Below, in pieces: positions 1-64,000 of a stretch of DNA of 64,000 bases; positions within the stretch are counted from its first letter, which is position 1; each line of letters opens with the position of its first letter. Source of the DNA: Candidatus Zemynaea palustris (GTDB lineage: Bacteria > Vulcanimicrobiota > Vulcanimicrobiia > Vulcanimicrobiales > Vulcanimicrobiaceae); assembly GCA_003134695.1 (NCBI GenBank), contig PLCB01000058.1:62001-126000 (forward strand), written 5' to 3'. The position numbers were made by a program, and so were the translations under genes. Below the pieces are notes generated by a model. It searched no databases, was not told where the DNA came from, and saw only the letters and a program-made list of their open reading frames with translations.

Positions 1-166
1 TCACTGTGTTTTCGACGGCGTCGAGCGCGATCAGGCGCGGAATCTGGGGACGCTCGTTCGCGGTCATCGCGCGCAGCGCCGCGGTGACCATGCCGACGGC
101 GATCAAAACGGCCGCGACGACGATCAGCGTCTCGAGCAATGTCTGGCCGCGCGCGAATCTCAGCAC
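1..166 (-). CDS. Type IV pilin-like protein, N-terminal part (runs off window)
   Basis: Only the first 55 codons are in the window. The GTG start lies inside the end of the upstream pilin-like gene, a 7-base GTGCTGA overlap. After a short basic leader (VLRFARG) comes QTLLETLIVVAAVL, which matches the class III prepilin signal: a Gly before the cleavage point, Glu five residues after it, then a hydrophobic stretch of about 20 residues. The product would be processed by a prepilin peptidase and held in the inner membrane as a minor pilin or pseudopilin. Family membership is well supported; the specific role cannot be judged from this fragment. Confidence 0.75.
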   Translation of the reverse strand, partial: MLRFARGQTLLETLIVVAAVLIAVGMVTAALRAMTANERPQIPRLIALDAVENTV

Positions 167-1299
167 GACAGTCGATACGTCGTGAAATACCAGAAGCCGG
201 GGCCGGCCTTGAGCGTCGCGCCGAGCGGGTTCGGCGCGTTTCCTTTGATGGTCTGCAGCGGCCACTGCGGTGCGGCGTAATCGTCGCCGGCGCTTCCGAT
301 CACCCACCATTCCAACACTCCGCGCACCGCATCGACGACCTGTGCGTAGGCATTGCCACGAGCGTCGCGCGAAGCCGCCAGCGCTACCGCGTTCGAATTC
401 GTTCCCGCACTTGGACTGCACACGTCGGCGATCGGGATCTGCGTGCCGGCTGGTGCGAGCAGCGTCCCGCCGGGGACGACGTCGGCGCCGTCCTGATCGC
501 GGAGCAGACCCTCTTGGTTGCCGTCCGCTCCACAGCCGGGCGTCCACGGCGGCACGCCGATGCACGGGCCGATGCGCCACTGCATCATGCCGAAGTACGG
601 CCGGGCGATCCCGAAACCGTTTGCGGCGGGTGGCGACGGCGGGGCGGTGACGCTTGGTGTATACGTGCCGACGACGACGCTGAAACCGGTCGCCGCCAAA
701 CGCGGCACGAGTTCGTGACGCAGGTGCAGCGCGTCGTTGGCGACGTCGATGACGACCAGTGCGTTACCGCCGGCGACGCCCGGATAACCCAGCGGCACGA
801 TGACGTCGCGCGCGACGTACCCGGCGAGCGCGGGGATCGCAACTTGCGAGATCGGAATGCGTTGCGCGCCGAAGGCGCTCAGGTTCGCGATTCGCGCGCC
901 GTATGGCCGAAGGTTTGCGGGACCGGTCGATCCGAAGTCGTCGTAGACGTAGCGGGTCAAGGTTTTCGTCGACGGATCGTAACGGTACGCCCAGAAGTGC
1001 GGCGTGTTGTGCGCGTCGCGCGTGAAGAAGTCGACTTCATGGCAGGCGCCGCTGGCGTCGCAATTCGGGATGCCGAGGACGTCGTTCTGCGGGGTGAAGA
1101 TCGCTGCGGCGCTGTGCGCTTCGGCGTCGAGCCGCTCGACGAGGGTCGCGACGGCGTCGGCGTTCGCGCCCGCGCTCGCGGCGACGGTCGCGGCGCGCAA
1201 TCCTCCGCCGACGATGCCGAGCAGAACCACGCCGAGCGGTAGCGCGACGGCGAGCGCGATCAGCGTTTCGAGCAGCGTGAACCCGCGTTGGGAGCGCAC
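160..1299 (-). CDS. Type IV pilin-like (prepilin N-methylation) protein, 379 aa
   Basis: The N-terminus MRSQRGFTLLETLIALAVAL is a textbook prepilin signal: basic leader, Gly at residue 6, Phe at +1, Glu at +5 and a hydrophobic helix. The remaining 350 residues are a large, poorly conserved extracellular part with about six cysteines, more like a minor pilin or PilW/PulJ-type pseudopilin than a major pilin of about 150 residues. The gene starts 7 bases after queA and overlaps the next pilin-like gene, so the three are probably co-transcribed. The exact system (type IV pilus, type II secretion or competence pseudopilus) cannot be told because no assembly ATPase or secretin is in the window. Confidence 0.8.
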   Translation of the reverse strand: MRSQRGFTLLETLIALAVALPLGVVLLGIVGGGLRAATVAASAGANADAVATLVERLDAEAHSAAAIFTPQNDVLGIPNCDASGACHEVDFFTRDAHNTPHFWAYRYDPSTKTLTRYVYDDFGSTGPANLRPYGARIANLSAFGAQRIPISQVAIPALAGYVARDVIVPLGYPGVAGGNALVVIDVANDALHLRHELVPRLAATGFSVVVGTYTPSVTAPPSPPAANGFGIARPYFGMMQWRIGPCIGVPPWTPGCGADGNQEGLLRDQDGADVVPGGTLLAPAGTQIPIADVCSPSAGTNSNAVALAASRDARGNAYAQVVDAVRGVLEWWVIGSAGDDYAAPQWPLQTIKGNAPNPLGATLKAGPGFWYFTTYRLSC

Positions 1300-1306
1300 G
1301 CCTTCT

Positions 1307-2359
1307 CTAGTGCCCGTTTATCCTTTCAATGAGCATCGCGTCGCCGAACGAATAGAACCGGTAGCGTTCGGAGATGGCGCAGGCGTAGGCGCGCATGATC
1401 CGCTCGTAGCCGGCGAAGGCCGCGACCAGCACGAGCAGCGACGACGCGGGGAGATGGAAATTCGTCAGCAAGACGTCGGCGACGCGAAACTGGAAGCCGG
1501 GCGTGATGAAGAGCGCGGTTTCCGCCTCGCCCGCCCTGACCGTCCCGCTTTCGCGCGCAGCCGATTCGAGCGCGCGTAGCACGGTCGTCCCGGCGGCGAC
1601 GACGCGGCGCCCTTGGCGTTTCGCCGATTCGATCGCGGCGGCCGTCGCTTCAGGGATCGCGTAGCGTTCGGCGTGCATTACGTGGTCGGCGATGCGTTCG
1701 GCTTCGATCGGTCTGAAGGTGCCGTAGCCGACGTCGAGCGCAAGCGGAACGACCTCGACGCCGCGCCTTTGGAGCGCTTCGACGACGCGCGGCGTGAAGT
1801 GCAGCGAGGCGGTCGGCGCGGCGACGCTTCCCGGGACGCGCGCGAACATCGTCTGGTACCGTGCGGCGCGCGCTTCGTCGCCGGGACCGACATATTTCGG
1901 CAGCGGCATCTCGCCGTATCGTTCGAGGAGTTCCGGCAACGAGACGGTCTCGTCGAAGCAAATGTGCCGGATGCCGTCGCCTGCCACGTCCGCGACTTCG
2001 CAGGCGCCGGCGTCGCCGAAGGTCACCCGCGAACCGGGGCGCAGGCGGCGGCCGGGACGCACGAGCGCTTCCCACTCGCGCGCCTGCAGGTCGAAGCGCG
2101 AACGGTCGAGCGGACGCAGCAGTAGCACCTCGGCGACACCACCGCCCGCACGGCGGCCGCGCAATCTTGCACGGATCACGCGCGTTTCGTTGATCACCAG
2201 CAGGTCGCCGGGCTGCAGCAAACTCGGGAGATCGGTGAACGTGCGGTGCTGGAACGTGCCGTTCGCGCCCAGTAGCATCAGGCGCGATGCGTCGGCCGGC
2301 TCGGCCGGCGCTTTCGCGATCAGTTCGGGCGGGAGGTCGTAGCGATACTCGGAGGTCAC
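1307..2359 (-). CDS. queA: S-adenosylmethionine:tRNA ribosyltransferase-isomerase
   Basis: QueA transfers and isomerises the ribosyl group of SAM onto 7-aminomethyl-7-deazaguanine in tRNA, giving epoxyqueuosine. The chain starts (V)TSEYRYDLPPELIAKAP, the usual QueA opening, and ends with LLTNFHLPASSLLVLVAAF and ERYRFYSFGDAMLI, both family signatures. I chose the GTG at 2359 (350 residues, normal for QueA). A GTG at 2416 would add 19 non-conserved residues. Two pilin-like genes follow closely. In several Firmicutes, as I recall, queA sits after ruvCAB and spoIID; the same order is seen here, broken by two inserted loci. Confidence 0.93.
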   Translation of the reverse strand: MTSEYRYDLPPELIAKAPAEPADASRLMLLGANGTFQHRTFTDLPSLLQPGDLLVINETRVIRARLRGRRAGGGVAEVLLLRPLDRSRFDLQAREWEALVRPGRRLRPGSRVTFGDAGACEVADVAGDGIRHICFDETVSLPELLERYGEMPLPKYVGPGDEARAARYQTMFARVPGSVAAPTASLHFTPRVVEALQRRGVEVVPLALDVGYGTFRPIEAERIADHVMHAERYAIPEATAAAIESAKRQGRRVVAAGTTVLRALESAARESGTVRAGEAETALFITPGFQFRVADVLLTNFHLPASSLLVLVAAFAGYERIMRAYACAISERYRFYSFGDAMLIERINGH

Positions 2360-2477
2360 CGTCGGGTCAGGTTTGGGGACGGAACCCGCCGGTCCCCGGC
2401 TACGTTTACCGAACACCGGCCGGCAGGCGAAGCCCCGCTCGGCACGGCAGTAGAGTGTAACCGTCCGGAGGTGCCGC

Positions 2478-3890
2478 GTGAAAAGACTGACGCTGATTTC
2501 CGTATTAGCAGCGGGTATTTTGCTGTTCTTCGCCCCCGAGGCCGCGCGCGCAAGCGACCTCTACAACAACACCAACGGCGGGGGCGTCAGCAACGGCCCG
2601 ACCGGAAAGACCGCCTTCGGACTCACGTGTAACGCGCACATCACGCAGCTCGTCACGTATCATTGGAACAACGGCCGCGGCGCGACGCCCGGAACGATTT
2701 CCATTCAGTCCAATCAAACCGGAAAGATCTACGGCCCGTTCGCGGCGCACGGCTCTTCCGGACAGAACAATGCTCCCAACGTCAACTGGATCGCCGACGT
2801 CAGCTTCGACCTACCGGGCGGCAAAGGCCTGACCGGACTCGCGACCTACAGTTACGTCGTCATCGATTCCAACAATGCGACCTGGTCGATGGACCCGCAG
2901 TCTGCTTATCGCGGCTTTGCGATCATTCGCGGCGACTGCACGACGTCGGCCGCGACGGCGCCCCCGACACCGCCGGTGCGCGGCGGTGGCCCGCCGGTGC
3001 CGATCGTCAAGACGGTGCCGACGCCGCCGAAAGCGACGCCGCCGCCGATCAAGATGATCGTGAGAGCGATCCCCACGAAGACGCCCATCAAGCCGACGCC
3101 GACCTCCGCGAAGCAGACGCCGCCGGCACTGCCGAAGAAGCCGACGCCGGCACCGGCGACTCTGAATCCCCTCGCCGCGATCAAGCCGTGCTTCACCAAC
3201 AGCGGTGCGCTCGCAAACGTCGGACCGTGCTTCGGCATCCCCGGCTCGATGCTCGCGGTGCGTGTCCTCAGCACGGCGCGCGGGCCGTTCGTCGGGTTGC
3301 AGTTCAGGACCGTCGTAACCGCCGGCGTCCCCGCCTTGGTCGACGCGCCGCTGACCGGCAGCGGCAGCATCCTCGGTGCGACCGTCTCGACGAGACTCTG
3401 CCTCGCGCCGGCACCGACGAAGTGGGACGTCTGGCTACTCGGCGGCTCGGCCGCGAGACCGACGACGCTCGGCGTGATCGGACAATTCTCCGTGACCGGC
3501 TGTCAGAACGTGACCACGAGCAAGGGAATACCGACGCCGCAGCCCGGGACGCCGCCGCCGGGGCTCGCGAACGTCAAGCCCTGCTTCGTCAACACGGGCG
3601 CGCTCGCGTCGGTCGGTCCGTGCTTCGGCCCGGCCAACTCGAAGCTCGCCGTGCGAATCTACAACCAGAAGTACGGACCGTACACGCTACTGCAGTTCCA
3701 GATCGCCGTAACCGGCGGCGTTCCGGCACTGGTGACGACGCCGCTGGTCGGCAGCGGCCCGCTCGTGTCGGCGAACGTCCCGATCCAACTCTGCCTGGCG
3801 AAATCGCCGGCCAAGTGGCAAGTCTGGCTGTTCAATCAGACGAAATCCGTCGGCCAGATCGGCCAGTTCACGATCACCGGTTGCCCGTAA
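2478..3890 (+). CDS. Secreted two-repeat protein with Pro/Thr linker
   Basis: A GTG start follows a good GGAGG site about 7 bases upstream. The first 25 residues (MKRLTLISVLAAGILLFF, then ARAS) are a signal peptide. Residues of about 27-155 form an unknown domain. About 155-230 is a low-complexity linker rich in Pro, Thr and Lys. The C-terminus holds two copies of a roughly 100-residue unit, each starting near KPCF.N.GAL..VGPCFG and ending GQFS/TVTGC-like, with paired Cys at matching positions. I recognise no family for the unit. The layout suggests an exported, perhaps cell-surface, protein whose repeats are held by disulfides. It lies between queA and spoIID on the opposite strand. Confidence 0.75.
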   Translation: MKRLTLISVLAAGILLFFAPEAARASDLYNNTNGGGVSNGPTGKTAFGLTCNAHITQLVTYHWNNGRGATPGTISIQSNQTGKIYGPFAAHGSSGQNNAPNVNWIADVSFDLPGGKGLTGLATYSYVVIDSNNATWSMDPQSAYRGFAIIRGDCTTSAATAPPTPPVRGGGPPVPIVKTVPTPPKATPPPIKMIVRAIPTKTPIKPTPTSAKQTPPALPKKPTPAPATLNPLAAIKPCFTNSGALANVGPCFGIPGSMLAVRVLSTARGPFVGLQFRTVVTAGVPALVDAPLTGSGSILGATVSTRLCLAPAPTKWDVWLLGGSAARPTTLGVIGQFSVTGCQNVTTSKGIPTPQPGTPPPGLANVKPCFVNTGALASVGPCFGPANSKLAVRIYNQKYGPYTLLQFQIAVTGGVPALVTTPLVGSGPLVSANVPIQLCLAKSPAKWQVWLFNQTKSVGQIGQFTITGCP

Positions 3891-3896
3891 GGTGAG

Positions 3897-4895
3897 TTAA
3901 ACGATCGCCGTCCTCGGGAAATAGAACGCGATGATGTCCGCGGCGGACGCGCCCCCCGCGGCCATCGCGCGCGCGCCCCACTGACACATCCCGACGCCGT
4001 GACCGCGACCGTTGCCGGCGACGATGAGGTCGTCGCCGGCCGGCGTCACGCCGCGCAAGAACGTGCTGCGCACGACCTTGAGCCCGGCGGCGGCACGAAA
4101 TGCACTGGTTTCAACTTCGACCGTCGCGGCGCTTCCGGTAAAGGCGAGTTCCTTGGGCCGCCCGCTCGGTCCGAGGTGTCGCAACTCGACGGCGCGGAGC
4201 GAGCCGGCGCGCGGGAGGTCGAGGCTATGACGAACGGCGTCGTACGAGACGCGTTCATCCCAGCGATATTCGGGCGTCCCCGCGCAATACGGATCGGCGA
4301 AGCTGCGCAGATACGGAATGCTCGAGCGCCATACCTCGGCCGGATCGGCGGTGCGTCCGCCGCAGCACGAACTGTAGGCGACCTGGGCTGGAGCCTTGGC
4401 GTAGATAACGAGCCTGCCTGCCGTCGCGTCGACCGCGGCGCGACCCTCGACGCTCTCGCTTTGAATCCCACCGTAGCGTTGGTCGCTATCGGTCGCGACG
4501 ACGTCGTATGGTTTGTCGGGACGTAACTTCGTGGTGACGTACGTACGAGCGAGGATCGCTTGGGCTTTCTGCGCTTCGCTCGGCCAGGCCGGCGAGACTT
4601 CGGCGCTGACGACGCCATAGAGATAGCTGTCGAGCGGGACGAAATCGATCAGTCCTTGTTTGTTTCCCGACAGCGAAACGAGCGCGAAGGCGCCGCGATA
4701 GGTGCGGCCGATCCACGAAAAATACCAGGCGTCGAGTTGCTGCGCCGCCGGGATGTTATCTCCGCTCGCCAGCAAGATGCGCACGACCGGTTCTTTGACC
4801 GGCCCGCCGATCTTCAGTCCGCCCGTCGCGCGCGCGACCCCTGGCACCGCGACGAGCGCGGCTCCCATAGAAGCCGCAAACGCCCTTCTGTTCAC
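3897..4895 (-). CDS. SpoIID/LytB-domain protein
   Basis: The protein has a Tat-like or Sec signal (MNRRAFAASMGAALVAVPG) followed by the SpoIID/LytB domain. The diagnostic motifs are DSYLYGVVSAEVSPAWP, QAILARTYV, CGGRTADPAEVW and GRGHGVGMCQWGARAMA near the C-terminus. SpoIID of Bacillus is a lytic transglycosylase that cuts denuded peptidoglycan glycan strands, while LytB modifies amidase action. No other sporulation gene is in the window and the domain is common in non-sporulating bacteria, so a role in cell-wall remodelling is more likely than sporulation. Confidence 0.88.
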   Translation of the reverse strand: MNRRAFAASMGAALVAVPGVARATGGLKIGGPVKEPVVRILLASGDNIPAAQQLDAWYFSWIGRTYRGAFALVSLSGNKQGLIDFVPLDSYLYGVVSAEVSPAWPSEAQKAQAILARTYVTTKLRPDKPYDVVATDSDQRYGGIQSESVEGRAAVDATAGRLVIYAKAPAQVAYSSCCGGRTADPAEVWRSSIPYLRSFADPYCAGTPEYRWDERVSYDAVRHSLDLPRAGSLRAVELRHLGPSGRPKELAFTGSAATVEVETSAFRAAAGLKVVRSTFLRGVTPAGDDLIVAGNGRGHGVGMCQWGARAMAAGGASAADIIAFYFPRTAIV

Positions 4896-4997
4896 GCTTA
4901 AGTGTTCGGCTGCTGCCCGGCCGGCTTTCTGCGCCTGTGACCTCGCTCACGCCGAGCCCTTGCTCTGCGTCGCCATCGGTGGGATTGGGACGGCGCA

Positions 4998-5188
4998 ATG
5001 GTTCCAAAATTTGGTCAAATCCGACGGAGGCTACGCGCCGAAGGATGGTACCTCGCCAGGAAAAGCGGCTCGCACGAGCAGTGGCGACATCCTCTGAAGC
5101 CAGGGACGTAACGGTCGGGGGGAAGGACAGCATCGAGCCCGGCAAAGACTTGTGGCATAGCATCCAAAAGCAAGCAGGTTGGCGATGA
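4998..5188 (+). pseudogene. hicA: HicA-family toxin gene with a frameshift
   Basis: From the ATG at 4998 the frame reads 36 codons that match HicA: RRRLRAEGWYLARKSGSHEQ, then WRHPLKPG, including the GSHxxW/Y-x-HP segment that carries the catalytic His. It then meets a TAA at 5109. Moving to the next frame at about 5106-5108, as if one base were missing, continues with VTVGGKDSIEPGKDLWHSIQ and KQAG, the standard HicA C-terminus, and ends with a TGA at 5186-5188 that overlaps the hicB ATG. HicA is a small dsRBD-fold mRNA interferase. Either the toxin is dead or there is a sequencing or assembly error. Confidence 0.75.
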
Positions 5189-5400
5189 AGTATGTTGTGA
5201 TCTACGAGCGTGCTCCCAACAATTGGAGCGCATACGTACCGGATCTTCCGGGATACGCCGCAGGAGCCGACACGTTGGACGAGCTCCGCGAGTTGGTGCG
5301 GGAAGGCGTCCCATTCCATTTGGAAGGCTTGCGTCTCGCCGGCGAACCAGTTCCCGAACCGACGACGATCGTCGAACAAATCGACGCGGCTTTAGCTTAG
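5185..5400 (+). CDS. hicB: HicB-family antitoxin
   Basis: A 71-residue protein, MKYVVIYERAPNNWSAYVPD and onward, with the HicB partial RNase H-like fold: Y-x-V-x-I-E at the start, W-S-A-Y-V-P-D-L-P-G in the middle and a helix DELRELVREGVPFHLEGL. I chose the ATG at 5185 because it forms an ATGA overlap with hicA and has a GCAGG site upstream; a TTG two codons earlier is possible. It lacks a C-terminal DNA-binding domain, so it would act by binding HicA. Its stop overlaps the ruvB stop in the opposite direction, so the pair is wedged tightly between ruvB and spoIID. Confidence 0.85.
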   Translation: MKYVVIYERAPNNWSAYVPDLPGYAAGADTLDELRELVREGVPFHLEGLRLAGEPVPEPTTIVEQIDAALA

Positions 5401-6476
5401 AGTAATCGCGGCTGGGGGGAGTCGATGGCGGCGGCGGTGAGGCCGAGGTGTTCGTAGGCTTGCGGCGTGACTTTGCGGCCGTTGGCGGTGCGCACGACGA
5501 GACCGAGTTTCAACAGGAACGGCTCGACGACGTCTTCGAGCGTCTCGGTGTCTTCGGTGAGCGTCGCGGAGATCGCGTTGATGCCGACCGGGCCGCCGCG
5601 GTATTGTTCGGCGATCGTGCGTAAGAACGCACGGTCGAGCCGGTCGAGGCCGAGTTCGTCGACGCCCTCGCGCGCGAGTGCTTCTTCCGCGACCTCGCGA
5701 GTGATCGTGCCGCCGGCGCGGACTTCGGCGTAGTCGCGCACGCGCCGCAACAAGCGGTTGGCGATGCGCGGCGTGCCGCGGCTGCGGCGCGCGATCGCTT
5801 GCGCACCGGCGCGATCGATCGGGATCCCGAGGACGCCGGCGCTACGGGTGACGATCTGTTCGAGTTCGGCGACGTCGTAGTAGTCGAGGTGGTACGACAG
5901 CCCGAAGCGCTCGCGCAGCGGCGCGGAGAGCATCCCGGCGCGCGTCGTCGCGCCGATCAAAGTGAAGCGCTCGAGCGGCAATCTATACGTCTTCGCGTAG
6001 GCGCCGCGATCGAGCATGACGTCGATGCGAAAATCCTCGAGCGCGGGGTACAAATATTCTTCGACGACGCCGCCGAGGCGGTGGATCTCGTCAATGAAGA
6101 GCACGTCACCTTGCTGCAGCGAGGTGAGCACGCCGACGAGGTCTTTCGGTTTCTCGAGCGTCGGCCCGGAGGTCGGGCGCAGTGCGGCACCGAGTTCTTT
6201 GGCGATCAGGGCCGCGAGCGTGGTCTTACCGAGTCCGGGCGGACCGTAGAATAAGATGTGTTCGAGCGTGTCGCCGCGGCCTTTGGCGGCGTCGATCGCG
6301 ATCTTCAGGTTTTCGACGAGCGTCGTCTGACCGACGTATTCGGCGAAGGAGCGCGGGCGTAACGTCGCACCGACGAGCTCTTCTTCGATCGCGGCGGCTT
6401 CCGGAGTGATGACGCGCTCGGCTTTGACGTCGGCCGGTCCGAGGACGCGTTTACGACGCTCGCCGCTGTCGCTCAC
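5397..6476 (-). CDS. ruvB: Holliday junction branch migration helicase RuvB
   Basis: AAA+ ATPase that forms hexameric rings on both sides of RuvA and drives branch migration of Holliday junctions. Motifs visible: Walker A GPPGLGKTT, Walker B DVLFIDEIHRL, sensor 1 LIGATTRAG, arginine finger PLRERFG and the C-terminal winged helix (GPVGINAISATL, then FLLKLGLVVRT). The length of 359 residues is normal. It overlaps ruvA by 4 bases and is the last gene of the operon that starts with the penicillin-binding protein region. Confidence 0.97.
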   Translation of the reverse strand: MSDSGERRKRVLGPADVKAERVITPEAAAIEEELVGATLRPRSFAEYVGQTTLVENLKIAIDAAKGRGDTLEHILFYGPPGLGKTTLAALIAKELGAALRPTSGPTLEKPKDLVGVLTSLQQGDVLFIDEIHRLGGVVEEYLYPALEDFRIDVMLDRGAYAKTYRLPLERFTLIGATTRAGMLSAPLRERFGLSYHLDYYDVAELEQIVTRSAGVLGIPIDRAGAQAIARRSRGTPRIANRLLRRVRDYAEVRAGGTITREVAEEALAREGVDELGLDRLDRAFLRTIAEQYRGGPVGINAISATLTEDTETLEDVVEPFLLKLGLVVRTANGRKVTPQAYEHLGLTAAAIDSPQPRLL

Positions 6477-7102
6477 GATGCCTCAGCGCGGCGGTGCTGG
6501 CGGCGGTAGACTTCGGCGAGCAGCGTCTCGGCATCGTGGATGTCGGGTTTCGACTTGAGCGTTTCGGAGATCATCGCCTCGGCTTCGCTTCGCTTGTACT
6601 GCAACTGCAGCAGCACCGCGAGCGCCTCTTCGCCGAAGTCAGGGATCGCTTCGGCCGAGCGCGGTTCGGCGTCACGAATCAGCAAGAATTTGGTCACCTT
6701 GCCTTGTAACTTCGCGACGATGTCGCGCGCCTTCTGCTGGCCGATGCCGGGCAGTTTCACCAAGAAACCGTAGTCGCCGGCGTCGATCGCTTGCGCGATG
6801 CGCCCCATCGGTTCCGAAAACGCCCGCGCGGCGGTTTTGGGGCCGATGCTGCCGACGGTCGTGAGCGCTTCGAAGAATTCGCGTTCGATCGGATTCGTGA
6901 AGCCGAAGAACGTAAAACGGCCGCTGTTACCGTCGAGCGAGAACGCCGGATGGATCTCGAGGGTGACGCGCTCGCCGTGCAAGCGTGGAATCTTCTCGGC
7001 GACGCAGGGCGGCAAGACGATCTCGTACGCCAAGCCACCGACGTCGAGGACGACCGTCGCCTCGCTGCGCTCCACGATCGAACCGGTAATGCGCGAGAAC
7101 AT
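6473..7102 (-). CDS. ruvA: Holliday junction DNA helicase subunit RuvA
   Basis: RuvA tetramers bind the four-way junction and load RuvB. The N-terminal OB-fold begins MFSRITGSIVERSEATVVLD. Two helix-hairpin-helix regions follow (ALTTVGSIGPKTAARAF and LVKLPGIGQQKARDIV). The C-terminal RuvB-contact domain has EEALAVLLQLQYKRSEAEAM. The acidic pin region is not obvious. Its 209 residues are normal. The gene starts 5 bases after ruvC and overlaps ruvB by 4 bases. Confidence 0.95.
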   Translation of the reverse strand: MFSRITGSIVERSEATVVLDVGGLAYEIVLPPCVAEKIPRLHGERVTLEIHPAFSLDGNSGRFTFFGFTNPIEREFFEALTTVGSIGPKTAARAFSEPMGRIAQAIDAGDYGFLVKLPGIGQQKARDIVAKLQGKVTKFLLIRDAEPRSAEAIPDFGEEALAVLLQLQYKRSEAEAMISETLKSKPDIHDAETLLAEVYRRQHRRAEAS

Positions 7103-7107
7103 CCTGG

Positions 7108-7629
7108 CTAGCGAACCGCGTGGGCGACGAGCGGGCCGAGGCGCCGCTCGGTAAGTTCGATGTTGGCGAGGGCGAGCGCCAGCGCGAGCGCGTCGGAGAC
7201 GTCGTCGGGCTGCGGCGTTGTGCGCAACCCGAGCTGCTGCATCACCATGCGCTTGAGTTGTTCTTTGCTGGCCGAACCGGAACCGGCCAAGGAACGCTTC
7301 ACGAGCGAGTGGACCAGATGGCGCACGGGGACGCCGTATTCGTGCGCCGCGAGACAGAGGACGCCGCGCGCGTGGCCCATCAGCACCGCGGTCGTCGGAT
7401 TCTTATAGCCGCTCCAGAGCTCTTCGATGACCATCACGTCCGGTTTGGCCGTGACGAGCACCGCGGAGAGTTCGGCGTGAAGCTGTCCCAAGCGGCGCTC
7501 GAGCGGCGCGGAGGCGTCGGGCGTGATCACGCCCGCTTCGAGCAACGCCGGCCCGCGCGCATCGCACACGATCGCCCCGTAGCCGGTGATACGCAGACCC
7601 GGATCGATCCCCAAGATGCGCAAGTTCAC
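7108..7629 (-). CDS. ruvC: Crossover junction endodeoxyribonuclease RuvC
   Basis: RuvC resolves Holliday junctions by paired nicks. The RNase H-like core shows the acidic catalytic residues: Asp in ILGIDPGLRITGYG, Glu in VMVIEELW and the paired Asp in PQPDDVSDALALAL. The basic helix SKEQLKRMVMQQL is also present. The ATG overlaps the kinase stop (ATGA), so ruvCAB is transcribed with the cell-wall kinase and the penicillin-binding protein. Confidence 0.95.
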   Translation of the reverse strand: MNLRILGIDPGLRITGYGAIVCDARGPALLEAGVITPDASAPLERRLGQLHAELSAVLVTAKPDVMVIEELWSGYKNPTTAVLMGHARGVLCLAAHEYGVPVRHLVHSLVKRSLAGSGSASKEQLKRMVMQQLGLRTTPQPDDVSDALALALALANIELTERRLGPLVAHAVR

Positions 7630-9743
7630 TGCGGTGGACCCGCGATGTGTAACGCGACCGCTTCACCGGGACGCAGCGCCGTATTGGGATCGGGTTCGCT
7701 GCGCACCACTTTGCCGGGTTCGCCGTTCGCGCCGTAATACAGCATCCCGACGGCATAGCCGGCGTTTTGCAAGGCGGTGCGCGCTTGATCGAGCTGCATC
7801 CCGACGACGTTGGGGACGTTTCCGGGGACGGCGACCGTCAGCGTGACGGGTGAATTCTTTCGCGCCTGTCCCGACGGGGCGGGATCTTGCTGCAGCACCG
7901 TCCCCACCGGCGCACTGCGATCGACGACGTAGTTGATCTTCGAGCTCAGGCCGGCGCTTTGCAACTCCGCGAGCGCCTCGGAGATGGTGCGCCCGCCGAC
8001 GTCGGGGACGTCGAGCATCGCTGCGCCGTCGCTCACGACGACGCTGATCGTCGAACCGGGGTCGACGTGCGAGCCGGACGGCGGATTTTGCGAGACGACG
8101 ACATCGGGCGGAATCGCGTCGCTTTGCACGCGCTCGCTCACGTCGAGCTTGAGCCCGCGGCGCTGCGCCGATTGCTGCGCGTCGCTCAAGGTCAGCGACA
8201 CCAGTTCGGGGACGGCGATCGGCTTGGGGCCCTGAGAGACGACGAGCGAGACGACCGAACGAATCGGGATTTGCAGGCCGGCCGCCGGCGACTGCGACAT
8301 CACGTGGTCCTTCGGCGCCTTCGCATCGTAACGCAGCGTGATCTTGGGGACGAGTTTCGCGTTGCGCAGATAGCGCTCGGCGTCGTCGCGCGAATATTGG
8401 CGCAAGTCGATCGTCTCAACGAGCGGCAGGCCCGTGCTGACATAGAGCGTCACGGCGCTGCGCGGCGCGACCTTCGCATCGGGCGGCGGATCCTGGCGAA
8501 TCACGCGTCCCTTCGGGACGGTTTCGCTCGCCGTCGGAACCTCGTTCGCCCCAAGGCCGACGGCGCTCAGCGCCTGGCGCGCTTCGCCGGCGCTGCGGCC
8601 GACATAATCGTCGAGCGCGACCGGGTTCGACGGACCGAAGAATCCGCCGCGACTGAAGAGCATGAACCCGCCGATGAACGCGACGATAAGAACGACGATG
8701 ATGAGCGGGAGCGGCGGCGTCGGAAAGCGCCGAACCGGAACAACCTCCGCATCCGCTTCTTTCGCGAAGCGGCGGCCCTGAGTGCTCCGCAGCTCCGCCG
8801 TCCGAGACCGATCTGGAAGGAGGGTCGGTCGGGGCCTCGGATTGGGGATCGTGCGCAAGCCGACCATTTCGCGCGGGACCGAGGTTGCCGCGACGTCGAA
8901 CAGCGACGCGGCCGACGGATGTTCGCGCGCTTCACGCAACGCGGTCGCGACTTCGGTCGCGGATTGAAAGCGGTCGGCCGGGTCTTTCTGCAAGAGCTTG
9001 GTGACGATGGCGCGCAGCGCCGGGCTGATCTCGCTTCCGTCGTCGGTTTCGAGCGGCGGGACCGGACTCGAGACGTGCTTGAGCGCGACCGTGATCGGCG
9101 ACTCGCCCGTGTACGGTAGTTTGCCGGTGAGCATCTGGAAGAGGACGACGCCCAAACTGTAGAGGTCGCTCGTCTCGTGAAGTTCGTGGCCCTGCGCCTG
9201 CTCGGGCGAAAGATAGAAGACGCTGCCCATCACGAGCCCGGGTTGCGTGACGGTGACGGTCTGCGTCGTGACGGCGCGCGCGATGCCGAAGTCGGAGAGC
9301 TTGACGACGTCGTCTTTGGTCACCAGAATGTTGGCCGGCTTGATGTCGCGGTGGAGGAGGTCTTGGCGGTGCGCGTAGGCGAGGCCGGCGCAGATCTGTG
9401 TCGCGTAATCGATCACGACGGGTTCGGGGAGCCGTCCGTCGTGCTCGATCATCTCGGCGAGCGTCGTTCCGTCGACGAGCTCCATGACGATGAAGTAGGT
9501 GTCGTCTTCGTGACCGACGTCGTAGATGTTGACGACGTTGGGATGCGAGAGTTTGGCGGCGTGATGCGCTTCAGTGTAAAAGCGCTTGACGAAATCTTCG
9601 TCCTCGGCGAATTGCGGGCGCAGCTCTTTGATGGCGACGCGGCGGCGTAGGACCGTGTCGAGCCCGGAATAGACCGTCGCCATCCCGCCCGCGCCGATGC
9701 GGTTCTCGAGGCGATAGCGATTCGAAAGCAGACGCTCGGTCAT
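7626..9743 (-). CDS. pknB: PASTA-domain Ser/Thr protein kinase
   Basis: Transmembrane kinase of the PknB/PrkC/StkP type, which senses muropeptides or lipid II and controls wall synthesis and division. Residues 10-275 are a Hanks-type kinase with IGAGGMATVYSG, the ATP-binding Lys in VAIKEL (residue 39), HRDIKPAN (Asp near 133) and DFG. A basic, Pro-rich juxtamembrane region precedes one membrane helix at about 345-363. Five PASTA repeats follow to the end (boundaries near 375, 440, 510, 575 and 640). It lies 1 base after the penicillin-binding protein gene, recalling the pbpA-pknB pairing of Actinobacteria. Five PASTA repeats is at the upper end of the usual number. Confidence 0.93.
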   Translation of the reverse strand: MTERLLSNRYRLENRIGAGGMATVYSGLDTVLRRRVAIKELRPQFAEDEDFVKRFYTEAHHAAKLSHPNVVNIYDVGHEDDTYFIVMELVDGTTLAEMIEHDGRLPEPVVIDYATQICAGLAYAHRQDLLHRDIKPANILVTKDDVVKLSDFGIARAVTTQTVTVTQPGLVMGSVFYLSPEQAQGHELHETSDLYSLGVVLFQMLTGKLPYTGESPITVALKHVSSPVPPLETDDGSEISPALRAIVTKLLQKDPADRFQSATEVATALREAREHPSAASLFDVAATSVPREMVGLRTIPNPRPRPTLLPDRSRTAELRSTQGRRFAKEADAEVVPVRRFPTPPLPLIIVVLIVAFIGGFMLFSRGGFFGPSNPVALDDYVGRSAGEARQALSAVGLGANEVPTASETVPKGRVIRQDPPPDAKVAPRSAVTLYVSTGLPLVETIDLRQYSRDDAERYLRNAKLVPKITLRYDAKAPKDHVMSQSPAAGLQIPIRSVVSLVVSQGPKPIAVPELVSLTLSDAQQSAQRRGLKLDVSERVQSDAIPPDVVVSQNPPSGSHVDPGSTISVVVSDGAAMLDVPDVGGRTISEALAELQSAGLSSKINYVVDRSAPVGTVLQQDPAPSGQARKNSPVTLTVAVPGNVPNVVGMQLDQARTALQNAGYAVGMLYYGANGEPGKVVRSEPDPNTALRPGEAVALHIAGPPQ

Positions 9744-9744
9744 C

Positions 9745-11151
9745 CTAGGGTTGCCGGGCCAGCGCCGCGCTCAAAACACGGCGCGCGATCGGGGCGGCGA
9801 CGACTCCACCGTAGCCGGAATTCTCGACCACGACGGCCAGCGCAACACGCGGCGCTTCGGCCGGCGCAAACGCGACGAACCATGCGTGCGATCTTCCCGT
9901 CGCCAACGTCGCGGTCCCGGTTTTTCCGGCGACCCTGACGCCGGGCAGCGCCGCGGCGGTCCCGGTTCCGCGCGTAACGACCGCTTCCATGAGCGTGCGG
10001 ACTTCGTCGGCGACTGAGCCCGGGATCGGGTTGGCGAGCGGTGCGGGCGGCGCGAGGGTGCGTTCGCGTCCGTCGCGGCCGCGCACCGAGCGCACGAGAT
10101 ACGGGCGCGGCTCGGTGCCGCCCGACGCGATGGTCGAGCCGACGAGCGCCATGCGTAGCGGCGTGACGAGCAAATCGGCCTGGCCGAAGCCGAGTTGCGC
10201 CAGAATGCCGGGGCTCATCTCGGCGCGGTTCGGGAGGCGGTCGCGCGCCGTCGGAAGCGTGAAGCCGATCGGCTCGCCGAGCCGCCAGCGCGCCGCGTAA
10301 TCGAACCAGCGGTCGACGCCGAGTTCGAGCGCGACCTTTCCGAAGTCGACGTTGCTCGAGAGCGCGAAAGCGCCGGTGAGGTTCTGGCGGCCGGTCACCT
10401 CCCCTTCGTCGTTGTGAAACGTAAAGTTGCCGACGACGAGTTTTCCGGTGTCGACGAAAGTCGAGTCGGGGGTGACGACGCCGGCGTCGAGGGCGTCGGA
10501 GACGGTGACGATCTTAAAGGAAGAGCCGGGCGGATAGAGGCCGCTCGTAGCCCGATTGACGAGCGGGCTTTGTGTGTTCTTGCTGATGCTGGTAAAGAGC
10601 TTGTCGATGGTCGCGGGATCGAAGCTCGGGACGCTCGCGATCGCGAGGACTTCGCCGGTGCGTGGGTCGAGGACGACGCCGGCGGCGCGCGCGTGTTCGC
10701 TCAGCGCGTTGTAGAGGGCGCTTTGCACCCGCGGATCGATCGTGGTGACGATCGTCGCGCCGCGGATAAAACCGGCGTCGGGTGGGCCGAAGAGCGTTTG
10801 AAGTTGCGTCGCCGGATCGTTCGCGGTCGCTCTTCCTTTTAAGTCGCGGTCGAAGACGGCTTCGAGACCGGTCGTGCCGTAACGGGGTGAGACGTAGCCG
10901 AGCGTCTGCGCGAGCGACGGACCGAAGGGATAGACGCGGCCGTGCGGGGACGAGCGCGCGAGAATCGTGCCGTCGCGCGCGACGATCGCGCCGCGATACG
11001 GTGCGAGATATGCGGCGCGCGGATTGTAGGGATCGCTCGCGAGACTCGGGCCTTCGATGACTTGAACGTAGATCGTGCGCGCCGCGAGGATCGCGAAGAG
11101 CAGCGCGAACAGAAGTCCGAGACGACCGATCGAGTCGTTGATGCCGTGCAT
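9745..11151 (-). CDS. pbpA: Penicillin-binding protein, PbpA/FtsI-like transpeptidase
   Basis: A class B penicillin-binding protein that cross-links peptidoglycan in the periplasm. One N-terminal membrane helix (about 10-30) is followed by a short non-catalytic domain with the box YRGAIVARDGTILAR and a transpeptidase domain. All three active-site motifs are present: SSFK (nucleophile Ser near 210), SSN near 265 and KTGTA near 410. The 468 residues match Actinobacterial PbpA rather than the longer FtsI. The adjacent PASTA kinase and unknown gene are in the same operon; the partner SEDS glycosyltransferase RodA is not in the window. Confidence 0.92.
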   Translation of the reverse strand: MHGINDSIGRLGLLFALLFAILAARTIYVQVIEGPSLASDPYNPRAAYLAPYRGAIVARDGTILARSSPHGRVYPFGPSLAQTLGYVSPRYGTTGLEAVFDRDLKGRATANDPATQLQTLFGPPDAGFIRGATIVTTIDPRVQSALYNALSEHARAAGVVLDPRTGEVLAIASVPSFDPATIDKLFTSISKNTQSPLVNRATSGLYPPGSSFKIVTVSDALDAGVVTPDSTFVDTGKLVVGNFTFHNDEGEVTGRQNLTGAFALSSNVDFGKVALELGVDRWFDYAARWRLGEPIGFTLPTARDRLPNRAEMSPGILAQLGFGQADLLVTPLRMALVGSTIASGGTEPRPYLVRSVRGRDGRERTLAPPAPLANPIPGSVADEVRTLMEAVVTRGTGTAAALPGVRVAGKTGTATLATGRSHAWFVAFAPAEAPRVALAVVVENSGYGGVVAAPIARRVLSAALARQP

Positions 11152-11152
11152 C

Positions 11153-11911
11153 TTATGGCAGCCTGTGTTCGCGCAAGAGCGTCATCCCGTCGTCGGTCCG
11201 CACCGCGAGGTGCGCCGACGACGCGTCGGCGGCGATCGTTTCGTTCACGAGCGTGCGCATCAACGGTTCGGGGAGCTGCGCGACGATCAGGATGGGGTCG
11301 ACCTGCACTTCGGCGAGAAGCGGGCCCGCGACGTACGCGGCGCGCGGCAGCGTTTCGAAGAGACGGTCTTCATAGGGCGCATTGCGCCAGGGCCCACGCC
11401 TTCCGAAGACGGTCGAATGATAGTCCCACGCGCAGAGTTGCCGTTCGTTCCAGGCGAAATGATCGCGGACGCAGGTGCGGCGACAGATCGCGCATTGCAC
11501 CAGCGGCTCGGGCGGATGCGCGATGCCGTCGAGGACGTCTTCGGGGACGTCTTCGGGATTGAGCAGCATCTCGTCGTTGAGACGTTCGGGCGGTTCGGCG
11601 TTCCAACCCGAGCGCACGAGCATTTCGAGGTCACGCAGCGAACCGACGAACGCGCGCTCGTCTTCGGCCGGAAACGTTTGGTCGACCCAACCGGGGAGGT
11701 TGTCGGCGGCGACGTTGACGCGTTGCCAGTTTTCTCCGAGCGTCACGCCGATCGGCGTCCACGCCAGCGGGACGAGCCAGGCCGTGATCTGCTTGTTGTC
11801 GGCACGCAATGACGAAACGAACGCCAAGGTGCCGGTGTTACCGCCGATGATATAGGCGCGTCCCTGCGCGGTCGTGGTTTTCGGGCCGATCGGCTTTTGG
11901 GGACGGTCCAC
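11153..11911 (-). CDS. Hypothetical protein upstream of the penicillin-binding protein
   Basis: I do not recognise this protein. With the GTG at 11911 it has 252 residues; an upstream start at 12022 would run into the divergent gene and adds only low-complexity Arg/Ser residues. The middle contains a possible metal-binding cluster CAICRRTCVRDHFAW followed by QLCAWDYHS, so Cys-x2-Cys-x3-Cys and a later Cys/His. No signal peptide is visible. It ends 1 base before the penicillin-binding protein start, so it is the first gene of the wall/kinase/ruv operon. The start and the function are both uncertain. Confidence 0.6.
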   Translation of the reverse strand: MDRPQKPIGPKTTTAQGRAYIIGGNTGTLAFVSSLRADNKQITAWLVPLAWTPIGVTLGENWQRVNVAADNLPGWVDQTFPAEDERAFVGSLRDLEMLVRSGWNAEPPERLNDEMLLNPEDVPEDVLDGIAHPPEPLVQCAICRRTCVRDHFAWNERQLCAWDYHSTVFGRRGPWRNAPYEDRLFETLPRAAYVAGPLLAEVQVDPILIVAQLPEPLMRTLVNETIAADASSAHLAVRTDDGMTLLREHRLP

Positions 11912-11961
11912 GCGACGGTACTTTGGTAGGAGTCGACGGCCCGCCTGTGCGAGCATGGAGG

Positions 11962-12927
11962 ATGCTGAAGACGTTCTTGACCGAGACGTGGGGGTTGCGT
12001 TATCCGTTGATCGGCGCGCCAATGGCCGGCGTCGCGTTCGGCGAATTGGCGCACGCGGTGACGCGCGCAGGCGGACTCGGGATGATCGGCGTCGGTTCGA
12101 CGGACTCGGTAGAGTGGATCGCCGAGCAAGCGTCGGTTGCCGGCGAAGGCGGCGCGCGCTTCGGGATCGGCTTGATGGTGTGGGCGGTGCAACGGCGCCC
12201 GGAATTATTGGACGCGGCGCTCGCGGCGAAACCGTTCGCGATTTCGCTGTCGTTCGGCGACGTCGCGCCGTACGTTTCTCGCTTGCGCGAAGCCGGAGTT
12301 TTTCTGGCGACGCAAGTCAACACGCGCGAGGACGCACGCCTGGCGGAGCGCGACGGAGCAGATCTCATCGTCGTGCAAGGGACCGAAGCCGGCGGGCACA
12401 CGGATCAGATCGCGACCCTTCCGCTGCTGCAGATCGTGCTGGAAAGCATCCGCGTTCCGGTGGTTGCGGCCGGCGGGGTCGCGTCGGCACGGGGATTGGC
12501 GGCGGTGCTGGCCGCCGGCGCGCAGGGCGCGTGGATCGGGACGGCGCTCTTGGCGTCGCCGGAAGGCCATAATACGCCGGCGGCGCGGGCGCGGGTCATC
12601 GCGGCGCGCGAGAACGAGACGGTCCACACGCATCTGTTCGACCGGCTGACGAACGCTCCGTGGCCCGATCGATATCCGGGTCGCGCCTTGGCGAACGAGT
12701 ACACGCGTCGCTGGCATGGGCGCGAGGACGAAGCGTTGGCGGACGCGAGCGTCGTCAGCACGTTTCAAGCCGCGCGAGCGGCGGCAGATTTCGACAAGAC
12801 GTACATCTACGCGGGACAAGCGGTCGGTTTGCTCGAGCGCGAGCGGGCCGTCGCGGAGGTGATCGCCGAGATAGGCGACGGCGCCGAATTGATGCTGCGC
12901 GAGCGCTGCAAGCAATTGCTTGGCTAA
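11962..12927 (+). CDS. Nitronate monooxygenase-family FMN enzyme
   Basis: A TIM-barrel flavoenzyme of the 2-nitropropane dioxygenase/nitronate monooxygenase family. Motifs: RYPLIGAPMAGVAFGELAHA at the N-terminus, IVVQGTEAGGHTD in the middle with the active-site His, and VVAAGGVASARGLAAVLAAG and GAWIGTALLAS for phosphate binding of FMN. I chose the ATG at 11962 because family members start just before this core; an in-frame GTG (11947) and TTG (11923) lie upstream. The family also includes enoyl-ACP reductase FabK-like and other oxidoreductases, so the substrate is unknown. It is divergent from the unknown gene beside it. Confidence 0.85.
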   Translation: MLKTFLTETWGLRYPLIGAPMAGVAFGELAHAVTRAGGLGMIGVGSTDSVEWIAEQASVAGEGGARFGIGLMVWAVQRRPELLDAALAAKPFAISLSFGDVAPYVSRLREAGVFLATQVNTREDARLAERDGADLIVVQGTEAGGHTDQIATLPLLQIVLESIRVPVVAAGGVASARGLAAVLAAGAQGAWIGTALLASPEGHNTPAARARVIAARENETVHTHLFDRLTNAPWPDRYPGRALANEYTRRWHGREDEALADASVVSTFQAARAAADFDKTYIYAGQAVGLLERERAVAEVIAEIGDGAELMLRERCKQLLG

Positions 12928-12941
12928 CGTGGTGAGCTGAC

Positions 12942-13610
12942 GTGGGACGTGAAGTAACGTGTAATGCTCGGATCGGGAGAGACCGGGTTTGCGTGAAGGT
13001 CCACCTCGATGCGACGTCCGTTCGAATTTCCGGTGACGTGAAACTCACGATTCCGTTCGCGGCGATGCGCGACGTCACGGTACGCGATGGGGCGCTGCGC
13101 TTTCGTTCGGCCGAGCGTGCGCTCGCGCTCGAACTCGGTGCGAAAGAGGCGGAGCGCTGGGCGAAAGATATTCTGCATCCGAAGTCACGACTCGAAAAAC
13201 TCGGCGTGAAACGCGACGCACGCGTCGCGGCCATCGGGATCTCGGACAAGAAGTTTCTCGGCGAGCTGGGCGAGGCTCTCGACCTGCCGCCGGCCCGCAC
13301 CGCGCGGGGACGCTACGATCTCGTCTTCCGCGAGCTCGGTGCGAAGCGGGACCTCGACCAAATCGCGAAACTTCGCGCTCGCCTCGAGCCCGATGGTGCG
13401 CTGTGGCTCATCTATTCCAAGGGGAAGGGCGCGCCGCTGACCGAGCGTGCCGTGCGCGACGCTTTCCTGGCGGCCGGGCTCGTCGACACGAAAGTCGTCT
13501 CGTTTTCGCCGACCCACACCGCCGTCAAGCTGGTCAATCCCCACCGCGCGCGCGCTTTGTTGCGACCCGGTGGGAAAGAAAGCGGCGGCGGCCGAAACGT
13601 TGGGCCATGA
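12942..13610 (+). CDS. Hypothetical protein with DUF3052-like C-terminal part
   Basis: A soluble 222-residue protein. The first 90 residues look like a small beta-rich domain (VKVHLDATSVRISGDVKLTI, then PFAAMRDVTVRDG). The second half, KRDARVAAIGISDKKFLGEL to LWLIYSKGKG and AAGLVDTKVVSFSPTHTAVK, resembles the DUF3052 family of Actinobacteria, a short unknown domain. That assignment is from memory of the pattern and moderate at best. It lies 14 bases after the nitronate monooxygenase gene and shares an ATGA with the next gene, so the three may form one operon. Confidence 0.65.
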   Translation: MGREVTCNARIGRDRVCVKVHLDATSVRISGDVKLTIPFAAMRDVTVRDGALRFRSAERALALELGAKEAERWAKDILHPKSRLEKLGVKRDARVAAIGISDKKFLGELGEALDLPPARTARGRYDLVFRELGAKRDLDQIAKLRARLEPDGALWLIYSKGKGAPLTERAVRDAFLAAGLVDTKVVSFSPTHTAVKLVNPHRARALLRPGGKESGGGRNVGP

Positions 13611-14137
13611 GCCTCAAAACGTTCGTTGTGCTGTCACTTCTGCTGCTCGTTCCGTCGATTGCGAACGCGCAACCGGACCGCGACGCTACGCGTGCGCGGT
13701 TGGCGCAAGTCCTCAATTCAGTGGGGACGCGCTCAGACGTGAACGTCACATTTCGACAGAGTACCAAGAACCCGTATAACTTCGCCGGGAGCATGACCAG
13801 CGGCCTGACGAACGTGGACTCACTCGAGATCGTGATCAGCGTGACGGCGAAACAAACGATCGGCTTTCGAATCTATCCGCATTATAAAGGCGGATATATC
13901 AACATCGGCAAGGCGCGCAATTCCATCGGGCTGATGAAACAGTTACTTTTGTTCAGCGACGAGAATTTTCTGTTCTGGGGCGCGGACGATGTCGGCGACG
14001 TCTTCTCCGGTTACACGGTCACGCTCGAGTCAGGTTTTCCTGAGGAAGCGATCGTGATCATCGTGCGCAGCATTCGTAGTACCGACGGATTCGTCGGAAC
14101 GATGCGGCCATTCATCGACGGATCAACGGCGAAGTAG
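13607..14137 (+). CDS. Exported small protein, possibly YbjN-like fold
   Basis: The ATG overlaps the previous stop (ATGA). MSLKTFVVLSLLLLVPSIANA is a clear signal peptide with cleavage before QPDRD, leaving about 155 residues. The mature part has the run SIGLMKQLLLFSDENFLFWG, then SGYTVTLESGFPEEAIVII. This resembles the chaperone-like YbjN/CesT fold (a helix, a beta strand, then a gly-phe turn and a second helix). That is a weak structural guess. No function is proposed. Confidence 0.65.
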   Translation: MSLKTFVVLSLLLLVPSIANAQPDRDATRARLAQVLNSVGTRSDVNVTFRQSTKNPYNFAGSMTSGLTNVDSLEIVISVTAKQTIGFRIYPHYKGGYINIGKARNSIGLMKQLLLFSDENFLFWGADDVGDVFSGYTVTLESGFPEEAIVIIVRSIRSTDGFVGTMRPFIDGSTAK

Positions 14138-14150
14138 GGTTCAGTAGGAC

Positions 14151-14585
14151 TCAGGCCGCTTTCTTGCGGGGACGGCCGCCCTTACGGCCGTTGCGACGCG
14201 CCGCCGCGACTTTCTTCGGGCTACGGTTCATGCCGCGGATGTAAGCCGCCAGCGTTTGGAGCCCTTTGGTCGTAAGGGCGTTTTCGATCATCCAAGTTAC
14301 GTCCGCGCCTTCACCTAACCGAGGCCACCAGATCAAGAACGGGTCTACCCGCATTTCCGCGATATCAGCGCCTTTCGCCCCTGTCAGAAAAGGAAATAAA
14401 GTGCGAGGCAGGCCGATGATGCCTCCGCTTTGGTTGTCGAGAGCGACGAAAATAATCTTCCGGTCCCCATCGTACCAAGCATTCCGACCCGCGGGCAGTT
14501 TCTTGCCGAGTTCGCGAGCTCTGCGAAGGAGCGCTCGCTCTTGATCCTTCGTTATCGCGGGCTCTTGAAGAGATTTTGACTTCAT
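14151..14585 (-). CDS. DUF2442-family antitoxin-like protein with GGRPRK tail
   Basis: A 144-residue protein starting at the ATG at 14585, which overlaps the DUF4160 stop (ATGA). The core (AWYDGDRKIIFVALDNQSGG, then IIGLPRTLFPFLTGAKGADI and FLIWWPRLGEGADV) fits DUF2442. The tail NGRKGGRPRKKAA resembles an AT-hook and is shared with the other DUF2442 protein at 15884-16315. DUF4160/DUF2442 pairs are described as toxin-antitoxin-like; here DUF2442 would be the DNA-binding antitoxin. The 3' half ends 14 bases from an exported protein gene on the other strand. Confidence 0.75.
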   Translation of the reverse strand: MKSKSLQEPAITKDQERALLRRARELGKKLPAGRNAWYDGDRKIIFVALDNQSGGIIGLPRTLFPFLTGAKGADIAEMRVDPFLIWWPRLGEGADVTWMIENALTTKGLQTLAAYIRGMNRSPKKVAAARRNGRKGGRPRKKAA

Positions 14586-14764
14586 ACCGGACGCAGCTTC
14601 TGTCTCCGCTTGATCGGCCCGCGCGCGCTGGCTGGATGGTCTCCGTCCAAGAAGATCACAATCTCTCCGTCCGGCGTACGCACGTGCACATGAGCCCAAA
14701 CATGGCCGCACTCTGCCGTATGAATGATGATCCGAAGTTCACCGACGACCAGGACCGTTTCCAA
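14582..14764 (-). CDS. DUF4160-family small protein (toxin-like partner)
   Basis: A 60-residue protein with a TTG start and a strong GGGAGG site 6 bases upstream. It reads METVLVVGELRIIIHTAECG and then HVWAHVHVRTPDGEIVIFLD, close to the DUF4160 pattern of a short beta-rich protein with an H-x-H-V segment and an L-D motif. It is the first gene of a two-gene operon with a DUF2442 partner. Its role as a toxin is inferred from pairing only. An inverted repeat and a promoter-like −35 box lie just upstream. Confidence 0.7.
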   Translation of the reverse strand: METVLVVGELRIIIHTAECGHVWAHVHVRTPDGEIVIFLDGDHPASARGPIKRRQKLRPV

Positions 14765-14777
14765 TTCGTGCCTCCCA

Positions 14778-14806
14778 TGCTAAACCTAACAGTTGGGTTA
14801 TGTCAA
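14778..14806 (-). promoter_or_regulatory. Candidate promoter and operator of the DUF4160/DUF2442 operon
   Basis: On the minus strand TTGACA (14801-14806) is a perfect −35 box. A weak −10 (TTAGCA, 14778-14783) lies 17 bases downstream. The spacer is filled by an inverted repeat, in + orientation AACCTAAC (14783-14790), A, GTTGGGTT (14792-14799), matching at 7 of 8 positions. A protein bound there would block the promoter, as expected for an autoregulated antitoxin. A related repeat lies in the promoter of the second DUF2442 gene. Confidence 0.5.
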
Positions 14807-14925
14807 GCCTGAGCCCGAAACACGACCCACGTACGTATCACGCAACGGCGTCGGCTCAGCAAGGGCCAAACCGGCTTTGTGTCGCTAGATCAGCAGAGTG
14901 CTGGCCTACGCTAGTTTTGGCGCAC

Positions 14926-15870
14926 TCACTGGCAAAGATCCGTGAGCTCTCCGCCCCGAAGTTGGAGACGCGCATCGCTCGAAACATTAGGATGCGCGCA
15001 CGTCTTACTGAATGCCCAAGACAGGTTGCCCCATTCAGTACGCTCTCGATCCGCCATCTCGCTAAACGGATGATCGAAAACCATCGTTAGGGCCAGCATC
15101 ATTCCGATCATGGCACATACGGCAGCGGTGATGACAAGTTCGCCAGCCGAGTCTTTGGTTGCCAACATTGAGATGAAAACAACCATGATCGCCCCTCCCA
15201 GGGCCAGGGACAACCACATAACCGGATTGAGATGCTCCGAGTATCGATATCGCCTGTGTTGGCGACTTTCATTGAAGCCCGCCAACAGTCTCATGCTCTC
15301 TCCGTAAACTACTTGTTCTTTCAGGTTTTCAGGGACCGCCCCGCTCACAAAGTATCTGAGGCAACGTGCCGCGAGATTCGCGGCGGCGGAATTCGTCAAA
15401 CTCGTGTTTTCGCAGTTCTGATCAGGTCCAATATTGAGCTCGCTGTCCGCCGCCAGTTTTGTCTGAGATCGCATCTCATTCCACTCGCCGCTCATAGAAT
15501 AGGAATATAGCCTGATCTGTCGCTTTATCTTATTCACTATTTCAGCGAGACGCGGCGGGTAGCCATCGACGACCTCGAATAGGTCACTGAGATAACTCCG
15601 TTCTTGCAGTGACGTTTCGGCCGTATGGTCGGATTGAGCCCATCCCGTCACCACGACGAAGGCTAACACGACTGCGTAAATGACGCCCGCTGCACCGAAG
15701 GCGTGCCCCACGAGTTCGTTGTGAACGCCCAAATGTGAGCGCAGGCCTTGCAAGATGGTCAGACGCCTGAACAGCAGATGCACTGCAATTCCGATCGTCG
15801 CACTGCCCAGCATGAAAAGCACAAGCAGAACCGAGGCGGGAAGCGATAACAAGAATGTAATCATATTCAT
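14926..15870 (-). CDS. DUF4239 (bestrophin-like) membrane protein
   Basis: A 314-residue protein with two N-terminal membrane helices (about 5-30 and 60-80) and two more near 215-265. The segment HNELVGHAFGAAGVIYAVVL with AFVVVTGWAQ is the hallmark of DUF4239, a family with bestrophin-like topology and unknown function. Gene composition is less GC-rich than the flanking operons, in line with an acquired segment. It starts 13 bases after the DUF2442 gene at 15884-16315, so both may be read from the same promoter. Confidence 0.8.
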   Translation of the reverse strand: MNMITFLLSLPASVLLVLFMLGSATIGIAVHLLFRRLTILQGLRSHLGVHNELVGHAFGAAGVIYAVVLAFVVVTGWAQSDHTAETSLQERSYLSDLFEVVDGYPPRLAEIVNKIKRQIRLYSYSMSGEWNEMRSQTKLAADSELNIGPDQNCENTSLTNSAAANLAARCLRYFVSGAVPENLKEQVVYGESMRLLAGFNESRQHRRYRYSEHLNPVMWLSLALGGAIMVVFISMLATKDSAGELVITAAVCAMIGMMLALTMVFDHPFSEMADRERTEWGNLSWAFSKTCAHPNVSSDARLQLRGGELTDLCQ

Positions 15871-15883
15871 TCGGCACCGGAAC

Positions 15884-16315
15884 TTACTTGCGAGGTCGGC
15901 CTCCTCTCTTGCCGTTCAGGCGCGCGGCAGCAGCCTTCTTCTTGCTTGAGATCGCGCCCATGGCGCGCGCGCCTGCCGTTCGGAGCGCATGCGCACCTGT
16001 CGTGGCGAGAAGTAGCTCTTCCAAGTCGAACCCGATGTCGGCCGGCTGAAACCAAATCGTTGCTCCCGCAGGTCCGATCTCGACTAGCGCTAGATCCTTT
16101 GCGCGCACAGGTCGCAATCGGGGAATTGCCTTGCGAGGCACCTCGATGAGCGCACCGGTCCTAAGCCGCAAAGCGATGGCATCTCGAGCCGCAATATAGC
16201 GCGCTGCGACAATCTTCGCCCTGGATCGGTCATGGATGCCGGCCCTAGCGATTGCCGCGTCGATTTCAGCGTCTGTCGTCGTCACCCGCGCGGCTGTGAC
16301 TCGTCCGGATTTCAT
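15884..16315 (-). CDS. Second DUF2442-family antitoxin-like protein
   Basis: A 143-residue protein. The N-terminal half is helical and basic (MKSGRVTAARVTTTDAEIDA). Residues of about 45-105 fit DUF2442 (LRTGALIEVPRKAIPRLRPV, then ATIWFQPADIGFDLEELL). The tail LNGKRGGRPRK is nearly the same as that of the DUF2442 protein at 14151. No DUF4160 partner is adjacent; its downstream neighbour is the DUF4239 membrane protein. An AAAGG site lies 5 bases before the ATG and a good promoter about 40 bases further upstream. Confidence 0.75.
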   Translation of the reverse strand: MKSGRVTAARVTTTDAEIDAAIARAGIHDRSRAKIVAARYIAARDAIALRLRTGALIEVPRKAIPRLRPVRAKDLALVEIGPAGATIWFQPADIGFDLEELLLATTGAHALRTAGARAMGAISSKKKAAAARLNGKRGGRPRK

Positions 16316-16361
16316 AGCTGCCTTTCAGAAGCACGCCTTGGCCGCGTATCGTTCCCATTGC

Positions 16362-16390
16362 AGTATAATCCCAACGTTCGGTTTATGCAA
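16362..16390 (-). promoter_or_regulatory. Promoter and candidate operator of the second DUF2442 gene
   Basis: Minus strand TTGCAT (16385-16390), 17-base spacer, then TATACT (16362-16367): a good sigma70-type promoter with an expected start about 40 bases before the gene. The spacer holds, in + orientation, ATCCCAAC followed directly by GTTCGGTT (16368-16383), an imperfect inverted repeat whose half-sites match the AACCnAAC half-sites before the DUF4160/DUF2442 operon. Confidence 0.55.
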
Positions 16391-16414
16391 GCACCGCTCG
16401 AGTGCAGCCGTGAT

Positions 16415-16633
16415 CTACAGTAATTTGCGGAGATCGTCTGCCGTCATATCGGCGGCTCTGAGGATCGCTTTCAGCGTGCCGATTGCGACCGTGCGATGCG
16501 CCGGCACGACCAGGTCCACCGTGCCGCGGACCAAGACGATGTGAGAGCCGGTTCGGCGGCGACGCTCGAAGCCGGCGCGTTCAAGGGCGCGTACGAGTTG
16601 AGTCCCCGATACAACGGGGAGTTTGGTACCCAC
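16415..16633 (-). CDS. hicA: HicA-family toxin
   Basis: A 72-residue protein with a GTG start 15 bases after the hicB stop. It has the HicA layout: VSGTQLVRALERAGFERRRR, then TGSHIVLVRG with the catalytic His, LVVPAHRTVAIGTLKAILR and a C-terminal helix. HicA toxins cleave mRNA and are blocked by HicB. The hicB-hicA gene order is the less common arrangement. The gene looks intact. Confidence 0.85.
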   Translation of the reverse strand: MGTKLPVVSGTQLVRALERAGFERRRRTGSHIVLVRGTVDLVVPAHRTVAIGTLKAILRAADMTADDLRKLL

Positions 16634-16648
16634 GATTCCGCGCCGTTG

Positions 16649-16924
16649 CTAGGCTGCCGGTAGGTGGACGTCTACCATCTCGATCGCGACATCCTCGAGG
16701 TCGGATGGTGGAATTTCGCGGCCGCTATCCCGGTAGTGCAGGATTGCAAGCTCGATGGCGTCACGTGCCATTCTGAGCGCATCGTCGCGGTCGCGGCCAC
16801 ACGTATGGATCTCGGGGAAGGCCGGGACGACGACATTGTAGCCGTCGTCGCCCTGTGGTTCCAAGATCACGCGGTAGCGCAAGGCGTCCATGCCGATAGA
16901 TTCGTTGAGAACGGAGCCGCTCAT
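16649..16924 (-). CDS. hicB: HicB-family antitoxin
   Basis: A 91-residue protein. After MDALRYRVILEPQGDDGYNV comes VVPAFPEIHTCGRDRDDALR, the HicB fold with the P-x-F-P-E-I-x-T-x-G motif and a following helix. The ATG at 16924 is used; an internal ATG at 16891 gives the bare domain. It precedes its toxin in the operon. No DNA-binding domain is fused at the C-terminus. Confidence 0.85.
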   Translation of the reverse strand: MSGSVLNESIGMDALRYRVILEPQGDDGYNVVVPAFPEIHTCGRDRDDALRMARDAIELAILHYRDSGREIPPSDLEDVAIEMVDVHLPAA

Positions 16925-17029
16925 TTCACAGGCCCTTTTTTGGAGAAGGTTGGCCGCCCGCGGCTGATCAAGCTGCGATAGCTGTCAGGGTACTATCACT
17001 CCGAGCCCCCGCACCGGCAAGGCCGGCGC

Positions 17030-17236
17030 TCAGTTAGTTTGCGCCAGATCCCGCGCCGTGAGGACGGCGATTGCCGAGCGAGAGGGGTCCAGCCCGGTGG
17101 CGAAGCCGATGAGGGGATCGGTGAGGTGGGTGAAGGCGGCTTCGACTTCTTCTCGCGTGCAGGCTTGGGTACTGCCGGCGGCGCGCAGGGCTTGATCGAC
17201 CAGTAGCATCGCGGCGTCGAGCCAAATCGCCTTCAC
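17030..17236 (-). CDS. Small unknown protein with a decayed paralog nearby
   Basis: A 68-residue protein with a GTG start, MKAIWLDAAMLLVDQALRAA and onward, mainly helical. I recognise no family. Support for it as a gene comes from a second, decayed copy at 17836-18027, which aligns along its whole length and keeps HLTDxL, ATxLDPxRxAIAV in order. No good ribosome-binding site is seen before the GTG. It lies between the hicBA pair and the HicAB-like pair. Confidence 0.5.
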   Translation of the reverse strand: MKAIWLDAAMLLVDQALRAAGSTQACTREEVEAAFTHLTDPLIGFATGLDPSRSAIAVLTARDLAQTN

Positions 17237-17283
17237 CGAGCTCTGCGCTCAATTCAACCATAGAGCGCAAGTCCAAAGCCGAG

Positions 17284-17556
17284 CTAAGCCGCTTTCTTGC
17301 GGCGACGCGCGGCCTCTCGTGGATTGCGGCGCACGGCCCTTATCAGCTTGGGGACAACCGCGTCAGGTTTTGGAACCGGAACCCCATCGCGTTTCGCGAA
17401 GCGAATGTATCCAGCTATCAAGTCGGCCGCCATCGCACGAGCGCCCGCTTCGCCTCGTCCCTCTGTTACCGCCCGAAAAGCTGGGATCTCCGCCGTCCAA
17501 ACTCCTCCGCCAGCGTTTTCAAGAATGACATGATAAGCGGGTTTTTGACTATTCAT
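17284..17556 (-). CDS. HicB-like antitoxin
   Basis: A 90-residue protein, YHVILENAGGGVWTAEIPAF and onward, with the HicB pattern of a short beta hairpin and a helix (GARAMAADLIAGYIRFAKRD). The C-terminal tail is strongly basic (RRNPREAARRRKKAA), which could bind nucleic acid. It overlaps the upstream HicA-like gene by 8 bases. The family call is fairly strong from the fold pattern and the pairing. Confidence 0.7.
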   Translation of the reverse strand: MNSQKPAYHVILENAGGGVWTAEIPAFRAVTEGRGEAGARAMAADLIAGYIRFAKRDGVPVPKPDAVVPKLIRAVRRNPREAARRRKKAA

Positions 17557-17749
17557 ATGATCCCAGCTCGCTTATGGCCGCGGCTGTCTTCGGCTTAACC
17601 GCACCACGAGTGTGCCATGGAATGATCAAGTGGCCAACGTGGTCGGGGTGCGAATAATGCCTGTGGCCGCCAGCCGCATGACTATATTTCCAGCCTGCAG
17701 CCCGAATAACTGCCTCGATCCTCTTTGAGGTCCAACCCGCGACTTTCAT
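17549..17749 (-). CDS. HicA-like toxin
   Basis: I chose the ATG at 17749 (MKVAGWTSKRIEAVIRAAGW); an in-frame start at 17785 adds 12 residues. The region AAGWKYSHAAGGHRHYSHPD matches the HicA catalytic segment, with His in GGH (replacing the usual GSH). The C-terminus VKPKTAAAISELGSYE is unlike the standard LKPGTLRSILKQAG, so this is a divergent member. It precedes its HicB-like partner with an 8-base overlap. Confidence 0.65.
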   Translation of the reverse strand: MKVAGWTSKRIEAVIRAAGWKYSHAAGGHRHYSHPDHVGHLIIPWHTRGAVKPKTAAAISELGSYE

Positions 17750-17835
17750 CGACCTTTGCATCACGCCGGCTGGGGGCGATAGCAAGGTTCACGCTAGACT
17801 GGCTTCGTGATCGGCTCGTTCACGGTAGTCTCAGT

Positions 17836-18027
17836 TCAAGATAGAGTTGGCCGCCGGACGGCGATTGCCGTGCGGGTGGGGTCGAGCCAGGTGGCGGAGG
17901 CGGCGAGGGAATCGGTGAGGTGGAGCGTCGCCGCGATTGAGCCGGGGGCCGATCGGAATCGGGTGCGTTACCAGCCGATCGGCGGCACGAGTTCAAGAGC
18001 TTCAAGCAAAAAGTCGATGGGATCCAT
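17836..18027 (-). pseudogene. Decayed paralog of the 17030-17236 gene (in-frame stop)
   Basis: The ATG at 18027 has an AGGAG site 6 bases upstream. The frame reads MDPIDFLLEALELVPPIGW, a TAA at 17968-17970, then continues in the same frame with 43 more codons (RTRFRSAPGSIAATLHLTDS and onward). The post-stop part matches the intact gene at HLTD, AT.LDP.R.AIAV. His in HLTD is residue 36 here and 37 in the intact copy, so the alignment is co-linear. At DNA level about three quarters of bases agree over roughly 75 positions. A 19-residue expressed peptide is the alternative reading. Confidence 0.6.
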
Positions 18028-18040
18028 GGCGAACTCCTAA

Positions 18041-18067
18041 TCTGAGATGGTGTGGGTCCATCTCAGA
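18041..18067. repeat. Perfect 10-bp inverted repeat
   Basis: TCTGAGATGG (18041-18050), seven-base loop, CCATCTCAGA (18058-18067), all ten pairs matching. It lies between the LuxR-type gene (ends 18119) and the decayed small gene, which starts just after it. It could be an operator, for example for the LuxR protein, or an RNA hairpin. No T-tract is adjacent, so a terminator is less likely. Confidence 0.6.
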
Positions 18068-18118
18068 CTAGGTGCGCGGACCGAGTCGCGTCGTTAGTCG
18101 GTGCCGACTAGATCGTCG

Positions 18119-18475
18119 TTAAACGTAGCCGCGAGAGCGTGCGATTTGCAGGGCTTCTTCGCGCCCGCTGCATTTCAAGCGCCTGATAATTTCGCGAACG
18201 TGATTGGCGTGGGTATTGACGCTCATTCCAAGCATTTGCGCGACGTCACGTGTACGACTGCCCTTCGCCAGTTCTCGAAGGACCGTCAGCTGCATCGGCG
18301 TCAGCGGACATCCCCCCTCGCGTCCCCAAACCCGATAGTGATGAGCCAGTGGTACCGCGATGCGCTCGGAGGTATTGGGACGCGAGAAAGGATTGAGTTG
18401 TGGCTTACTCCGCCGAAAGAACCGTGGCTCAAAATGAAAGAAGTGTGGTACGGTTTCCGCGCGGCATGTCACCAC
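18119..18475 (-). CDS. LuxR-type helix-turn-helix protein
   Basis: The C-terminal 60 residues (PLTPMQLTVLRELAKGSRTR, then DVAQMLGMSVNTHANHVREI) are a GerE/LuxR HTH, with the family pattern LT..Q..VL..LA.G and the recognition helix around NTHANHVREIIRRL. The N-terminal 55 residues are short and unlike a receiver or PAS domain, and the GTG start at 18475 is uncertain. It is therefore a bare output-domain regulator of about 70-118 residues. The opposite strand carries a possible small membrane protein gene whose start overlaps the 5' end of this frame. Confidence 0.6.
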   Translation of the reverse strand: MVTCRAETVPHFFHFEPRFFRRSKPQLNPFSRPNTSERIAVPLAHHYRVWGREGGCPLTPMQLTVLRELAKGSRTRDVAQMLGMSVNTHANHVREIIRRLKCSGREEALQIARSRGYV

Positions 18476-18685
18476 CCAGACATTGTGGCCCGGCTCGGCA
18501 CGCGGCTCGGCGTGCTAGGCGCGTGGCTGGGGTTCGTCGGGCTTGTCGGACTAATCCCGCCGGTCTTTGCGACGCTGCCTTGGTGTAGCGATATACCCTT
18601 ACGCGCCGGCACACTCGCCGTTATCATCGCGGGAATTGTTGGCTGGTTCGCTTGTCGCGGTGTAAACATGACGCCCTTGCCCTGA
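18434..18685 (+). CDS. Possible small two-helix membrane protein
   Basis: An 83-residue frame from ATG 18434: MKEVWYGFRAACHHPDIVAR, then two hydrophobic stretches (GAWLGFVGLVGLIPPVFATL and AGTLAVIIAGIVGWFA). No clear ribosome-binding site is visible and it overlaps the LuxR-type gene on the other strand, so this is tentative. No family is recognised. Confidence 0.35.
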   Translation: MKEVWYGFRAACHHPDIVARLGTRLGVLGAWLGFVGLVGLIPPVFATLPWCSDIPLRAGTLAVIIAGIVGWFACRGVNMTPLP

Positions 18686-18796
18686 GGCGGCGATTCGACA
18701 CCAAGTGAAACACGGAGTCCGGTCAGACTCTCATGGTCGGGCGCTTTGTCACCCAAGGGCCGCCTCTCGTAACTGCCCGCTTCTTACCAACGCGAC

Positions 18797-19111
18797 TTAT
18801 CTCATGATCTGCATTTCGTGTGCACGAGAGGACTCTTCAGCGTCGATCCAACGTGGCAGTGATTCCGTCAACACTAGTGATTTGACTAACTCGGCAATTC
18901 GTGGGTCGTGCGTCACATCAACATGGTGCAACTCATCTGCAGCTCGATGCCGAATGTGGCAATACGATTTGTCGCTCGCTGGTGTTATCGAGCTGATCGA
19001 GTCCGCCTTTTCAGACCACCGTCCCGCTATCACGGGCATAAACATCGTGCTAACTTCTTCCACAATTCCATCATGAGGTTTTTCTAAAGAAACGCTAAGA
19101 AGTGTCTTCAT
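18797..19111 (-). CDS. Uncertain hypothetical gene
   Basis: A 104-residue frame (MKTLLSVSLEKPHDGIVEEV and onward) in a 525-base stretch with no better candidate. The composition is less GC-rich than the neighbours. It has no signal peptide, membrane helix or known motif, and no ribosome-binding site stands out. The rest of 18686-19210 shows nothing else I can support. Confidence 0.3.
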   Translation of the reverse strand: MKTLLSVSLEKPHDGIVEEVSTMFMPVIAGRWSEKADSISSITPASDKSYCHIRHRAADELHHVDVTHDPRIAELVKSLVLTESLPRWIDAEESSRAHEMQIMR

Positions 19112-19210
19112 TACGGAAGAAACTCGGGTTTGCGGGAGTACCTCGCTGACCGTCAGATCGACAGGGTCTCGGTCACACGATAGGTGGTCCGGAAGCGCCG
19201 ATCGTCGCGA

Positions 19211-19852
19211 TTACTTGTGTATGACGATCTCGACACGGCGGTTCTTCTTGCGACCCCCCGGATTGTCGGAGCCGTCGGGTTTGGTGTTGGGAGCGACCGG
19301 ATTGCGCGCCCCAAAGCCCTGCGTTGCGAAATCGACTTTGCGTAGGCCGTCTTTGTCGATGAACCAGCGCTTGACCGACTGCGCGCGGCGCTCCGAGAGC
19401 CCTTGATTGTACGTGGCTGAACCCTTGCCGTCCGTGTAGCCGAAGATGCGCACTTGGCCCTTTGCGCTGCCGCCGATGAACTGCGCGATCCGCGCGAGCG
19501 TCTGCCGCGCCTTCGGCTGAATCTCCGCGCTGTCGAAGTCGAACAGTACGTCGGATGCCAGTTCGATCCGAACCTCGGTGCGCGACTGCTTGACGGCCAT
19601 ATCCTTGCTCTGACCGACCATGTTCTGGATCTTGGCATCCATGTTCTGGACATTGCCGGACATGTTCTGGGTATTGCCGGACATGTTCTGGGTCTGGCCG
19701 GACATGCTCTGAGTTTTGCCGGACATGTCCTCGACGTGAAAGACCAAATCCAGAATTTTCGTCTTGTAGGTAGGATCCGCCGCCGATCGTTGCGGGTGCG
19801 CAGCGGCCGCGAGCACGAGCATCACCGTCAACGCTCCCAGCCCGCGAATCAT
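19211..19852 (-). CDS. OmpA-family protein with Met/Asn heptad repeats
   Basis: A 213-residue protein. Signal peptide MIRGLGALTVMLVLAAAAHP. Residues 43-84 are six seven-residue units of the type MSGNTQN. The C-terminal 115 residues are an OmpA/MotB peptidoglycan-binding domain (VLFDFDSAEIQPKARQTLAR, IFGYTDGKGSATYNQGLSER, RAQSVKRWFI, then RRVEIVI). Such domains tether an outer envelope partner to the cell wall. The ATG overlaps the stop of the lipoprotein gene (ATGA). It is the last gene of the five-gene envelope operon. Confidence 0.88.
   Translation of the reverse strand: MIRGLGALTVMLVLAAAAHPQRSAADPTYKTKILDLVFHVEDMSGKTQSMSGQTQNMSGNTQNMSGNVQNMDAKIQNMVGQSKDMAVKQSRTEVRIELASDVLFDFDSAEIQPKARQTLARIAQFIGGSAKGQVRIFGYTDGKGSATYNQGLSERRAQSVKRWFIDKDGLRKVDFATQGFGARNPVAPNTKPDGSDNPGGRKKNRRVEIVIHK
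19601..19726 (-). repeat. 21-bp tandem repeats coding Met-rich heptads
   Basis: Six consecutive 21-base units inside the OmpA-family gene encode MSGKTQS, MSGQTQN, MSGNTQN, MSGNVQN, MDAKIQN and MVGQSKD. The middle three are nearly identical in DNA, which points to recent expansion. The heptad spacing suits a coiled coil or another extended rod between the signal peptide and the OmpA domain. Confidence 0.85.
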
Positions 19853-20460
19853 TGCGCGATCGGAACGCCGTCAAGCGGAACGAAATGCGGAACCTCGACG
19901 GTAATCTTGGTGACGCTCGGCGGAGGCGCGGGGAACTTCGCCCAGACAGCGGCTTGCGTGTTTGCCGAGATATCATCCACACCTTGACTGCAGAGGCAAA
20001 TACCGTCGGTATCCGCTATTGCAAAGTATTTCTTTTTCGACACGGCGTCGATCAGATGAACGCCCGACATGTCCCGGGAGCTGTGGTATCCGTCGCCGTG
20101 GAAAATACCCGTGTACAACTGGCCGGCCGAGTTGTTGACCAGCGTGAACTTGAGCGTGACCGTGTCCCCCGAGCTGCGCGCGAGCGAGTTCACCACGACC
20201 TTCGTCCCGGTTTTATCGCCGTCACTGCTCGCGAGGCCCGCGTTCGAACCTGCCGGCGCAGCGGTCGTTGCGCTCTGGGGCTGCGCCGTGGCTACCGCAG
20301 GCTGCGCCGTGGCCATCGCAGGCTGCGCCGCGGTCGGTTGCGAGACGGGCGCCGCCGTACTTTGCGCGTCGCTCTGCTGGCTCTTCGTACAGCCGCCGAT
20401 CGCAGCCGCAAGCAGCGCGAACGTGGCAACTCGAAAGACGAGGTTGCTCTTCGATATCAT
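19849..20460 (-). CDS. Lipoprotein with AQP repeats
   Basis: A 203-residue protein. MISKSNLVFRVATFALLAAA followed by IGGC is a lipoprotein signal with a lipobox, so the mature chain starts at Cys 24. A low-complexity stretch with three AQPAxAT-type heptads (21-bp DNA repeats near 20280-20340) leads to a beta-rich domain (VTLKFTLVNNSAGQLYTGIF and onward) with one CLC motif. Its composition suggests an envelope-attached lipoprotein that may display or bind an extracellular partner. The function is unknown. It starts 37 bases after the Cys-rich gene and overlaps the OmpA gene. Confidence 0.8.
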   Translation of the reverse strand: MISKSNLVFRVATFALLAAAIGGCTKSQQSDAQSTAAPVSQPTAAQPAMATAQPAVATAQPQSATTAAPAGSNAGLASSDGDKTGTKVVVNSLARSSGDTVTLKFTLVNNSAGQLYTGIFHGDGYHSSRDMSGVHLIDAVSKKKYFAIADTDGICLCSQGVDDISANTQAAVWAKFPAPPPSVTKITVEVPHFVPLDGVPIAQ

Positions 20461-20497
20461 CGTTTCTCTCCGTGCTTCTTCAGCTCTTGGTGACCGT

Positions 20498-22372
20498 CTA
20501 TTTCGGGGGCGCTTGGCACTCCGAGGACGGCCAACAGCCCCATGCGTTGCCGTTTTGCGGGCTGATGCATGCGACCTCGTTCGCCGCGCAGCACTGTCCG
20601 TTGTAGCACTGCCTTCCCTTGGGACAGCAGACGTGCTCGGTTGCGTTCGAGTGCGGCATCGATGACGTACACATATATTGCGATGAGGTGCACCTCACCG
20701 ACTTGCACGTGGACGTCCTGGCGTCGGCACAGCCGGACGGGCAGCACTTCGTGCCGCAGGCGGTACCCGTGTTGCAGCACGTCCCAAGGGTCGTCCGCTG
20801 CCCGCTCAAGCACAAGCCGCAGCACTTGCTCTTGTCATGGGCGCAGCATTGGCCTTGGCAACATGTGTCGCCGCACCAACGAGAGGCCTCGGCGCCACTT
20901 CCACCAAAGCAGCATTTACCGTTTTTGCAGTGACCGGGACAATACGCGGCTCCGCACATGTCGCTCTTCTTGACGCAGGGACCGCGGAAACCGTAGCTGC
21001 CGACGCAGACGTAATCGTTGTCCGGGCAACAAACCATCCCGCCCGAAGTCCCATAAGCGCCGGGCGTGTGGAAGTTGCTGCAACAGGTCGTGCCGGGTGC
21101 GCAACAGAGCCCTCGTTGCGGGGCTGTCGCCGGGTACGCGGCGCAGAACTTCGTGTTCTGCGGGCAACAGAAATCGTAACCGGCATTCGCGCAGTACGAT
21201 CCCGCCTGGCAGCAGACGGCGCCGCATCCCGGTCCATGTCCCGGATTGCAGCACTCGAGGACGTTGTTCAGGCACAGCTGACCGGCGGGACAGCAACCAC
21301 CTTTGCAACACGCTTGATTCGGGGGGCAGCAGGTCTGGTTGTTATTGCCGAAGATGCAGCAGTGCGCGCCGTTACCTTGACAGCAGTTGCCGTCCACGTT
21401 GCACGAGGCCGGGCAGCACGCGTTCCCGGGTTTGGAGCAATCGTTCACGCAATTCGAGACCGCATTGGCGCAGCCATTGCCCGTTGCCTCGGCCACAAAA
21501 TCGCCGAGACAAGTAAGACCACAGGTGGCGGCGCAAGTGCTGACGACGCCGGCGAGGCAGAGTCCGTAGAGACCCCCACACTTCCACTGACAGGCATTGC
21601 AGTCCGACATGTTGGGCGGGGGAGGATTGTTCGAGCCGTCCGCAACGATGGTCTGCGCGAAGGCCACGCGCGTCGGCGCGTCGGCCGCCGCTGTTTGCGC
21701 TTTGAACTTTGCCAGAACACGCTCGATCGCTTTCTGCGTCTTCGGGTCGACGGTGCGCGGCGGAACTGGTTGCCCGTCGCTAAAATAGAACCTCGAGTCG
21801 TTCTTCGTGAAGGGACGCAACGCGCGCCCATCAAGCGATCCGGAACCCTTGTTGTCTTTCCACACGAGCACGAAGTGCTTGCCACCGGAGAATCCCGCGC
21901 CGTACTCGATGTCGACACGTAAATGCCCGGGAGCCGCTTGATGCGACTTGAGGTCCAGCGCCTTTTTCTTGCCGACCGTAAAGGCCCAGTGGGTGCTGAT
22001 CGCGGGCTTGGCGGGGACCGGAACGATCCGCTTTGTCACCGGGTTGAAGTGTGGACCGGCGTGCGGGCCGTGGAGCACGGTATGCGTAAAGGTGGCATAC
22101 AACGTCGTCACCCGGTTGTTCAACGTGTCCGTCGCGGTCTTGGCGACGATGCTATTGCCGGCGCCGAACGTGTTCCCGCTGCCCAACGTCGCGGTGCTTA
22201 GCGGCACGATTTTTCTATTCGACGAGTTTTGGAGCGCGGCCGAGGCGGGGCGTCCGAGCAGCGGAGCGCCCAAGGTCGCAAACGCGGCCGCAGTGAGCTG
22301 GCGGACGACTTCTCGCCGCGACAAACTGCCGGACGCCACTTGTTTGGTAAGGTCGTCGAACCAGTGGCCCAT
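20498..22372 (-). CDS. Tat-exported, extremely cysteine-rich protein
   Basis: A 624-residue protein. The N-terminus has a twin-arginine signal (SLSRREVVRQLTAAAFATLG, then AxA). Residues of about 50-250 form a Cys-free domain. From about residue 260 to the end I count 71 cysteines, many as CC pairs in units such as CCPPNQACCKGGCCPAGQLC, with spacing like granulin- or EGF-like repeats. All those Cys are likely to be in disulfides after export. I know similar Tat plus Cys-rich proteins only as unannotated ones from soil bacteria. It starts 6 bases after the MauE-thioredoxin fusion gene stop, which is the likely source of its oxidant. Confidence 0.82.
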   Translation of the reverse strand: MGHWFDDLTKQVASGSLSRREVVRQLTAAAFATLGAPLLGRPASAALQNSSNRKIVPLSTATLGSGNTFGAGNSIVAKTATDTLNNRVTTLYATFTHTVLHGPHAGPHFNPVTKRIVPVPAKPAISTHWAFTVGKKKALDLKSHQAAPGHLRVDIEYGAGFSGGKHFVLVWKDNKGSGSLDGRALRPFTKNDSRFYFSDGQPVPPRTVDPKTQKAIERVLAKFKAQTAAADAPTRVAFAQTIVADGSNNPPPPNMSDCNACQWKCGGLYGLCLAGVVSTCAATCGLTCLGDFVAEATGNGCANAVSNCVNDCSKPGNACCPASCNVDGNCCQGNGAHCCIFGNNNQTCCPPNQACCKGGCCPAGQLCLNNVLECCNPGHGPGCGAVCCQAGSYCANAGYDFCCPQNTKFCAAYPATAPQRGLCCAPGTTCCSNFHTPGAYGTSGGMVCCPDNDYVCVGSYGFRGPCVKKSDMCGAAYCPGHCKNGKCCFGGSGAEASRWCGDTCCQGQCCAHDKSKCCGLCLSGQRTTLGTCCNTGTACGTKCCPSGCADARTSTCKSVRCTSSQYMCTSSMPHSNATEHVCCPKGRQCYNGQCCAANEVACISPQNGNAWGCWPSSECQAPPK

Positions 22373-22378
22373 GCGCTA

Positions 22379-23884
22379 TTACCCCACCGTCGCCGTAACG
22401 CGGCCATTACCGCCAGGTGGCACTTCTCGATTGGCGAGCGCGAAGACCTCTTGGGCGCCGGCGGCCACCTGGGAAGCGACGCGTCCTTCACCATCCAATA
22501 GGACCGCCATCGGCGTTCCGGTTGCCCCGAACGCCTGGGCGGCGCGGGAACCCTCATCCAGGACGACCGCGGACTGAAGGTTCAGCGTGGAATTGTCGGC
22601 CGCGCTACCGCTCGAGACGACGACCAACCGGGGCGCTGCAGGCGGCGGTCCCGTGGCTTCCCACGCCTTCAGATCGGGCAGCATCTGCTGACAGAAGCCG
22701 CAGCCCTGATTCCAGAACAACAGCAACGTCGCCGTACCCCGTAGACCGGAAAGCGCGAACTCTTCTCCGGCGACCGTCTTGAACGTCAACTCCGGCGCCG
22801 GCTCGCCGACGCGAAGCGTTTCCACCTGAGCGGGCAACGGGGGAAGTTCGCCGGCCTGGATCGTGAGAACGAGGTTCCGAATGGCTTCCCCGCCTTGCGC
22901 GACGTGGCTCGCGACGCGGCCATCCGGCGCAATTGCCACGGCCGCCGGCGTGCCGTAAGCCTGGTACTGCTCGGCGACCTCGCGTTCGCGTTGCAGCAGC
23001 ACGAGTTTGACGCCGCGTGACGCAACCTTCGAACGATTTGCGTCGGCCGATCCCTCGGCGATCAGCGCGATCTTGACGTGATCGCCGAGGTCGCGCTGCC
23101 AGCCGGCGACCTCCGGGAGCAGCGTCTGACACGGACCGCAATCGGGATTGGAAAACAAAAGCAGCGCCGGTTTGTTCTCTTGTAACAAGCCCTCGAGGCT
23201 CGTCGATTCGCCCTCGAGTCCGGGCAAGGCGAATGCGGGCGCCGGCGTACCAGGCGGTAGCCCGACGAGCGGAACGGCCGGCTCGAATGTAGGCGCCGCG
23301 CCGCCTAAACGCTGCTCCAGTTCATCGAAACGTAACAGCATGCGGCCTTGCTGACGCAAGATCTGAACGAGGAGCGCCGCCAACGCCGCGAGGATTGCGA
23401 TGACGCAGAACGCGACGACGAGCGAAACCGACTCCGCGACGCTCAACGACCGCGTCCAGCCGACCAAGCTGAGTGCATTAGGATCACGACCGCCCGACAC
23501 GACGAGGCCGGCGATCGCCGCGAGCACGACGTTGCGCACGAACGTCGGCCAGCCGATCGGCGCAGAGTGCAATTGACCGAAGCAATTGCAGTTCGGCCGG
23601 CGGTTTCGAAGCAGATTGGCCGCGATCGCCGCGCTGAACGCGGCGAGCAGAACGACTGCGCCGACCGCCCCGTACCAAGCCGTCGCGACCGGAAGCAGCG
23701 CCGTTGCGACGCTGAGTTCGGCGATGACGAGAATGACCGCCGAAGCGCCGGCAAGACGAGGCGATACGCCGAACTCGATCAGGCCTTCGCGCGTGCGCGC
23801 CATCGCGGCGAGCTTCGAGAGGCCCGCCACCGCGAAGATGGCTGCAAGCAGGACGCGGCCAGCAAGAAACAACGCTCCGGCCAT
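22379..23884 (-). CDS. MauE-like membrane protein fused to two thioredoxin domains
   Basis: With the ATG at 23884 (overlapping the RDD gene stop) it has 501 residues. Residues 1-175 are a MauE/DoxX-type four-to-five-helix domain with the family motif RPNCNCFGQLHS (Cys 99 and 101). Residues of about 205-345 are a thioredoxin/AhpC-like domain with CGPC at 249-252; about 355-490 is a second with CGFC at 395-398. MauE and MauD are needed for disulfide formation in methylamine dehydrogenase light chain; a single chain with both functions and an extra thioredoxin domain is unusual. It sits directly before the 71-Cys protein gene. Confidence 0.85.
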   Translation of the reverse strand: MAGALFLAGRVLLAAIFAVAGLSKLAAMARTREGLIEFGVSPRLAGASAVILVIAELSVATALLPVATAWYGAVGAVVLLAAFSAAIAANLLRNRRPNCNCFGQLHSAPIGWPTFVRNVVLAAIAGLVVSGGRDPNALSLVGWTRSLSVAESVSLVVAFCVIAILAALAALLVQILRQQGRMLLRFDELEQRLGGAAPTFEPAVPLVGLPPGTPAPAFALPGLEGESTSLEGLLQENKPALLLFSNPDCGPCQTLLPEVAGWQRDLGDHVKIALIAEGSADANRSKVASRGVKLVLLQREREVAEQYQAYGTPAAVAIAPDGRVASHVAQGGEAIRNLVLTIQAGELPPLPAQVETLRVGEPAPELTFKTVAGEEFALSGLRGTATLLLFWNQGCGFCQQMLPDLKAWEATGPPPAAPRLVVVSSGSAADNSTLNLQSAVVLDEGSRAAQAFGATGTPMAVLLDGEGRVASQVAAGAQEVFALANREVPPGGNGRVTATVG

Positions 23885-24816
23885 CAGCTCTTGGTGATCG
23901 TGAACGGGAGCGATTTTGCGAGGGTGTCCCCGATATAGATGTCGACGTGATACTTGCCGGCGGGCAATCCATTGGAGGAAGGCGTCAACGAAAACTCTCC
24001 GGAGTCGGCACCGGTGATCGACCTTTCCACGAGCTTCGTGTTCGGAGGAGCGGCACTGCCGACGTCTTCGGCGATCCACACCGCGCGGATCGGCACGTCG
24101 GAAGCGACGCCTTCGGCCCGCCACACGCAGATGATCTTGGGTTGATTCCCCGGAAAAGTGTCGGTGGGACCGACGATGTCGTAGGTGGGGGTGTAATCGG
24201 TGCCGAGCGCCGTACTCGTCAGGTGCGGGACGCTCGCGGCCGAGAGCGGCGCACCCGCGTGCAGCGAGACGGCGACGAGAATTGACGCGACGATGAGCAC
24301 AACAAGTGCGATCGCGGCGCTCAGCCTGCTCGCGAGACTCGCCTCGACTTGCACGACGACGGTGCCCGCGACGCGATCGCCGAGCCGCTGTCTCGTCCGC
24401 GAGGTCATCGCGACGATAAACCCGACGAGGTACACGCCGATCCCGTCGATGGCGCGGAACAGATTGCGGATCAGCGATTTACCCAGCCCGGGCGTGCTTC
24501 CGGCGAGATTGCGGACGCGCAGCCGCATGATCGCCTTGCCCAAGGTTGCGCCGAAGAGGCCCTCGCCGAACCAGAGATAGAGGAAGCCGACCGCGCCGAC
24601 GATCGTGACGACGAGGAGCCCAGGCGCTCCTTCGAGGTTGAACCCGTTGCTCGTGACGCCGCCCCAGCGCACGGCCGCCCACATCCCGACGACGGGGAAG
24701 ACCGTCGACATGACGATGATGTCGAGGATCGCGGCGATCGCGCGATCGCTCATCGGCGCGATCGGCGGCCCTGGTGTCGACGGCGGCCCTGGTGTCGACG
24801 GTTGCATGAGCTTCAC
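23884..24816 (-). CDS. RDD-family membrane protein with exported C-terminal domain
   Basis: A 310-residue protein. A short Pro-rich tail precedes RDD-type helices (MSDRAIAAILDIIVMSTVFP, then LFGATLGKAIMRLRVRN and RTRQRLGDRVAGTVVV). After a last hydrophobic helix near 165-190 the final 120 residues look exported and beta-rich. RDD proteins act as transporters or accessory membrane proteins. It is the first gene of the operon, 41 bases past the carB stop on the same strand. Confidence 0.78.
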   Translation of the reverse strand: MKLMQPSTPGPPSTPGPPIAPMSDRAIAAILDIIVMSTVFPVVGMWAAVRWGGVTSNGFNLEGAPGLLVVTIVGAVGFLYLWFGEGLFGATLGKAIMRLRVRNLAGSTPGLGKSLIRNLFRAIDGIGVYLVGFIVAMTSRTRQRLGDRVAGTVVVQVEASLASRLSAAIALVVLIVASILVAVSLHAGAPLSAASVPHLTSTALGTDYTPTYDIVGPTDTFPGNQPKIICVWRAEGVASDVPIRAVWIAEDVGSAAPPNTKLVERSITGADSGEFSLTPSSNGLPAGKYHVDIYIGDTLAKSLPFTITKS

Positions 24817-24857
24817 GTGTCGAGTCTCAGCCGCAGAGTCCTCCTCGATTGGTCGCC

Positions 24858-27800
24858 CTATGCGTGGACGGCTGACTCGCGGTATTCTTGAAGCGTGCGC
24901 GGGGGGCCGGCGGTGGATTCGAGAGCTTGGACGAGCGCGCGGGCAGTGTCGAGGCTCGTAAGGCAGGCGACGCTCGCTTCGACGGCGGCGCGGCGGATGC
25001 GGTAACCGTCCGACAGCTCGCGAGGGCCGGCGGCGTCGTTGATGACCAGATCGACGGCGCGTGAGGCAATCGCGTCCAGCACGTGCGGCGAGCCTTCACC
25101 GATCTTGTTGATGCGCTCGGCTGCGATCCCGTTCTCGGTCAGTGACTGATGCGTGCCCTCGGTCGCAACCAAGGTGAAGCCCAAGGCGGCGTAGCGCCGT
25201 AGGATCGCGACGCCTTCTTCTTTCTCTTGATCGGCGATCGACACCAGAATCCGGCCGCGGCGGCCTTTGTCGCTCGGGTCGGGGACACGCATCCCGGCGG
25301 CGATGAACCCTTTGCGCAGCGCGCCGCCAAAGGTGTCGTCGATGCCGAGCACTTCGCCGGTCGATTTCATCTCCGGACCCAAGATCGTTTCTACGCCACG
25401 CATCTTCGCGAACGAAAACACCGGGATCTTCACGGTCACGTACGGCATCTCGGGGATCAGGCCCGTGCCGTAGGGCATGTCGGCGAGGCGTTCGCCGAGC
25501 GCGACGCGCGTCGCGGCGGCCACCAAGTTGACGCCGGTGACCTTCGAGATGATCGGCACCGTGCGGCTCGCGCGCGGATTGGCTTCGATGATAAACGGCT
25601 CGCCGTCGTGGATGACGAACTGGATGTTGATCAGGCCGCGCGTCCCGAGCGCGTGTGCGATCGCGCGGGTGACCTCGACGATCCGCTCTTGCATCGCGCG
25701 GTCGATCGTCTGCGGCGGGTAGACGCTGATCGAGTCGCCGGAATGGATGCCGGCGCGTTCGACGTGTTCGAAGATGCCCGGGATGAGGATGTCCTCGCCG
25801 TCGTAGACCGCGTCGACTTCGACTTCGAGGCCGGGGAGATATTTGTCGACTAAGAGCGGCGCGCCGGGCGTGATCGGCGGCGCGGTCTCAACGTACGACG
25901 CGAGCTGGCCTTCATTATAGACGATCTCCATCCCGCGGCCGCCGAGGACGTACGACGGGCGCACCAGCACCGGGAAGCCGAGTTCGCGCGCGATTGCGCG
26001 CGCTTGGCGGAATGTGGCCGCGGCGCGGCCGCTCGGGCGCGCGACGCCGATCTTTTCCAGGACGGCGTCGAATTTTTTGCGGTCTTCGGCCATGTCGACG
26101 CTCTTGCGGTCGCTGCCGATGATGCGCACGCCGCGTTTGGCGAGTTCGGCGGCGAGATTAATCGCGGTTTGGCCGCCGAAGGCGAGCATGACGCCGCGCG
26201 CGCCGGTCGCGTCGTAGGCGGCTTGGACTTCGTCGGCACCTGGCGGTTCAAACACCAGGACGTCGGAGATGTCGAAGTCGGTCGAGACGGTTTCGGGGTT
26301 GTTGTTGACGACGACCGCGGCGCGGCCGGCGTCGCGCAGCGCCCAGGCCGCGTGGACGCACGAGTAGTCGAACTCGATGCCTTGGCCGATGCGGATCGGG
26401 CCGCTGCCGACGACGACGATCGCTTCGCGCGCCGGCTTGCGCATCTCGTCCGCTTCGCCGGGCGAGAGGTAATAGTAGGGCGATTTGGCCGGGAACTCGG
26501 CGGCTGCCGTGTCGACCATACGAAACGCGACGGCGCCGTTGCGGGGTTTCGTTGTGTTTTGTTCCGCTTCCACGAGTTCGAGGATTTCGTAGAGCCAAAA
26601 CTTGTCGATCGCTGAAAGTTTGGCGAGCTGGTCGGGGTCGGTGCCTCCCCGTCTGAGCAGCTCCGCGATGGCGAAGAGCCGTTCGTGCGTCGGCGCGGTG
26701 ACGGCGTGTTCGAGTTCATCGTGTGACCAGTTTTCGAGGCCGATGCCGGTGAGGGTTGGCCGGTTGAGATCCAAGCCGCGGACGGCCTTCAGGAGCGCGG
26801 CTCCGAAGGTGCGGCCGATCCCCATCGCTTCGCCGGTGCTTTTCATCTGCGTGCCGAGCCTGGTGTCGGCGCGGGGGAATTTGTCGAACGGCCAGCGCGG
26901 GATTTTGACGACGACGTAGTCGAGGGTCGGTTCGTAGGCGGCCTTGGTGACGCCGGTGACCGGGTTTTCAATTTCGTCGAGCGTTTTACCGAGCGCGATT
27001 TTCGTGGCGATTTTCGCAATCGGGTAGCCCGTGGCTTTGCTGGCGAGTGCCGAGCTACGACTGACGCGCGGGTTGACTTCGATGATCATGTACTCGCTGC
27101 GCTCGGGGTGCAGCGCGAACTGGATGTTGCAGCCACCGCGGACTTTCAGGGCGCGGATCACGTTGATGCTGGCCGTGCGGAGCATCTGGTATTCGACGTC
27201 GGAGAGCGTTTGCGAGGGGGCGACGACGATCGAGTCGCCGGTGTGGACGCCGACGGCGTCGATGTTTTCCATGTTGCAGACGATGATGCAGTTGTCGGCG
27301 GCGTCGCGCAGGACTTCGTATTCGATTTCTTTCCAGCCGAGGAGGCTGGTTTCGACCAGGGCTTGGTTGATGAGGGATGCGTTCAGGCCGGTCTGCAGCG
27401 TTTCGCGCAGCTCGGCCTCGTTGCGAACGATCCCGCCGCCGGTGCCGCCGAGAGTATACGCCGGGCGGATCACGAGCGGGTAGCCGACTTGGGTTGCGAA
27501 GATTACACCCGCTTCCACATCGGTAACGACGGTGCTGTCGGGGACGGGCTCGCCGATGGCGAGCATCGCGTCTTTGAAGCGCTTCCGGTCCTCGGCGAGG
27601 ACGATCGTCTCGATCGGCGTGCCGAGGAGTTCGACGCCGCAGCGTTCGAGGACGCCGGCTTGGTGGAGTTCGACCGCGAGGTTGAGGCCCGTTTGGCCGC
27701 CGAGCGTCGGGAGCACCGCGTCGGGCCGTTCGCGTTCGATGATCGCCTCGAGTGAGGCGCAGGTCAGCGGCTCGAGATACACCGCGTCGGCGATCTCGGG

Positions 27801-27959
27801 GTCGGTCATGATCGTCGCGGGGTTCGAGTTTACGAGGACGACGCGGTGACCTTCTTCGCGCAGCGCGCGGCACGCCTGGACGCCGGCATAATCGAACTCG
27901 GCGGCCTGCCCGATCACGATCGGGCCCGAGCCGATCACCAACACGCTCCGGCGACTCAC
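24858..27959 (-). CDS. carB: Carbamoyl-phosphate synthase large subunit
   Basis: CarB makes carbamoyl phosphate from ammonia (from CarA), bicarbonate and two ATP for pyrimidines and arginine. The two ATP-grasp halves are visible: VLVIGSGPIVIGQAAEFDYA with MKSTGEAMGIGRTFG, and VVVGSGPIRIGQGIEFDYSC with MKSTGEVLGIDDTFG. An MGS-like allosteric domain ends the chain. I use the GTG at 27959 (1033 residues), close to where other CarB proteins begin; a TTG at 28022 would add 21 residues. carA is 15 kb away in the pyrimidine operon. Confidence 0.94.
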   Translation of the reverse strand: MSRRSVLVIGSGPIVIGQAAEFDYAGVQACRALREEGHRVVLVNSNPATIMTDPEIADAVYLEPLTCASLEAIIERERPDAVLPTLGGQTGLNLAVELHQAGVLERCGVELLGTPIETIVLAEDRKRFKDAMLAIGEPVPDSTVVTDVEAGVIFATQVGYPLVIRPAYTLGGTGGGIVRNEAELRETLQTGLNASLINQALVETSLLGWKEIEYEVLRDAADNCIIVCNMENIDAVGVHTGDSIVVAPSQTLSDVEYQMLRTASINVIRALKVRGGCNIQFALHPERSEYMIIEVNPRVSRSSALASKATGYPIAKIATKIALGKTLDEIENPVTGVTKAAYEPTLDYVVVKIPRWPFDKFPRADTRLGTQMKSTGEAMGIGRTFGAALLKAVRGLDLNRPTLTGIGLENWSHDELEHAVTAPTHERLFAIAELLRRGGTDPDQLAKLSAIDKFWLYEILELVEAEQNTTKPRNGAVAFRMVDTAAAEFPAKSPYYYLSPGEADEMRKPAREAIVVVGSGPIRIGQGIEFDYSCVHAAWALRDAGRAAVVVNNNPETVSTDFDISDVLVFEPPGADEVQAAYDATGARGVMLAFGGQTAINLAAELAKRGVRIIGSDRKSVDMAEDRKKFDAVLEKIGVARPSGRAAATFRQARAIARELGFPVLVRPSYVLGGRGMEIVYNEGQLASYVETAPPITPGAPLLVDKYLPGLEVEVDAVYDGEDILIPGIFEHVERAGIHSGDSISVYPPQTIDRAMQERIVEVTRAIAHALGTRGLINIQFVIHDGEPFIIEANPRASRTVPIISKVTGVNLVAAATRVALGERLADMPYGTGLIPEMPYVTVKIPVFSFAKMRGVETILGPEMKSTGEVLGIDDTFGGALRKGFIAAGMRVPDPSDKGRRGRILVSIADQEKEEGVAILRRYAALGFTLVATEGTHQSLTENGIAAERINKIGEGSPHVLDAIASRAVDLVINDAAGPRELSDGYRIRRAAVEASVACLTSLDTARALVQALESTAGPPRTLQEYRESAVHA

Positions 27960-28092
27960 CGGCCCTGAGTTTTGTGGGCGGCCGAGGCCGGGCCTTGTCG
28001 GCCTCTTGGCGGCGGGTGGCAAGAGGCCGGGAGGCCGGCATGCAACCCTGAGCCCACGGGAGCAGCCAAGGGCGGTAAGGGTCGCAGAGCTT

Positions 28093-29451
28093 ATGTCATT
28101 TCAGGATAACGCGGTGGCGAGCCCGGATGAGCCGACCGTTTATGTCGTGCATCAGCCGGAAGACGCCGAGTTTGCGGCATCGTTCGCGAAGGTGCTGTCC
28201 GAATCGCAAATCGAGCCGATCCTTCCTGCGTTCGAGGGCGATCCCGCCGAGCTTCGTGCCCAGCACGAGCAAACGTTGCGGGAATGCGACGCCGTCGCCG
28301 TTTGTTGGGGCGTTGCCAGCGAACTCTGGGTGAAATCGACCTTCCAGCGCCTTCGGTATTGGTACGACCTCGGTCGCGAGAAGCCGCTTAAGTTCCTCGC
28401 CGCTGCTCTTGGTCCACCGCGAACCGCCGCGAAGGAAATTTTTGCGGAGATCTGGCCGCGCGACAAAGGCGAACTTATCTGGAACCTCAGCGATCGCGAG
28501 AAACTCGCGCCCGGCGACCTTGATGCGCTCGTCACTGCCATGAGCGGCCGCACGGTCAACCCCCCGGCGAGTGCCTCCGCTATGCGTTACGACGTTGCCC
28601 CCGAGCGCGATGACGAGGCGCCCGCGGAAGACAGCAAGCAGATAGATCGGGCCGACTTTTGCGTGTTCGCTCCGCCGGCCGTCGCGCCGAGTACGGAGTT
28701 CGTCCTCTCGGTTTGGGCCTTTCTTCGCGAGAGACGCGCACAGATGGTCGAACTCGCAACCGTCGCCGGTGCCGCGCCTCGGGGTTGGCTCGGCCCGCTT
28801 CGTGTCGAACGGGACATTGAACTTTCGCTTGTCTTACAGCTGAGAGGCTTCACCATCGAGCATCCGGTCGGGACAATGCTCTGGGACGGGGAGATTGCCA
28901 ACACGTCCTTCTTAATTGCCGCGCCGCCCAACTTATCGCCGCGCACGTATCCTGGAGCCGTGACCATTCTGCAGGGCGACGTGCCGCTGGGGCGGCTCTT
29001 ATTTGAGATTGCCGTCGAGACGGCACAGTCGAAAGAAGCGACGTACATCGAAGCGCAGTTCAAGAGGATCACAAACGCCTTCGCTTCATACGCGAGCGAA
29101 GATCGCGCCGAGGTTCTCTCGCGCGTTCAAGGCATCAGAGCTGCAGGTGTCAACGTGTTTCTCGACGTTTTATCTCTTCGCGCCGGAGAAGATTGGGAAA
29201 AGAACATCACGACCGAGATAGATCGCTGTGACGCGCTCTACTTGTTTTGGTCGGATGCCGCGCGGAAGTCGAGATGGGTCGATCATGAGTGGCACTTAGC
29301 CCTAAGGAAACGGGGCCCGGAATTCATTTGGCCCGTTCCGCTTGCGGACCCACGCGACGTTCCACCACCGCGCGAACTCGCGAGCGCGCACTTCAATGAC
29401 GCGATCCTGCTTCTCTTGAACGCGGAGCGTGCACGCCGCAACGAGACTTGA
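28093..29451 (+). CDS. Protein with two TIR-type domains
   Basis: A 452-residue protein from ATG 28093. Residues of about 14-150 are a TIR-like domain of the type found in conflict systems (VYVVHQPEDAEFAASFAKVL, then CDAVAVCWGVASELWV), which lacks the catalytic Glu at the expected place. About 185-310 is a beta-rich domain of unknown role (FCVFAPPAVAPSTEFVLSVW and onward). About 326-435 is a second TIR domain (NAFASYASEDRAEVLSRVQG, then SRWVDHEWHLAL) that keeps Glu 399 in WVDHEW, where SARM1-type NADases have their catalytic Glu. NAD+ hydrolysis for defence or signalling is a fair inference. It is divergent from carB. Confidence 0.82.
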   Translation: MSFQDNAVASPDEPTVYVVHQPEDAEFAASFAKVLSESQIEPILPAFEGDPAELRAQHEQTLRECDAVAVCWGVASELWVKSTFQRLRYWYDLGREKPLKFLAAALGPPRTAAKEIFAEIWPRDKGELIWNLSDREKLAPGDLDALVTAMSGRTVNPPASASAMRYDVAPERDDEAPAEDSKQIDRADFCVFAPPAVAPSTEFVLSVWAFLRERRAQMVELATVAGAAPRGWLGPLRVERDIELSLVLQLRGFTIEHPVGTMLWDGEIANTSFLIAAPPNLSPRTYPGAVTILQGDVPLGRLLFEIAVETAQSKEATYIEAQFKRITNAFASYASEDRAEVLSRVQGIRAAGVNVFLDVLSLRAGEDWEKNITTEIDRCDALYLFWSDAARKSRWVDHEWHLALRKRGPEFIWPVPLADPRDVPPPRELASAHFNDAILLLLNAERARRNET

Positions 29452-29482
29452 CGCGCGCCTTGGGCGGAGCTGGTCGTTTTTA

Positions 29483-29932
29483 CTACGCGTCCCGCTCGAG
29501 TCGTTCGACGTCGGCGAGGTCTTTAAGGCGGCCCGCCGCCTTCTTGTTCTTGATCAGATCCTCGCGTCCGATGACAAAGAATTTCAGCCCGTTCAGATGG
29601 TCTTCTGCACGGTGCGGCCACGCTTCATCGAAGGTAACCCCGCTTATGCCGGTGATGATGTCGATCCGGGAGGGCGGAACGCCGATCTGGAAGATCAGAT
29701 CGTCGCCACGCAACTCCTCAACCCTTAGATTTTCGAGCGGCGCGCCGAACGCGGTAAGAGCTTGATAAACGCGAGGCGCGTTTTCGGACGAGGGCTCTAC
29801 CCAGACGTCGGAATCAGCCGTCGCTCTCGGGCGAGCGTGATATGCCACGGCGTGGGCTCCCACGATCAGGTAACGAGCGTTTGCGTCGTTTAACGCGCGC
29901 AACAGATCGGCGAAGTCTGAGCTGAGATTCAT
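29483..29932 (-). CDS. Nucleotidyltransferase-fold protein
   Basis: A 149-residue protein. DLLRALNDANARYLIVGAHA, then PRATADSDVWVEPSSEN fits the NT fold of the DUF6036/MNT-like kind: GxHA where larger enzymes have GS, and an Asp-x-Asp in DSDVW. VPPSRIDIITGISGVTFDEA supplies the third Asp region. Such proteins sit in toxin-antitoxin and defence loci. It overlaps the small gene upstream by 119 bases. Confidence 0.78.
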   Translation of the reverse strand: MNLSSDFADLLRALNDANARYLIVGAHAVAYHARPRATADSDVWVEPSSENAPRVYQALTAFGAPLENLRVEELRGDDLIFQIGVPPSRIDIITGISGVTFDEAWPHRAEDHLNGLKFFVIGREDLIKNKKAAGRLKDLADVERLERDA

Positions 29933-30119
29933 CCAAGCCTCGTAGCGCAGCCTGCTCGCAGAAAAGCGTCCAAACGAATGCCATCCTTTCCGCCGGACTC
30001 ACCGACGCCCAGTACTCACGGTCGAAGGCATCTTGATCGTCGTGAAGATGGATTTTTTTCGATCGCCAAGTAGCGAGTCTTTGAAGCCGGCGCTCTTCTG
30101 CTGTCACTGAGTAGAACAT
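29814..30119 (-). CDS. Small partner of the nucleotidyltransferase
   Basis: A 101-residue protein. The conserved-looking part is DDQDAFDREYWASVSPAERM, then AFVWTLFCEQAALRG and DESQLRLRRSVARV, a pattern I recall from short proteins encoded just before nucleotidyltransferases. Its last 40 codons overlap the nucleotidyltransferase gene in another frame and are Arg-rich. The overlap is longer than usual; a lost stop codon is possible. Confidence 0.55.
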   Translation of the reverse strand: MFYSVTAEERRLQRLATWRSKKIHLHDDQDAFDREYWASVSPAERMAFVWTLFCEQAALRGLDESQLRLRRSVARVKRRKRSLPDRGSPRRGISRSPESDG

Positions 30120-30155
30120 TCGACATCGGCACGATAAATGCTGCCCGCCGCGGGA

Positions 30156-31136
30156 TTAGTCCTCGGTGGTTTCTTCGTGGCGGCGTTTCCCGAGGAAGAG
30201 CCAGAATGCGAGGCCGGCTTCGTCGCCGTAACGTTTGAAGCGGCGCGCGATCGCTTTGTCGGAGACCTTCTTCTTTCCGATCAGACGCGCGTAGGCGGGG
30301 CGGGTCCAAGAATCGAGGACGAGCCGCGAGCGACGGCCGCGGAGCAGCATGACGTGGGCCGCGGCATACGGGCCGACGCCGGGTAACGCCAGCAGACGCT
30401 TTTCGAGTTCGAGATCCGAGAGTTCTGCGCGCGGCGCGGTAAACCACGACTCGAGATCGATCACGCCGCTCGCGGCCAGTTCGCCGAGTTTTCGGAAGTA
30501 CGCGCCGCGATAGCCGGCGCGCGCAACGTCTTTGTAGAATTTTTCGGCGGCCTCGGCGAGTGCTTCGGGCGTGGGAAAGGCCCGGCCGCGCCAGCCGTTT
30601 CTCGGCGCGCTCGGTGCGCGCTGTCCGAGATGCGTGACGAGTGCCTCGATCATGCGAATCGTCGCCGACCAGGCGCAGTTGGTCGTGCAGACGGTGCGCA
30701 CGACGTCTTCGAAGACGGTCGGGCTGCGCAGCATCCGTCCAATGCCTTTTGTGGCGAAGGCGAGATCGTCGTCGCCGGCGACGGCGGCGTAGAACGGCGC
30801 GAGATCGTCGTCGAGCGCGAACATCCGGCGCAGCGCGGTTGCGAGCGCTTTTTGCGCGCGCGGCGAGAGCGGGCGGCCGGCGACGTGAGCGGCGAGCGAA
30901 CCCGGCGTCTTTTCGACAACGAGTACGGTGCGCGCGCTGCCGTTCAGCGCGATGGTCGTCGTCAGCGATGTGCCGGCGTCGTCGATCTCATTGGGCGCGA
31001 GACGGCCCAAGCCGTGCGAACGCAGCGTCGCGCGAAACGAAATCGGTTCGCCGCCCGCGCCGACGAGCGGCAGCGTTAGGGCTATTTGGTCGACGCGACC
31101 TGTTTCTCGGTGACGGCCGACGCCTTGTTCCCCCAC
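30156..31136 (-). CDS. AlkA/OGG-type HhH-GPD DNA glycosylase
   Basis: A base-excision DNA glycosylase of the HhH-GPD superfamily. The helix-hairpin-helix reads LLALPGVGPYAAAHVML and the catalytic Asp is in RLVLDSWTRP. An N-terminal beta domain (ISFRATLRSHGLGRLAPNEI) resembles that of AlkA. Usual substrates are alkylated or oxidised bases; the exact one is not predictable. The start is uncertain: the GTG at 31136 overlaps the cytochrome c gene by 55 bases and no nearer in-frame ATG, GTG or TTG is seen before the conserved part. It is the last gene of the operon from SpoIIE. Confidence 0.75.
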   Translation of the reverse strand: MGEQGVGRHRETGRVDQIALTLPLVGAGGEPISFRATLRSHGLGRLAPNEIDDAGTSLTTTIALNGSARTVLVVEKTPGSLAAHVAGRPLSPRAQKALATALRRMFALDDDLAPFYAAVAGDDDLAFATKGIGRMLRSPTVFEDVVRTVCTTNCAWSATIRMIEALVTHLGQRAPSAPRNGWRGRAFPTPEALAEAAEKFYKDVARAGYRGAYFRKLGELAASGVIDLESWFTAPRAELSDLELEKRLLALPGVGPYAAAHVMLLRGRRSRLVLDSWTRPAYARLIGKKKVSDKAIARRFKRYGDEAGLAFWLFLGKRRHEETTED

Positions 31137-31507
31137 GAGCTGCGGATGTACGTGATGACGGCGGCGATCTGCGCGTTGTTCAGACTGCCCTTCCACGGCG
31201 GCATCGCGCCGCTACCCCAAGGCTTTCCGTTGACTTTGATCGGCCCGTTCATCCCGGCCAGGACCGCGTGGATCACGGCTTTGGGATTGCCGGTCACGTA
31301 GGAGTTCTTGGCGAGCGGCGGCGCAAGGTTGGGAGCGCCTTGACCCTTGTCGCCGTGGCAAGTTGCGCAGTTGCTCGCGAAGACGGCTGCGCCGCCGGCA
31401 TCCGCGGCGAGAGCCGGCGAACTCGACGGCGTTGGGATCGCGAGAGCGACGACGATCGCGCCGAGCGCCGCGCCCGCGGCGACGAAAAGAACGATTCGTT
31501 TTAGCAT
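31082..31507 (-). CDS. Class I c-type cytochrome, membrane-anchored
   Basis: A 141-residue protein from ATG 31507. The N-terminus MLKRIVLFVAAGAALGAIVV is a signal or anchor helix. Haem attachment CATCH is in FASNCATCHGDKGQGAPNLA; the distal Met ligand is in GSGAMPPWKG. About 100 residues of mono-haem cytochrome c follow, as in electron carriers or cbb3/caa3 oxidase accessory subunits. No oxidase gene is near. It lies 4 bases after pdxH. Confidence 0.88.
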   Translation of the reverse strand: MLKRIVLFVAAGAALGAIVVALAIPTPSSSPALAADAGGAAVFASNCATCHGDKGQGAPNLAPPLAKNSYVTGNPKAVIHAVLAGMNGPIKVNGKPWGSGAMPPWKGSLNNAQIAAVITYIRSSWGNKASAVTEKQVASTK

Positions 31508-31511
31508 GCCG

Positions 31512-32159
31512 CTAGGGTGCGAGGCGCAAAATGCGCCATCCTTCCGGGGCACGGTCGTAAGCGATGCGGTCGTGGAGACGGTTGAGGCGGCCTTGCCAAA
31601 ACTCGAAGCGGGTTGGCCTGAGGCGATAGCCGCCCCAGAAGGGAGGACGGTCGACGTCCCGGCCCTCGAAGTCTCGCTCGTGTTTGCGTAGTTTCGCTTC
31701 GAGCGCGGCGCGATCGGCGACGGGCCGGCTCTGCGGCGAGGCCCAGGCACCGAGGCGATGGCCGCGCGGACGTTGCGCAAAGTAGGCGTCGGATTCGGCT
31801 GGTGCGATGCGCGCGACGTCGCCTTCGATGCGAACTTGGCGGTGTAGCGGTTCCCAGTAGAACAGTAGCGCGGCGGTTTGGTGGCTTTCGAGATCGGTCG
31901 CTTTGCGGCTCTCGTAATTGGTGAAGAACGTAAGGCCACGTTCGTCGAAGCCGCGTAGGAGTACCATACGCGCCGACGCGTGGCCATCTTTGCCGACGGT
32001 CGCCAACGCCATCGCGTTGGGCTCGAGGACGTCGTCGAGCGTCATCGCGTCGTTGAGCCAGCGTGCGAATTGCGCGAACGGATCGGCGTCGACGTTCGCT
32101 TCGTCGAGCGGAATCTCGGGATACGCGGGTCGATACGTTTCGATCGGCCGGTCTTTCAC
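31512..32159 (-). CDS. pdxH: Pyridoxamine 5'-phosphate oxidase
   Basis: FMN enzyme that makes pyridoxal 5'-phosphate from PNP or PMP. The chain has DPFAQFARWLNDAM, ALATVGKDGHASARMVLLRG, LTFFTNYESRKATDLESHQT and ends RFEFWQGRLNRLHDRIAYDR, the C-terminal signature. Its 215 residues are normal. It sits 3 bases after a BatA-like gene and 4 before the cytochrome c gene; this grouping has no obvious metabolic logic. Confidence 0.95.
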   Translation of the reverse strand: MKDRPIETYRPAYPEIPLDEANVDADPFAQFARWLNDAMTLDDVLEPNAMALATVGKDGHASARMVLLRGFDERGLTFFTNYESRKATDLESHQTAALLFYWEPLHRQVRIEGDVARIAPAESDAYFAQRPRGHRLGAWASPQSRPVADRAALEAKLRKHERDFEGRDVDRPPFWGGYRLRPTRFEFWQGRLNRLHDRIAYDRAPEGWRILRLAP

Positions 32160-32162
32160 GCG

Positions 32163-33086
32163 TTACGGGACCTTTCCGGTAGCGAGGCCGGCGAGGAAGG
32201 TTGCGAGCAACAGCACGCCGCCGGCGAGCGCGAGGGGCAGGCTCGCGTCGACACGCTTCTTCTCCCAAATGGTGTCGAGCGCGATGCGGCGGAACGTCGC
32301 GTTCAGCTCGCCGGCATTCGTCGCCTGCGCGTACGTCCCGGCGCCGTTGCTCGCGATCGTGCGCAGCGCGTTCTCGTCGATGTCGGCGAGTTGGTTCGTG
32401 CCGGGGATGATTTCGCCGCTGCCGTTGGTTCCGATGCCGACGGTGGAGATCACGATTCCGCGGGAACCGATTTGGCGCGACGCTTCGATCGGATCGACGC
32501 CGCGATTGTTCACGCCGTCGGTCAAGAGCACGATCGCGCGGCGGCCTTTGGCGGGGAGTTGCGTAGCGGCGGCTTCCAGCGCGTCGCCGATCGCGGTGCC
32601 ACCGTTCGCCGGCGGGATGCGGTCGAGTGCGTCGCGCGCGGCGTCGAGATCGTCGGTCGGTGCTTGGATGATGTTCGCGCCGGATGAAAACGACACGATG
32701 CCGACGCGCGTGCCGGGCGGGACGGCGTCGATGAACGCGCGCGCTGCGGCGCGAGCGGCGTCCCAGCGCGTCGGGGCGATGTCGCGCGCGCGCATCGAAC
32801 CCGAGGTGTCGATGCAAATCATCACGATGCCGTCGCGGGTCGGAACGTGGGCGATGAAGCGCGGACCGGCGAGCGAGATGGCGAGCGTCGCGACGCCGAT
32901 CAGCGCGGCCACGAGCATCGCCGCAGCGGGGAGGCGCGACGGCTTCATCGCACCGAGTGCGAAGTCGAGGTTGGAATAGACGAGCGCTTGCGCATCGCGG
33001 CGACGTTCGAGGGTGACGTAAAGCCACGCGAAGGCGGCGACCGCGAGTGCGGCGGCGGCGAGCCAGAGCGGATGGGCGAAGGTCAA
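32163..33086 (-). CDS. BatA-like membrane protein with a von Willebrand A domain
   Basis: A 307-residue protein with two N-terminal helices (FAHPLWLAAAALAVAAF and about 55-75), a vWA domain with the MIDAS motif CIDTSGSM near residue 95 and TDGVNNRG, and a C-terminal helix near 285-305. This is the Bat/MoxR-associated layout, in which vWA proteins act with a MoxR ATPase and a DUF58 protein as an envelope chaperone-like system. The start overlaps the WtpA-like gene stop (ATGA). The MoxR gene of this window is 9 kb away in another operon. Confidence 0.87.
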   Translation of the reverse strand: MTFAHPLWLAAAALAVAAFAWLYVTLERRRDAQALVYSNLDFALGAMKPSRLPAAAMLVAALIGVATLAISLAGPRFIAHVPTRDGIVMICIDTSGSMRARDIAPTRWDAARAAARAFIDAVPPGTRVGIVSFSSGANIIQAPTDDLDAARDALDRIPPANGGTAIGDALEAAATQLPAKGRRAIVLLTDGVNNRGVDPIEASRQIGSRGIVISTVGIGTNGSGEIIPGTNQLADIDENALRTIASNGAGTYAQATNAGELNATFRRIALDTIWEKKRVDASLPLALAGGVLLLATFLAGLATGKVP

Positions 33087-34042
33087 CGCAATACGCTCTG
33101 CAAGCTTGTGGGGATCGCGTCGCGATTGCCGACGACCTGGACGCGGGCGAGGACCGTCATGCCCCCGCGCGCCAGCACCGCGCGACCGTCGCCGGAGAGG
33201 AGAAACGCGATGAATTCGGCGGCGGCGGCGCGGTTCGGCGCCGCAGATGGGATCGTCAGCGCGTAGGCGGCCGGCGCGCCGACGTGTTTCTTGCCGTCGA
33301 TCGTGACGCTCACCGTCGCGTACGTCTTAGCCTCGCGGGCGTCGCCGAGGTTCACCTGCTTCGGCAGCTCGAGTGCTGGCAGGTTGCGCTCGACGCTTTC
33401 GGTGGAATAGACGAACGCCGCATCTATATCGCCGCTCTCGAGCCGCACGAGCAACGGCCCGCCCGCTGGAAGTACTTGCGCGGGATTGCGGTCGTCACCG
33501 AGCACGCGTTCGGCAAGGCCTGCCACGTGCGCATAGCGCTCTAGCAATCGCATGGCGATGATCGTGCGATATCCTTTGGGGTCGAGCGCCGGATCGGTGC
33601 GCCCTAAGTGCAGATGCGGCTGGGAGAGCACATCGACCAGGCTGCGGCGCGAGCGCGCGACGTCGAGAAAACTTTCCTTGTAGGGCGACGCCGGCGAGTA
33701 GGCAAGAACCAAGCGCGTCGTCCCGAAAACACTGTACCACGAGACGAGATTTCCGTTCGGCGCGCCCATCAAGGAATCGATCACGACGGGGTCGGCGCTG
33801 ATGAATACGTCCGGCGAACGAAACCCTGCGCGAATCAAGTTGGCGAGCTCGACCGAGCCTTTGCCTTCGCCGTGAACCTCGAGGCCGCGCTTCGCTGCAA
33901 GCGGTACGAGGGTACGCTCCATTATCGTCACGAGCGAACCGGCGTATAAAACGTTGACGCTCTCGGCGGCTCGCGCTCGCTCGACCGTCGTGCAGAGAAG
34001 TGTCGCTCCGGCGCAGAGTGCAAAATCACGACGGGATAACAT
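33083..34042 (-). CDS. WtpA-like extracellular substrate-binding protein
   Basis: A 319-residue protein with a Tat-type or Sec signal MLSRRDFALCAGATLLCTTV. The mature part is a type II periplasmic-binding fold: NVLYAGSLVTIMERTLVPLA, GEGKGSVELANLIRAGFRSP and DVFISADPVV are close to WtpA (tungstate/molybdate binding). No permease or ATPase gene is adjacent, so it is an orphan. Its place between DUF58 and BatA-like genes is odd for a transporter subunit. Oxyanion binding is inference from the family. Confidence 0.82.
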   Translation of the reverse strand: MLSRRDFALCAGATLLCTTVERARAAESVNVLYAGSLVTIMERTLVPLAAKRGLEVHGEGKGSVELANLIRAGFRSPDVFISADPVVIDSLMGAPNGNLVSWYSVFGTTRLVLAYSPASPYKESFLDVARSRRSLVDVLSQPHLHLGRTDPALDPKGYRTIIAMRLLERYAHVAGLAERVLGDDRNPAQVLPAGGPLLVRLESGDIDAAFVYSTESVERNLPALELPKQVNLGDAREAKTYATVSVTIDGKKHVGAPAAYALTIPSAAPNRAAAAEFIAFLLSGDGRAVLARGGMTVLARVQVVGNRDAIPTSLQSVLR

Positions 34043-34072
34043 CTTTGCGCCGCTTCGATATGGAGCCGCCGG

Positions 34073-34888
34073 TTACCGGCCAATGCCGAAGGCTTCGAAG
34101 AGCGAATCCTCGATGCCGCGATCGTCGGCGAGCAGTGCGGCGCGGATGCCCATCCGCAGAAGCGCTCCGAGCGTGCGGCGTTCGCGCGCGGCGACGGCTT
34201 CGGCGTAGCGCGCACGTTCGGGCGGGCCGATGAAGTAGCGGCCTTGTTTTCCGGTTTCGGCGTCGCGCAGGCGAACGAAGCCGCCGAGCGGCAGGCCGTT
34301 ACGCCACGGGTCGGCGACGACGAGAGCCGCGAGATCGAAGCGTGCGGCGCAGGCGCGCACGAGCGGTTCGAGCGTCGCGGACTTCTCGAGCGAATCGAAT
34401 TCGAAGAAATCAGAGACGATCAAGAGATGCGCCTCGCGAGGAAGCGCCGCGAGCGCGATGTCGAGCGTGGTTGCGAACGACGTGCCGGGTGTTTCGTCGC
34501 GTTCGAGACAGAGGCGCGCCGCGACGCGGCCGCGCAGATCGCGCGCGAAGACGAGGCCGTCGCGCGTTACGCGCGCACAGCGATCGTCGTCGATCGCGGC
34601 GTCGTACCAGAACGCCGCCGCCTCGCCGGCGAGCGCGTAGTTGCTCTTCTTCCTTCCGACGAACATCGAGGCCGAGGCGTCGAGCGCGGTCGCAAGCGTG
34701 AGGGCGTGATCTTCGAAGACGACGCGCGTCTGCAGCGCGCCGGCGCGCGCCGTCGCGGCCCAGTCGATGCGGCGCGGATCGTCGCCGCTCACATAGGCGC
34801 GCAATTCGGCGAACTCGTATCCGTCGGAGCGACGTTTGACCGGCGCGCCGCTGCCGCGCACTCCCGGCCGCTTGCGGCCGGTGAGCAT
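34073..34888 (-). CDS. DUF58 protein of a MoxR-type module
   Basis: A 271-residue soluble protein. KRRSDGYEFAELRAYVSGDD, then PRRIDWAATARAG is the defining DUF58 segment, followed by a vWA-like stretch with LDASASMFVG. DUF58 proteins occur beside moxR and vWA genes. It sits 29 bases after the SpoIIE gene and 30 before the WtpA-like gene. Confidence 0.88.
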   Translation of the reverse strand: MLTGRKRPGVRGSGAPVKRRSDGYEFAELRAYVSGDDPRRIDWAATARAGALQTRVVFEDHALTLATALDASASMFVGRKKSNYALAGEAAAFWYDAAIDDDRCARVTRDGLVFARDLRGRVAARLCLERDETPGTSFATTLDIALAALPREAHLLIVSDFFEFDSLEKSATLEPLVRACAARFDLAALVVADPWRNGLPLGGFVRLRDAETGKQGRYFIGPPERARYAEAVAARERRTLGALLRMGIRAALLADDRGIEDSLFEAFGIGR

Positions 34889-34917
34889 CGCCGTGCGCAG
34901 CCGCGCGGCGAGCGGAT

Positions 34918-36210
34918 TCAGCTGCCGCTACGGCCCGCGAGGACCGGCTCGGGGACAGAGCCGCGCGCTTGCGCGCGCGGTTCATAGCGCACGACGAGGA
35001 TCGCGAGGTCGTCGCCGATACGTCGGCTGCGACGGCGCAAGCGGCGGACGATCGCGTCGGCGGTGCCTTGCGCGCTGGCTTCGATCTCTTCGAGCCACTG
35101 GCGCACGCCGTTGGCCTCGAGCATGCGTCCGCGCGCGTCGCGCGATTCCGTAAGCCCGTCGGTCGTTATGACGAGCGCGTCGCCGGGCTGCAGTCGAACC
35201 GTTTGCGAGGTGTATTCGGTGTCGGCGACGACGCCGACGAGCGGACCGGTCGGAGTCAGCGTCTGCACGCCTTTCTCGGTGCGCAGCCAGGCGGGTTCGT
35301 GCCCCGCCGACGCGTACGAGACTTCGCCGGTCTCGGTATCGATGATGCCGAGGAAGAGGACGACGAATGTCTCGTCGCTTTCGGCGTTGCGCGAATACAA
35401 CGACGAAAAACGCCCCAGCACGTTGCCCGGATCTTTCACTTCGCTGAGCAGCGTGCGGATGGCGTACTTGATGAAGGCGGTATCGACGGCTGCGGCGACG
35501 CCCTTGCCGCTGACGTCGGCGACCAAGAACGAACCGAAGCGGCCATCGATGCTGTAGATGTCGAACAGGTCGCCGCCGATCTGCGAGCCTTCGGTCGCCG
35601 AGATCAAGACGCTGCCGATCTTGACGTTCGGGAGTTCAGTGCGGCGCGAGATGAAGGCGCGCTGGAGATTTTCGACCAGCGTGCGGCCCTCTTCGGCCCG
35701 CCGGCGCTGTCGCGCAGAAATGAAGGTGAAGAGCAGCGCGACGATCGCGAACAGAACGTTCGAGAGATTACGGTTGCGAACGTTGGCGTTGACGGAAGCC
35801 TCGAAACGCTTCTGCCCCAATGCTTCGAGAACGTGAAGTTGTTCGTTGAGCGTCTGAAAAGCCGCCACTGATTTTGGTGGAATCTGAAACGCCGGGGCGC
35901 GCTCGGCCGGATTCTCAGCGATCGCATCGATGCGCGCCAAGTCGCTTTCGAGAAGTTTCTCAAGCGCGCGTAATAGCACGGGCTTTGCACGACGCTCGAA
36001 TTGCTCGACTTCGAGCACCTCGGCGTCGCGTTGCGCAGCGACGACCGCCGATTGGTATTTGAAGGCGTCCTCCGTCGTCACGCCGCCCCAATAGGAGAGG
36101 TAGATCGCAACGGCGAGCGCCAGCACGAGGCCGACGGCGAGCGCGAACGTGTAGGGCAGCCCGGGTGAAGCGTCGCGAAGACGCGTGAGCGCGGTATCGA
36201 TGGCTCTCAT
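34918..36210 (-). CDS. Membrane SpoIIE-type PP2C phosphatase
   Basis: A 430-residue protein. Two helices (about 20-40 and 150-165) flank a periplasmic helical sensor domain of about 110 residues. A coiled linker leads to a PP2C/SpoIIE catalytic domain from about 190: GSQIGGDLFDIYSIDGRFGS, FLVADVSGKGVAAAV, ASAGHEPAWLR and GDALVITTDGLTE carry the metal-binding Asp and Gly residues. Such proteins reverse phosphorylation of anti-sigma-antagonists. No anti-sigma partner is in the window. It is the first gene of the operon that includes DUF58. Confidence 0.92.
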   Translation of the reverse strand: MRAIDTALTRLRDASPGLPYTFALAVGLVLALAVAIYLSYWGGVTTEDAFKYQSAVVAAQRDAEVLEVEQFERRAKPVLLRALEKLLESDLARIDAIAENPAERAPAFQIPPKSVAAFQTLNEQLHVLEALGQKRFEASVNANVRNRNLSNVLFAIVALLFTFISARQRRRAEEGRTLVENLQRAFISRRTELPNVKIGSVLISATEGSQIGGDLFDIYSIDGRFGSFLVADVSGKGVAAAVDTAFIKYAIRTLLSEVKDPGNVLGRFSSLYSRNAESDETFVVLFLGIIDTETGEVSYASAGHEPAWLRTEKGVQTLTPTGPLVGVVADTEYTSQTVRLQPGDALVITTDGLTESRDARGRMLEANGVRQWLEEIEASAQGTADAIVRRLRRRSRRIGDDLAILVVRYEPRAQARGSVPEPVLAGRSGS

Positions 36211-36310
36211 TTATGACGGTCGCGGTTCCATCCCCTTACCGGGCACGCCTGAGCAAGCAGCCCATCCCGAGCGGGACGGTCACTGCGGCCGGAAGAACGC
36301 GCCTCCGAGC

Positions 36311-37882
36311 ATGGCTCAGGCCGAAGTATGGCTCCTCGTCGGGCTGTTCAGCGTTACGATCCCGCTCGTGGCGCTCGCCCAGCGGGCGAATATCGCATAT
36401 CCGATCGTGTTGGTCGTCGGCGGACTCATCTTGGGATTCGTTCCAGGGTTGCCGCAGATCGAATTCGATCCGAATCTGGTCCTGCTCATCTTTCTTCCGC
36501 CGCTGCTCTACTGGGGAGCGATCACGGCGCCGACCGACGTGATGCGCGCGAACGCCGGACAGATCTGGCTGCTCGCGATTGGCCTTGTGATCGCGACGAC
36601 GGTGACGGTCGCGCTGATCGCGCACGCGAGCATCTCGCACCTCGCGTGGCCGATGGCGTTCGTGCTGGGAGCGATCGTCGCACCGACCGACGAACTCGCG
36701 GCACTGCCGGTGCTTCAAAAGATGCGCATGCCGCGCCATCTCGTCGCAATCGTCGTCGGCGAAAGTTTGCTGAACGACGCATCGTCGTTGATCCTCTATG
36801 CCGCCGCGCTCACGGCAGCGGTCACCGGCGTTTTCAGACTCGGACCGGATGTGCTGCAATTCTTTCTGGCCGGCGTCGGCGGCGTGGCGGTCGGTCTGGT
36901 CGTGGGACGGCTGGCAGTGGAAGGCTGGCGACGGATCAAGGACACGCAGTTGCAGGGCGTCATCTCGTTCAACTTGCCGTTCTTGGCGTATCTCCTGGCG
37001 CTGCGGCTCGGCCTCTCCGGCGTCCTCGCCGTCATCTTTGCGGGAATCTACGTGGGCCGGTTTACGCCGCTCGTCATCACCCCAGCGGCTCGACTGCAAC
37101 TGAGCGGCTATTGGGAGACCGTAGTCTTTTTGGCCAACGCGCTGCTCTTCTTGCTCGTCGGCATGCAGCTGCACGCGGTCGGTCACGCGGTTCTCGCGGA
37201 GTACTCGTGGCAGACCCTGCTGTGGTACGCATTCTTGGTCAACGCGACGGTGATCGTGACGCGTTTTGTTTGGGTGCTGGCTCAGGAATTCGTCCCGGTC
37301 ATCGGCGGCGCTTCGGAGCATCCCGGCGGCGATTGGAGGCATGCGTTGATCGCGGCGTGGTCGGGATTGCGTGGAGCGGTTTCGCTGGCCGCGGCGCTCG
37401 CGATTCCGGTCACGATGCTCGGCGGCGCGCACCTGCCGCATCGCGACCTCGTGATCTTCTTGACGTTCACGGTGATCGTGGTGACGATGGTCGGCGGCGG
37501 ATTGACGCTCCCGCTCGTGATTCGGCGGCTGGAGGTGGCCGACGGAAGCGCGGAACAAGACGAGGATGTGCAGCGCGGGATCGTGGGGATGTCGGAGGCG
37601 GCACTCACTCGGCTGGATCAGCTGCAACGCGACGGCCGCATCGACGCGGAGAATGCGCGCCGGCTTCGGCACGGCTACGAGCATCGGCGCCGTCATGCCG
37701 ACGGCCATCCAGAGGGCGAACGCGCCGCGTTCGACGCTGAGCTAGAGGTTCTGCATGCCGAACGAGCGGCGCTCGTCGAGATGCGCCAGCGCGGCGAGAT
37801 CGACAACGTCGTACTGCGCAGACTCCAACGCGTGCTGGATATCACCGAAGAACGACTTCGGCACGTCGCGACGACGGACTAA
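36311..37882 (+). CDS. Na+/H+ antiporter, CPA1 family
   Basis: A 524-residue protein from ATG 36311. About twelve membrane helices. Key motifs are IVAPTDELAALPVLQKMRMP and VGESLLNDASSLILYAAALT (the ND of the CPA1 core), and WSGLRGAVSLAAALAIPV. A 110-residue cytosolic tail, rich in Arg and Glu, ends the chain (DQLQRDGRIDAENARRLRHG). This is the NhaP/YjcE type that exchanges Na+ or K+ for H+ in the cytoplasmic membrane. Confidence 0.92.
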   Translation: MAQAEVWLLVGLFSVTIPLVALAQRANIAYPIVLVVGGLILGFVPGLPQIEFDPNLVLLIFLPPLLYWGAITAPTDVMRANAGQIWLLAIGLVIATTVTVALIAHASISHLAWPMAFVLGAIVAPTDELAALPVLQKMRMPRHLVAIVVGESLLNDASSLILYAAALTAAVTGVFRLGPDVLQFFLAGVGGVAVGLVVGRLAVEGWRRIKDTQLQGVISFNLPFLAYLLALRLGLSGVLAVIFAGIYVGRFTPLVITPAARLQLSGYWETVVFLANALLFLLVGMQLHAVGHAVLAEYSWQTLLWYAFLVNATVIVTRFVWVLAQEFVPVIGGASEHPGGDWRHALIAAWSGLRGAVSLAAALAIPVTMLGGAHLPHRDLVIFLTFTVIVVTMVGGGLTLPLVIRRLEVADGSAEQDEDVQRGIVGMSEAALTRLDQLQRDGRIDAENARRLRHGYEHRRRHADGHPEGERAAFDAELEVLHAERAALVEMRQRGEIDNVVLRRLQRVLDITEERLRHVATTD

Positions 37883-37886
37883 GGGC

Positions 37887-38501
37887 GTGTTCGACGGAAC
37901 GTTTTGGGACGAGCTCTACCGCTCGCGCAGCGCAGTATGGTCCGGCAATCCCAATATTCATTTGGTCAATGAGGTGTCGGACCTCACTCCTGGCAGCGCA
38001 CTCGACGTCGGTTGCGGGGAAGGCGCGGACGCGATTTGGCTGGCCGAGCGCGGCTGGCGGGTCACCGCAGCCGACATCTCCTCCGTTGCGTTGGAGCGCG
38101 CCCGGGCGGTCGTGGTCAGCGTCGACGTCGCGCGGCGCATCGACTGGCTACATACAGACCTGGTCGCAGGGGCGCCCCCCTCGGCTTCCTACGACCTGGT
38201 TTCCGCGCAGTTCATGCACCTGCCGAGGGCGCCGCGCGAATTGCTGTTCCGCCGACTCGCCGCTTCCGTCAAGCCACAGGGCACGCTGCTCATCGTCGGC
38301 CACCATCCCTCTGACCTTCAGACAACGGTTCCGCGCCCACCGAAGCCCGAGCTTTTCTACACCGCCGCCGACGTCGCGGCTTTACTCGAACCGAATAACT
38401 GGGACATCATCGTCGAGGTCTCCCGCGAGCGCAGCACCACCGACCCCGCCGGCCGAATCGTCACCATTCATGACGCGGTCCTCCGGGCACGCCGACGCTA
38501 A
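37887..38501 (+). CDS. SAM-dependent class I methyltransferase
   Basis: A 204-residue protein from GTG 37887, four bases after the antiporter stop. The motif I region GSALDVGCGEGADAIWLAER is typical, with FWDELYRSRSAVWSGNPNIH before it, a TehB- or thiopurine-methyltransferase-like opening. LVAGAPPSASYDLVSAQFMH has motif II/III features. The substrate is unknown. Its stop overlaps the end of the penicillin acylase gene on the other strand. Confidence 0.85.
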   Translation: MFDGTFWDELYRSRSAVWSGNPNIHLVNEVSDLTPGSALDVGCGEGADAIWLAERGWRVTAADISSVALERARAVVVSVDVARRIDWLHTDLVAGAPPSASYDLVSAQFMHLPRAPRELLFRRLAASVKPQGTLLIVGHHPSDLQTTVPRPPKPELFYTAADVAALLEPNNWDIIVEVSRERSTTDPAGRIVTIHDAVLRARRR

Positions 38502-40831
38502 GGGCGCAGTTCCAGCGTCTCCTTGGCGGCAGCGGTGACGGCGCGGTCGGTGAACGGAAGCGGGATGAGCGTGCCAGCAAGCCAGGGCGCGGCACCGTCG
38601 CGATAGTGCGGTGAGCCGGGTTGACCGGACTCGCCTTGCGGGATGATCATTCCACCGCCGTCCCAATTACCGACGTCCCACACGGCGCGGAAACTTTGCG
38701 TTACGCCCGAGCCTTGGACGTGTGGCGAATATCCGTCGCCGTTGCCGGGGAAGCGCGTGCCGTCCCACCAACCGATACCGAGGCTTGAGAATGGGTGGCG
38801 CGCGGTGCGCGCGCCGACGTCACCCCAGGTCGAACCGACGCGCTTCTGCACCTTCATCGTCGCAAGCACTTCGTGCGCGCTGTCGACGAGGAATTGCGCG
38901 TAATCGTCGTGCGGCACCCAACCCCGCGGGCGTTCGCGCAGGACGCGCAGCACGAGTTCGAGCGCGGTGCCGTAGTTTCCATCGAGATAGGCGGCGCCGA
39001 GATCGCGGCCGAGATGGATGCGAACGAGCCGTTCGCATGCGGTGCGGCGCAAGTACGACGCATACACCGCCGCTTTCGAATCGGATACGAAGCGGCCATC
39101 GAACGCGCGCAGCGCCTGTGCCATCGCGGCGAGTTGGGGATCGAGCGCCGGCCCTTTGCGGGCGAGAGCGGCGGCGGCGGCGCGAGCCAATTCGCGTTCG
39201 GCCAGCGAGGTCACGTCGGCTTGGATCGACGAGAAGTCGGCGACGTCGTAGTTCTTCATCGCGTGGAGACGCTGTGCGATCCGCGCGGCGCGATAGGGCG
39301 GCGCGAAGTTCGACGAGAGCCGGTAGCGATAGCCCGCGCCATACATCTGATTGTTCGCCGTGAAAACGAGCGCGTCGCGCGAAGGCGCGACCTTCGGTAG
39401 CTGCGCGTAGGGGACGACGCCGAGTTTCGCCGGCTCTTTGGCTCCGTCGTGCGCTTTGAGGCCCCATGCGTCATCGAGCCAGACATCGCCCGCGAGGGCG
39501 TAGCCGGCGTTACCCGCGTCGTCGGCGAAGACGAAGTTCTGCGCCGGGCCGGGATAGGCGTCAAGGACGCGGAACGCGGCGCGAACGTCGCGCGCTTGCG
39601 CCAGGTCGTAAAAGGTCTCGAAGCCGGCGCGCTTGTCGCGCTCGCCGGTCCACGCGACGGCGTAGCGCAGTGCGCCGCCGCCGACGACGAAGCCGTGACG
39701 CGTCGAGAGATAATCGCGCGTCGCGTTCTTTCCGAAGCGCACCTTGAAGATCTCGACGCGGTGCGTTGCACGAACCCAGCGTCCGCCGGCAAGGTATTCG
39801 TCGGAAGTGGCGTTGCGGAAGTGCTCGCGGTAGAGCGCGGTGGAAGCGATGGTTCCGTTGGTCGAGCCCCAGGCCAGGTGCGCGTTGTGACCGAGGATGA
39901 TGCCGGGGACGCCGGCGAGCGTCGCGCCGGCGACGTGCATCGTCGGCGACTCGAGCTCGGCGAGATACCAAACGCCGGGGATGTACAGGTCGAGGTGCGG
40001 ATCGTTGGCGAGCAGCGCGCGGTGCGTCGCGGTCAGCGCCGCACCGGCCGCGAAGTCGTTGCTACCCAAGCCTTCACGCGCCGATTCGCGTCTCAGCCCG
40101 AGCGGCGGCACATCGGGAAACGGGATGGAGCGCAAACGCGGCAAGGGCGCGAGCGGCGCCGGCTTCGTGCCGGCGATCGGAACGTCGTACTTCGGATCGG
40201 TCAACGGATAAAACGCGTTGCGAACCTCATCGCCGTAGGCGTCGCCGATCGCGATGCGGGTGCCGACGTCGTACCAGCGGTCGGCCAACGTCAAGACGGT
40301 CGACGTCGCGGCGAGCAGCGAATCGCGTGGCGTCCACGGTTCCGGCTGGTAACCGAGGATGCGAAACTCCGGCGGCAAAGGCCGGGTGTGCGTCGCGAAG
40401 TTCACGCCGTCGGCGAACGCTTGGAGATCGGCGCGCAGCGCCGGTTTCAGGAGACGTTCTTCTTCGGTGACGAGGCCAACCGGATCGAAGCTGCGCGAAT
40501 CTTCGTCGGTCGCGAGCGCTTTCGAGCCGAAGACCTCGGTCAATCGGCCGGCGACGACGCGGCGGTAGAAATCGATTTGAAAGAGGCGGTCGCTGCCTTG
40601 GAGGTAGCCCTCGGCGAAAAATGCGTCGCGCTCACTCTGCGCGCGAACGTGCGGGATGCCGCGCGCGTCGCGCACGATGCGCACCGGCGCGCGAACGCCC
40701 GTGCCGCTGAGGACGCCGGTCGCGTCGCGTCCGCCGGCGATCACGCCGGTTCCGATGTAGGCCGCGACGCCGACGACGATCAGGAGCAGCGGGACGAGCG
40801 CCACGCCGACGAGCTGCAGCAGCCGTTTCAT
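38498..40831 (-). CDS. Penicillin acylase family (peptidase S45) protein
   Basis: A 777-residue protein with an N-terminal membrane/signal helix (MKRLLQLVGVALVPLLLIVV). It is made as a precursor that cleaves itself: the N-terminal A-chain includes VRIVRDARGIPHVRAQSERD and LQGSDRLFQIDFYRR; the B-chain begins at Ser 257 in LGSNDFAAG, the N-terminal nucleophile. Later NDPHLDLYIPGVWY and LGHNAHLAWGSTN are family motifs. Related enzymes hydrolyse acyl-homoserine lactones or aryl amides. It is the last gene of the valS-pyr-moxR operon and overlaps the gene before it by 4 bases. Confidence 0.9.
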   Translation of the reverse strand: MKRLLQLVGVALVPLLLIVVGVAAYIGTGVIAGGRDATGVLSGTGVRAPVRIVRDARGIPHVRAQSERDAFFAEGYLQGSDRLFQIDFYRRVVAGRLTEVFGSKALATDEDSRSFDPVGLVTEEERLLKPALRADLQAFADGVNFATHTRPLPPEFRILGYQPEPWTPRDSLLAATSTVLTLADRWYDVGTRIAIGDAYGDEVRNAFYPLTDPKYDVPIAGTKPAPLAPLPRLRSIPFPDVPPLGLRRESAREGLGSNDFAAGAALTATHRALLANDPHLDLYIPGVWYLAELESPTMHVAGATLAGVPGIILGHNAHLAWGSTNGTIASTALYREHFRNATSDEYLAGGRWVRATHRVEIFKVRFGKNATRDYLSTRHGFVVGGGALRYAVAWTGERDKRAGFETFYDLAQARDVRAAFRVLDAYPGPAQNFVFADDAGNAGYALAGDVWLDDAWGLKAHDGAKEPAKLGVVPYAQLPKVAPSRDALVFTANNQMYGAGYRYRLSSNFAPPYRAARIAQRLHAMKNYDVADFSSIQADVTSLAERELARAAAAALARKGPALDPQLAAMAQALRAFDGRFVSDSKAAVYASYLRRTACERLVRIHLGRDLGAAYLDGNYGTALELVLRVLRERPRGWVPHDDYAQFLVDSAHEVLATMKVQKRVGSTWGDVGARTARHPFSSLGIGWWDGTRFPGNGDGYSPHVQGSGVTQSFRAVWDVGNWDGGGMIIPQGESGQPGSPHYRDGAAPWLAGTLIPLPFTDRAVTAAAKETLELRP

Positions 40832-41721
40832 AGGAGCCGCTCGAAGCGCTCGTGCGGGACGTCGGTCGGAAAATGGTAATCGACGAAATCAATCTCCATC
40901 GCATCGATGTTGATGTCGAGCCCGAAATGAAGATTGTCGCCGCGCAACTGCTGCACGTACCAACGTCCGCCGAGCGGAACGTAGTGCGCGGTCCAGCGGA
41001 CGCCGTCGTACGGTTTTCCGTTGTAGATGCCGTCGACGGTCAGCTGCACCGTCGCGCCGGTCGCTTTGTCGATCCAAAGATCGCGCAGCCGAAAGAGTTT
41101 GGGCTCGCGCAGCGGCGTGAGCTTGAGATGGTAGGCGTCCCCGTAGCGCAGGCTTTCTTCGCCGAGCAGCCTCACGTCGTAGTCGCGGGTCGAGGCTTCG
41201 ACCCGGCCGATTTGGCGCAGCGGCGTTGCGCTCGGCTCGGGCAGCAACAGCGGGTTCTCGGTCGGTTCGCTCGAGACGTAGACGTGCGATTGGTAGCGGT
41301 TGAGGAGCCCGAAATTCGAGGTCGGTTCGATGAACGGAACTTCGGCCCGGATCGGTTCGGCTTGCGGGTTGGTGTCGCCGATCGTGAAACCGAAGATCGT
41401 GATCGGGAATCCCCGCAGGCGCTTCGCCTCGTCTTCGAGGACCATGAGACGTTCGAGGTGCAGCGCGCCATCTTTGGTGCGAAACGTCGCTTGCCACCAG
41501 TTGTCGAAGATATACTTGTTGCGTTTGTAACGGACGAGCGCGCCGTATTCGAGATAGGGCAAGTCTGCGCGGTCGCGCCACCAGTCCTTGGCGCTCGCGA
41601 ACAATTTGTCCGCGACGGGATCGGGCGACGGCGACGGCGTCGGGACCGGTTTCGGTCGCGCGCCGAGCGACGCGATCATCGCGGTCGTTCCGAATCCGGC
41701 GGCGAAGAGCGCGCGCTTCAC
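40828..41721 (-). CDS. Exported unknown protein, LolA-like shape
   Basis: A 297-residue protein with a signal peptide (MKRALFAAGFGTTAMIASLG) and a short Pro-rich linker. The mature chain is beta-rich with repeating patterns (YKRNKYIFDNWWQATFRTKD, then YDVRLLGEESLRYGDAYHLK and VRWTAHYVPLGGRWYVQQLR), like outer-membrane lipoprotein carriers, but I recognise no domain with certainty. It overlaps moxR and the acylase gene by 4 bases each. Confidence 0.65.
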   Translation of the reverse strand: MKRALFAAGFGTTAMIASLGARPKPVPTPSPSPDPVADKLFASAKDWWRDRADLPYLEYGALVRYKRNKYIFDNWWQATFRTKDGALHLERLMVLEDEAKRLRGFPITIFGFTIGDTNPQAEPIRAEVPFIEPTSNFGLLNRYQSHVYVSSEPTENPLLLPEPSATPLRQIGRVEASTRDYDVRLLGEESLRYGDAYHLKLTPLREPKLFRLRDLWIDKATGATVQLTVDGIYNGKPYDGVRWTAHYVPLGGRWYVQQLRGDNLHFGLDINIDAMEIDFVDYHFPTDVPHERFERLL

Positions 41722-42653
41722 GGTGTCGGCACCGCCGCGATGATGCCGGCGACGATCGTCTCGGGATCGACCTTGTCGGTGAGCGTTCGGTAGTTGAAGG
41801 CGAGCCGGTGGCGCAACACCGCCGGTGCGACGGCGCGAACGTCGTCGGGCAACGCAAAATCGCGCCCCGCAACGAGCGCGCGGGCGCGCGCGAGCGCGAC
41901 GATGGCGAGGGTCGCGCGCGGGCTCGCGCCGCGATCGACGTAATCGTGTTTGACACGCGTCGCGCCGACGAGATCGACAACGTAGCGTTTCAGGCGCGGT
42001 TCGACGTGAACGGTGCGCGCCTCATGGCGCCAACGCAAGATGTCGTCGATGCTGACGACGTCGGCCGGCAGCGCGGGCGTTTCGCCACCGAAACGGTCGA
42101 GGATGCGCCCCTCTTCGTCGCTCGAGGGATAGTCGACCAGAATCTTCACCAGGAATCGATCCATTTGAGCAAGGGGGAGGGCGTAGGTTCCTTCGGAGTC
42201 GAGCGGATTCATCGTGGCCGTTACCACAAACGGATCGGGCAAGGGGAACGTTTGCGGTCCGATCGTCACCTGGCGCTCTTGCATCCCTTCGAGCAACGCC
42301 GATTGCACCTTCGCCGGCGCTCGGTTGACTTCGTCGGCGAGGACGATGTTCGCGAAGATCGGGCCGAGCACGGTGGTGAATTCGCCGGCGCGTTGATCGA
42401 AGATGCGCGTCCCGACGATGTCGCTCGGCAACAGATCGGGCGTGAATTGGATGCGCTTGAACGAGCCGCCGACGGCGCTGGCCAGCGCGCGACACGCGAG
42501 CGTTTTAGCCAGACCCGGCGGACCTTCGAGCAGCACGTGTCCGCCCGCGATCAATGAAGAAAGCAGCGCTTCGAGGCTGGGGCGCTGGCCGACGATCGTC
42601 GCTGCGAGGGCGTCGAGCAGCACTTGGGGCTTTCGCGGGGCCGAGACGGTCAT
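41718..42653 (-). CDS. MoxR-family AAA+ ATPase
   Basis: A protein of about 310 residues. I use the ATG at 42653 because it makes an ATGA overlap with the BatD-like gene; 42665 is possible. Walker A GPPGLAKT, Walker B NIVLADEVNRAPAK, sensor 1 FVVTATMNPLDSEGTYALPL and AQMDRFLVKILVDYPS are the MoxR signature. MoxR ATPases act as chaperones with vWA and DUF58 proteins. DUF58 and BatA-like genes of this window are in another operon. Confidence 0.92.
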   Translation of the reverse strand: MTVSAPRKPQVLLDALAATIVGQRPSLEALLSSLIAGGHVLLEGPPGLAKTLACRALASAVGGSFKRIQFTPDLLPSDIVGTRIFDQRAGEFTTVLGPIFANIVLADEVNRAPAKVQSALLEGMQERQVTIGPQTFPLPDPFVVTATMNPLDSEGTYALPLAQMDRFLVKILVDYPSSDEEGRILDRFGGETPALPADVVSIDDILRWRHEARTVHVEPRLKRYVVDLVGATRVKHDYVDRGASPRATLAIVALARARALVAGRDFALPDDVRAVAPAVLRHRLAFNYRTLTDKVDPETIVAGIIAAVPTP

Positions 42654-43477
42654 GACTCGTGCCACTTCGACAGCGCGCGCAGCGCGTCATCGATGGCGCC
42701 GTCAAGCTGGGAATCGTCGACGAACGCGGCACGCTCGACCGCGCGCAGCGCGCCCGCGACTGCGGGGTCATCGCCGGCGGCGCGGCGGGCGAAAAGATCG
42801 TCGAGCGTTTCTTCTTCGCGCGCACCGACGCGGCGGCGAAGTTCGTCGCGGACGGCGAGGACACACGCGCGCGTTCGTTCTCGAGCGAGTGCTGCGATGA
42901 GTTGCGGGAGTGGATCGATTGGGGTCGCCGGCGTCACGGGCCGCGCGGGCGCCGGCAACGGAGCGGGTAGCGGTTTGCGGCGGACGAAGCCCCACAGGAG
43001 CGCGTAGGCCGCGGCGCCGACGATCACCAGAATCGCGATCGGTTTGAGCAGATCGTCGAGCAGCGCGCGCGTCACGCCGTTCGGCTGCAACGCGCCGGCG
43101 ACGTGGATCGTCACGGAGTTGGTCGCGAAATGGCTCGGTTTGCCGTTGCGCGCGTCGATCGCGTCGAGCGTGGTCGGTGCGATCGTGCGGTCGCCGCCTT
43201 CGGTCGGCGAAAGCGTCATGACCTCGACGCAGTCGGAGCCGTGGCCTGAGGTCGCGCAGCGGCGCTCGTCACCAAGCGAATCGAAGCCGCTCAGATCGGG
43301 CAGCGTCACGTTGTCGAGTTGCAGGACGTTCTCGTCGACGTGCGCGACGATGCGCAGGCGCAGCGTCTCGCCGACGCGCAGCGACTTCGGTTCCGCGGTC
43401 ATCGTGAAGGCTCGCACGTGGAGGCGCGCGAGACTTTGCGCCGATGCCGGCGCTACGATCGGAGCGAGGAAATCCAC
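42650..43477 (-). CDS. BatD-like exported protein with one membrane helix
   Basis: A 275-residue protein. The first 100 residues are beta-rich and BatD-like (LRVGETLRLRIVAHVDENVL, then LPDLSGFDSLGDERRCATSG), followed by one membrane helix near 140-160 and a cytosolic basic, helical tail. BatD proteins work with MoxR, BatA and DUF58. The GTG start overlaps carA by 25 bases; the first 20 residues could act as a weak signal. Confidence 0.68.
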   Translation of the reverse strand: MDFLAPIVAPASAQSLARLHVRAFTMTAEPKSLRVGETLRLRIVAHVDENVLQLDNVTLPDLSGFDSLGDERRCATSGHGSDCVEVMTLSPTEGGDRTIAPTTLDAIDARNGKPSHFATNSVTIHVAGALQPNGVTRALLDDLLKPIAILVIVGAAAYALLWGFVRRKPLPAPLPAPARPVTPATPIDPLPQLIAALARERTRACVLAVRDELRRRVGAREEETLDDLFARRAAGDDPAVAGALRAVERAAFVDDSQLDGAIDDALRALSKWHES

Positions 43478-44535
43478 TCGGCGAACAGATAGCGCGCGTC
43501 GAACGGACCGGGCGACGCTTCAGGGTGAAATTGGACGGCTTCGATCGGCAGATGCCGATGGCGGAAGCCTTCGTTGGTGCCGTCATTGAGGTTGACCATC
43601 GTCGCTTCCAGATCTGCCGGAAGCGAGGCGCCGTCGACGGCGTAGCCGTGATTGTGTGCCGTCACGATGACGGTGTCGTTGCGCAGCGCTTTGACCGGCT
43701 GATTTCCGCCGCGGTGGCCGTAGGGGAGTTTGTAGGTTTTCGCGCCGCAGGCGAGCGCCAGGAGTTGATGGCCGAGACAGACGCCGAACAGCGGAACTTC
43801 GCCGAGTAAACCCTTGAGGGTTGCGATCGTCTCGGGCAGGTCGGTGGGATCGCCCGGTCCGGGCGAGATGACGACCGCGTCGGGCCGGCGTCCGAGGATC
43901 TCTTCGCGTGAGACGGAGTAGGGCACGATCGTCAGCCTTACGCCGAGCGCATCGAGTTCGCGGACGATCGCGCGCTTGACGCCGCAGTCGATGACGACGA
44001 CGTGCGGCCCGCTCGCGTCGGCGTGGATGCTCGTGATCTGGCGCGTCGCGACGTCGGCGACGAGCCCGACCGTGCTCGTTTCGCGCGCGTACGGAACGAG
44101 CGCGGCCTCCATCTTTTCGAGCGCGCCGTCGCCGACCGCGAGCGCGGCACGAATCGTGCCGTGCTCGCGTAGCGCGATCGTCAGCGCGCGTGTATCGATG
44201 CCAACGAGCGTCGGGATGCGCTGCTCGTTGAGCCACGTGCCGAGATCGCTGCGCGACGCGTGATGCGAGGGGTGTGCGGAGATGCGTTTGGCGATCGCGC
44301 CGGCGACGCAAGCGCGTCCGTGTTGCATCGCGCTCCCCGAAATGCCGTAGTTGCCGATCATCGGATAGGTAAACGTCAAGAGTTGGCCCGCATACGATGG
44401 ATCGGTCAGCGCCTCTTCGTAACCCGTCATGCCGGTGTAGAAGACGGCTTCACCAAGCGCCAGCGCTTCGTACTCGAGCCCTTCTCCCTCAAATCGCGTT
44501 CCGTCCGCGAGCAACAGCGCCGCCGGTTTCCTCAT
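43453..44535 (-). CDS. carA: Carbamoyl-phosphate synthase small subunit
   Basis: Glutamine amidotransferase that supplies ammonia to CarB. From ATG 44535 it has 360 residues: the N-terminal CarA domain (AALLLADGTRFEGEGLEYEA, VFYTGMTGYEEALTDPSY) and the class I amidotransferase domain with Cys in LFGVCLGHQLLALACG and His and Glu in AVQFHPEASPGPFDARYLF. The start overlaps pyrC by 4 bases. Confidence 0.96.
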   Translation of the reverse strand: MRKPAALLLADGTRFEGEGLEYEALALGEAVFYTGMTGYEEALTDPSYAGQLLTFTYPMIGNYGISGSAMQHGRACVAGAIAKRISAHPSHHASRSDLGTWLNEQRIPTLVGIDTRALTIALREHGTIRAALAVGDGALEKMEAALVPYARETSTVGLVADVATRQITSIHADASGPHVVVIDCGVKRAIVRELDALGVRLTIVPYSVSREEILGRRPDAVVISPGPGDPTDLPETIATLKGLLGEVPLFGVCLGHQLLALACGAKTYKLPYGHRGGNQPVKALRNDTVIVTAHNHGYAVDGASLPADLEATMVNLNDGTNEGFRHRHLPIEAVQFHPEASPGPFDARYLFAEWISSLRS

Positions 44536-45833
44536 TCGCGATTCGTTTTGGCACGCGAACGAATGCTTCCGCCTTCCATCACGACGGCACCGCCGACGAT
44601 CGTCGCAAGCGCCTGGCGCGGGAAGGTAAGGCCGTCGAACGGCGTGTTCTTGCCTTTGGAATGAAAGCGTGCGGCTTGGACGCGCCAAGGCCGGTCGGCG
44701 AAAACGGTGACGTCGGCAGCTGCGCCGATTCTTAGTGTGCCGCCGCTCACGCCGAGGATGCGCGCGGGGTTGAGCGAGAGCAACTCGACGAAGCGCGCAA
44801 GCGGCAGACCGGGGAGCGCTTGTGCGTACGCGCCGACCGCGATTTCGAGGCCCGAGAATCCGACCGGTGCGTCGGCGAGCAGTTGCACTTTCTCTTCGCG
44901 GGCGTGCGGCGCGTGATCGCTCGCAAGCGCATCGATCACGCCGTCACGCACCGCCGCGCGCAGCGCCTCCGAATCGTGCGGCGTGCGAAGCGGCGGATTG
45001 ACCTTTGCGTCGGCGCGGAAGCGCACGAACGCGTCGTCGTGAAGCAGCAGGTGGTGCGGCGTGACCTCGCAGGTCACGGCGAAGCCGCGCGCGCGCGCGA
45101 ATCTGACGAGTTCGACGCCGAGTGCGGTCGTCAGGTGCGCGATATGAAACGGCTTCTTGGTGTCGCCGGCGATCAAGAGGTCGCGCGCGATCACGATCTC
45201 TTCGGCGAGGCCGGGTTCGCCGGCCAGCCCGAGCAGCATCGAGCGTTCGCCCTCGTTCATCACGGCCTCGCCTTTGAGATCCGCGTCCTCGCAATGCGAG
45301 ATAAAAACGCCGGGGACATCGCGCGCGTAGAGCGCGGCTTGGCGCAGGACGCGGGCACTCGCGACGGTGGCGCCGTCGTCGCTGAATGCGACCGCGCCGG
45401 CTTCGTGCAAACTGCGGAAGGGCGCGAGTTCGACGCCCGCACGGTCGCGCGTGATCGCGGCGATGGGATAGACGCGCGCCAAACCGGCGTCGGCGGCGAG
45501 GCGCTTCACTTGCGCGATCAACGCCGGCGTGTCGAGCGTGGGCTGCGTGTTGGGCATGCAGGCCACGGCGGTGAAGCCGCCGGCGACCGCGGCGGCGCAG
45601 CCGGTCGCGACCGTTTCCTTGTGCGTCTGGCCCGGCTCGCGCAGGTGCACGTGCATGTCGATGAAACCCGGCGCGACGAACGCGTTGCCGGCATCGACGA
45701 TTTCGCCGTCGCCGGGCTCGAGGTGCTCGCCGATCTCGGCGACGACACCGTCGCGCAGGCGAAGATCGCGCAGCGCGTCGAGACCTTGCGACGGATCGAC
45801 GACGCGTCCGCCGCGAACGAGAACCTCGCTCAC
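44532..45833 (-). CDS. pyrC: Dihydroorotase
   Basis: Third step of pyrimidine synthesis; cyclises carbamoyl aspartate. The chain has GFIDMHVHLREPGQTHKE with the metal-binding H-x-H, then CMPNTQPTLDTP, VTCEVTPHHLLLHDDAF and DALASDHAPHAREEK. This is the class I (PyrC-bact1) form of 433 residues. The GTG start overlaps the pyrB stop by 4 bases. Confidence 0.96.
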   Translation of the reverse strand: MSEVLVRGGRVVDPSQGLDALRDLRLRDGVVAEIGEHLEPGDGEIVDAGNAFVAPGFIDMHVHLREPGQTHKETVATGCAAAVAGGFTAVACMPNTQPTLDTPALIAQVKRLAADAGLARVYPIAAITRDRAGVELAPFRSLHEAGAVAFSDDGATVASARVLRQAALYARDVPGVFISHCEDADLKGEAVMNEGERSMLLGLAGEPGLAEEIVIARDLLIAGDTKKPFHIAHLTTALGVELVRFARARGFAVTCEVTPHHLLLHDDAFVRFRADAKVNPPLRTPHDSEALRAAVRDGVIDALASDHAPHAREEKVQLLADAPVGFSGLEIAVGAYAQALPGLPLARFVELLSLNPARILGVSGGTLRIGAAADVTVFADRPWRVQAARFHSKGKNTPFDGLTFPRQALATIVGGAVVMEGGSIRSRAKTNRE

Positions 45834-46735
45834 GCTCTTCCGTTGACCAAGAAATCGAGGACGGCCATGCGCACGTAGACGCCGTGCGAGACCTGTTGCG
45901 CGTAGCGCCAGCCGCCGTAGCCGAGCACGTCGTCGGTCAACTCGACGCCACGGTTGTATGGACCGGGATGCATCACGATCGCGTGGGATGCGAGCGAGCC
46001 GAGCCGGCGCGCGTCGAGTTGATAGCTGCGCCCGTAGTCGTCGAGCGTCGCCAGGACCGCGGCGGCGATCCGTTCGCGCTGGATGCGCAGCAGCATCACG
46101 ACATCCATCTGCGGCAGGATCGCGTCGAGATCGCGCGCGACGTGGACGCCGTCGCCAGCCATCGCGTCGGGAACGAGTGTCGGCGGGCCGATCAAGGTAA
46201 CGTCGGCGCCGAGGCGGCGCAAGCCGATGACGTTCGAGCGCGCGACGCGCGAATGGAGGACGTCGCCGACGAGCGCGACCTTGAGGCCCGCGAGACGACC
46301 GAACTCCGTCCAGATCGTCAGCAGGTCGAGGAGCGCTTGCGTCGGATGCGCGTGACTTCCGTCGCCCGCGTTGATCACGTGTCCGGCGAACGAATCGGCC
46401 AATCTATAAGGAAAGCCGGATTCCGGATGGCGCGTGACGATGACTTTCACGCCCATCGCGGCGAGCGTGAGCGCGGTGTCTTCGATCGTCTCGCCTTTCC
46501 CGAGGCTCGAGGAACCCGGCGGCAGCGCGACGACGTCGGCGCCGACGCGTGCCTCGGCGATCGAGAACGAGGTGTACGTGCGCGTGCTCGGTTCGAAGAA
46601 AAGATTCACGACGGTGACGCCGCGCAGCAGGTCGCGACCCGGCGGGTTCGCGTGAAACGCGGTCGCCCGCTGCATCAAATAAGAAATTTCGTCGCTCGTG
46701 AGATCGTCGAGGTCGAGGAGGCTACGCTCCCGCAT
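45830..46735 (-). CDS. pyrB: Aspartate carbamoyltransferase catalytic subunit
   Basis: Joins carbamoyl phosphate and aspartate. Motifs: LFFEPSTRTYTSFSIAEARV (carbamoyl-phosphate binding), HPTQALLDLLTI, LVGDVLHSRVARSNVIGLRR and VMHPGPYNRGVEL. No pyrI regulatory subunit gene is present. It overlaps pyrR by 14 bases and pyrC by 4. Confidence 0.96.
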   Translation of the reverse strand: MRERSLLDLDDLTSDEISYLMQRATAFHANPPGRDLLRGVTVVNLFFEPSTRTYTSFSIAEARVGADVVALPPGSSSLGKGETIEDTALTLAAMGVKVIVTRHPESGFPYRLADSFAGHVINAGDGSHAHPTQALLDLLTIWTEFGRLAGLKVALVGDVLHSRVARSNVIGLRRLGADVTLIGPPTLVPDAMAGDGVHVARDLDAILPQMDVVMLLRIQRERIAAAVLATLDDYGRSYQLDARRLGSLASHAIVMHPGPYNRGVELTDDVLGYGGWRYAQQVSHGVYVRMAVLDFLVNGRA

Positions 46736-47282
46736 CGTTCTCGGAGCGAATCACGACTCGGTCGTCCTTCGAAAAGGCCTTGCTGATGTTGACTTCGACG
46801 TGCTCGCTGCGGTTGGTCGAGATCTTGCGGCCGATGTAATCGCCCTGCACGGGGAGTTCGCGCAAGCCGCGATCGATGAGGACCGCGAGGCGAATCGTGC
46901 GCGGGCGCCCGAGATCGGTGACGGCGTCGAGCGCGGAACGGACCGTGCGGCCCGTGTAGAGGACGTCGTCGACAAGCACGACGACTTTTCCGGTGACGTC
47001 TTCGTGAATCTCCGATTCGGGGAGGGCGCGCGCGACGTCGTCGTCGCGGTAGAGATTGATGTTCAGAAACCCGAGGCCGGGTTTCAGCCCGGAGATCTCT
47101 TCGATCTTGGTCGCGAGGCGGCGCGCGAGTTGTTCGCCGCCGCGGCGGACGCCGATGACGACGACGCCGTCCTGAGCGTCGTCGGGTTCGAGAATCTGGT
47201 GGGCGAGGCGCGCGATGATGCGGTCGATCTGCCGCGCCGACATCAACGTCCGCTCGCCCACGACCTCGAGCGTGGTCTTCAT
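46722..47282 (-). CDS. pyrR: PyrR regulator/uracil phosphoribosyltransferase
   Basis: A 186-residue protein from ATG 47282, overlapping the valS stop (ATGA). The PRPP loop is VVLVDDVLYTGRTVRSALDA; VVVIGVRRGGEQLARRLATK and LINVNLYRDD-like FLNINLYRDD are also family features. In Gram-positive bacteria PyrR binds pyr mRNA and causes attenuation; no obvious PyrR-binding leader was seen upstream of valS. Confidence 0.94.
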   Translation of the reverse strand: MKTTLEVVGERTLMSARQIDRIIARLAHQILEPDDAQDGVVVIGVRRGGEQLARRLATKIEEISGLKPGLGFLNINLYRDDDVARALPESEIHEDVTGKVVVLVDDVLYTGRTVRSALDAVTDLGRPRTIRLAVLIDRGLRELPVQGDYIGRKISTNRSEHVEVNISKAFSKDDRVVIRSENDAGA

Positions 47283-49918
47283 CCCCGTTCCCCCGCATCC
47301 AGAGCGGTGAGTTGCGCGCGTACCCGCGCGCGTTCGCTTTCGTAACCGGCCAACTTGGCCCGCTCCTTCGCAACCACGTCGGGCGACGCCTTGCTCGTGA
47401 ATTGTTCGTTGGCGAGCTTCTTCTCCAGGCGCTCGACCTCGACGTCGAGACGCTCGAGCTCCTTGCGGTTGCGCTCGCGCAAGACTCCTGGCGCAGCCTC
47501 GATTCTGACCGCCTTGATCGCGGCGCTCGCGTCCGATGCTGAGGTCTCGTCCGACTCGGCTTCGACCTCGAGCTTCGCATTCGCCAAACGACTCAGCAGA
47601 TCCAGCGCCTCGGCACCGAGCAGTCGCTCGAGTGCGCGCGGCACGCGAAGCATCATCTTCTCTTTCGGCGGTAAGCCTTGACTCGTCCGGAATTCTCGTG
47701 CTTCGCCGACTTTGCGGATGATTTCGGAGAAGAATTCGGCCGCCGCGTCGTCGTGCGGGATCTCGGTCGGATCGGGCCAGGATGCGGTGACGATCGTCGC
47801 GCCGTCGTGCGGTAGCGCTTGCCAAATCTCTTCGCTGACGAACGGCGCGATCGGATGGAGGAGGCGCATCGTCACATTGAGCGAGTACGAGAGGACGGCG
47901 GCGCGCGAACCGGTCGGCGTCTTGCTGGTTTCGAGGTACCAATCGCAGTAGCGATACCAGATGAAGTCGAGCAGCGCGTCGGCGGCGACGCCGAACGCGT
48001 AGCCGTCGAGAGCGTTGGTCACGTCGACGGCGGTTTGGCGGAGCGAGGTGAGGATCCAACGGTCGGCGAGCGTCAGTTGCTCTTTCGGCGGCAGCGTACT
48101 CGCGGGCGGGAGACCTTCGGGCAACGACTTCACATAGCGTAGCGCGTTCCACATCTTGTTGTTGAACTCGCGCGCCTTTTCGCAGAAGCGTTCGTCGAAG
48201 CGAAGCTCTTGCGATTCGAGCCGCATCTGGCGAACGATGCCGAAGCGGGTCGCATCGGCGCCATATTTGCCGATCAGGTCCATCGGATCGATCGCGTTGC
48301 CGAGACTCTTCGACATCTTGCGGCCCTGAAGGTCGAAGACGAGCGGCGTGATGAAGACTTCGCGGAACGGGATGTCCTGGGCAAACTTCAGACCGAGCAT
48401 CACCATGCGCGCGACCCACAAAAAGATAATGTCGCGGCTCGTGACCATGACTTGGTTCGGATACCAGTGCTCGAGTTCGGGTGTCTTCTCGGGCCAACCG
48501 AGGATCGAGAGCGGCCAGAGGCCGCTCGAAAACCAGGTGTCGAGCGTATCGGGGTCGCGCGTGAGTTCGGTGATGCCGTGCTCCCGCTTGGCGAGCGCGT
48601 AGGCTTCTGCTTCCGTTTCCGCGACGATCGTTTCGCCGTTCGGGCCGTACCAGACCGGGAGTTGATGGCCCCACCAGATCTGACGCGAGACGTTCCAGTC
48701 GCGGATGTTTTCGAGCCACGCTTCGTACGTGCGGCCGAAGCGCTCGGGGACGAAACGGATCCGGCCGTCGCGATACGCTTCGAGCGCAGGCTCGGCCAGC
48801 GTTTGCATCTTGCAGAACCATTGCAGGGAGAGGAGTGGTTCGACGATCGCGCCGGAACGCGAACTCACGGGCACCATGTGGCGGCGCGGTTCGGTCTTCA
48901 CCAGAAGTTTTTGCGTCTTGAGGTCGCGCACGACCGCTTTGCGCGCTTCGAAGCGATCGAGCCCTCGATACGGTGCCGGCGCTTCGTCGGTCATCCTTCC
49001 GTCGAAGCCGATCACGCTCGGCATTGGAAGGTTGTGGCGTTCGCCGATTTCGTTGTCGAGCGAATCGTGCGCCGGCGTAACTTTGACTGCGCCCGTTCCG
49101 AACTCGCGCTCGACGGCCGCATCGGCGACGATCGGGAGTTTTCTTCCGACGAGCGGAAGGACGACGTGCTTGCCGATCAGGTGACGGTAGCGTTCGTCGT
49201 CGGGATGGACGGCGACGGCGGTGTCGCCGAGCATCGTCTCGGGGCGCGTGGTGGCGACGTCGATCGAGAAGGTTCCGTCTTCGCTCGGGTAGCGAATCTG
49301 CCAGAGGAAGCCGTCGCGTTCTTCGTCGTCGACTTCGGCGTCGGAGAGGGTCGATTGCGATACGGGATCCCAGTTGACGAGACGTGTCCCGCGGTACATA
49401 AGACCTTCGCGATAGAGCGCGACGAAGACTTTGGCGACCGCGGCCGAGAGGCCGGGATCGAGCGTGAAGCGTTCGCGTTCCCAATCGGGACCGAAGCCGA
49501 GTTTGCGAAACGTCTCGTTGATCTCGCCGCCGTATTGCTCGCGCCAAGCCCAGGCGCGTTCCAGATATTTCCCGCGACCGAGCTTTTCGCGCGTGAGACC
49601 TTCCTTGGCGAGTTCGCGCACCAACACGGCTTCGGTCGCGATCGCGGCGTGATCTTGTCCGGGGATCCAATCGGCGTTCTCGCCGAGCATTCGATGATAG
49701 CGCGTAAGAATGTCCTGCGGCGTGTACGTCGAGCCCTGACCGAGGTGCGCGCGGCCGGTGATGTTCGGCGGGGGCATCGAGATGATGAACGGCGGACGCG
49801 CCGGGTCGGGCTCTTCGTGGAAGACGCCGGCCGCGAGCCATTCAGCGTAACGCCGCGGCTCGACCGTTGCGGGATCGTAGGCTTTCGAGAACTGGTCGGC
49901 GGTTGGTTCGGTCTGCAC
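47279..49918 (-). CDS. valS: Valyl-tRNA synthetase
   Basis: A class I synthetase of 879 residues. Opening PPPNITGRAHLGQGSTYT contains the HIGH-equivalent, here HLGQ with Gln in place of the second His. KMSKS is intact in GRKMSKSLGNAIDPMDLI. The editing domain is present (LGDTAVAVHPDDERY). A C-terminal coiled-coil arm rich in Glu, Arg and Lys ends the chain, as in bacterial ValRS. The GTG start is followed by MQTEPTADQFSKAYDP. It leads the pyrimidine-MoxR operon. Confidence 0.95.
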   Translation of the reverse strand: MQTEPTADQFSKAYDPATVEPRRYAEWLAAGVFHEEPDPARPPFIISMPPPNITGRAHLGQGSTYTPQDILTRYHRMLGENADWIPGQDHAAIATEAVLVRELAKEGLTREKLGRGKYLERAWAWREQYGGEINETFRKLGFGPDWERERFTLDPGLSAAVAKVFVALYREGLMYRGTRLVNWDPVSQSTLSDAEVDDEERDGFLWQIRYPSEDGTFSIDVATTRPETMLGDTAVAVHPDDERYRHLIGKHVVLPLVGRKLPIVADAAVEREFGTGAVKVTPAHDSLDNEIGERHNLPMPSVIGFDGRMTDEAPAPYRGLDRFEARKAVVRDLKTQKLLVKTEPRRHMVPVSSRSGAIVEPLLSLQWFCKMQTLAEPALEAYRDGRIRFVPERFGRTYEAWLENIRDWNVSRQIWWGHQLPVWYGPNGETIVAETEAEAYALAKREHGITELTRDPDTLDTWFSSGLWPLSILGWPEKTPELEHWYPNQVMVTSRDIIFLWVARMVMLGLKFAQDIPFREVFITPLVFDLQGRKMSKSLGNAIDPMDLIGKYGADATRFGIVRQMRLESQELRFDERFCEKAREFNNKMWNALRYVKSLPEGLPPASTLPPKEQLTLADRWILTSLRQTAVDVTNALDGYAFGVAADALLDFIWYRYCDWYLETSKTPTGSRAAVLSYSLNVTMRLLHPIAPFVSEEIWQALPHDGATIVTASWPDPTEIPHDDAAAEFFSEIIRKVGEAREFRTSQGLPPKEKMMLRVPRALERLLGAEALDLLSRLANAKLEVEAESDETSASDASAAIKAVRIEAAPGVLRERNRKELERLDVEVERLEKKLANEQFTSKASPDVVAKERAKLAGYESERARVRAQLTALDAGERG

Positions 49919-50044
49919 GTTGGCCCGTTCATTATGGCCGGTACGAGGCGGGCCCTACGGTTTCGTGAGCCACGTCACACGACAAGCGACACAAGCGCAT
50001 GCTAGGCTGACTCTGCGAGAAACGGCGCTCCTGACCAGAGAGCC

Positions 50045-50086
50045 GGCAAGCGGGGTCGGCACGGATGCCGGCCCCGCTTGCCTTTT
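50045..50086. terminator. Long hairpin after the metalloprotease gene
   Basis: Left arm GGCAAGCGGGGTCGGCA (50045-50061), loop CGGA, right arm 50066-50082: 17 pairs with one G-T wobble. On the + strand it ends in TTTT (50083-50086), a proper intrinsic terminator, but no + gene is upstream. On the minus strand it starts right after the metalloprotease stop but lacks a T-tract. It could end a small + RNA or act as a 3' hairpin of the metalloprotease mRNA. Confidence 0.6.
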
Positions 50087-52653
50087 CAGCGGGTTCGGGC
50101 CGGTGCCGGAGAGGCCACCGCGCGCGGCCGTTCTTGGACGCTCGCCACCAATAATTCGAGGTGCGCGCGCGTCGTGCGATCGAGTTTCGGCGAGCGCAAC
50201 GCGCGCGAGGCTTGGGCGGAGATCGCCAGCAATTCGGCGCGCGCGAGCGCGCGTGCGTCGGCCGGCATCTTCGGATCCGTCGAAGACGCGACGCCGGCCA
50301 GCGTTTCGAGATAACGTTGCTGGAGTGCGCGGCGCATTGGGTCGATCGATTTCACGTTCGCCCCGGCTGCCAATTCGCGGTAGACGCTGCCGTGCATCCA
50401 GTCGAAGAGATCGGCGAGCCGCATCGGATTGGCGTCACTCGTCTCCGACGGGCCGTCGACGATGCGCGCGAGGACGAGCGGTTGGAAGACTTGGCGCAGG
50501 ACGCCGGCTTGCAGATTTCCGATGAGATCGGCGAGCGACGTGTCGTGCCGTTCCGGCGGATCGTACGCCCACTGCGGAAGTTGGCCGTACGTCGGGAAAT
50601 CGTAGCCGTAGCCCGCCCACTCCGAGTAGCCGAGCCGCGCGAGCAAGGCTGCTGGGAGTCGCAGCGCGCCGGCCGAGAAGACGTTCCGGTCGAGCTGGTC
50701 GAACGCGCGCTTTTGGTCGGCGCGCGAGACGGGGACGACCGGCGGCTCCGCGTGCGGATCGCCGCGATGCGCGCGAGAGAGGTACTGCCCCCCGATGAAG
50801 TGCGCGGGCAGCTGCGCGCATTGGCCGTACTGCCGCCAGAGATACGAGAACGCGTCGGTTTCGGTGCCGTAGGCGTCGCCGGCGAGCGGAAAGCGCTCGT
50901 TGAGGTGTCGCAAGAGATCGCGATACATGTCGAGACGCATCGCGCACCAGCCGAGCGGATCGTTCGTGAGGTCGCCCGTTTCGACGCGTGGATCGGCGGC
51001 GTGGCCGTTGGTCCACGAGACGTCTTCGTCCGAAGCGTAACGGTAGCGGGGATCGCTCCAGGCCGCGGCCCAACGCCGCAACGTCGGCAGCTCGTCTTCG
51101 GGTGTCTTCGCGCCGGGGATCGGCGCGTATGCCCAGTGGACCGCGTAATAGTCGTATGGTCCGAGCACGGTCTGGTGGTAATCGCCCTGCGACGTGCCGC
51201 GCGGCCAGAGGTTGAGCGGCGCGTACTCCATCGTGGTCGACGTGATCCCAAATTTTCCGGTGAACGTCTTGTCTTGGAGTTGCTTCGCAGTGTAGGCCAG
51301 CGAGCCGATGAAGTTATGTTGGAAGCCGAGATTGTGGCCGCTCTCGTGGAGGATCACGGCGTACCACGTGTCGTCCAAGAACTGCTGCGGCATCGGGTCG
51401 GTCGAGCGTCCGTAGCGTTCCGGGTCGACGAGGTAGGTCCAGGTGCGTTGCGCGTTGAGCGGGACATCGGCCGAAATCAAAATCCCGGCGCGGAATTCTT
51501 CGCCGGTGCGCGGATCGAACAGCGTTTGCGAGTCGGCCCCAAAACTTCCGCGGTACTCGGTAATCCAGCGCAAGACGCTGTAGCGGATGTCGTCGGGATC
51601 CCAGTTCGCGTCGTCGGGCTGGTCGCGGACCTCGAGTGCGCCGCTGATCCCGATCTTCAGGAACGCGTCGTTCCACTTCAGAACGCCCTCGCGAATCGCC
51701 GCGCGGTATTTTTCCGGAATCGTGTTGCTGAGATAAAAGACCATCGGGTGCGTCGCCGGCGAAACCGGCTTGCTCGGATCCGAGGGCTGAATATTCCAGC
51801 GCACGACGTAGCGGAGGCTGCGCGAGAGGACGTGCTCGTCGTCGAATTGGAGGTAGATGTCGTCGTAGATACCGACGCGATCGTCGGCGAGCCGCGGGCG
51901 GTAGCCGTCGTCCTTGGGCGGGTCGGCGATGTTGTAGACGACGCGAATCTGCACGTGGCGCGGATCGGCGGCGACGTCACGCAGGCGCTGATCGTCCGAG
52001 GTCCAGTCTTGCCGGGCTTCGAGAACCACGTTCTTCGGGAAGGCTTTGGTCGAGCCGAAGTACGTTCGTTGCAGATTCAAGACGTAGGGCTGCGCGCGAC
52101 CGCCTGCTCCGCCCGAACGGCGCAGGACGTTCTTGAGGTTCAGCTGATCGTCGAGAAACGGCGCCGCGTCGATGACGACGGCACCGCTGTGGTCGTCGAC
52201 CGCGGCGATCGGCGCCAACGCGACGATCGAGCGCGCGAAGGAACGGTCGATCGCGCGCTGCGCCGCAGGCGTGCGCGGCGCGACGAAATACGGACTAGGC
52301 CAAAGGATCGCGACGCTGTTGCCGGCACGTTCGAAGCGCACGAGCTCGGTCGGCAGATGATCGGTGTTCCCCCAAACGACCCCGAAGCCGCCGAGACCGG
52401 TTGCGGGGACGATGGTCTGAACGAACTCGCGGTCGAGTTGGTCGGCGGCGAGTTCGAGATAGACGCGGCCGCCTTTGTGCCAGATCGTAAAGAGCCCGCG
52501 TTGCGGCTGCGCGTCCTTGACGAACGCGTCGTATGCGACGGGCTCGCCGGCGGGCTGGAACCCGGCGCGCTGGGCGGCGGCGCGTTGCGGACCGCCCGTG
52601 AGCGCAAGCGCAGAGGCGACGAGGATCAAGCAGATCCGTCCAAGATGACGCAT
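50086..52653 (-). CDS. Secreted zinc metalloprotease, DUF5117-type gluzincin-like
   Basis: An 855-residue protein from ATG 52653. Signal peptide MRHLGRICLILVASALALTG, cleaved near RAAAQ. The zinc motif is VILHESGHNLGFQHNFIGS with a likely third ligand downstream. Domains: an N-terminal DUF5117/DUF5118-like beta region (YDAFVKDAQPQRGLFTIWHK, ELAADQLDREFVQTI), then the peptidase (EGVLKWNDAFLKIGI), and a helical C-terminus. Such proteins (for example from Bacteroidetes and Acidobacteria) are uncharacterised extracellular zinc-dependent proteases. Confidence 0.9.
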   Translation of the reverse strand: MRHLGRICLILVASALALTGGPQRAAAQRAGFQPAGEPVAYDAFVKDAQPQRGLFTIWHKGGRVYLELAADQLDREFVQTIVPATGLGGFGVVWGNTDHLPTELVRFERAGNSVAILWPSPYFVAPRTPAAQRAIDRSFARSIVALAPIAAVDDHSGAVVIDAAPFLDDQLNLKNVLRRSGGAGGRAQPYVLNLQRTYFGSTKAFPKNVVLEARQDWTSDDQRLRDVAADPRHVQIRVVYNIADPPKDDGYRPRLADDRVGIYDDIYLQFDDEHVLSRSLRYVVRWNIQPSDPSKPVSPATHPMVFYLSNTIPEKYRAAIREGVLKWNDAFLKIGISGALEVRDQPDDANWDPDDIRYSVLRWITEYRGSFGADSQTLFDPRTGEEFRAGILISADVPLNAQRTWTYLVDPERYGRSTDPMPQQFLDDTWYAVILHESGHNLGFQHNFIGSLAYTAKQLQDKTFTGKFGITSTTMEYAPLNLWPRGTSQGDYHQTVLGPYDYYAVHWAYAPIPGAKTPEDELPTLRRWAAAWSDPRYRYASDEDVSWTNGHAADPRVETGDLTNDPLGWCAMRLDMYRDLLRHLNERFPLAGDAYGTETDAFSYLWRQYGQCAQLPAHFIGGQYLSRAHRGDPHAEPPVVPVSRADQKRAFDQLDRNVFSAGALRLPAALLARLGYSEWAGYGYDFPTYGQLPQWAYDPPERHDTSLADLIGNLQAGVLRQVFQPLVLARIVDGPSETSDANPMRLADLFDWMHGSVYRELAAGANVKSIDPMRRALQQRYLETLAGVASSTDPKMPADARALARAELLAISAQASRALRSPKLDRTTRAHLELLVASVQERPRAVASPAPARTR

Positions 52654-52836
52654 CCCGGCGGCGTTGGACCCGATGGGCCATAAGACCCGCCGCACCGTCT
52701 CCGGCGTCGTCGCGCAAAGCATTTCTCGCCGGCGAGCTAGGGAACTCCGCGCGCTGCCGGCTCGTTAAGAGGAGCGAAGAGGTTCTCGCCAAAGGGAATC
52801 TTCAACTCATCCGTTTCACCACGGAGGCTACCGCAA

Positions 52837-53307
52837 TTGGACGTATCCCAGCGCATCGCACGCATCGCCGTCCTGCTGACCGTCATGGTCACGCTCGGCG
52901 CAGCCACGCCGGTCAAGACGGCGCCGCTGGTCATCGACCTTGGCAACGCGGGCGACGTGAGCGGCTCGAAAGGCGCGCGCCAGGTCAAAACCACCGCCCT
53001 CGTCATCGACCTTGGCAACGCGGGCGACGTGAGCGGCTCGAAGGACGCGCGCGCCGTCAAAACCACCGCCCTGGTCATCGACCTTGGCAACGCGGGCGAC
53101 GTGAGCGGCTCGAAGGGCGCGCGCGCCGTCAAAACCACTGCCCTGGTCATCGACCTTGGCAACGCGGGCGACGTGAGCGGCTCGAAGGGCGCGCGCGCCG
53201 TCAAAACCACCGCCCTGGTCATCGACCTTGCCGCGAACGCGACGGATGGCAGCGGGGCGAAAGCGCCCATCCATTTGACGGCGGCGCCGCTGGTTATCAC
53301 CCTATGA
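52837..53307 (+). CDS. Exported protein made of 24-residue tandem repeats
   Basis: A TTG start with GGAGG 9 bases upstream. A signal peptide (about residues 1-22) is followed by four near-identical 24-residue units of the form VKTTALVIDLGNAGDVSGSK plus GARA and a fifth, degenerate one; the mature chain of about 130 residues is almost nothing else. Asp, Gly, Ser and Lys dominate the turns and hydrophobic positions alternate (LVIDL), as in beta-solenoid or amyloid-like repeats. No family is recognised. The next gene follows closely, also exported. Confidence 0.7.
   Translation: MDVSQRIARIAVLLTVMVTLGAATPVKTAPLVIDLGNAGDVSGSKGARQVKTTALVIDLGNAGDVSGSKDARAVKTTALVIDLGNAGDVSGSKGARAVKTTALVIDLGNAGDVSGSKGARAVKTTALVIDLAANATDGSGAKAPIHLTAAPLVITL
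52912..53271 (+). repeat. Five 72-bp tandem repeats
   Basis: Units at 52912-52983, 52984-53055, 53056-53127, 53128-53199 and a diverged fifth at 53200-53271. Units 2-4 differ by only a few bases, so the array expanded recently and copy number may vary between strains. The array is in frame with the exported repeat protein. Confidence 0.9.
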
Positions 53308-53357
53308 ATTTCCTAACCAAGATGATTTCTCACAACGCTAGAGAGGAAGGAATCCCA

Positions 53358-53771
53358 ATGATTCGTCGATCGATCGCCGCCATATTCGCAGGCGCGTTCG
53401 TGCTCGCCGGTGCGGTAGCGGCCTTCGCCGCGACGCAGGAATATGACATCACCGTCCCGGTGACGCTCAAGAACTTAAAAGCGGCCCTGCCAGCCGGTAT
53501 CACGATCTCGTGCGCCGTCGGCCGCGGGAACACCCTCGCATATTCGACGGCGTCGGGCGGCGCGACGGGCGCGACCGGCTCGGGGTCGACACATTCGTCG
53601 CTCGGAAGTCCGGACGGAAAACTTCCTCCGGTCACCGATGTCGTCGTGGTCGTGGCCGAGGAGCAGACCACCTTGGGCAGCTTGGCGTCAGTCGGCGTGC
53701 AGTATCTCTGCTGGGGTAAGCTCGACAAGGGCACGACGCCGGTCAATTTCATCAACGGCAACGTCAAGTAG
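53358..53771 (+). CDS. Exported hypothetical protein
   Basis: A 137-residue protein from ATG 53358 with a good GAGAGGAAGG site upstream; an ATG at 53304 also opens the frame. Signal peptide MIRRSIAAIFAGAFVLAGAV. The mature part has YDITVPVTLKNLKAALPAGI, a Gly/Ser/Thr-rich stretch near 70-90 and two cysteines. No family is recognised. Confidence 0.7.
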   Translation: MIRRSIAAIFAGAFVLAGAVAAFAATQEYDITVPVTLKNLKAALPAGITISCAVGRGNTLAYSTASGGATGATGSGSTHSSLGSPDGKLPPVTDVVVVVAEEQTTLGSLASVGVQYLCWGKLDKGTTPVNFINGNVK

Positions 53772-53857
53772 GCCGATCGACGTTCCGCTCCGCCGCCGCA
53801 TCCGGTTCAACGATGCAGCGTTCACGGCGACTATTCGGCGAGTGCGAAGTCTCAGCG

Positions 53858-54328
53858 ATGATACTTCGCACCTTCGCCTTGCTCGGCGCGTCCCTTGCGA
53901 TCGCGCTTGCGTCGCCGCCCAGACCATTGGCAGCGCAAGAGCCACCGAATCCGATGCAAACTAAGTCGCCGGTCGGGTCGTCCGACTTCTGGCCGTGGGA
54001 TGCCGCGGGCGTTTTCAAACGCGACGAAGCGACTGCGACAAGCCTGGTCGTCTACGTCGACGGCGACCGTTGCGCGACGTTCTCGCCGCAGGACATCGCG
54101 ACGGACGCACCCGGCTCACCGCTCGCACTCCTGAATCGTGCGTATCATAACTATCAGCACAACCATCTTCGTTGGGATGACCCGTTGCGTTCGATCGCCG
54201 GCCAACGACACCGAGTTCAGGTCGTCGGTCACGACTCGAGCGGGCGCCGTTCGCAGACCGTCTTCTTCACGCCGATCACCGCCGGCGATTACGGCTCACC
54301 GCTGAGCTGCGACGCTTTGCGGCACTAG
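53858..54328 (+). CDS. Exported hypothetical protein
   Basis: A 156-residue protein from ATG 53858 (MILRTFALLGASLAIALASP signal peptide). The mature part is Asp-, Arg- and His-rich with DPLRSIAGQRHRVQVVGHDS and a VVYVDGDRCATFS segment and two cysteines. It could be a small beta-sandwich. No family is recognised. A strong terminator follows at 54350. Confidence 0.65.
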   Translation: MILRTFALLGASLAIALASPPRPLAAQEPPNPMQTKSPVGSSDFWPWDAAGVFKRDEATATSLVVYVDGDRCATFSPQDIATDAPGSPLALLNRAYHNYQHNHLRWDDPLRSIAGQRHRVQVVGHDSSGRRSQTVFFTPITAGDYGSPLSCDALRH

Positions 54329-54349
54329 CCGCCGCAGAGACGGCAGCCG

Positions 54350-54389
54350 AAAATGCGAGAGCCCCACGATTGCGGGGCTCTCGCATTTT
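54350..54389. terminator. Bidirectional intrinsic terminator
   Basis: AAAATGCGAGAGCCCC (54350-54365), eight-base loop, GGGGCTCTCGCATTTT (54374-54389): 16 perfect pairs with A and T tracts on both sides. It serves the exported protein gene from the left and the tRNA-Pro gene from the right. Confidence 0.9.
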
Positions 54390-54467
54390 TGGTCGGGCAG
54401 ACTGGATTCGAACCAGCGCTCTCCAGTCCCCCAGACTGGCGCGTTAACCAAGCTACGCTACTGCCCG
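54390..54467 (-). tRNA. tRNA-Pro (GGG anticodon)
   Basis: The whole cloverleaf folds: acceptor CGGGCAG with CTGCCCG, D arm GCGT/ACGC, anticodon stem CCAGT/ACTGG with loop CTGGGGG (anticodon GGG), 5-base variable region, T arm GCTGG-TTCGAAT-CCAGT, and an encoded CCA. 78 bases with CCA. GGG reads the CCC and CCU proline codons. It is followed at once by the bidirectional terminator. Confidence 0.96.
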
Positions 54468-54520
54468 TCCTCTCGGCTTTCGCAGCGAGTGCCGCTCGAC
54501 CATTCTGGTCGCGAAACGAA

Positions 54521-54542
54521 GAAGCGCCGCGAACGGCGCTTC
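54521..54542 (-). terminator. Hairpin after the HU gene
   Basis: GAAGCGCCG (54521-54529), loop CGAA, CGGCGCTTC (54534-54542); nine perfect pairs. On the minus strand it lies 29 bases past the HU stop and is followed by TTCGTTTCG, a modest T-rich tail. It probably ends HU transcription, separating it from the tRNA gene. Confidence 0.65.
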
Positions 54543-54571
54543 TATGAGATGAGAACAGCGAAGGCCGCTTG

Positions 54572-54871
54572 CTATCGCTTGGCTCGCTTCTTCTTCCCGC
54601 CGGCAACGGCGTCTTTGAGACCCTTGCCCGCGCTGAAGGCGGGAACGCGCCGGGCCGGGATGATGATTCTCTCGCCGGTCTTCGGATTGCGACCCTCGCG
54701 CTTCTTGCGATCGCGCACGACGAAGTTGCCGAACGGAATCAGTTGGACTTTGTCGCCCTTGACGAGCGCAGCCTTGATCTCGTCGAGCAAAAGATCGACG
54801 AGTTCGCCGACTTGACGCTTAGAGAGCTCCATTTCCTCCGCCAGCGAATCGATTAGTTCGGCTTTTGTCAA
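54572..54871 (-). CDS. hup: HU-family DNA-binding protein
   Basis: A 99-residue histone-like protein. It starts TTG with GGAGA about 8 bases upstream. MTKAELIDSLAEEMELSKRQ and GELVDLLLDEIKAALVKGDK, then PFGNFVVRDRKKREGRNPKT and RRVPAFSAGKGLKDAV are the HU signatures, including the DNA-bending beta arm around RNPKTGERI. The Lys/Arg-rich tail (GGKKKRAKR) extends it slightly. Confidence 0.95.
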   Translation of the reverse strand: MTKAELIDSLAEEMELSKRQVGELVDLLLDEIKAALVKGDKVQLIPFGNFVVRDRKKREGRNPKTGERIIIPARRVPAFSAGKGLKDAVAGGKKKRAKR

Positions 54872-55045
54872 GTTATCTTCTCCATATCACTACGAGCAGA
54901 TGCATCGTAGCAAGGCGCTCAAATGAACGGTGGTGCTCTTCGATGGAAGTTCAGCGGCCCCGTACCCGACTTGTAGTACGCAGACGCCATGCCCCCTCCT
55001 GCCCAGCAGTCCGCAAAAAATCCTGCAGCGATGCGCCTTTGCGGC

Positions 55046-55480
55046 TCACCGCCGCAGCAGGTCGGCCAGCGCGCGCAACGCTAAACAGTACGATTCCGCG
55101 CCAAAACCGGCGATCGTCCCGCGGCAAACGCTTGCTGTAACGCTTTGCGCGCGGAACGGCTCCCGGGCGTGGATGTTGCTGAGATGGACCTCGACCGTCG
55201 GCTTTCCGACCGCCGCGATCGCGTCGCGCAACGCATAGGCATAGTGGGTGAACGCCGCGGGATTGATCACGATTCCGTCAACTGACCCGGCCGCGCGATG
55301 GAGCTCGTCGATGATCTCCCCCTCGGAGTTGTACTGGACGGTTCGTACCGTAATCTTTAGCGACTCCGCCACGCGCTGGATTCGCGTGTCGATCTCGGCC
55401 AGCGTCGCGCTTCCGTAGACGTCGGGCTCGCGCGTCCCCAACAGGTCGAGATTCGGCCCGTGGATCACCAGCACGTTCAT
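55046..55480 (-). CDS. aroQ: 3-dehydroquinate dehydratase, type II
   Basis: Third shikimate-pathway step. The chain opens NVLVIHGPNLDLLGTREPDV; the catalytic Tyr is in PDVYGSATL and the flexible-loop Arg in GTREP; VDGIVINPAAFTHYAYALRD and EVHLSNIHAREPFRAQSV follow, with His in HLSN. 144 residues is normal for the dodecameric type II enzyme. It is divergent from hslO. Confidence 0.95.
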   Translation of the reverse strand: MNVLVIHGPNLDLLGTREPDVYGSATLAEIDTRIQRVAESLKITVRTVQYNSEGEIIDELHRAAGSVDGIVINPAAFTHYAYALRDAIAAVGKPTVEVHLSNIHAREPFRAQSVTASVCRGTIAGFGAESYCLALRALADLLRR

Positions 55481-55521
55481 GCGCGCGGCGTTCGTGGAGG
55501 AAAACCACTCGCCCTCGAAAA

Positions 55522-56439
55522 GTGCGAGCCGTGCCCGACCGCATCGTCACCGCCAGCGCCGCAGACGGCAGCTTCTCGATCGTCGCGGGCATCACGACCG
55601 CCCTAGTCCGAGAGACCCAGTCCCGGCATGAGCTCTCGCCGACCGCCAGTGCGGCGCTCGGCCGATTGGTGACCGGTGCGACGCTGCTCGGCGCGAGCCT
55701 GAAAGGGAAGGAACGACTCTCCCTCCAGGTTGCGGGCGACGGCCCGCTCCGCGGGATGGCCGCCGACGTGACGCTCTTGGGGCCCAGCTCGATCGGCGCG
55801 CGCGGGTATGCGCGCTCCCCGCGCGCCGACCTCCCGCTGAATTCGTCCGGAAAATTCGACGTCGCCGGGATCGTCGGCGGCGGCCACCTTCAGGTGACGC
55901 GCTCGTTTGAAGTCGGCCAGCCCTACGTCGGCATCGTTGCCCTCCGAACGGGCGAGATCGGTGAAGACATCGCCGGCTATCTCGCCGACTCGGAGCAGAT
56001 TCCCTCGATCGTCGCCCTGGGCGTGCTCGCGAATCCGGAGGGGATCAAGGCTGCGGGCGGCGCCGTCGCGCACGTGATGCCCGGCGCCGACGAACGGACC
56101 ATCAGGACCCTCGAGGAGCGCGCGGCCACCATGCCGTCGATCACCGCGCAGATCGACGCCGGGGCGGGGCCCGAGGAGATCGCGCACTCCCTCGCGGGCG
56201 ATCTGGGGCTTCGCTTCTTGGGCGAGTACGACGTGGCGTTCGCCTGTCGCTGCACCCGCGAGCGCGTCGAAGTCGCCTTGCTCGCTCTGGGCCGCGACGA
56301 ACTGGCCAAGATCGTTCGCGAGCAGAACGGAACCGAAGCGGTCTGTGAATTCTGCAAGAAGCGCTACGTGCTCTCCGCACCGGAGATCGAAGACCTCATC
56401 GCTCGCCTTCCCGGGCGATCTCCGGCCGCCGGTCCCTAA
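55522..56439 (+). CDS. hslO: Redox-regulated chaperone Hsp33
   Basis: Hsp33 protects unfolding proteins in oxidative stress. The chain has SPTASAALGRLVTGATLLGA, GTGKTLDVTKNL-like GGGHLQVTRSFEVGQPYVGI, and a C-terminal zinc/redox switch with CRC and CEFC (four Cys). A GTG at 55522 or 55531 is the start. 305 residues is close to normal. Confidence 0.93.
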   Translation: MRAVPDRIVTASAADGSFSIVAGITTALVRETQSRHELSPTASAALGRLVTGATLLGASLKGKERLSLQVAGDGPLRGMAADVTLLGPSSIGARGYARSPRADLPLNSSGKFDVAGIVGGGHLQVTRSFEVGQPYVGIVALRTGEIGEDIAGYLADSEQIPSIVALGVLANPEGIKAAGGAVAHVMPGADERTIRTLEERAATMPSITAQIDAGAGPEEIAHSLAGDLGLRFLGEYDVAFACRCTRERVEVALLALGRDELAKIVREQNGTEAVCEFCKKRYVLSAPEIEDLIARLPGRSPAAGP

Positions 56440-56462
56440 AAAGCCCGCGACCAGAGGTCCGG

Positions 56463-57674
56463 TCAGGTTCCTTTGCGGGGCAGAATTCGAACGAAGCGAC
56501 GCGTCCCGACGGAAAGCACGACCGGGCCGGACGCCGCCCAAGGCTGACGCGGATCGCCGACCGGCACACCGTCGATCTTGACGCCGCCTCCGACGATGAG
56601 CCGCTCCGCCTCGCGCCGGCTCGCCGAAAAACCCGCCGCCAGCAACGCCTCGGCCACCGTTCGCCAGCCGGCAGCTTCGAGCGTCGGCATCTCCTCGGGC
56701 AACTCACCGCGCTGCACGGTGTGCTCGAATCGCTCGCGTGCCGCACGCGCCGCCTCCGCGCCGTGGTAGCGTGCCACGATCGCTTCGGCGAGGTCCTTTT
56801 TGGCGGACATCGGATGAAGGGAGCCGTCGCGCAAGCCGCTCGTGAGCTTCTCGACCTCTTCTCGATTCCGGAAGGCCGCGAGTCGCGCGAACTCAGGGAT
56901 CGCCTCGTCGGGGATGCTCATCAACTTCCCGAACTGCTCGTGGGCAGATTCGGTCAAGCCGACGTAGTTGGCGCGCGATTTGCCCATTCGCACGACACCG
57001 TCGGTCCCCACGAGGATCGGCGTCGTCATGCAAATCTGTTTGGGTTGGTTGAAATACTCCTGATAGTCGCGTCCTATCAGCAGATTGAAAAGTTGTTCCG
57101 AGCCGCCTAATTCGACGTCTGATTCCATCACGACGCTGTCGTACGCGACGGCGACCGGATAGAGAAACTCGTGTAATCCGATCGGGACGCCTTCCCGGTA
57201 ACGTTCGGAAAAGTCGCTGCGCGCCAGCATCTGCGCGACGGTCGTGTGCGCCGCCAAGCGGTTCAGTTCCGCAAACGTCAGGGGGGCCAGCCACGTCGAA
57301 TTGTACATCAGCTCGACGCGCTCGAGATCGAGCACCTTCCCCGCCTGCGCCCGGTAGTCGCGCATGTTGGCGGCGATCTCATCATCGGTCAGCGGCGGCC
57401 GCGACTCGTTGCGCCCGGTCGGATCGCCGATCCGCGCCGTGAAATCGCCGATCAAGAGGATCACGCGATGGCCCAGCTCGACGAACTGCTGCATCTTGTG
57501 CAGCACGACGGCGTGTCCGAGATGCAGATACGTGCCGGTCGGATCGATTCCGAACTTGACCGTCAGGCGGCCCTTCTTTGCGATCCGCTCTTCGAGTTCG
57601 GCGGCGGTCTCGACGTGGTCGCAACCATCGACGAGCATCGCAACTTGCTCCGCGGGTTTCAGCGCTGTTCCCAT
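56463..57674 (-). CDS. tyrS: Tyrosyl-tRNA synthetase
   Basis: A class I synthetase of 403 residues. HIGH-equivalent is GIDPTGTYLHLGHAVVLHKM; the KMSKS-equivalent is RMGKSRANYV, as in the TyrZ-type. LGGSEQLFNLLIGRDYQE contacts Tyr. A C-terminal S4 domain ends it (GFSASRREAERLIVGGGVKI). It is the third gene after mutS2 in the same direction, 61 bases apart. Confidence 0.94.
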   Translation of the reverse strand: MGTALKPAEQVAMLVDGCDHVETAAELEERIAKKGRLTVKFGIDPTGTYLHLGHAVVLHKMQQFVELGHRVILLIGDFTARIGDPTGRNESRPPLTDDEIAANMRDYRAQAGKVLDLERVELMYNSTWLAPLTFAELNRLAAHTTVAQMLARSDFSERYREGVPIGLHEFLYPVAVAYDSVVMESDVELGGSEQLFNLLIGRDYQEYFNQPKQICMTTPILVGTDGVVRMGKSRANYVGLTESAHEQFGKLMSIPDEAIPEFARLAAFRNREEVEKLTSGLRDGSLHPMSAKKDLAEAIVARYHGAEAARAARERFEHTVQRGELPEEMPTLEAAGWRTVAEALLAAGFSASRREAERLIVGGGVKIDGVPVGDPRQPWAASGPVVLSVGTRRFVRILPRKGT

Positions 57675-57735
57675 TGGACGCCGCGCTGTTCACGCCCCCA
57701 CGACGCTTGGCCTCCCGCATCCGGCGACGAGCGAC

Positions 57736-60081
57736 TCATGCCAGCTCGACGATCGTAACGCCGCTGCCGCCTTCGTCGGCGCTGCCGTACCGCAGCGATT
57801 TGACCGCGGCGTGTCCACGCAGATACTCTTGCAGTCCTCGTCCCAAGAGTCCCGTCCCCTTCCCGTGGATCAACCGCAGCGGCGAGAGGCCGAGGAGCTG
57901 TGACTCGTCGAGCCATTTCTCGACCAGCGGCTCGGCTTCGACGAAGCGTTTTCCGCGAACGTCGAGTTCCGTTCGCGCCGAATTCGCGGCGTCGAGTGCG
58001 GCCCCGCCGCTGCGCGCTTTCGCGGTGGGACGCGCCGCCGCGAGACCGGCGCGTCGCGTCACCTGAAGTTCTCGCTTGGGAACGACCGTCTTGAGCACGC
58101 CGACCGAGACCAGCACGTTGTCGCCGTAGTCGTCGACGACCGTCCCTTCGCTTCCGAGGGACGCCACGGTAACCGTATCGCCGACCGAGACCGCCGGTGC
58201 GGTGGACGCGTCCGGGCGAGGCGCCTTGAGCCCCAAATCGCGATGGACCTCGTCAAGAACATTTCCAAGCAGAGCGTTCTGGCCCGGCGTGATGCGCACG
58301 TGAGCGGGACCGCGATCCTTGTTGCGCCGTTCGAGTTCGGTTGCGAACTCGCGCAACGTGCGCGAGAGACGTTCTTCGGCCTGATCGGCGAGTTTGCGCC
58401 GTTCGCGTTCGAGCGCTTCGGCGCGGCGGCGGGCGTTCTCTTGGAGGCTGGTGAGGTGGCCGCGCTCCTTGGCGAGCGCGTCGCGCTCCGCCGCAGCCTG
58501 CGCTCGAATTTCGGCGACTTCGCCGAGCGCCCGATCGTAATCGCGCTCGCTCTCGCCCAGCAGCGCTTCCGCGCGATCGACGACCGTCGGGTCGACGCCG
58601 AGCGCGCGCGCCAGCGGAAACGCCAGCGACTGCCCCGGTGAGCCGAGGTCGAGTTGAAAAGACGGCGCGTACGTCGTCGCGTCGAAGCGGACGCTCGCGT
58701 TCTGGACGCCGGCGGTCGCGTGCGCGAACAGCTTGAGTTCTGTCGCGTGCGTGGTGACGATGCCCCGCGCACACTTGGCCAGCAGCGACTCGAGCAATGC
58801 GATGCCGAGCGCCGCCGAGGAGGCCGGCTCGGTCCCGCCCGCGATCTCGTCGATGAGCACGAGCGAACGGGGCCCCGCGCGTTCGAAGATCGCCCGCAGG
58901 CGGGTCAGATGAGCCGAGAAGGTCGACGTGTTCTCCGCGATCGATTGCTCGTCGCCGATGTCGCAGCCGAGGTCCGAGAAGTCGCCGATCGCCGTCCCCT
59001 CGGCGGCGGGTAATTGCAGTCCGCAGTACGCCATCGCGACGAAGAGGCCGACCATCTTCAGCGCGACCGTCTTGCCGCCCATGTTCGGCCCGCTGATCAC
59101 GATCAAGCGGACGTCCTGGTCGAGCTTGAGCGATTGAGGGACGGCGCGCTCCGCCAGCAGCGGGTGGCGCCCGTTGCGGACGTCGAGCCGCGCTTCGTCG
59201 ACGATCTCCGGCGCGATCGCGTGCATCCGCTCGGCGACGCGGACGCGCGCGAGTACGAGATCGATCTCGGCCAGCACATCGAGATTGATTTCGGCTTGGA
59301 TCGCGTTCTCACCGACCAGCGCCGACAACTCCGCCAAGACGCGCGCGACCTCGCGCTGCTCCTCGATCCGCAGCGCGCGCAAGCGGTTGTTGACGTCCAG
59401 CGCCGCGAGCGGCTCGATGAACAGCGTGTGGCCGCTCGACGACGTGTCGTGGACGACGCCGGGGACTTGGCCCGCAAATTCGACCTTGACGGGGATGACG
59501 AAGCGGCCTTCGCGCAGGGTCACGATCGTATCTTGAATCGCCTTCGCGTACTTCGGCGAACGCAAGATGGCTTGGCAGCGATCGCGCGCTTCGTCTTGCG
59601 CGGAGGCGGCCTGGCGGCGAATGCGCCCGAGTGCCGGCGAGGCGCGGTCGAGCACGTCGCCGCGCTCGTCGAGGGCGTCACCGAGGCGCTTGGTGACCGC
59701 GGCAAGATAGTTCACCGCAGCGCACCGCGCACGTAGCGCCGGCGCATCGCCTGTCGCGGCGCGAATCCGCCGCACCGCTGCGTCCGCGGCGCCGAGCGCG
59801 ATGCCGACGTCGCGCAACTCCTCCCCACCGAGCGATGCGCCGCGCGCGGCCCGGCCGATCGCCTCGTCAACTTCGCGGACGCGTGGCAGATCGAGCGGCT
59901 CCGCCGCGACCACGCTGCGCATCTCGCGCGTCGCCGCCTGCTCGTCGCGTACGTGCTCGAGCCCGGCTTGGGGCACGAGTGCCCGCGCACGAACCGCCGC
60001 ACGATCGCTCGCGGTTTGATGGGCGAGCATCGTTCGAATCGACCCGAAATCGAGCATCTCGAGGCTCCGCTCATCCGCCAA
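57736..60081 (-). CDS. mutS2: MutS2-family endonuclease/ATPase
   Basis: A 781-residue protein, starting TTG. Walker A ISGPNMGGKTVALKMVGL and Walker B LVLIDEIAGGTEPASSAA lie in the MutS ATPase core; a long coiled region follows (ERDALAKERGHLTSLQENAR) and the chain ends with an Smr nuclease domain (ELDVRGKRFVEAEPLVEKWL, LIHGKGTGLLGRGLQEYL). MutS2 suppresses recombination and, in some bacteria, rescues collided ribosomes. It lies 14 bases after gatB. Confidence 0.94.
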   Translation of the reverse strand: MADERSLEMLDFGSIRTMLAHQTASDRAAVRARALVPQAGLEHVRDEQAATREMRSVVAAEPLDLPRVREVDEAIGRAARGASLGGEELRDVGIALGAADAAVRRIRAATGDAPALRARCAAVNYLAAVTKRLGDALDERGDVLDRASPALGRIRRQAASAQDEARDRCQAILRSPKYAKAIQDTIVTLREGRFVIPVKVEFAGQVPGVVHDTSSSGHTLFIEPLAALDVNNRLRALRIEEQREVARVLAELSALVGENAIQAEINLDVLAEIDLVLARVRVAERMHAIAPEIVDEARLDVRNGRHPLLAERAVPQSLKLDQDVRLIVISGPNMGGKTVALKMVGLFVAMAYCGLQLPAAEGTAIGDFSDLGCDIGDEQSIAENTSTFSAHLTRLRAIFERAGPRSLVLIDEIAGGTEPASSAALGIALLESLLAKCARGIVTTHATELKLFAHATAGVQNASVRFDATTYAPSFQLDLGSPGQSLAFPLARALGVDPTVVDRAEALLGESERDYDRALGEVAEIRAQAAAERDALAKERGHLTSLQENARRRAEALERERRKLADQAEERLSRTLREFATELERRNKDRGPAHVRITPGQNALLGNVLDEVHRDLGLKAPRPDASTAPAVSVGDTVTVASLGSEGTVVDDYGDNVLVSVGVLKTVVPKRELQVTRRAGLAAARPTAKARSGGAALDAANSARTELDVRGKRFVEAEPLVEKWLDESQLLGLSPLRLIHGKGTGLLGRGLQEYLRGHAAVKSLRYGSADEGGSGVTIVELA

Positions 60082-60095
60082 CGGACGCGGTGCTT

Positions 60096-61607
60096 CTATG
60101 GGTCTGATCCCGCGATCAGCGCGCGCAGGCGCTCCTCGGCTAATTTCGGATCGGCTTTCCCGCGGCTGGTTTTCATCACCTGACCGATCAGAAACTTGAG
60201 GACCGTCTCCTTTCCGTTCCTGAAGTTCTCGACCGACTCGGCTTGCGCGGCGATGACCTCGCGAACGAAACCGTCGACGGCTGCCGGATCGGAGACTTGA
60301 CCGAGCCCTTCGCGCTCGACGATCTCGGCGGGCGAACCGCCCTCGCTCCAGACGCGCGCGATAATATCTTTCGCGGTCTTCGAGTTGATCGCTCCGCGTG
60401 ACGTAAGATCGACGATCTCGGCCAGCGCCTTGGGTGTCAAAGCCGAGGAAGCGACCGCGGTCGCCGTTTCGTTGGCGAGCCGCGACAGCTCGCCTAGGAC
60501 GAAATTGAGCGTCGCTTGGGGCGCCTCGCTCAGCGCGACCGTTTCCTCGTAGTAGTCGGCGAGGCCGGGCGTGTCGATCAATTGATGCGCTTGTACGACG
60601 GAGACCCTATCGTGCAGGATCAGCCGCTCCAACCGTGGCTGCGGCAGCGTAACCAACTCGTCGCGCAGCCGAGCGATATCGCGCGCCGCGAACTCGATCG
60701 GGACGAGATCGGGGTCGGGGAAGTACCGATAGTCGTGCGCCTCTTCCTTGCTGCGCTGGACGATCGTCGTCTCGGCGACCTCGTCCCAGCCGCGCGTCTC
60801 TTGCACGATGCGCTCGCCGCGCGACAGCGCCTCCGCCTGTCGCGAGATTTCGTTCCCGATCGCGCGTTGCACGCTCCGAAACGAGTTCATGTTCTTGATC
60901 TCGGTCTTCGTCCCGAGTTCGCTCGCGCCCGTGGGGCGAATCGACACGTTGGCATCGCAGCGCAGCGAGCCTTCTTCCATCTTGACGTCGCTGACCCCGA
61001 GCGCGACGAAGGTGCGTTTGAGCGCCTCGAGATAGGCGACCGCTTCCACGGCGCTGCGAATGTCCGGCTCCGAGACGCACTCCATCAGCGGGACGCCGGC
61101 GCGGTTGAAGTCGACGAGCGAATGCGTGCTGCCGCCGAGACGCCCGTCGGTGGAACCGGCGTGGATCGACTTCCCCGTATCCTCTTCGAGGTGGATGCGC
61201 GTCAAACGAATCTGGCGCTGCGTCCCATCCGGCAGCCAGAACGAGACGACGCCGCCGCGGGTGAACGGCGTATCGTACTGCGAGATCTGATAATTCTTGG
61301 GCATGTCCGGATAGAAGTAGTTCTTGCGATCGAACTTCGAAAACGGCGGAATCTCCGCGCCGAAGGCGAGCCCGGCCTTGACGATCGCCTCAATCGCGAG
61401 ACGGTTGGGAACCGGCAGCGCGCCTGGATAGCCGAGACAGACCGGACAGACGTTCGTATTCGGCTCGCTGCCGAAGACGTTCCGGCATCCGCAGAACATC
61501 TTGGTCTCGGTCTTGAGCTCGACGTGGCACTCGATCCCGATGACCGCCTCATACGCACCACCGTTAACCTGCAAGGCGGAATCACCGGCTGCTGCCGTCA
61601 CGCTCAT
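60096..61607 (-). CDS. gatB: Asp-tRNA(Asn)/Glu-tRNA(Gln) amidotransferase subunit B
   Basis: GatB binds the misacylated tRNA and ATP. From ATG 61607 (overlapping gatA) it has 503 residues: AVIGIECHVELKTETKMFCG with zinc Cys, CPVCLGYPGALPVPN, RKNYFYPDMPKNYQISQY, DFNRAGVPLMECVSEPDI and the C-terminal YqeY-like tail (IGQVMKTSRGKADPKLAEER). Presence of GatCAB implies that Gln-tRNA or Asn-tRNA is made by transamidation. Confidence 0.96.
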   Translation of the reverse strand: MSVTAAAGDSALQVNGGAYEAVIGIECHVELKTETKMFCGCRNVFGSEPNTNVCPVCLGYPGALPVPNRLAIEAIVKAGLAFGAEIPPFSKFDRKNYFYPDMPKNYQISQYDTPFTRGGVVSFWLPDGTQRQIRLTRIHLEEDTGKSIHAGSTDGRLGGSTHSLVDFNRAGVPLMECVSEPDIRSAVEAVAYLEALKRTFVALGVSDVKMEEGSLRCDANVSIRPTGASELGTKTEIKNMNSFRSVQRAIGNEISRQAEALSRGERIVQETRGWDEVAETTIVQRSKEEAHDYRYFPDPDLVPIEFAARDIARLRDELVTLPQPRLERLILHDRVSVVQAHQLIDTPGLADYYEETVALSEAPQATLNFVLGELSRLANETATAVASSALTPKALAEIVDLTSRGAINSKTAKDIIARVWSEGGSPAEIVEREGLGQVSDPAAVDGFVREVIAAQAESVENFRNGKETVLKFLIGQVMKTSRGKADPKLAEERLRALIAGSDP

Positions 61608-63091
61608 CGAACCGCCTCGAGCGCCGGCGGGCAGTGTTTCTCGGCGTGGCGCGTGCCGCGTTCGTACGCGTAGGCGACGCCGAGGAGCGCGCGTTCCGCG
61701 AAGAGCGGCGTCGTCAACTCGAGGCCGAGCGGCAGCGGCTTGGCACTGCCCGAAGGCGTCACGTAACCACACGGCACCGAAAGCGACGGCAATCCGGCGA
61801 GCGACATCGGGATCGTGTAGTAGTCCATCAAGTACATGCTGACCGGATCAGATTTCGCGTTGAATTCGAATGCGGGTGACGAAGCCGCGGGGCACGCGAT
61901 GACGTCACACCACTCGAAGGCTGTGTTGAAGTCGGCGGCGATCAGCGTCCGCGCCTTCTGCGCGCGCACGTAGTACGCGTCGTAGTAGCCGCTCGATAGC
62001 GCGTAGGTGCCGATCAGGATGCGGCGCTTGACCTCGTCGCCGAAACCCGCCGCGCGCGTCGCTTCGTAGGTCGCGCCAACGTCGACACCCTCGACGCGCA
62101 GACCGTAGCGCATCCCGTCGAAACGTGCGAGGTTCGACGAGCATTCGGCCGGCGCGATGAGATAGTAGGTCGCCACACCGTAGTCGGCGGTCGGCAACGC
62201 GACCTCGACGAGTTCGGCCCCAAGCCGCTCCAGGTCGCGATACGCCTGCTCGTAGACCGCGCGTACCTCGGGCTCGAGTTTCGCGAGGTCGAATTCGCGC
62301 ACGATCCCGACGCGCAGCCCCTTGAGATCGTCGCGCATCGCGTCGAGCGTGCGCTCCACCGGTCGCTCGACCGTCGTCGCATCGGCCGGATCGGCGCCCG
62401 CAATGATCTCGTAGACGAGCGCGCAATCTTCCACCGATTTCGCGATCGGTCCGATCTGATCGAGCGACGACGCGAACGCGATCAGCCCGTAACGCGAGAC
62501 GCGCCCGTAGGTCGGTTTGAATCCGACGACACCGCAGAACGCCGCCGGTTCGCGAATCGAGCCGCCGGTATCGCTGCCGAGCGCGAACGCCGCCGTCCCC
62601 GATGCGACCGCCGCGGCGCTGCCACCCGACGATCCGCCGGGAACGCGCGAGAGGTCCCACGGGTTGCGCGTCACGCCGAGCGCGCTGTTCTCGCACGACG
62701 AGCCCATCGCGAACTCGTCGAGGTTTGCCTTTCCGACGGGGATCGCGCCGGCGTCGAGCAGACGCTGCACGGCGGTCGCCGTGTACGACGCGACCCAGTT
62801 GCCAAGAATCTTCGAAGCAGCCGTGGTGCGCGTCCCGCTAAGGCACATGTTGTCTTTGATCGCCACCGGCACACCGGCCAGCGGGAGGTTCGCGCCTTTC
62901 GCCAGCGCCGCATCGACGCGGCGCGCTTGCTCGCGCGCGACGTCGTCGACGATCGTGAGATACGCACCGACCGCGCCGTCGCGAGCGTGCGCACGCGCCA
63001 GAGCGTCTTCGGCGATTTCGAGTGCCGAGGTCTTCTTGGCCACAACCGCGCGCGCGATCTCGCGCGCGCCGAGATCCAAGATATCGCTCAT
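61604..63091 (-). CDS. gatA: Glutamyl/aspartyl-tRNA amidotransferase subunit A
   Basis: GatA is the amidase that releases ammonia from Gln. The Ser-cisSer-Lys triad is seen as Lys in VPVAIKDNMCLSG and the serines in VPGGSSGGSAAAVASG and ALGSDTGGSIREPAAF. 495 residues. Its start overlaps gatC by 4 bases and its stop overlaps gatB. Confidence 0.96.
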   Translation of the reverse strand: MSDILDLGAREIARAVVAKKTSALEIAEDALARAHARDGAVGAYLTIVDDVAREQARRVDAALAKGANLPLAGVPVAIKDNMCLSGTRTTAASKILGNWVASYTATAVQRLLDAGAIPVGKANLDEFAMGSSCENSALGVTRNPWDLSRVPGGSSGGSAAAVASGTAAFALGSDTGGSIREPAAFCGVVGFKPTYGRVSRYGLIAFASSLDQIGPIAKSVEDCALVYEIIAGADPADATTVERPVERTLDAMRDDLKGLRVGIVREFDLAKLEPEVRAVYEQAYRDLERLGAELVEVALPTADYGVATYYLIAPAECSSNLARFDGMRYGLRVEGVDVGATYEATRAAGFGDEVKRRILIGTYALSSGYYDAYYVRAQKARTLIAADFNTAFEWCDVIACPAASSPAFEFNAKSDPVSMYLMDYYTIPMSLAGLPSLSVPCGYVTPSGSAKPLPLGLELTTPLFAERALLGVAYAYERGTRHAEKHCPPALEAVR

Positions 63092-63384
63092 CCGGGCTCA
63101 CCCAAGATCCGCGGCACGCGGAAATACGAGCCCTGGCGTTGCGGCGCAGCCTCCAGAACGACGTCGCGCGGCAGCGACGGCCGCGCCACGTCGTCGCGCA
63201 TCACGTTCACGGACGGAATAACCTGCGCGGTCGCGGCGACATCGGCCGTCGGCAACTTTTGAAGCGTCTGGACATGCTCGAGCAGCGCGCCGAGTTGTGC
63301 GCCGAAGCGCTCGACCTCGTCGGAGCTCAATGCGAGACGCGCCAGCTTCGCGACGTACGCGACGTCGATCTGGCCGGATGACAC
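63088..63384 (-). CDS. gatC: Glutamyl/aspartyl-tRNA amidotransferase subunit C
   Basis: A 98-residue GatC, starting GTG. VAYVAKLARLALSSDEVERF and LLEHVQTLQKLPTADVAATA are the helical core; the chain ends near PQRQGSYFRVPRILGE, the GatC C-terminal motif. It overlaps rlmD by one base and gatA by 4. Confidence 0.93.
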   Translation of the reverse strand: MSSGQIDVAYVAKLARLALSSDEVERFGAQLGALLEHVQTLQKLPTADVAATAQVIPSVNVMRDDVARPSLPRDVVLEAAPQRQGSYFRVPRILGEPG

Positions 63385-64000
63385 TAGTCTGCTCCCTCTT
63401 CAGGCCGGTGGAGGATCGCCAGCGCCTCGATGTGTCCGGTCTGCGGAAACATATCGAACGGTTGGACGTCGCCGACCCGATAACCGTCCGCGACCAGATA
63501 CGCGAGATCGCGCGCCAAGGTCGCCGGGTTGCACGACAGATACCAAATCCGCGGAACGCGCGCGCGCACGAGCGCCGCGAGGGTCGGTTCATCGCTCCCC
63601 TTGCGCGGCGGATCGAGGAAGACGACGTCGGCCGCAGCGAGCGTCTCGGCGCCGCGCTTCGTCCGCAGCGTCGCGTCGACGCGCCCCGCCAAAAACGTCG
63701 TGCGTTCGGCAACTAAATTCAGTTCGGCGTTGGCCTTCGCCTCACGCACCGCGTTCGGATTCTCCTCGATCCCGACGACGTGGATCCCCTGTTTCGCGAA
63801 AAATAACGCAAACGTCCCCGCGCCGCAATAAAGATCGATCACGTTCTCGATCCCGGTCAAGCGCTCGCGCAAGAAAGCGAAGATCCTTCCAACCATCTCG
63901 CTGTTGACTTGGAAGAACGACGCCGGCGAGACGCGGAACTGCACCTCGTCGATCGCCTCTCGCATCTCGGCGCGCCCGAAGACCGTCGTCTGCCGGCGGC
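63384..64000 (-). CDS. rlmD: 23S rRNA (uracil-5-)-methyltransferase, 3' part
   Basis: The 5' end lies outside the window; the frame stays open to 64000. Motifs: VQFRVSPASFFQVNSEMVGR, DLYCGAGTFALFFAKQG, VVFLDPPRKGS and WYLSCNPATLARDLAYLV with the catalytic Cys. This is the RumA/RlmD-RlmCD type that methylates uracil in 23S rRNA. It is the first visible gene of the gatCAB-mutS2 operon. Confidence 0.9.
   Translation of the reverse strand, partial: RRQTTVFGRAEMREAIDEVQFRVSPASFFQVNSEMVGRIFAFLRERLTGIENVIDLYCGAGTFALFFAKQGIHVVGIEENPNAVREAKANAELNLVAERTTFLAGRVDATLRTKRGAETLAAADVVFLDPPRKGSDEPTLAALVRARVPRIWYLSCNPATLARDLAYLVADGYRVGDVQPFDMFPQTGHIEALAILHRPEEGAD

What the first reader, a model, noticed from the sequence alone, without database searches (positions are those of the whole stretch)
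19211..24816. Candidate disulfide-secretion module: RDD, MauE-Trx-Trx fusion, 71-Cys Tat protein, lipoprotein, OmpA protein
Seen: five minus-strand genes with 4-base overlaps or gaps of 6-37 bases. The second is a MauE-type domain (CNCFG motif) fused to two thioredoxin domains (CGPC and CGFC). The next encodes a twin-arginine-exported protein with 71 Cys in its last 365 residues. Known: MauE and MauD are needed to form disulfides in methylamine dehydrogenase light chain. Inference: the fusion is a dedicated oxidase/isomerase for the Cys-rich client, and the lipoprotein and OmpA protein anchor the product at the cell surface. I know of no described system with this layout.
Basis: partly seen in the sequence, partly recalled or inferred. 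Interest (0 to 1): 0.75.

Follow-up and report, generated by a model that had tools for sequence, protein, structure and literature searches.

The report
Mobile gene pair folding cysteine-rich protein
Two neighbouring bacterial genes, a membrane-bound thiol-oxidising enzyme and an exported protein packed with 71 cysteines, travel between distant bacteria and are lost as a unit, and most likely work as an enzyme and its private client, a wider version of how methylamine dehydrogenase gets its disulfide bonds.

Summary
The sequence observation holds, but the module is two genes, not five. The RDD, lipoprotein and OmpA genes form an independent operon, found uninterrupted in relative G095. In the window, a 3,387-bp cassette (MauE-Trx-Trx fusion plus 71-Cys protein) sits at the RDD stop codon between 18-bp direct repeats (17/18 identical).

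The fusion equals MauE, a MauD-like thioredoxin and an extra TlpA/ResA-like thioredoxin, in the order mauE-mauD-mauA. The Cys-rich gene has no Pfam, NCBIfam or PDB match. Its leader (WFDD...SRR) is MauA-like: a profile of such leaders retrieved genuine MauA from other genomes.

Fusion and client leader co-occur in Chloroflexota-type genomes (9 of 11 fusion-positive, 2 of 339 others; p=1.5e-14), and the two exceptions carry a related twin-thioredoxin gene beside the client. The pair was lost together twice in relatives. Of 47 complete leader-bearing proteins (two are MauA), 43 have an even cysteine count (p=1.4e-9), as expected if all cysteines pair.

Best reading: a dedicated oxidase/isomerase with Tat-exported disulfide-rich clients. 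What the client does is unknown. The redox direction is inferred, and knockouts of analogous DoxX+Trx genes in lasso clusters left disulfides intact. New variant of a known kind.

The parts
20498..23884 (-). Two-gene cassette (fusion plus client), inserted into a pre-existing RDD-lipoprotein-OmpA operon
   Evidence: Flanks are contiguous in G095 (85% and 77% DNA identity) and in G064 (72% and 73%); 18-bp direct repeats at both ends
23884..23901 (-). Direct repeat copy 1, ACGATCACCAAGAGCTGA, the last codons and stop of RDD
20480..20497 (-). Direct repeat copy 2, ACGGTCACCAAGAGCTGA, directly after the client stop codon and continuous with the old RDD-lipoprotein spacer
22379..23884 (-). MauE-Trx-Trx fusion, 501 aa
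   Evidence: PF07291 1.3e-24, AhpC-TSA 4e-20 (2 stretches), TIGR02661 MauD 2.7e-15 but below its cut-off; AF2 model mean pLDDT 75
23582..23590 (-). CNC of the CNCFG motif in the MauE loop (residues 99-101)
   Evidence: CxCFG kept in all 35 fusions aligned
23129..23140 (-). CGPC active site of thioredoxin domain 1, the MauD-like part (residues 249-252)
   Evidence: CxxC kept in all 35 fusions
22691..22702 (-). CGFC active site of thioredoxin domain 2, the ResA/TlpA-like part (residues 395-398)
   Evidence: CxxC kept in all 35 fusions; PDB hits 3kcm and ResA
20498..22372 (-). Cys-rich client, 624 aa, 71 Cys
   Evidence: No Pfam, NCBIfam or PDB match; homologs beside fusions in other genomes
22238..22372 (-). 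MauA-like twin-arginine leader MGHWFDDLTKQVASGSLSRREVV... (about residues 1-45)
   Evidence: A4 profile; reciprocal similarity with MauA leaders
21623..22237 (-). Cys-free N-terminal beta domain of the client (about residues 46-250)
   Evidence: AF2 core pLDDT about 90, 8 strands plus a helix; no PDB fold match
20516..21601 (-). Cys-rich region (residues 258-619, all 71 Cys)
   Evidence: invariant cysteines in the five-protein alignment
23884..24816 (-). RDD-family membrane protein: host operon, not part of the cassette
   Evidence: PF06271; contiguous with lipoprotein and OmpA in G095
19849..20460 (-). Lipoprotein: host operon, not part of the cassette
   Evidence: 67-69% identical copies on other contigs than the fusion in G095 and G064
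19211..19852 (-). OmpA-family protein: host operon, not part of the cassette
   Evidence: PF00691; same three-gene order without the cassette in G095

Best explanation
A mobile two-gene system: a membrane thiol-disulfide oxidoreductase with its own exported client. Shown by sequence: the fusion joins MauE, a MauD-like thioredoxin and a second thioredoxin, and pairs with a Cys-rich protein carrying a MauA-like twin-arginine leader. Inferred: the client is exported through Tat. Its cysteines then pass electrons to thioredoxin domain 1 (CGPC) and/or 2 (CGFC), one probably acting as oxidant and the other as isomerase. The CxC pair of the MauE part, which the model places on the same membrane face as the thioredoxins, re-oxidises them and hands electrons to a membrane acceptor. 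The product is a cysteine-paired extracytoplasmic protein. The RDD, lipoprotein and OmpA genes are the operon into which the cassette inserted and are not needed for this. What the folded client does is not known.
For: Adjacency in the fusion's client clade: of 18 fusions, 10 are beside a leader-type Cys-rich gene (one gene between in G522; leader not seen at a contig end in G064), 2 beside PqqD-Tat-Cys genes, 3 have clients elsewhere in the genome. Co-occurrence p=1.5e-14 in Chloroflexota-type genomes, 3.3e-10 after removing genomes that supplied profile rows; p=2.5e-7 in the own phylum, where the count includes G008 (twin-thioredoxin form) and 4 profile-source genomes; p=3e-4 in Acidobacteriota-type genomes. 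Both Chloroflexota exceptions have a twin-thioredoxin gene next to the client. One joint gain and two joint losses. Even cysteine parity 43/47. Gene order mauE-mauD-mauA. Leader profiles of clients and MauA find each other. In the own genome a thioredoxin domain is fused to six Stig1 Cys repeats.
Against: No biochemistry. The window's own client has an odd number of Cys (71). Tat signal models do not hit the window leader at E<=10. In class I lasso clusters, DoxX/Trx knockouts (sviF; mslE, mslF) did not abolish disulfides and sviF loss affected export (PMC9266682). A related 17-member clade of the fusion sits between der and tgt genes with no client leader in those genomes, so the enzyme can work without such clients. 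CGPC is also the motif of reducing thioredoxins. Parity counts are not fully independent because some clients are paralogs.
Confidence: 0.7

Rival explanations
1. The enzyme works in the reducing direction: MauE passes electrons outward and the thioredoxins keep client cysteines reduced so that the client can bind metal or act as a thiol buffer.
For: CGPC motif and ResA/TlpA-like second domain, families often reducing; many CC and CxxC pairs in the client.
Against: Even cysteine parity fits disulfide pairing more directly, though metal sites can also use even numbers. MauE/MauD are linked in the literature to forming disulfides (PMC7794033, citing van der Palen 1997). No metal-binding family matched.
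Confidence: 0.12
2. A general extracytoplasmic thiol oxidoreductase that merely sits next to a Cys-rich gene; the pairing is lineage history or shared regulation, not enzyme and client.
For: The der-tgt clade has no client leader; Thermomicrobiales-type genomes keep clients away from the fusion; G159, G676 and G620 have the fusion and no leader-type client found.
Against: The association recurs across phyla with different architectures, including twin-thioredoxin forms and a direct Trx-Stig1 fusion, and survives joint gain and loss.
Confidence: 0.12
3. A five-gene disulfide-secretion module in which the lipoprotein and OmpA protein anchor the product.
For: Gene order and tight spacing in the window. 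The lipoprotein was found in only three of the 57 genomes searched, apart from three marginal short matches, and all three also hold the fusion and client.
Against: The three genes form an uninterrupted operon in G095 on another contig than the cassette; the insertion footprint is visible in the window; the other client-linked loci read lack them.
Confidence: 0.04

Closest known systems
mau cluster, methylamine dehydrogenase light-chain maturation (MauE, MauD, MauA)
   Same: Order mauE-mauD-mauA; MauE family domain; MauD-like TM-thioredoxin part; twin-arginine leader with FD motif; Cys-rich exported client with even Cys number in the MauA proteins read.
   Different: MauE and MauD parts are fused and a second thioredoxin is added; the client is not PF02975 and has 71 rather than 10-14 Cys; no mauB or mauG beside it.
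DoxX + thioredoxin pairs in class I lasso peptide clusters (sviE/sviF, mslE/mslF; PMC9266682)
   Same: A DoxX-family membrane protein and a CXXC thioredoxin protein next to a disulfide-containing secreted product.
   Different: Separate genes; small lasso peptides; no MauA-like Tat leader reported; knockouts did not abolish disulfides.
mauE-containing candidate RiPP families of decRiPPter (PMC7794033)
   Same: MauE (once with MauD) beside precursors with at least 8 Cys, outside any mau cluster.
   Different: Streptomyces, predicted only; no fusion, no long Cys-rich protein or leader described in the passages read.
STIG1-like Cys-rich repeats (PF04885)
   Same: Cys-rich repeats coupled to a thioredoxin domain in the window's own genome (contig C36) and in G021.
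   Different: The window client itself does not match PF04885 or any other Pfam family.

Membership tests
MauE (PF07291) | Score above the curated Pfam cut-off | tested here: met
   87.4 bits against cut-off 27, residues 3-122 of the 494-aa query
MauD equivalog (TIGR02661) | Score above the curated cut-off | tested here: not met
   56.3 bits against cut-off 188.6; similar to MauD, not a MauD equivalog
Methylamine dehydrogenase light chain (PF02975) | Mature domain matches PF02975 | tested here: not met
   No match at E<=10 for the window client, while true MauA from G285/G420 scores 1.5e-41
mau system | mauE-mauD-mauA order | tested here: met
   By analogy: MauE+MauD-like fusion followed by a leader-bearing Cys-rich gene; annotated mau loci show the same order
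mau system | mauB and mauG present | tested here: inconclusive
   None among the five genes of the run; the rest of the window was not scanned by family and the rest of the genome was not searched for them
Tat substrate | Twin-arginine signal recognised by curated models | tested here: inconclusive
   SRREVV followed by a hydrophobic stretch is present, but no TIGR01409 or PF10518 match for the window protein at E<=10; some homologs match weakly
Lasso or other named RiPP class | Class-defining modification enzymes in the cluster | not tested
   No RiPP-specific scan of the window was made; the five genes show only RDD, MauE/thioredoxin and OmpA
Disulfide oxidase/isomerase (activity) | Oxidising or isomerising activity on the client | not testable with these tools
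   Needs biochemistry

The most novel reading that the evidence does not exclude
The FD...SRR MauA-type leader is an address tag: it marks very Cys-rich Tat clients (up to 146 Cys after the leader) for a MauE-thioredoxin membrane enzyme, a general leader-directed disulfide-folding route of which methylamine dehydrogenase maturation is one specialised branch.
Probability: 0.3. Interest if true: 0.85.

Novelty: new variant of a known kind. Interest (0 to 1): 0.66.

Why it matters
The exact role of MauD remains unclear in the literature read, and how bacteria fold proteins with dozens of cysteines is little studied as far as I know. A mobile, self-contained enzyme-client pair with a recognisable leader makes that directly testable in a laboratory host. 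It also gives a search handle: the leader profile found proteins with up to 146 cysteines, so far described only by composition here, in genomes that also encode the enzyme.

Tried and rejected
BLAST with the whole Cys-rich protein finds nothing in the phylum beyond the own genome, and nothing in plasmids or viral contigs; profiles of the fusion and of the leader were needed. The second own-genome BLAST hit (L002) has no Cys-rich ORF in the list read and was set aside. Five-gene module: rejected. Membership in mau by PF02975: rejected. Fold search of the client N-terminal domain against PDB: no match at E<=0.001; the viral library was not searched. PDB sequence search with the client: none. 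One alignment used L155 out of frame and was replaced. A first tree lost rows through an over-strict filter and was redone with 35 rows. Literature searches on MauE with Tat or cysteine-rich terms gave few useful papers.
Full report
Observation. The window is part of contig C42 of a 2.70-Mb draft genome, about 97% complete. The fusion starts at 23884, sharing one base with the RDD stop. All 71 cysteines of the client lie after residue 257.

The fusion. Residues 3-122 match MauE. The region around the first thioredoxin domain matches MauD (TIGR02661, 2.7e-15, below its cut-off), and the second thioredoxin is ResA/TlpA-like. BLAST and phmmer against real MauE and MauD from six annotated mau loci agree. 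So the fusion corresponds to mauE+mauD plus an extra thioredoxin. The model shows helices at 2-26, 42-63, 69-92, 112-130 and 150-192, followed by two thioredoxin folds. Counting helices, the CxC loop and both thioredoxins fall on the same side of the membrane whichever way the protein inserts (inference). CxCFG and both CxxC motifs are kept in all 35 fusions aligned.

The client. It has no family, PDB-sequence or PDB-fold match. Homologs beside fusions in G095, G064, G097 and a Bryobacterales genome are 25-36% identical and share a beta domain and many invariant cysteines. The beta domain models as eight strands and a helix with core pLDDT about 90.

Recurrence. A fusion profile found 25 of 347 genomes in the phylum of the Bryobacterales genome and 11 of 350 in the phylum of the Thermomicrobiales genome. 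The tree splits them into two clades (100/100). One, 17 rows, lies between der-like and tgt-like genes in nearly all cases and has no Cys-rich neighbour. The other, 18 rows, contains the window and all client-linked cases. In the client clade 10 are beside leader-type Cys-rich genes, 2 beside PqqD-Tat-Cys genes, 3 have such clients elsewhere in the genome, and 3 have none found. The window's fusion is sister to the Bryobacterales one (58% identity, 100/99) rather than to those of its own phylum, which suggests horizontal transfer.

Co-occurrence. With strong leader hits (E<=1e-5, match starting at profile position 5 or less), Chloroflexota-type genomes give 9 of 11 fusion-positive against 2 of 339 fusion-negative, p=1.5e-14. 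Removing the three genomes that supplied profile rows gives p=3.3e-10. The two exceptions, G521 and G657, have twin-thioredoxin genes directly beside the client. In the own phylum the counts are 4 of 5 against 0 of 144; the five include G008, which has a TM-twin-thioredoxin gene rather than the MauE fusion, and all four leader-positive genomes supplied profile rows, so there the informative part is the absence elsewhere. In Acidobacteriota-type genomes (E<=1e-7) the counts are 3 of 25 against 0 of 322; two of the three supplied profile rows. The score thresholds were chosen after seeing the hit lists.

Gain and loss as a unit. In G095 contig C148 the order RDD-lipoprotein-OmpA is uninterrupted. 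The window's RDD side (85% identity) and lipoprotein-OmpA side (77%) map to abutting stretches there, overlapping by 18 bases, which are the direct repeat seen at both ends of the cassette. G064 gives the same contiguity. Conversely, G097 C4 matches the G095 C407 locus except for most of the Cys region and the fusion, and G095 C28 matches the G097 C6 locus except for the fusion and nearly all of the client.

Cysteine parity. Of 47 complete leader-bearing proteins with at least six Cys after the leader, 43 have an even number (p=1.4e-9). This count was made once, with the leader cut set by the profile. Two of the 47 are MauA (L076, L146), and paralogs are not independent. The window's client, with 71, is one of the four odd ones.

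Leader and MauA. A MauA-leader profile scored on 11,712 ORF N-termini ranked client leaders next after MauA itself, at weak E-values (7e-4 to 0.3). It scores clients above generic Tat leaders (median 11.8 against 5.9, p=2e-5; clients had been selected by the leader profile). In the reverse direction the client-leader profile pulled two proteins that Pfam confirms as MauA (PF02975 1.5e-41 and 3.1e-40), with leaders beginning MNWFD. Common descent of the leaders is likely but not proven; both are Tat-type signals.

Literature. decRiPPter reported mauE-containing candidate RiPP families with Cys-rich precursors and says MauE has been speculated to help form disulfides while MauD's exact function is unclear (PMC7794033). 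Class I lasso clusters carry DoxX plus thioredoxin, but mutants still make disulfides (PMC9266682). The general idea is therefore known. The fused enzyme, the MauA-like leader on very Cys-rich proteins, the co-occurrence and the cassette behaviour are what is new here, as far as the papers searched show.

Limits. Everything is sequence inference on draft genomes. The redox direction, the electron acceptor and the function of the client are not shown. Phylum names for G handles are inferred from the named genome each search was centred on; the own phylum is not named by the tools.

Noticed in passing
L026:5834-7210 (own genome, contig C36): A thioredoxin domain fused to six Stig1-like Cys-rich repeats (PF04885 1.5e-42); a similar thioredoxin plus Cys-rich-repeat fusion is in L027 (G021).
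   Followed up: partly
L034, L069: Fusions beside PqqD-domain, Tat-type, Cys-rich proteins and a nucleotidyltransferase-like gene; an HPr-kinase-like gene is also present in L069. This looks like a RiPP-type setting.
   Followed up: partly
L057, L060 (G150, G749): Fusions with three and four thioredoxin domains in genomes with at least 15 leader-type genes, clients with up to 80 (G150) and 146 (G749) Cys after the leader.
   Followed up: partly
L024:7143-8630, L061, L068: A phosphoesterase-like gene next to the fusion-client pair in G097 and G612.
   Followed up: no
L065/L159 (G593): A leader-type N-terminus joined directly to thioredoxin domains in one ORF; could be a real fusion or an assembly or deletion product.
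   Followed up: no
window:16649-16924 and 17284-17556 (-): Two small ORFs that resemble HicB-type proteins by eye; not tested.
   Followed up: no
fusion residue before cis-Pro of thioredoxin 1: All 17 rows of the der-tgt clade have WTP at the cis-Pro loop of thioredoxin 1, while most client-clade rows have GTP or ATP; possibly linked to substrate choice.
   Followed up: partly
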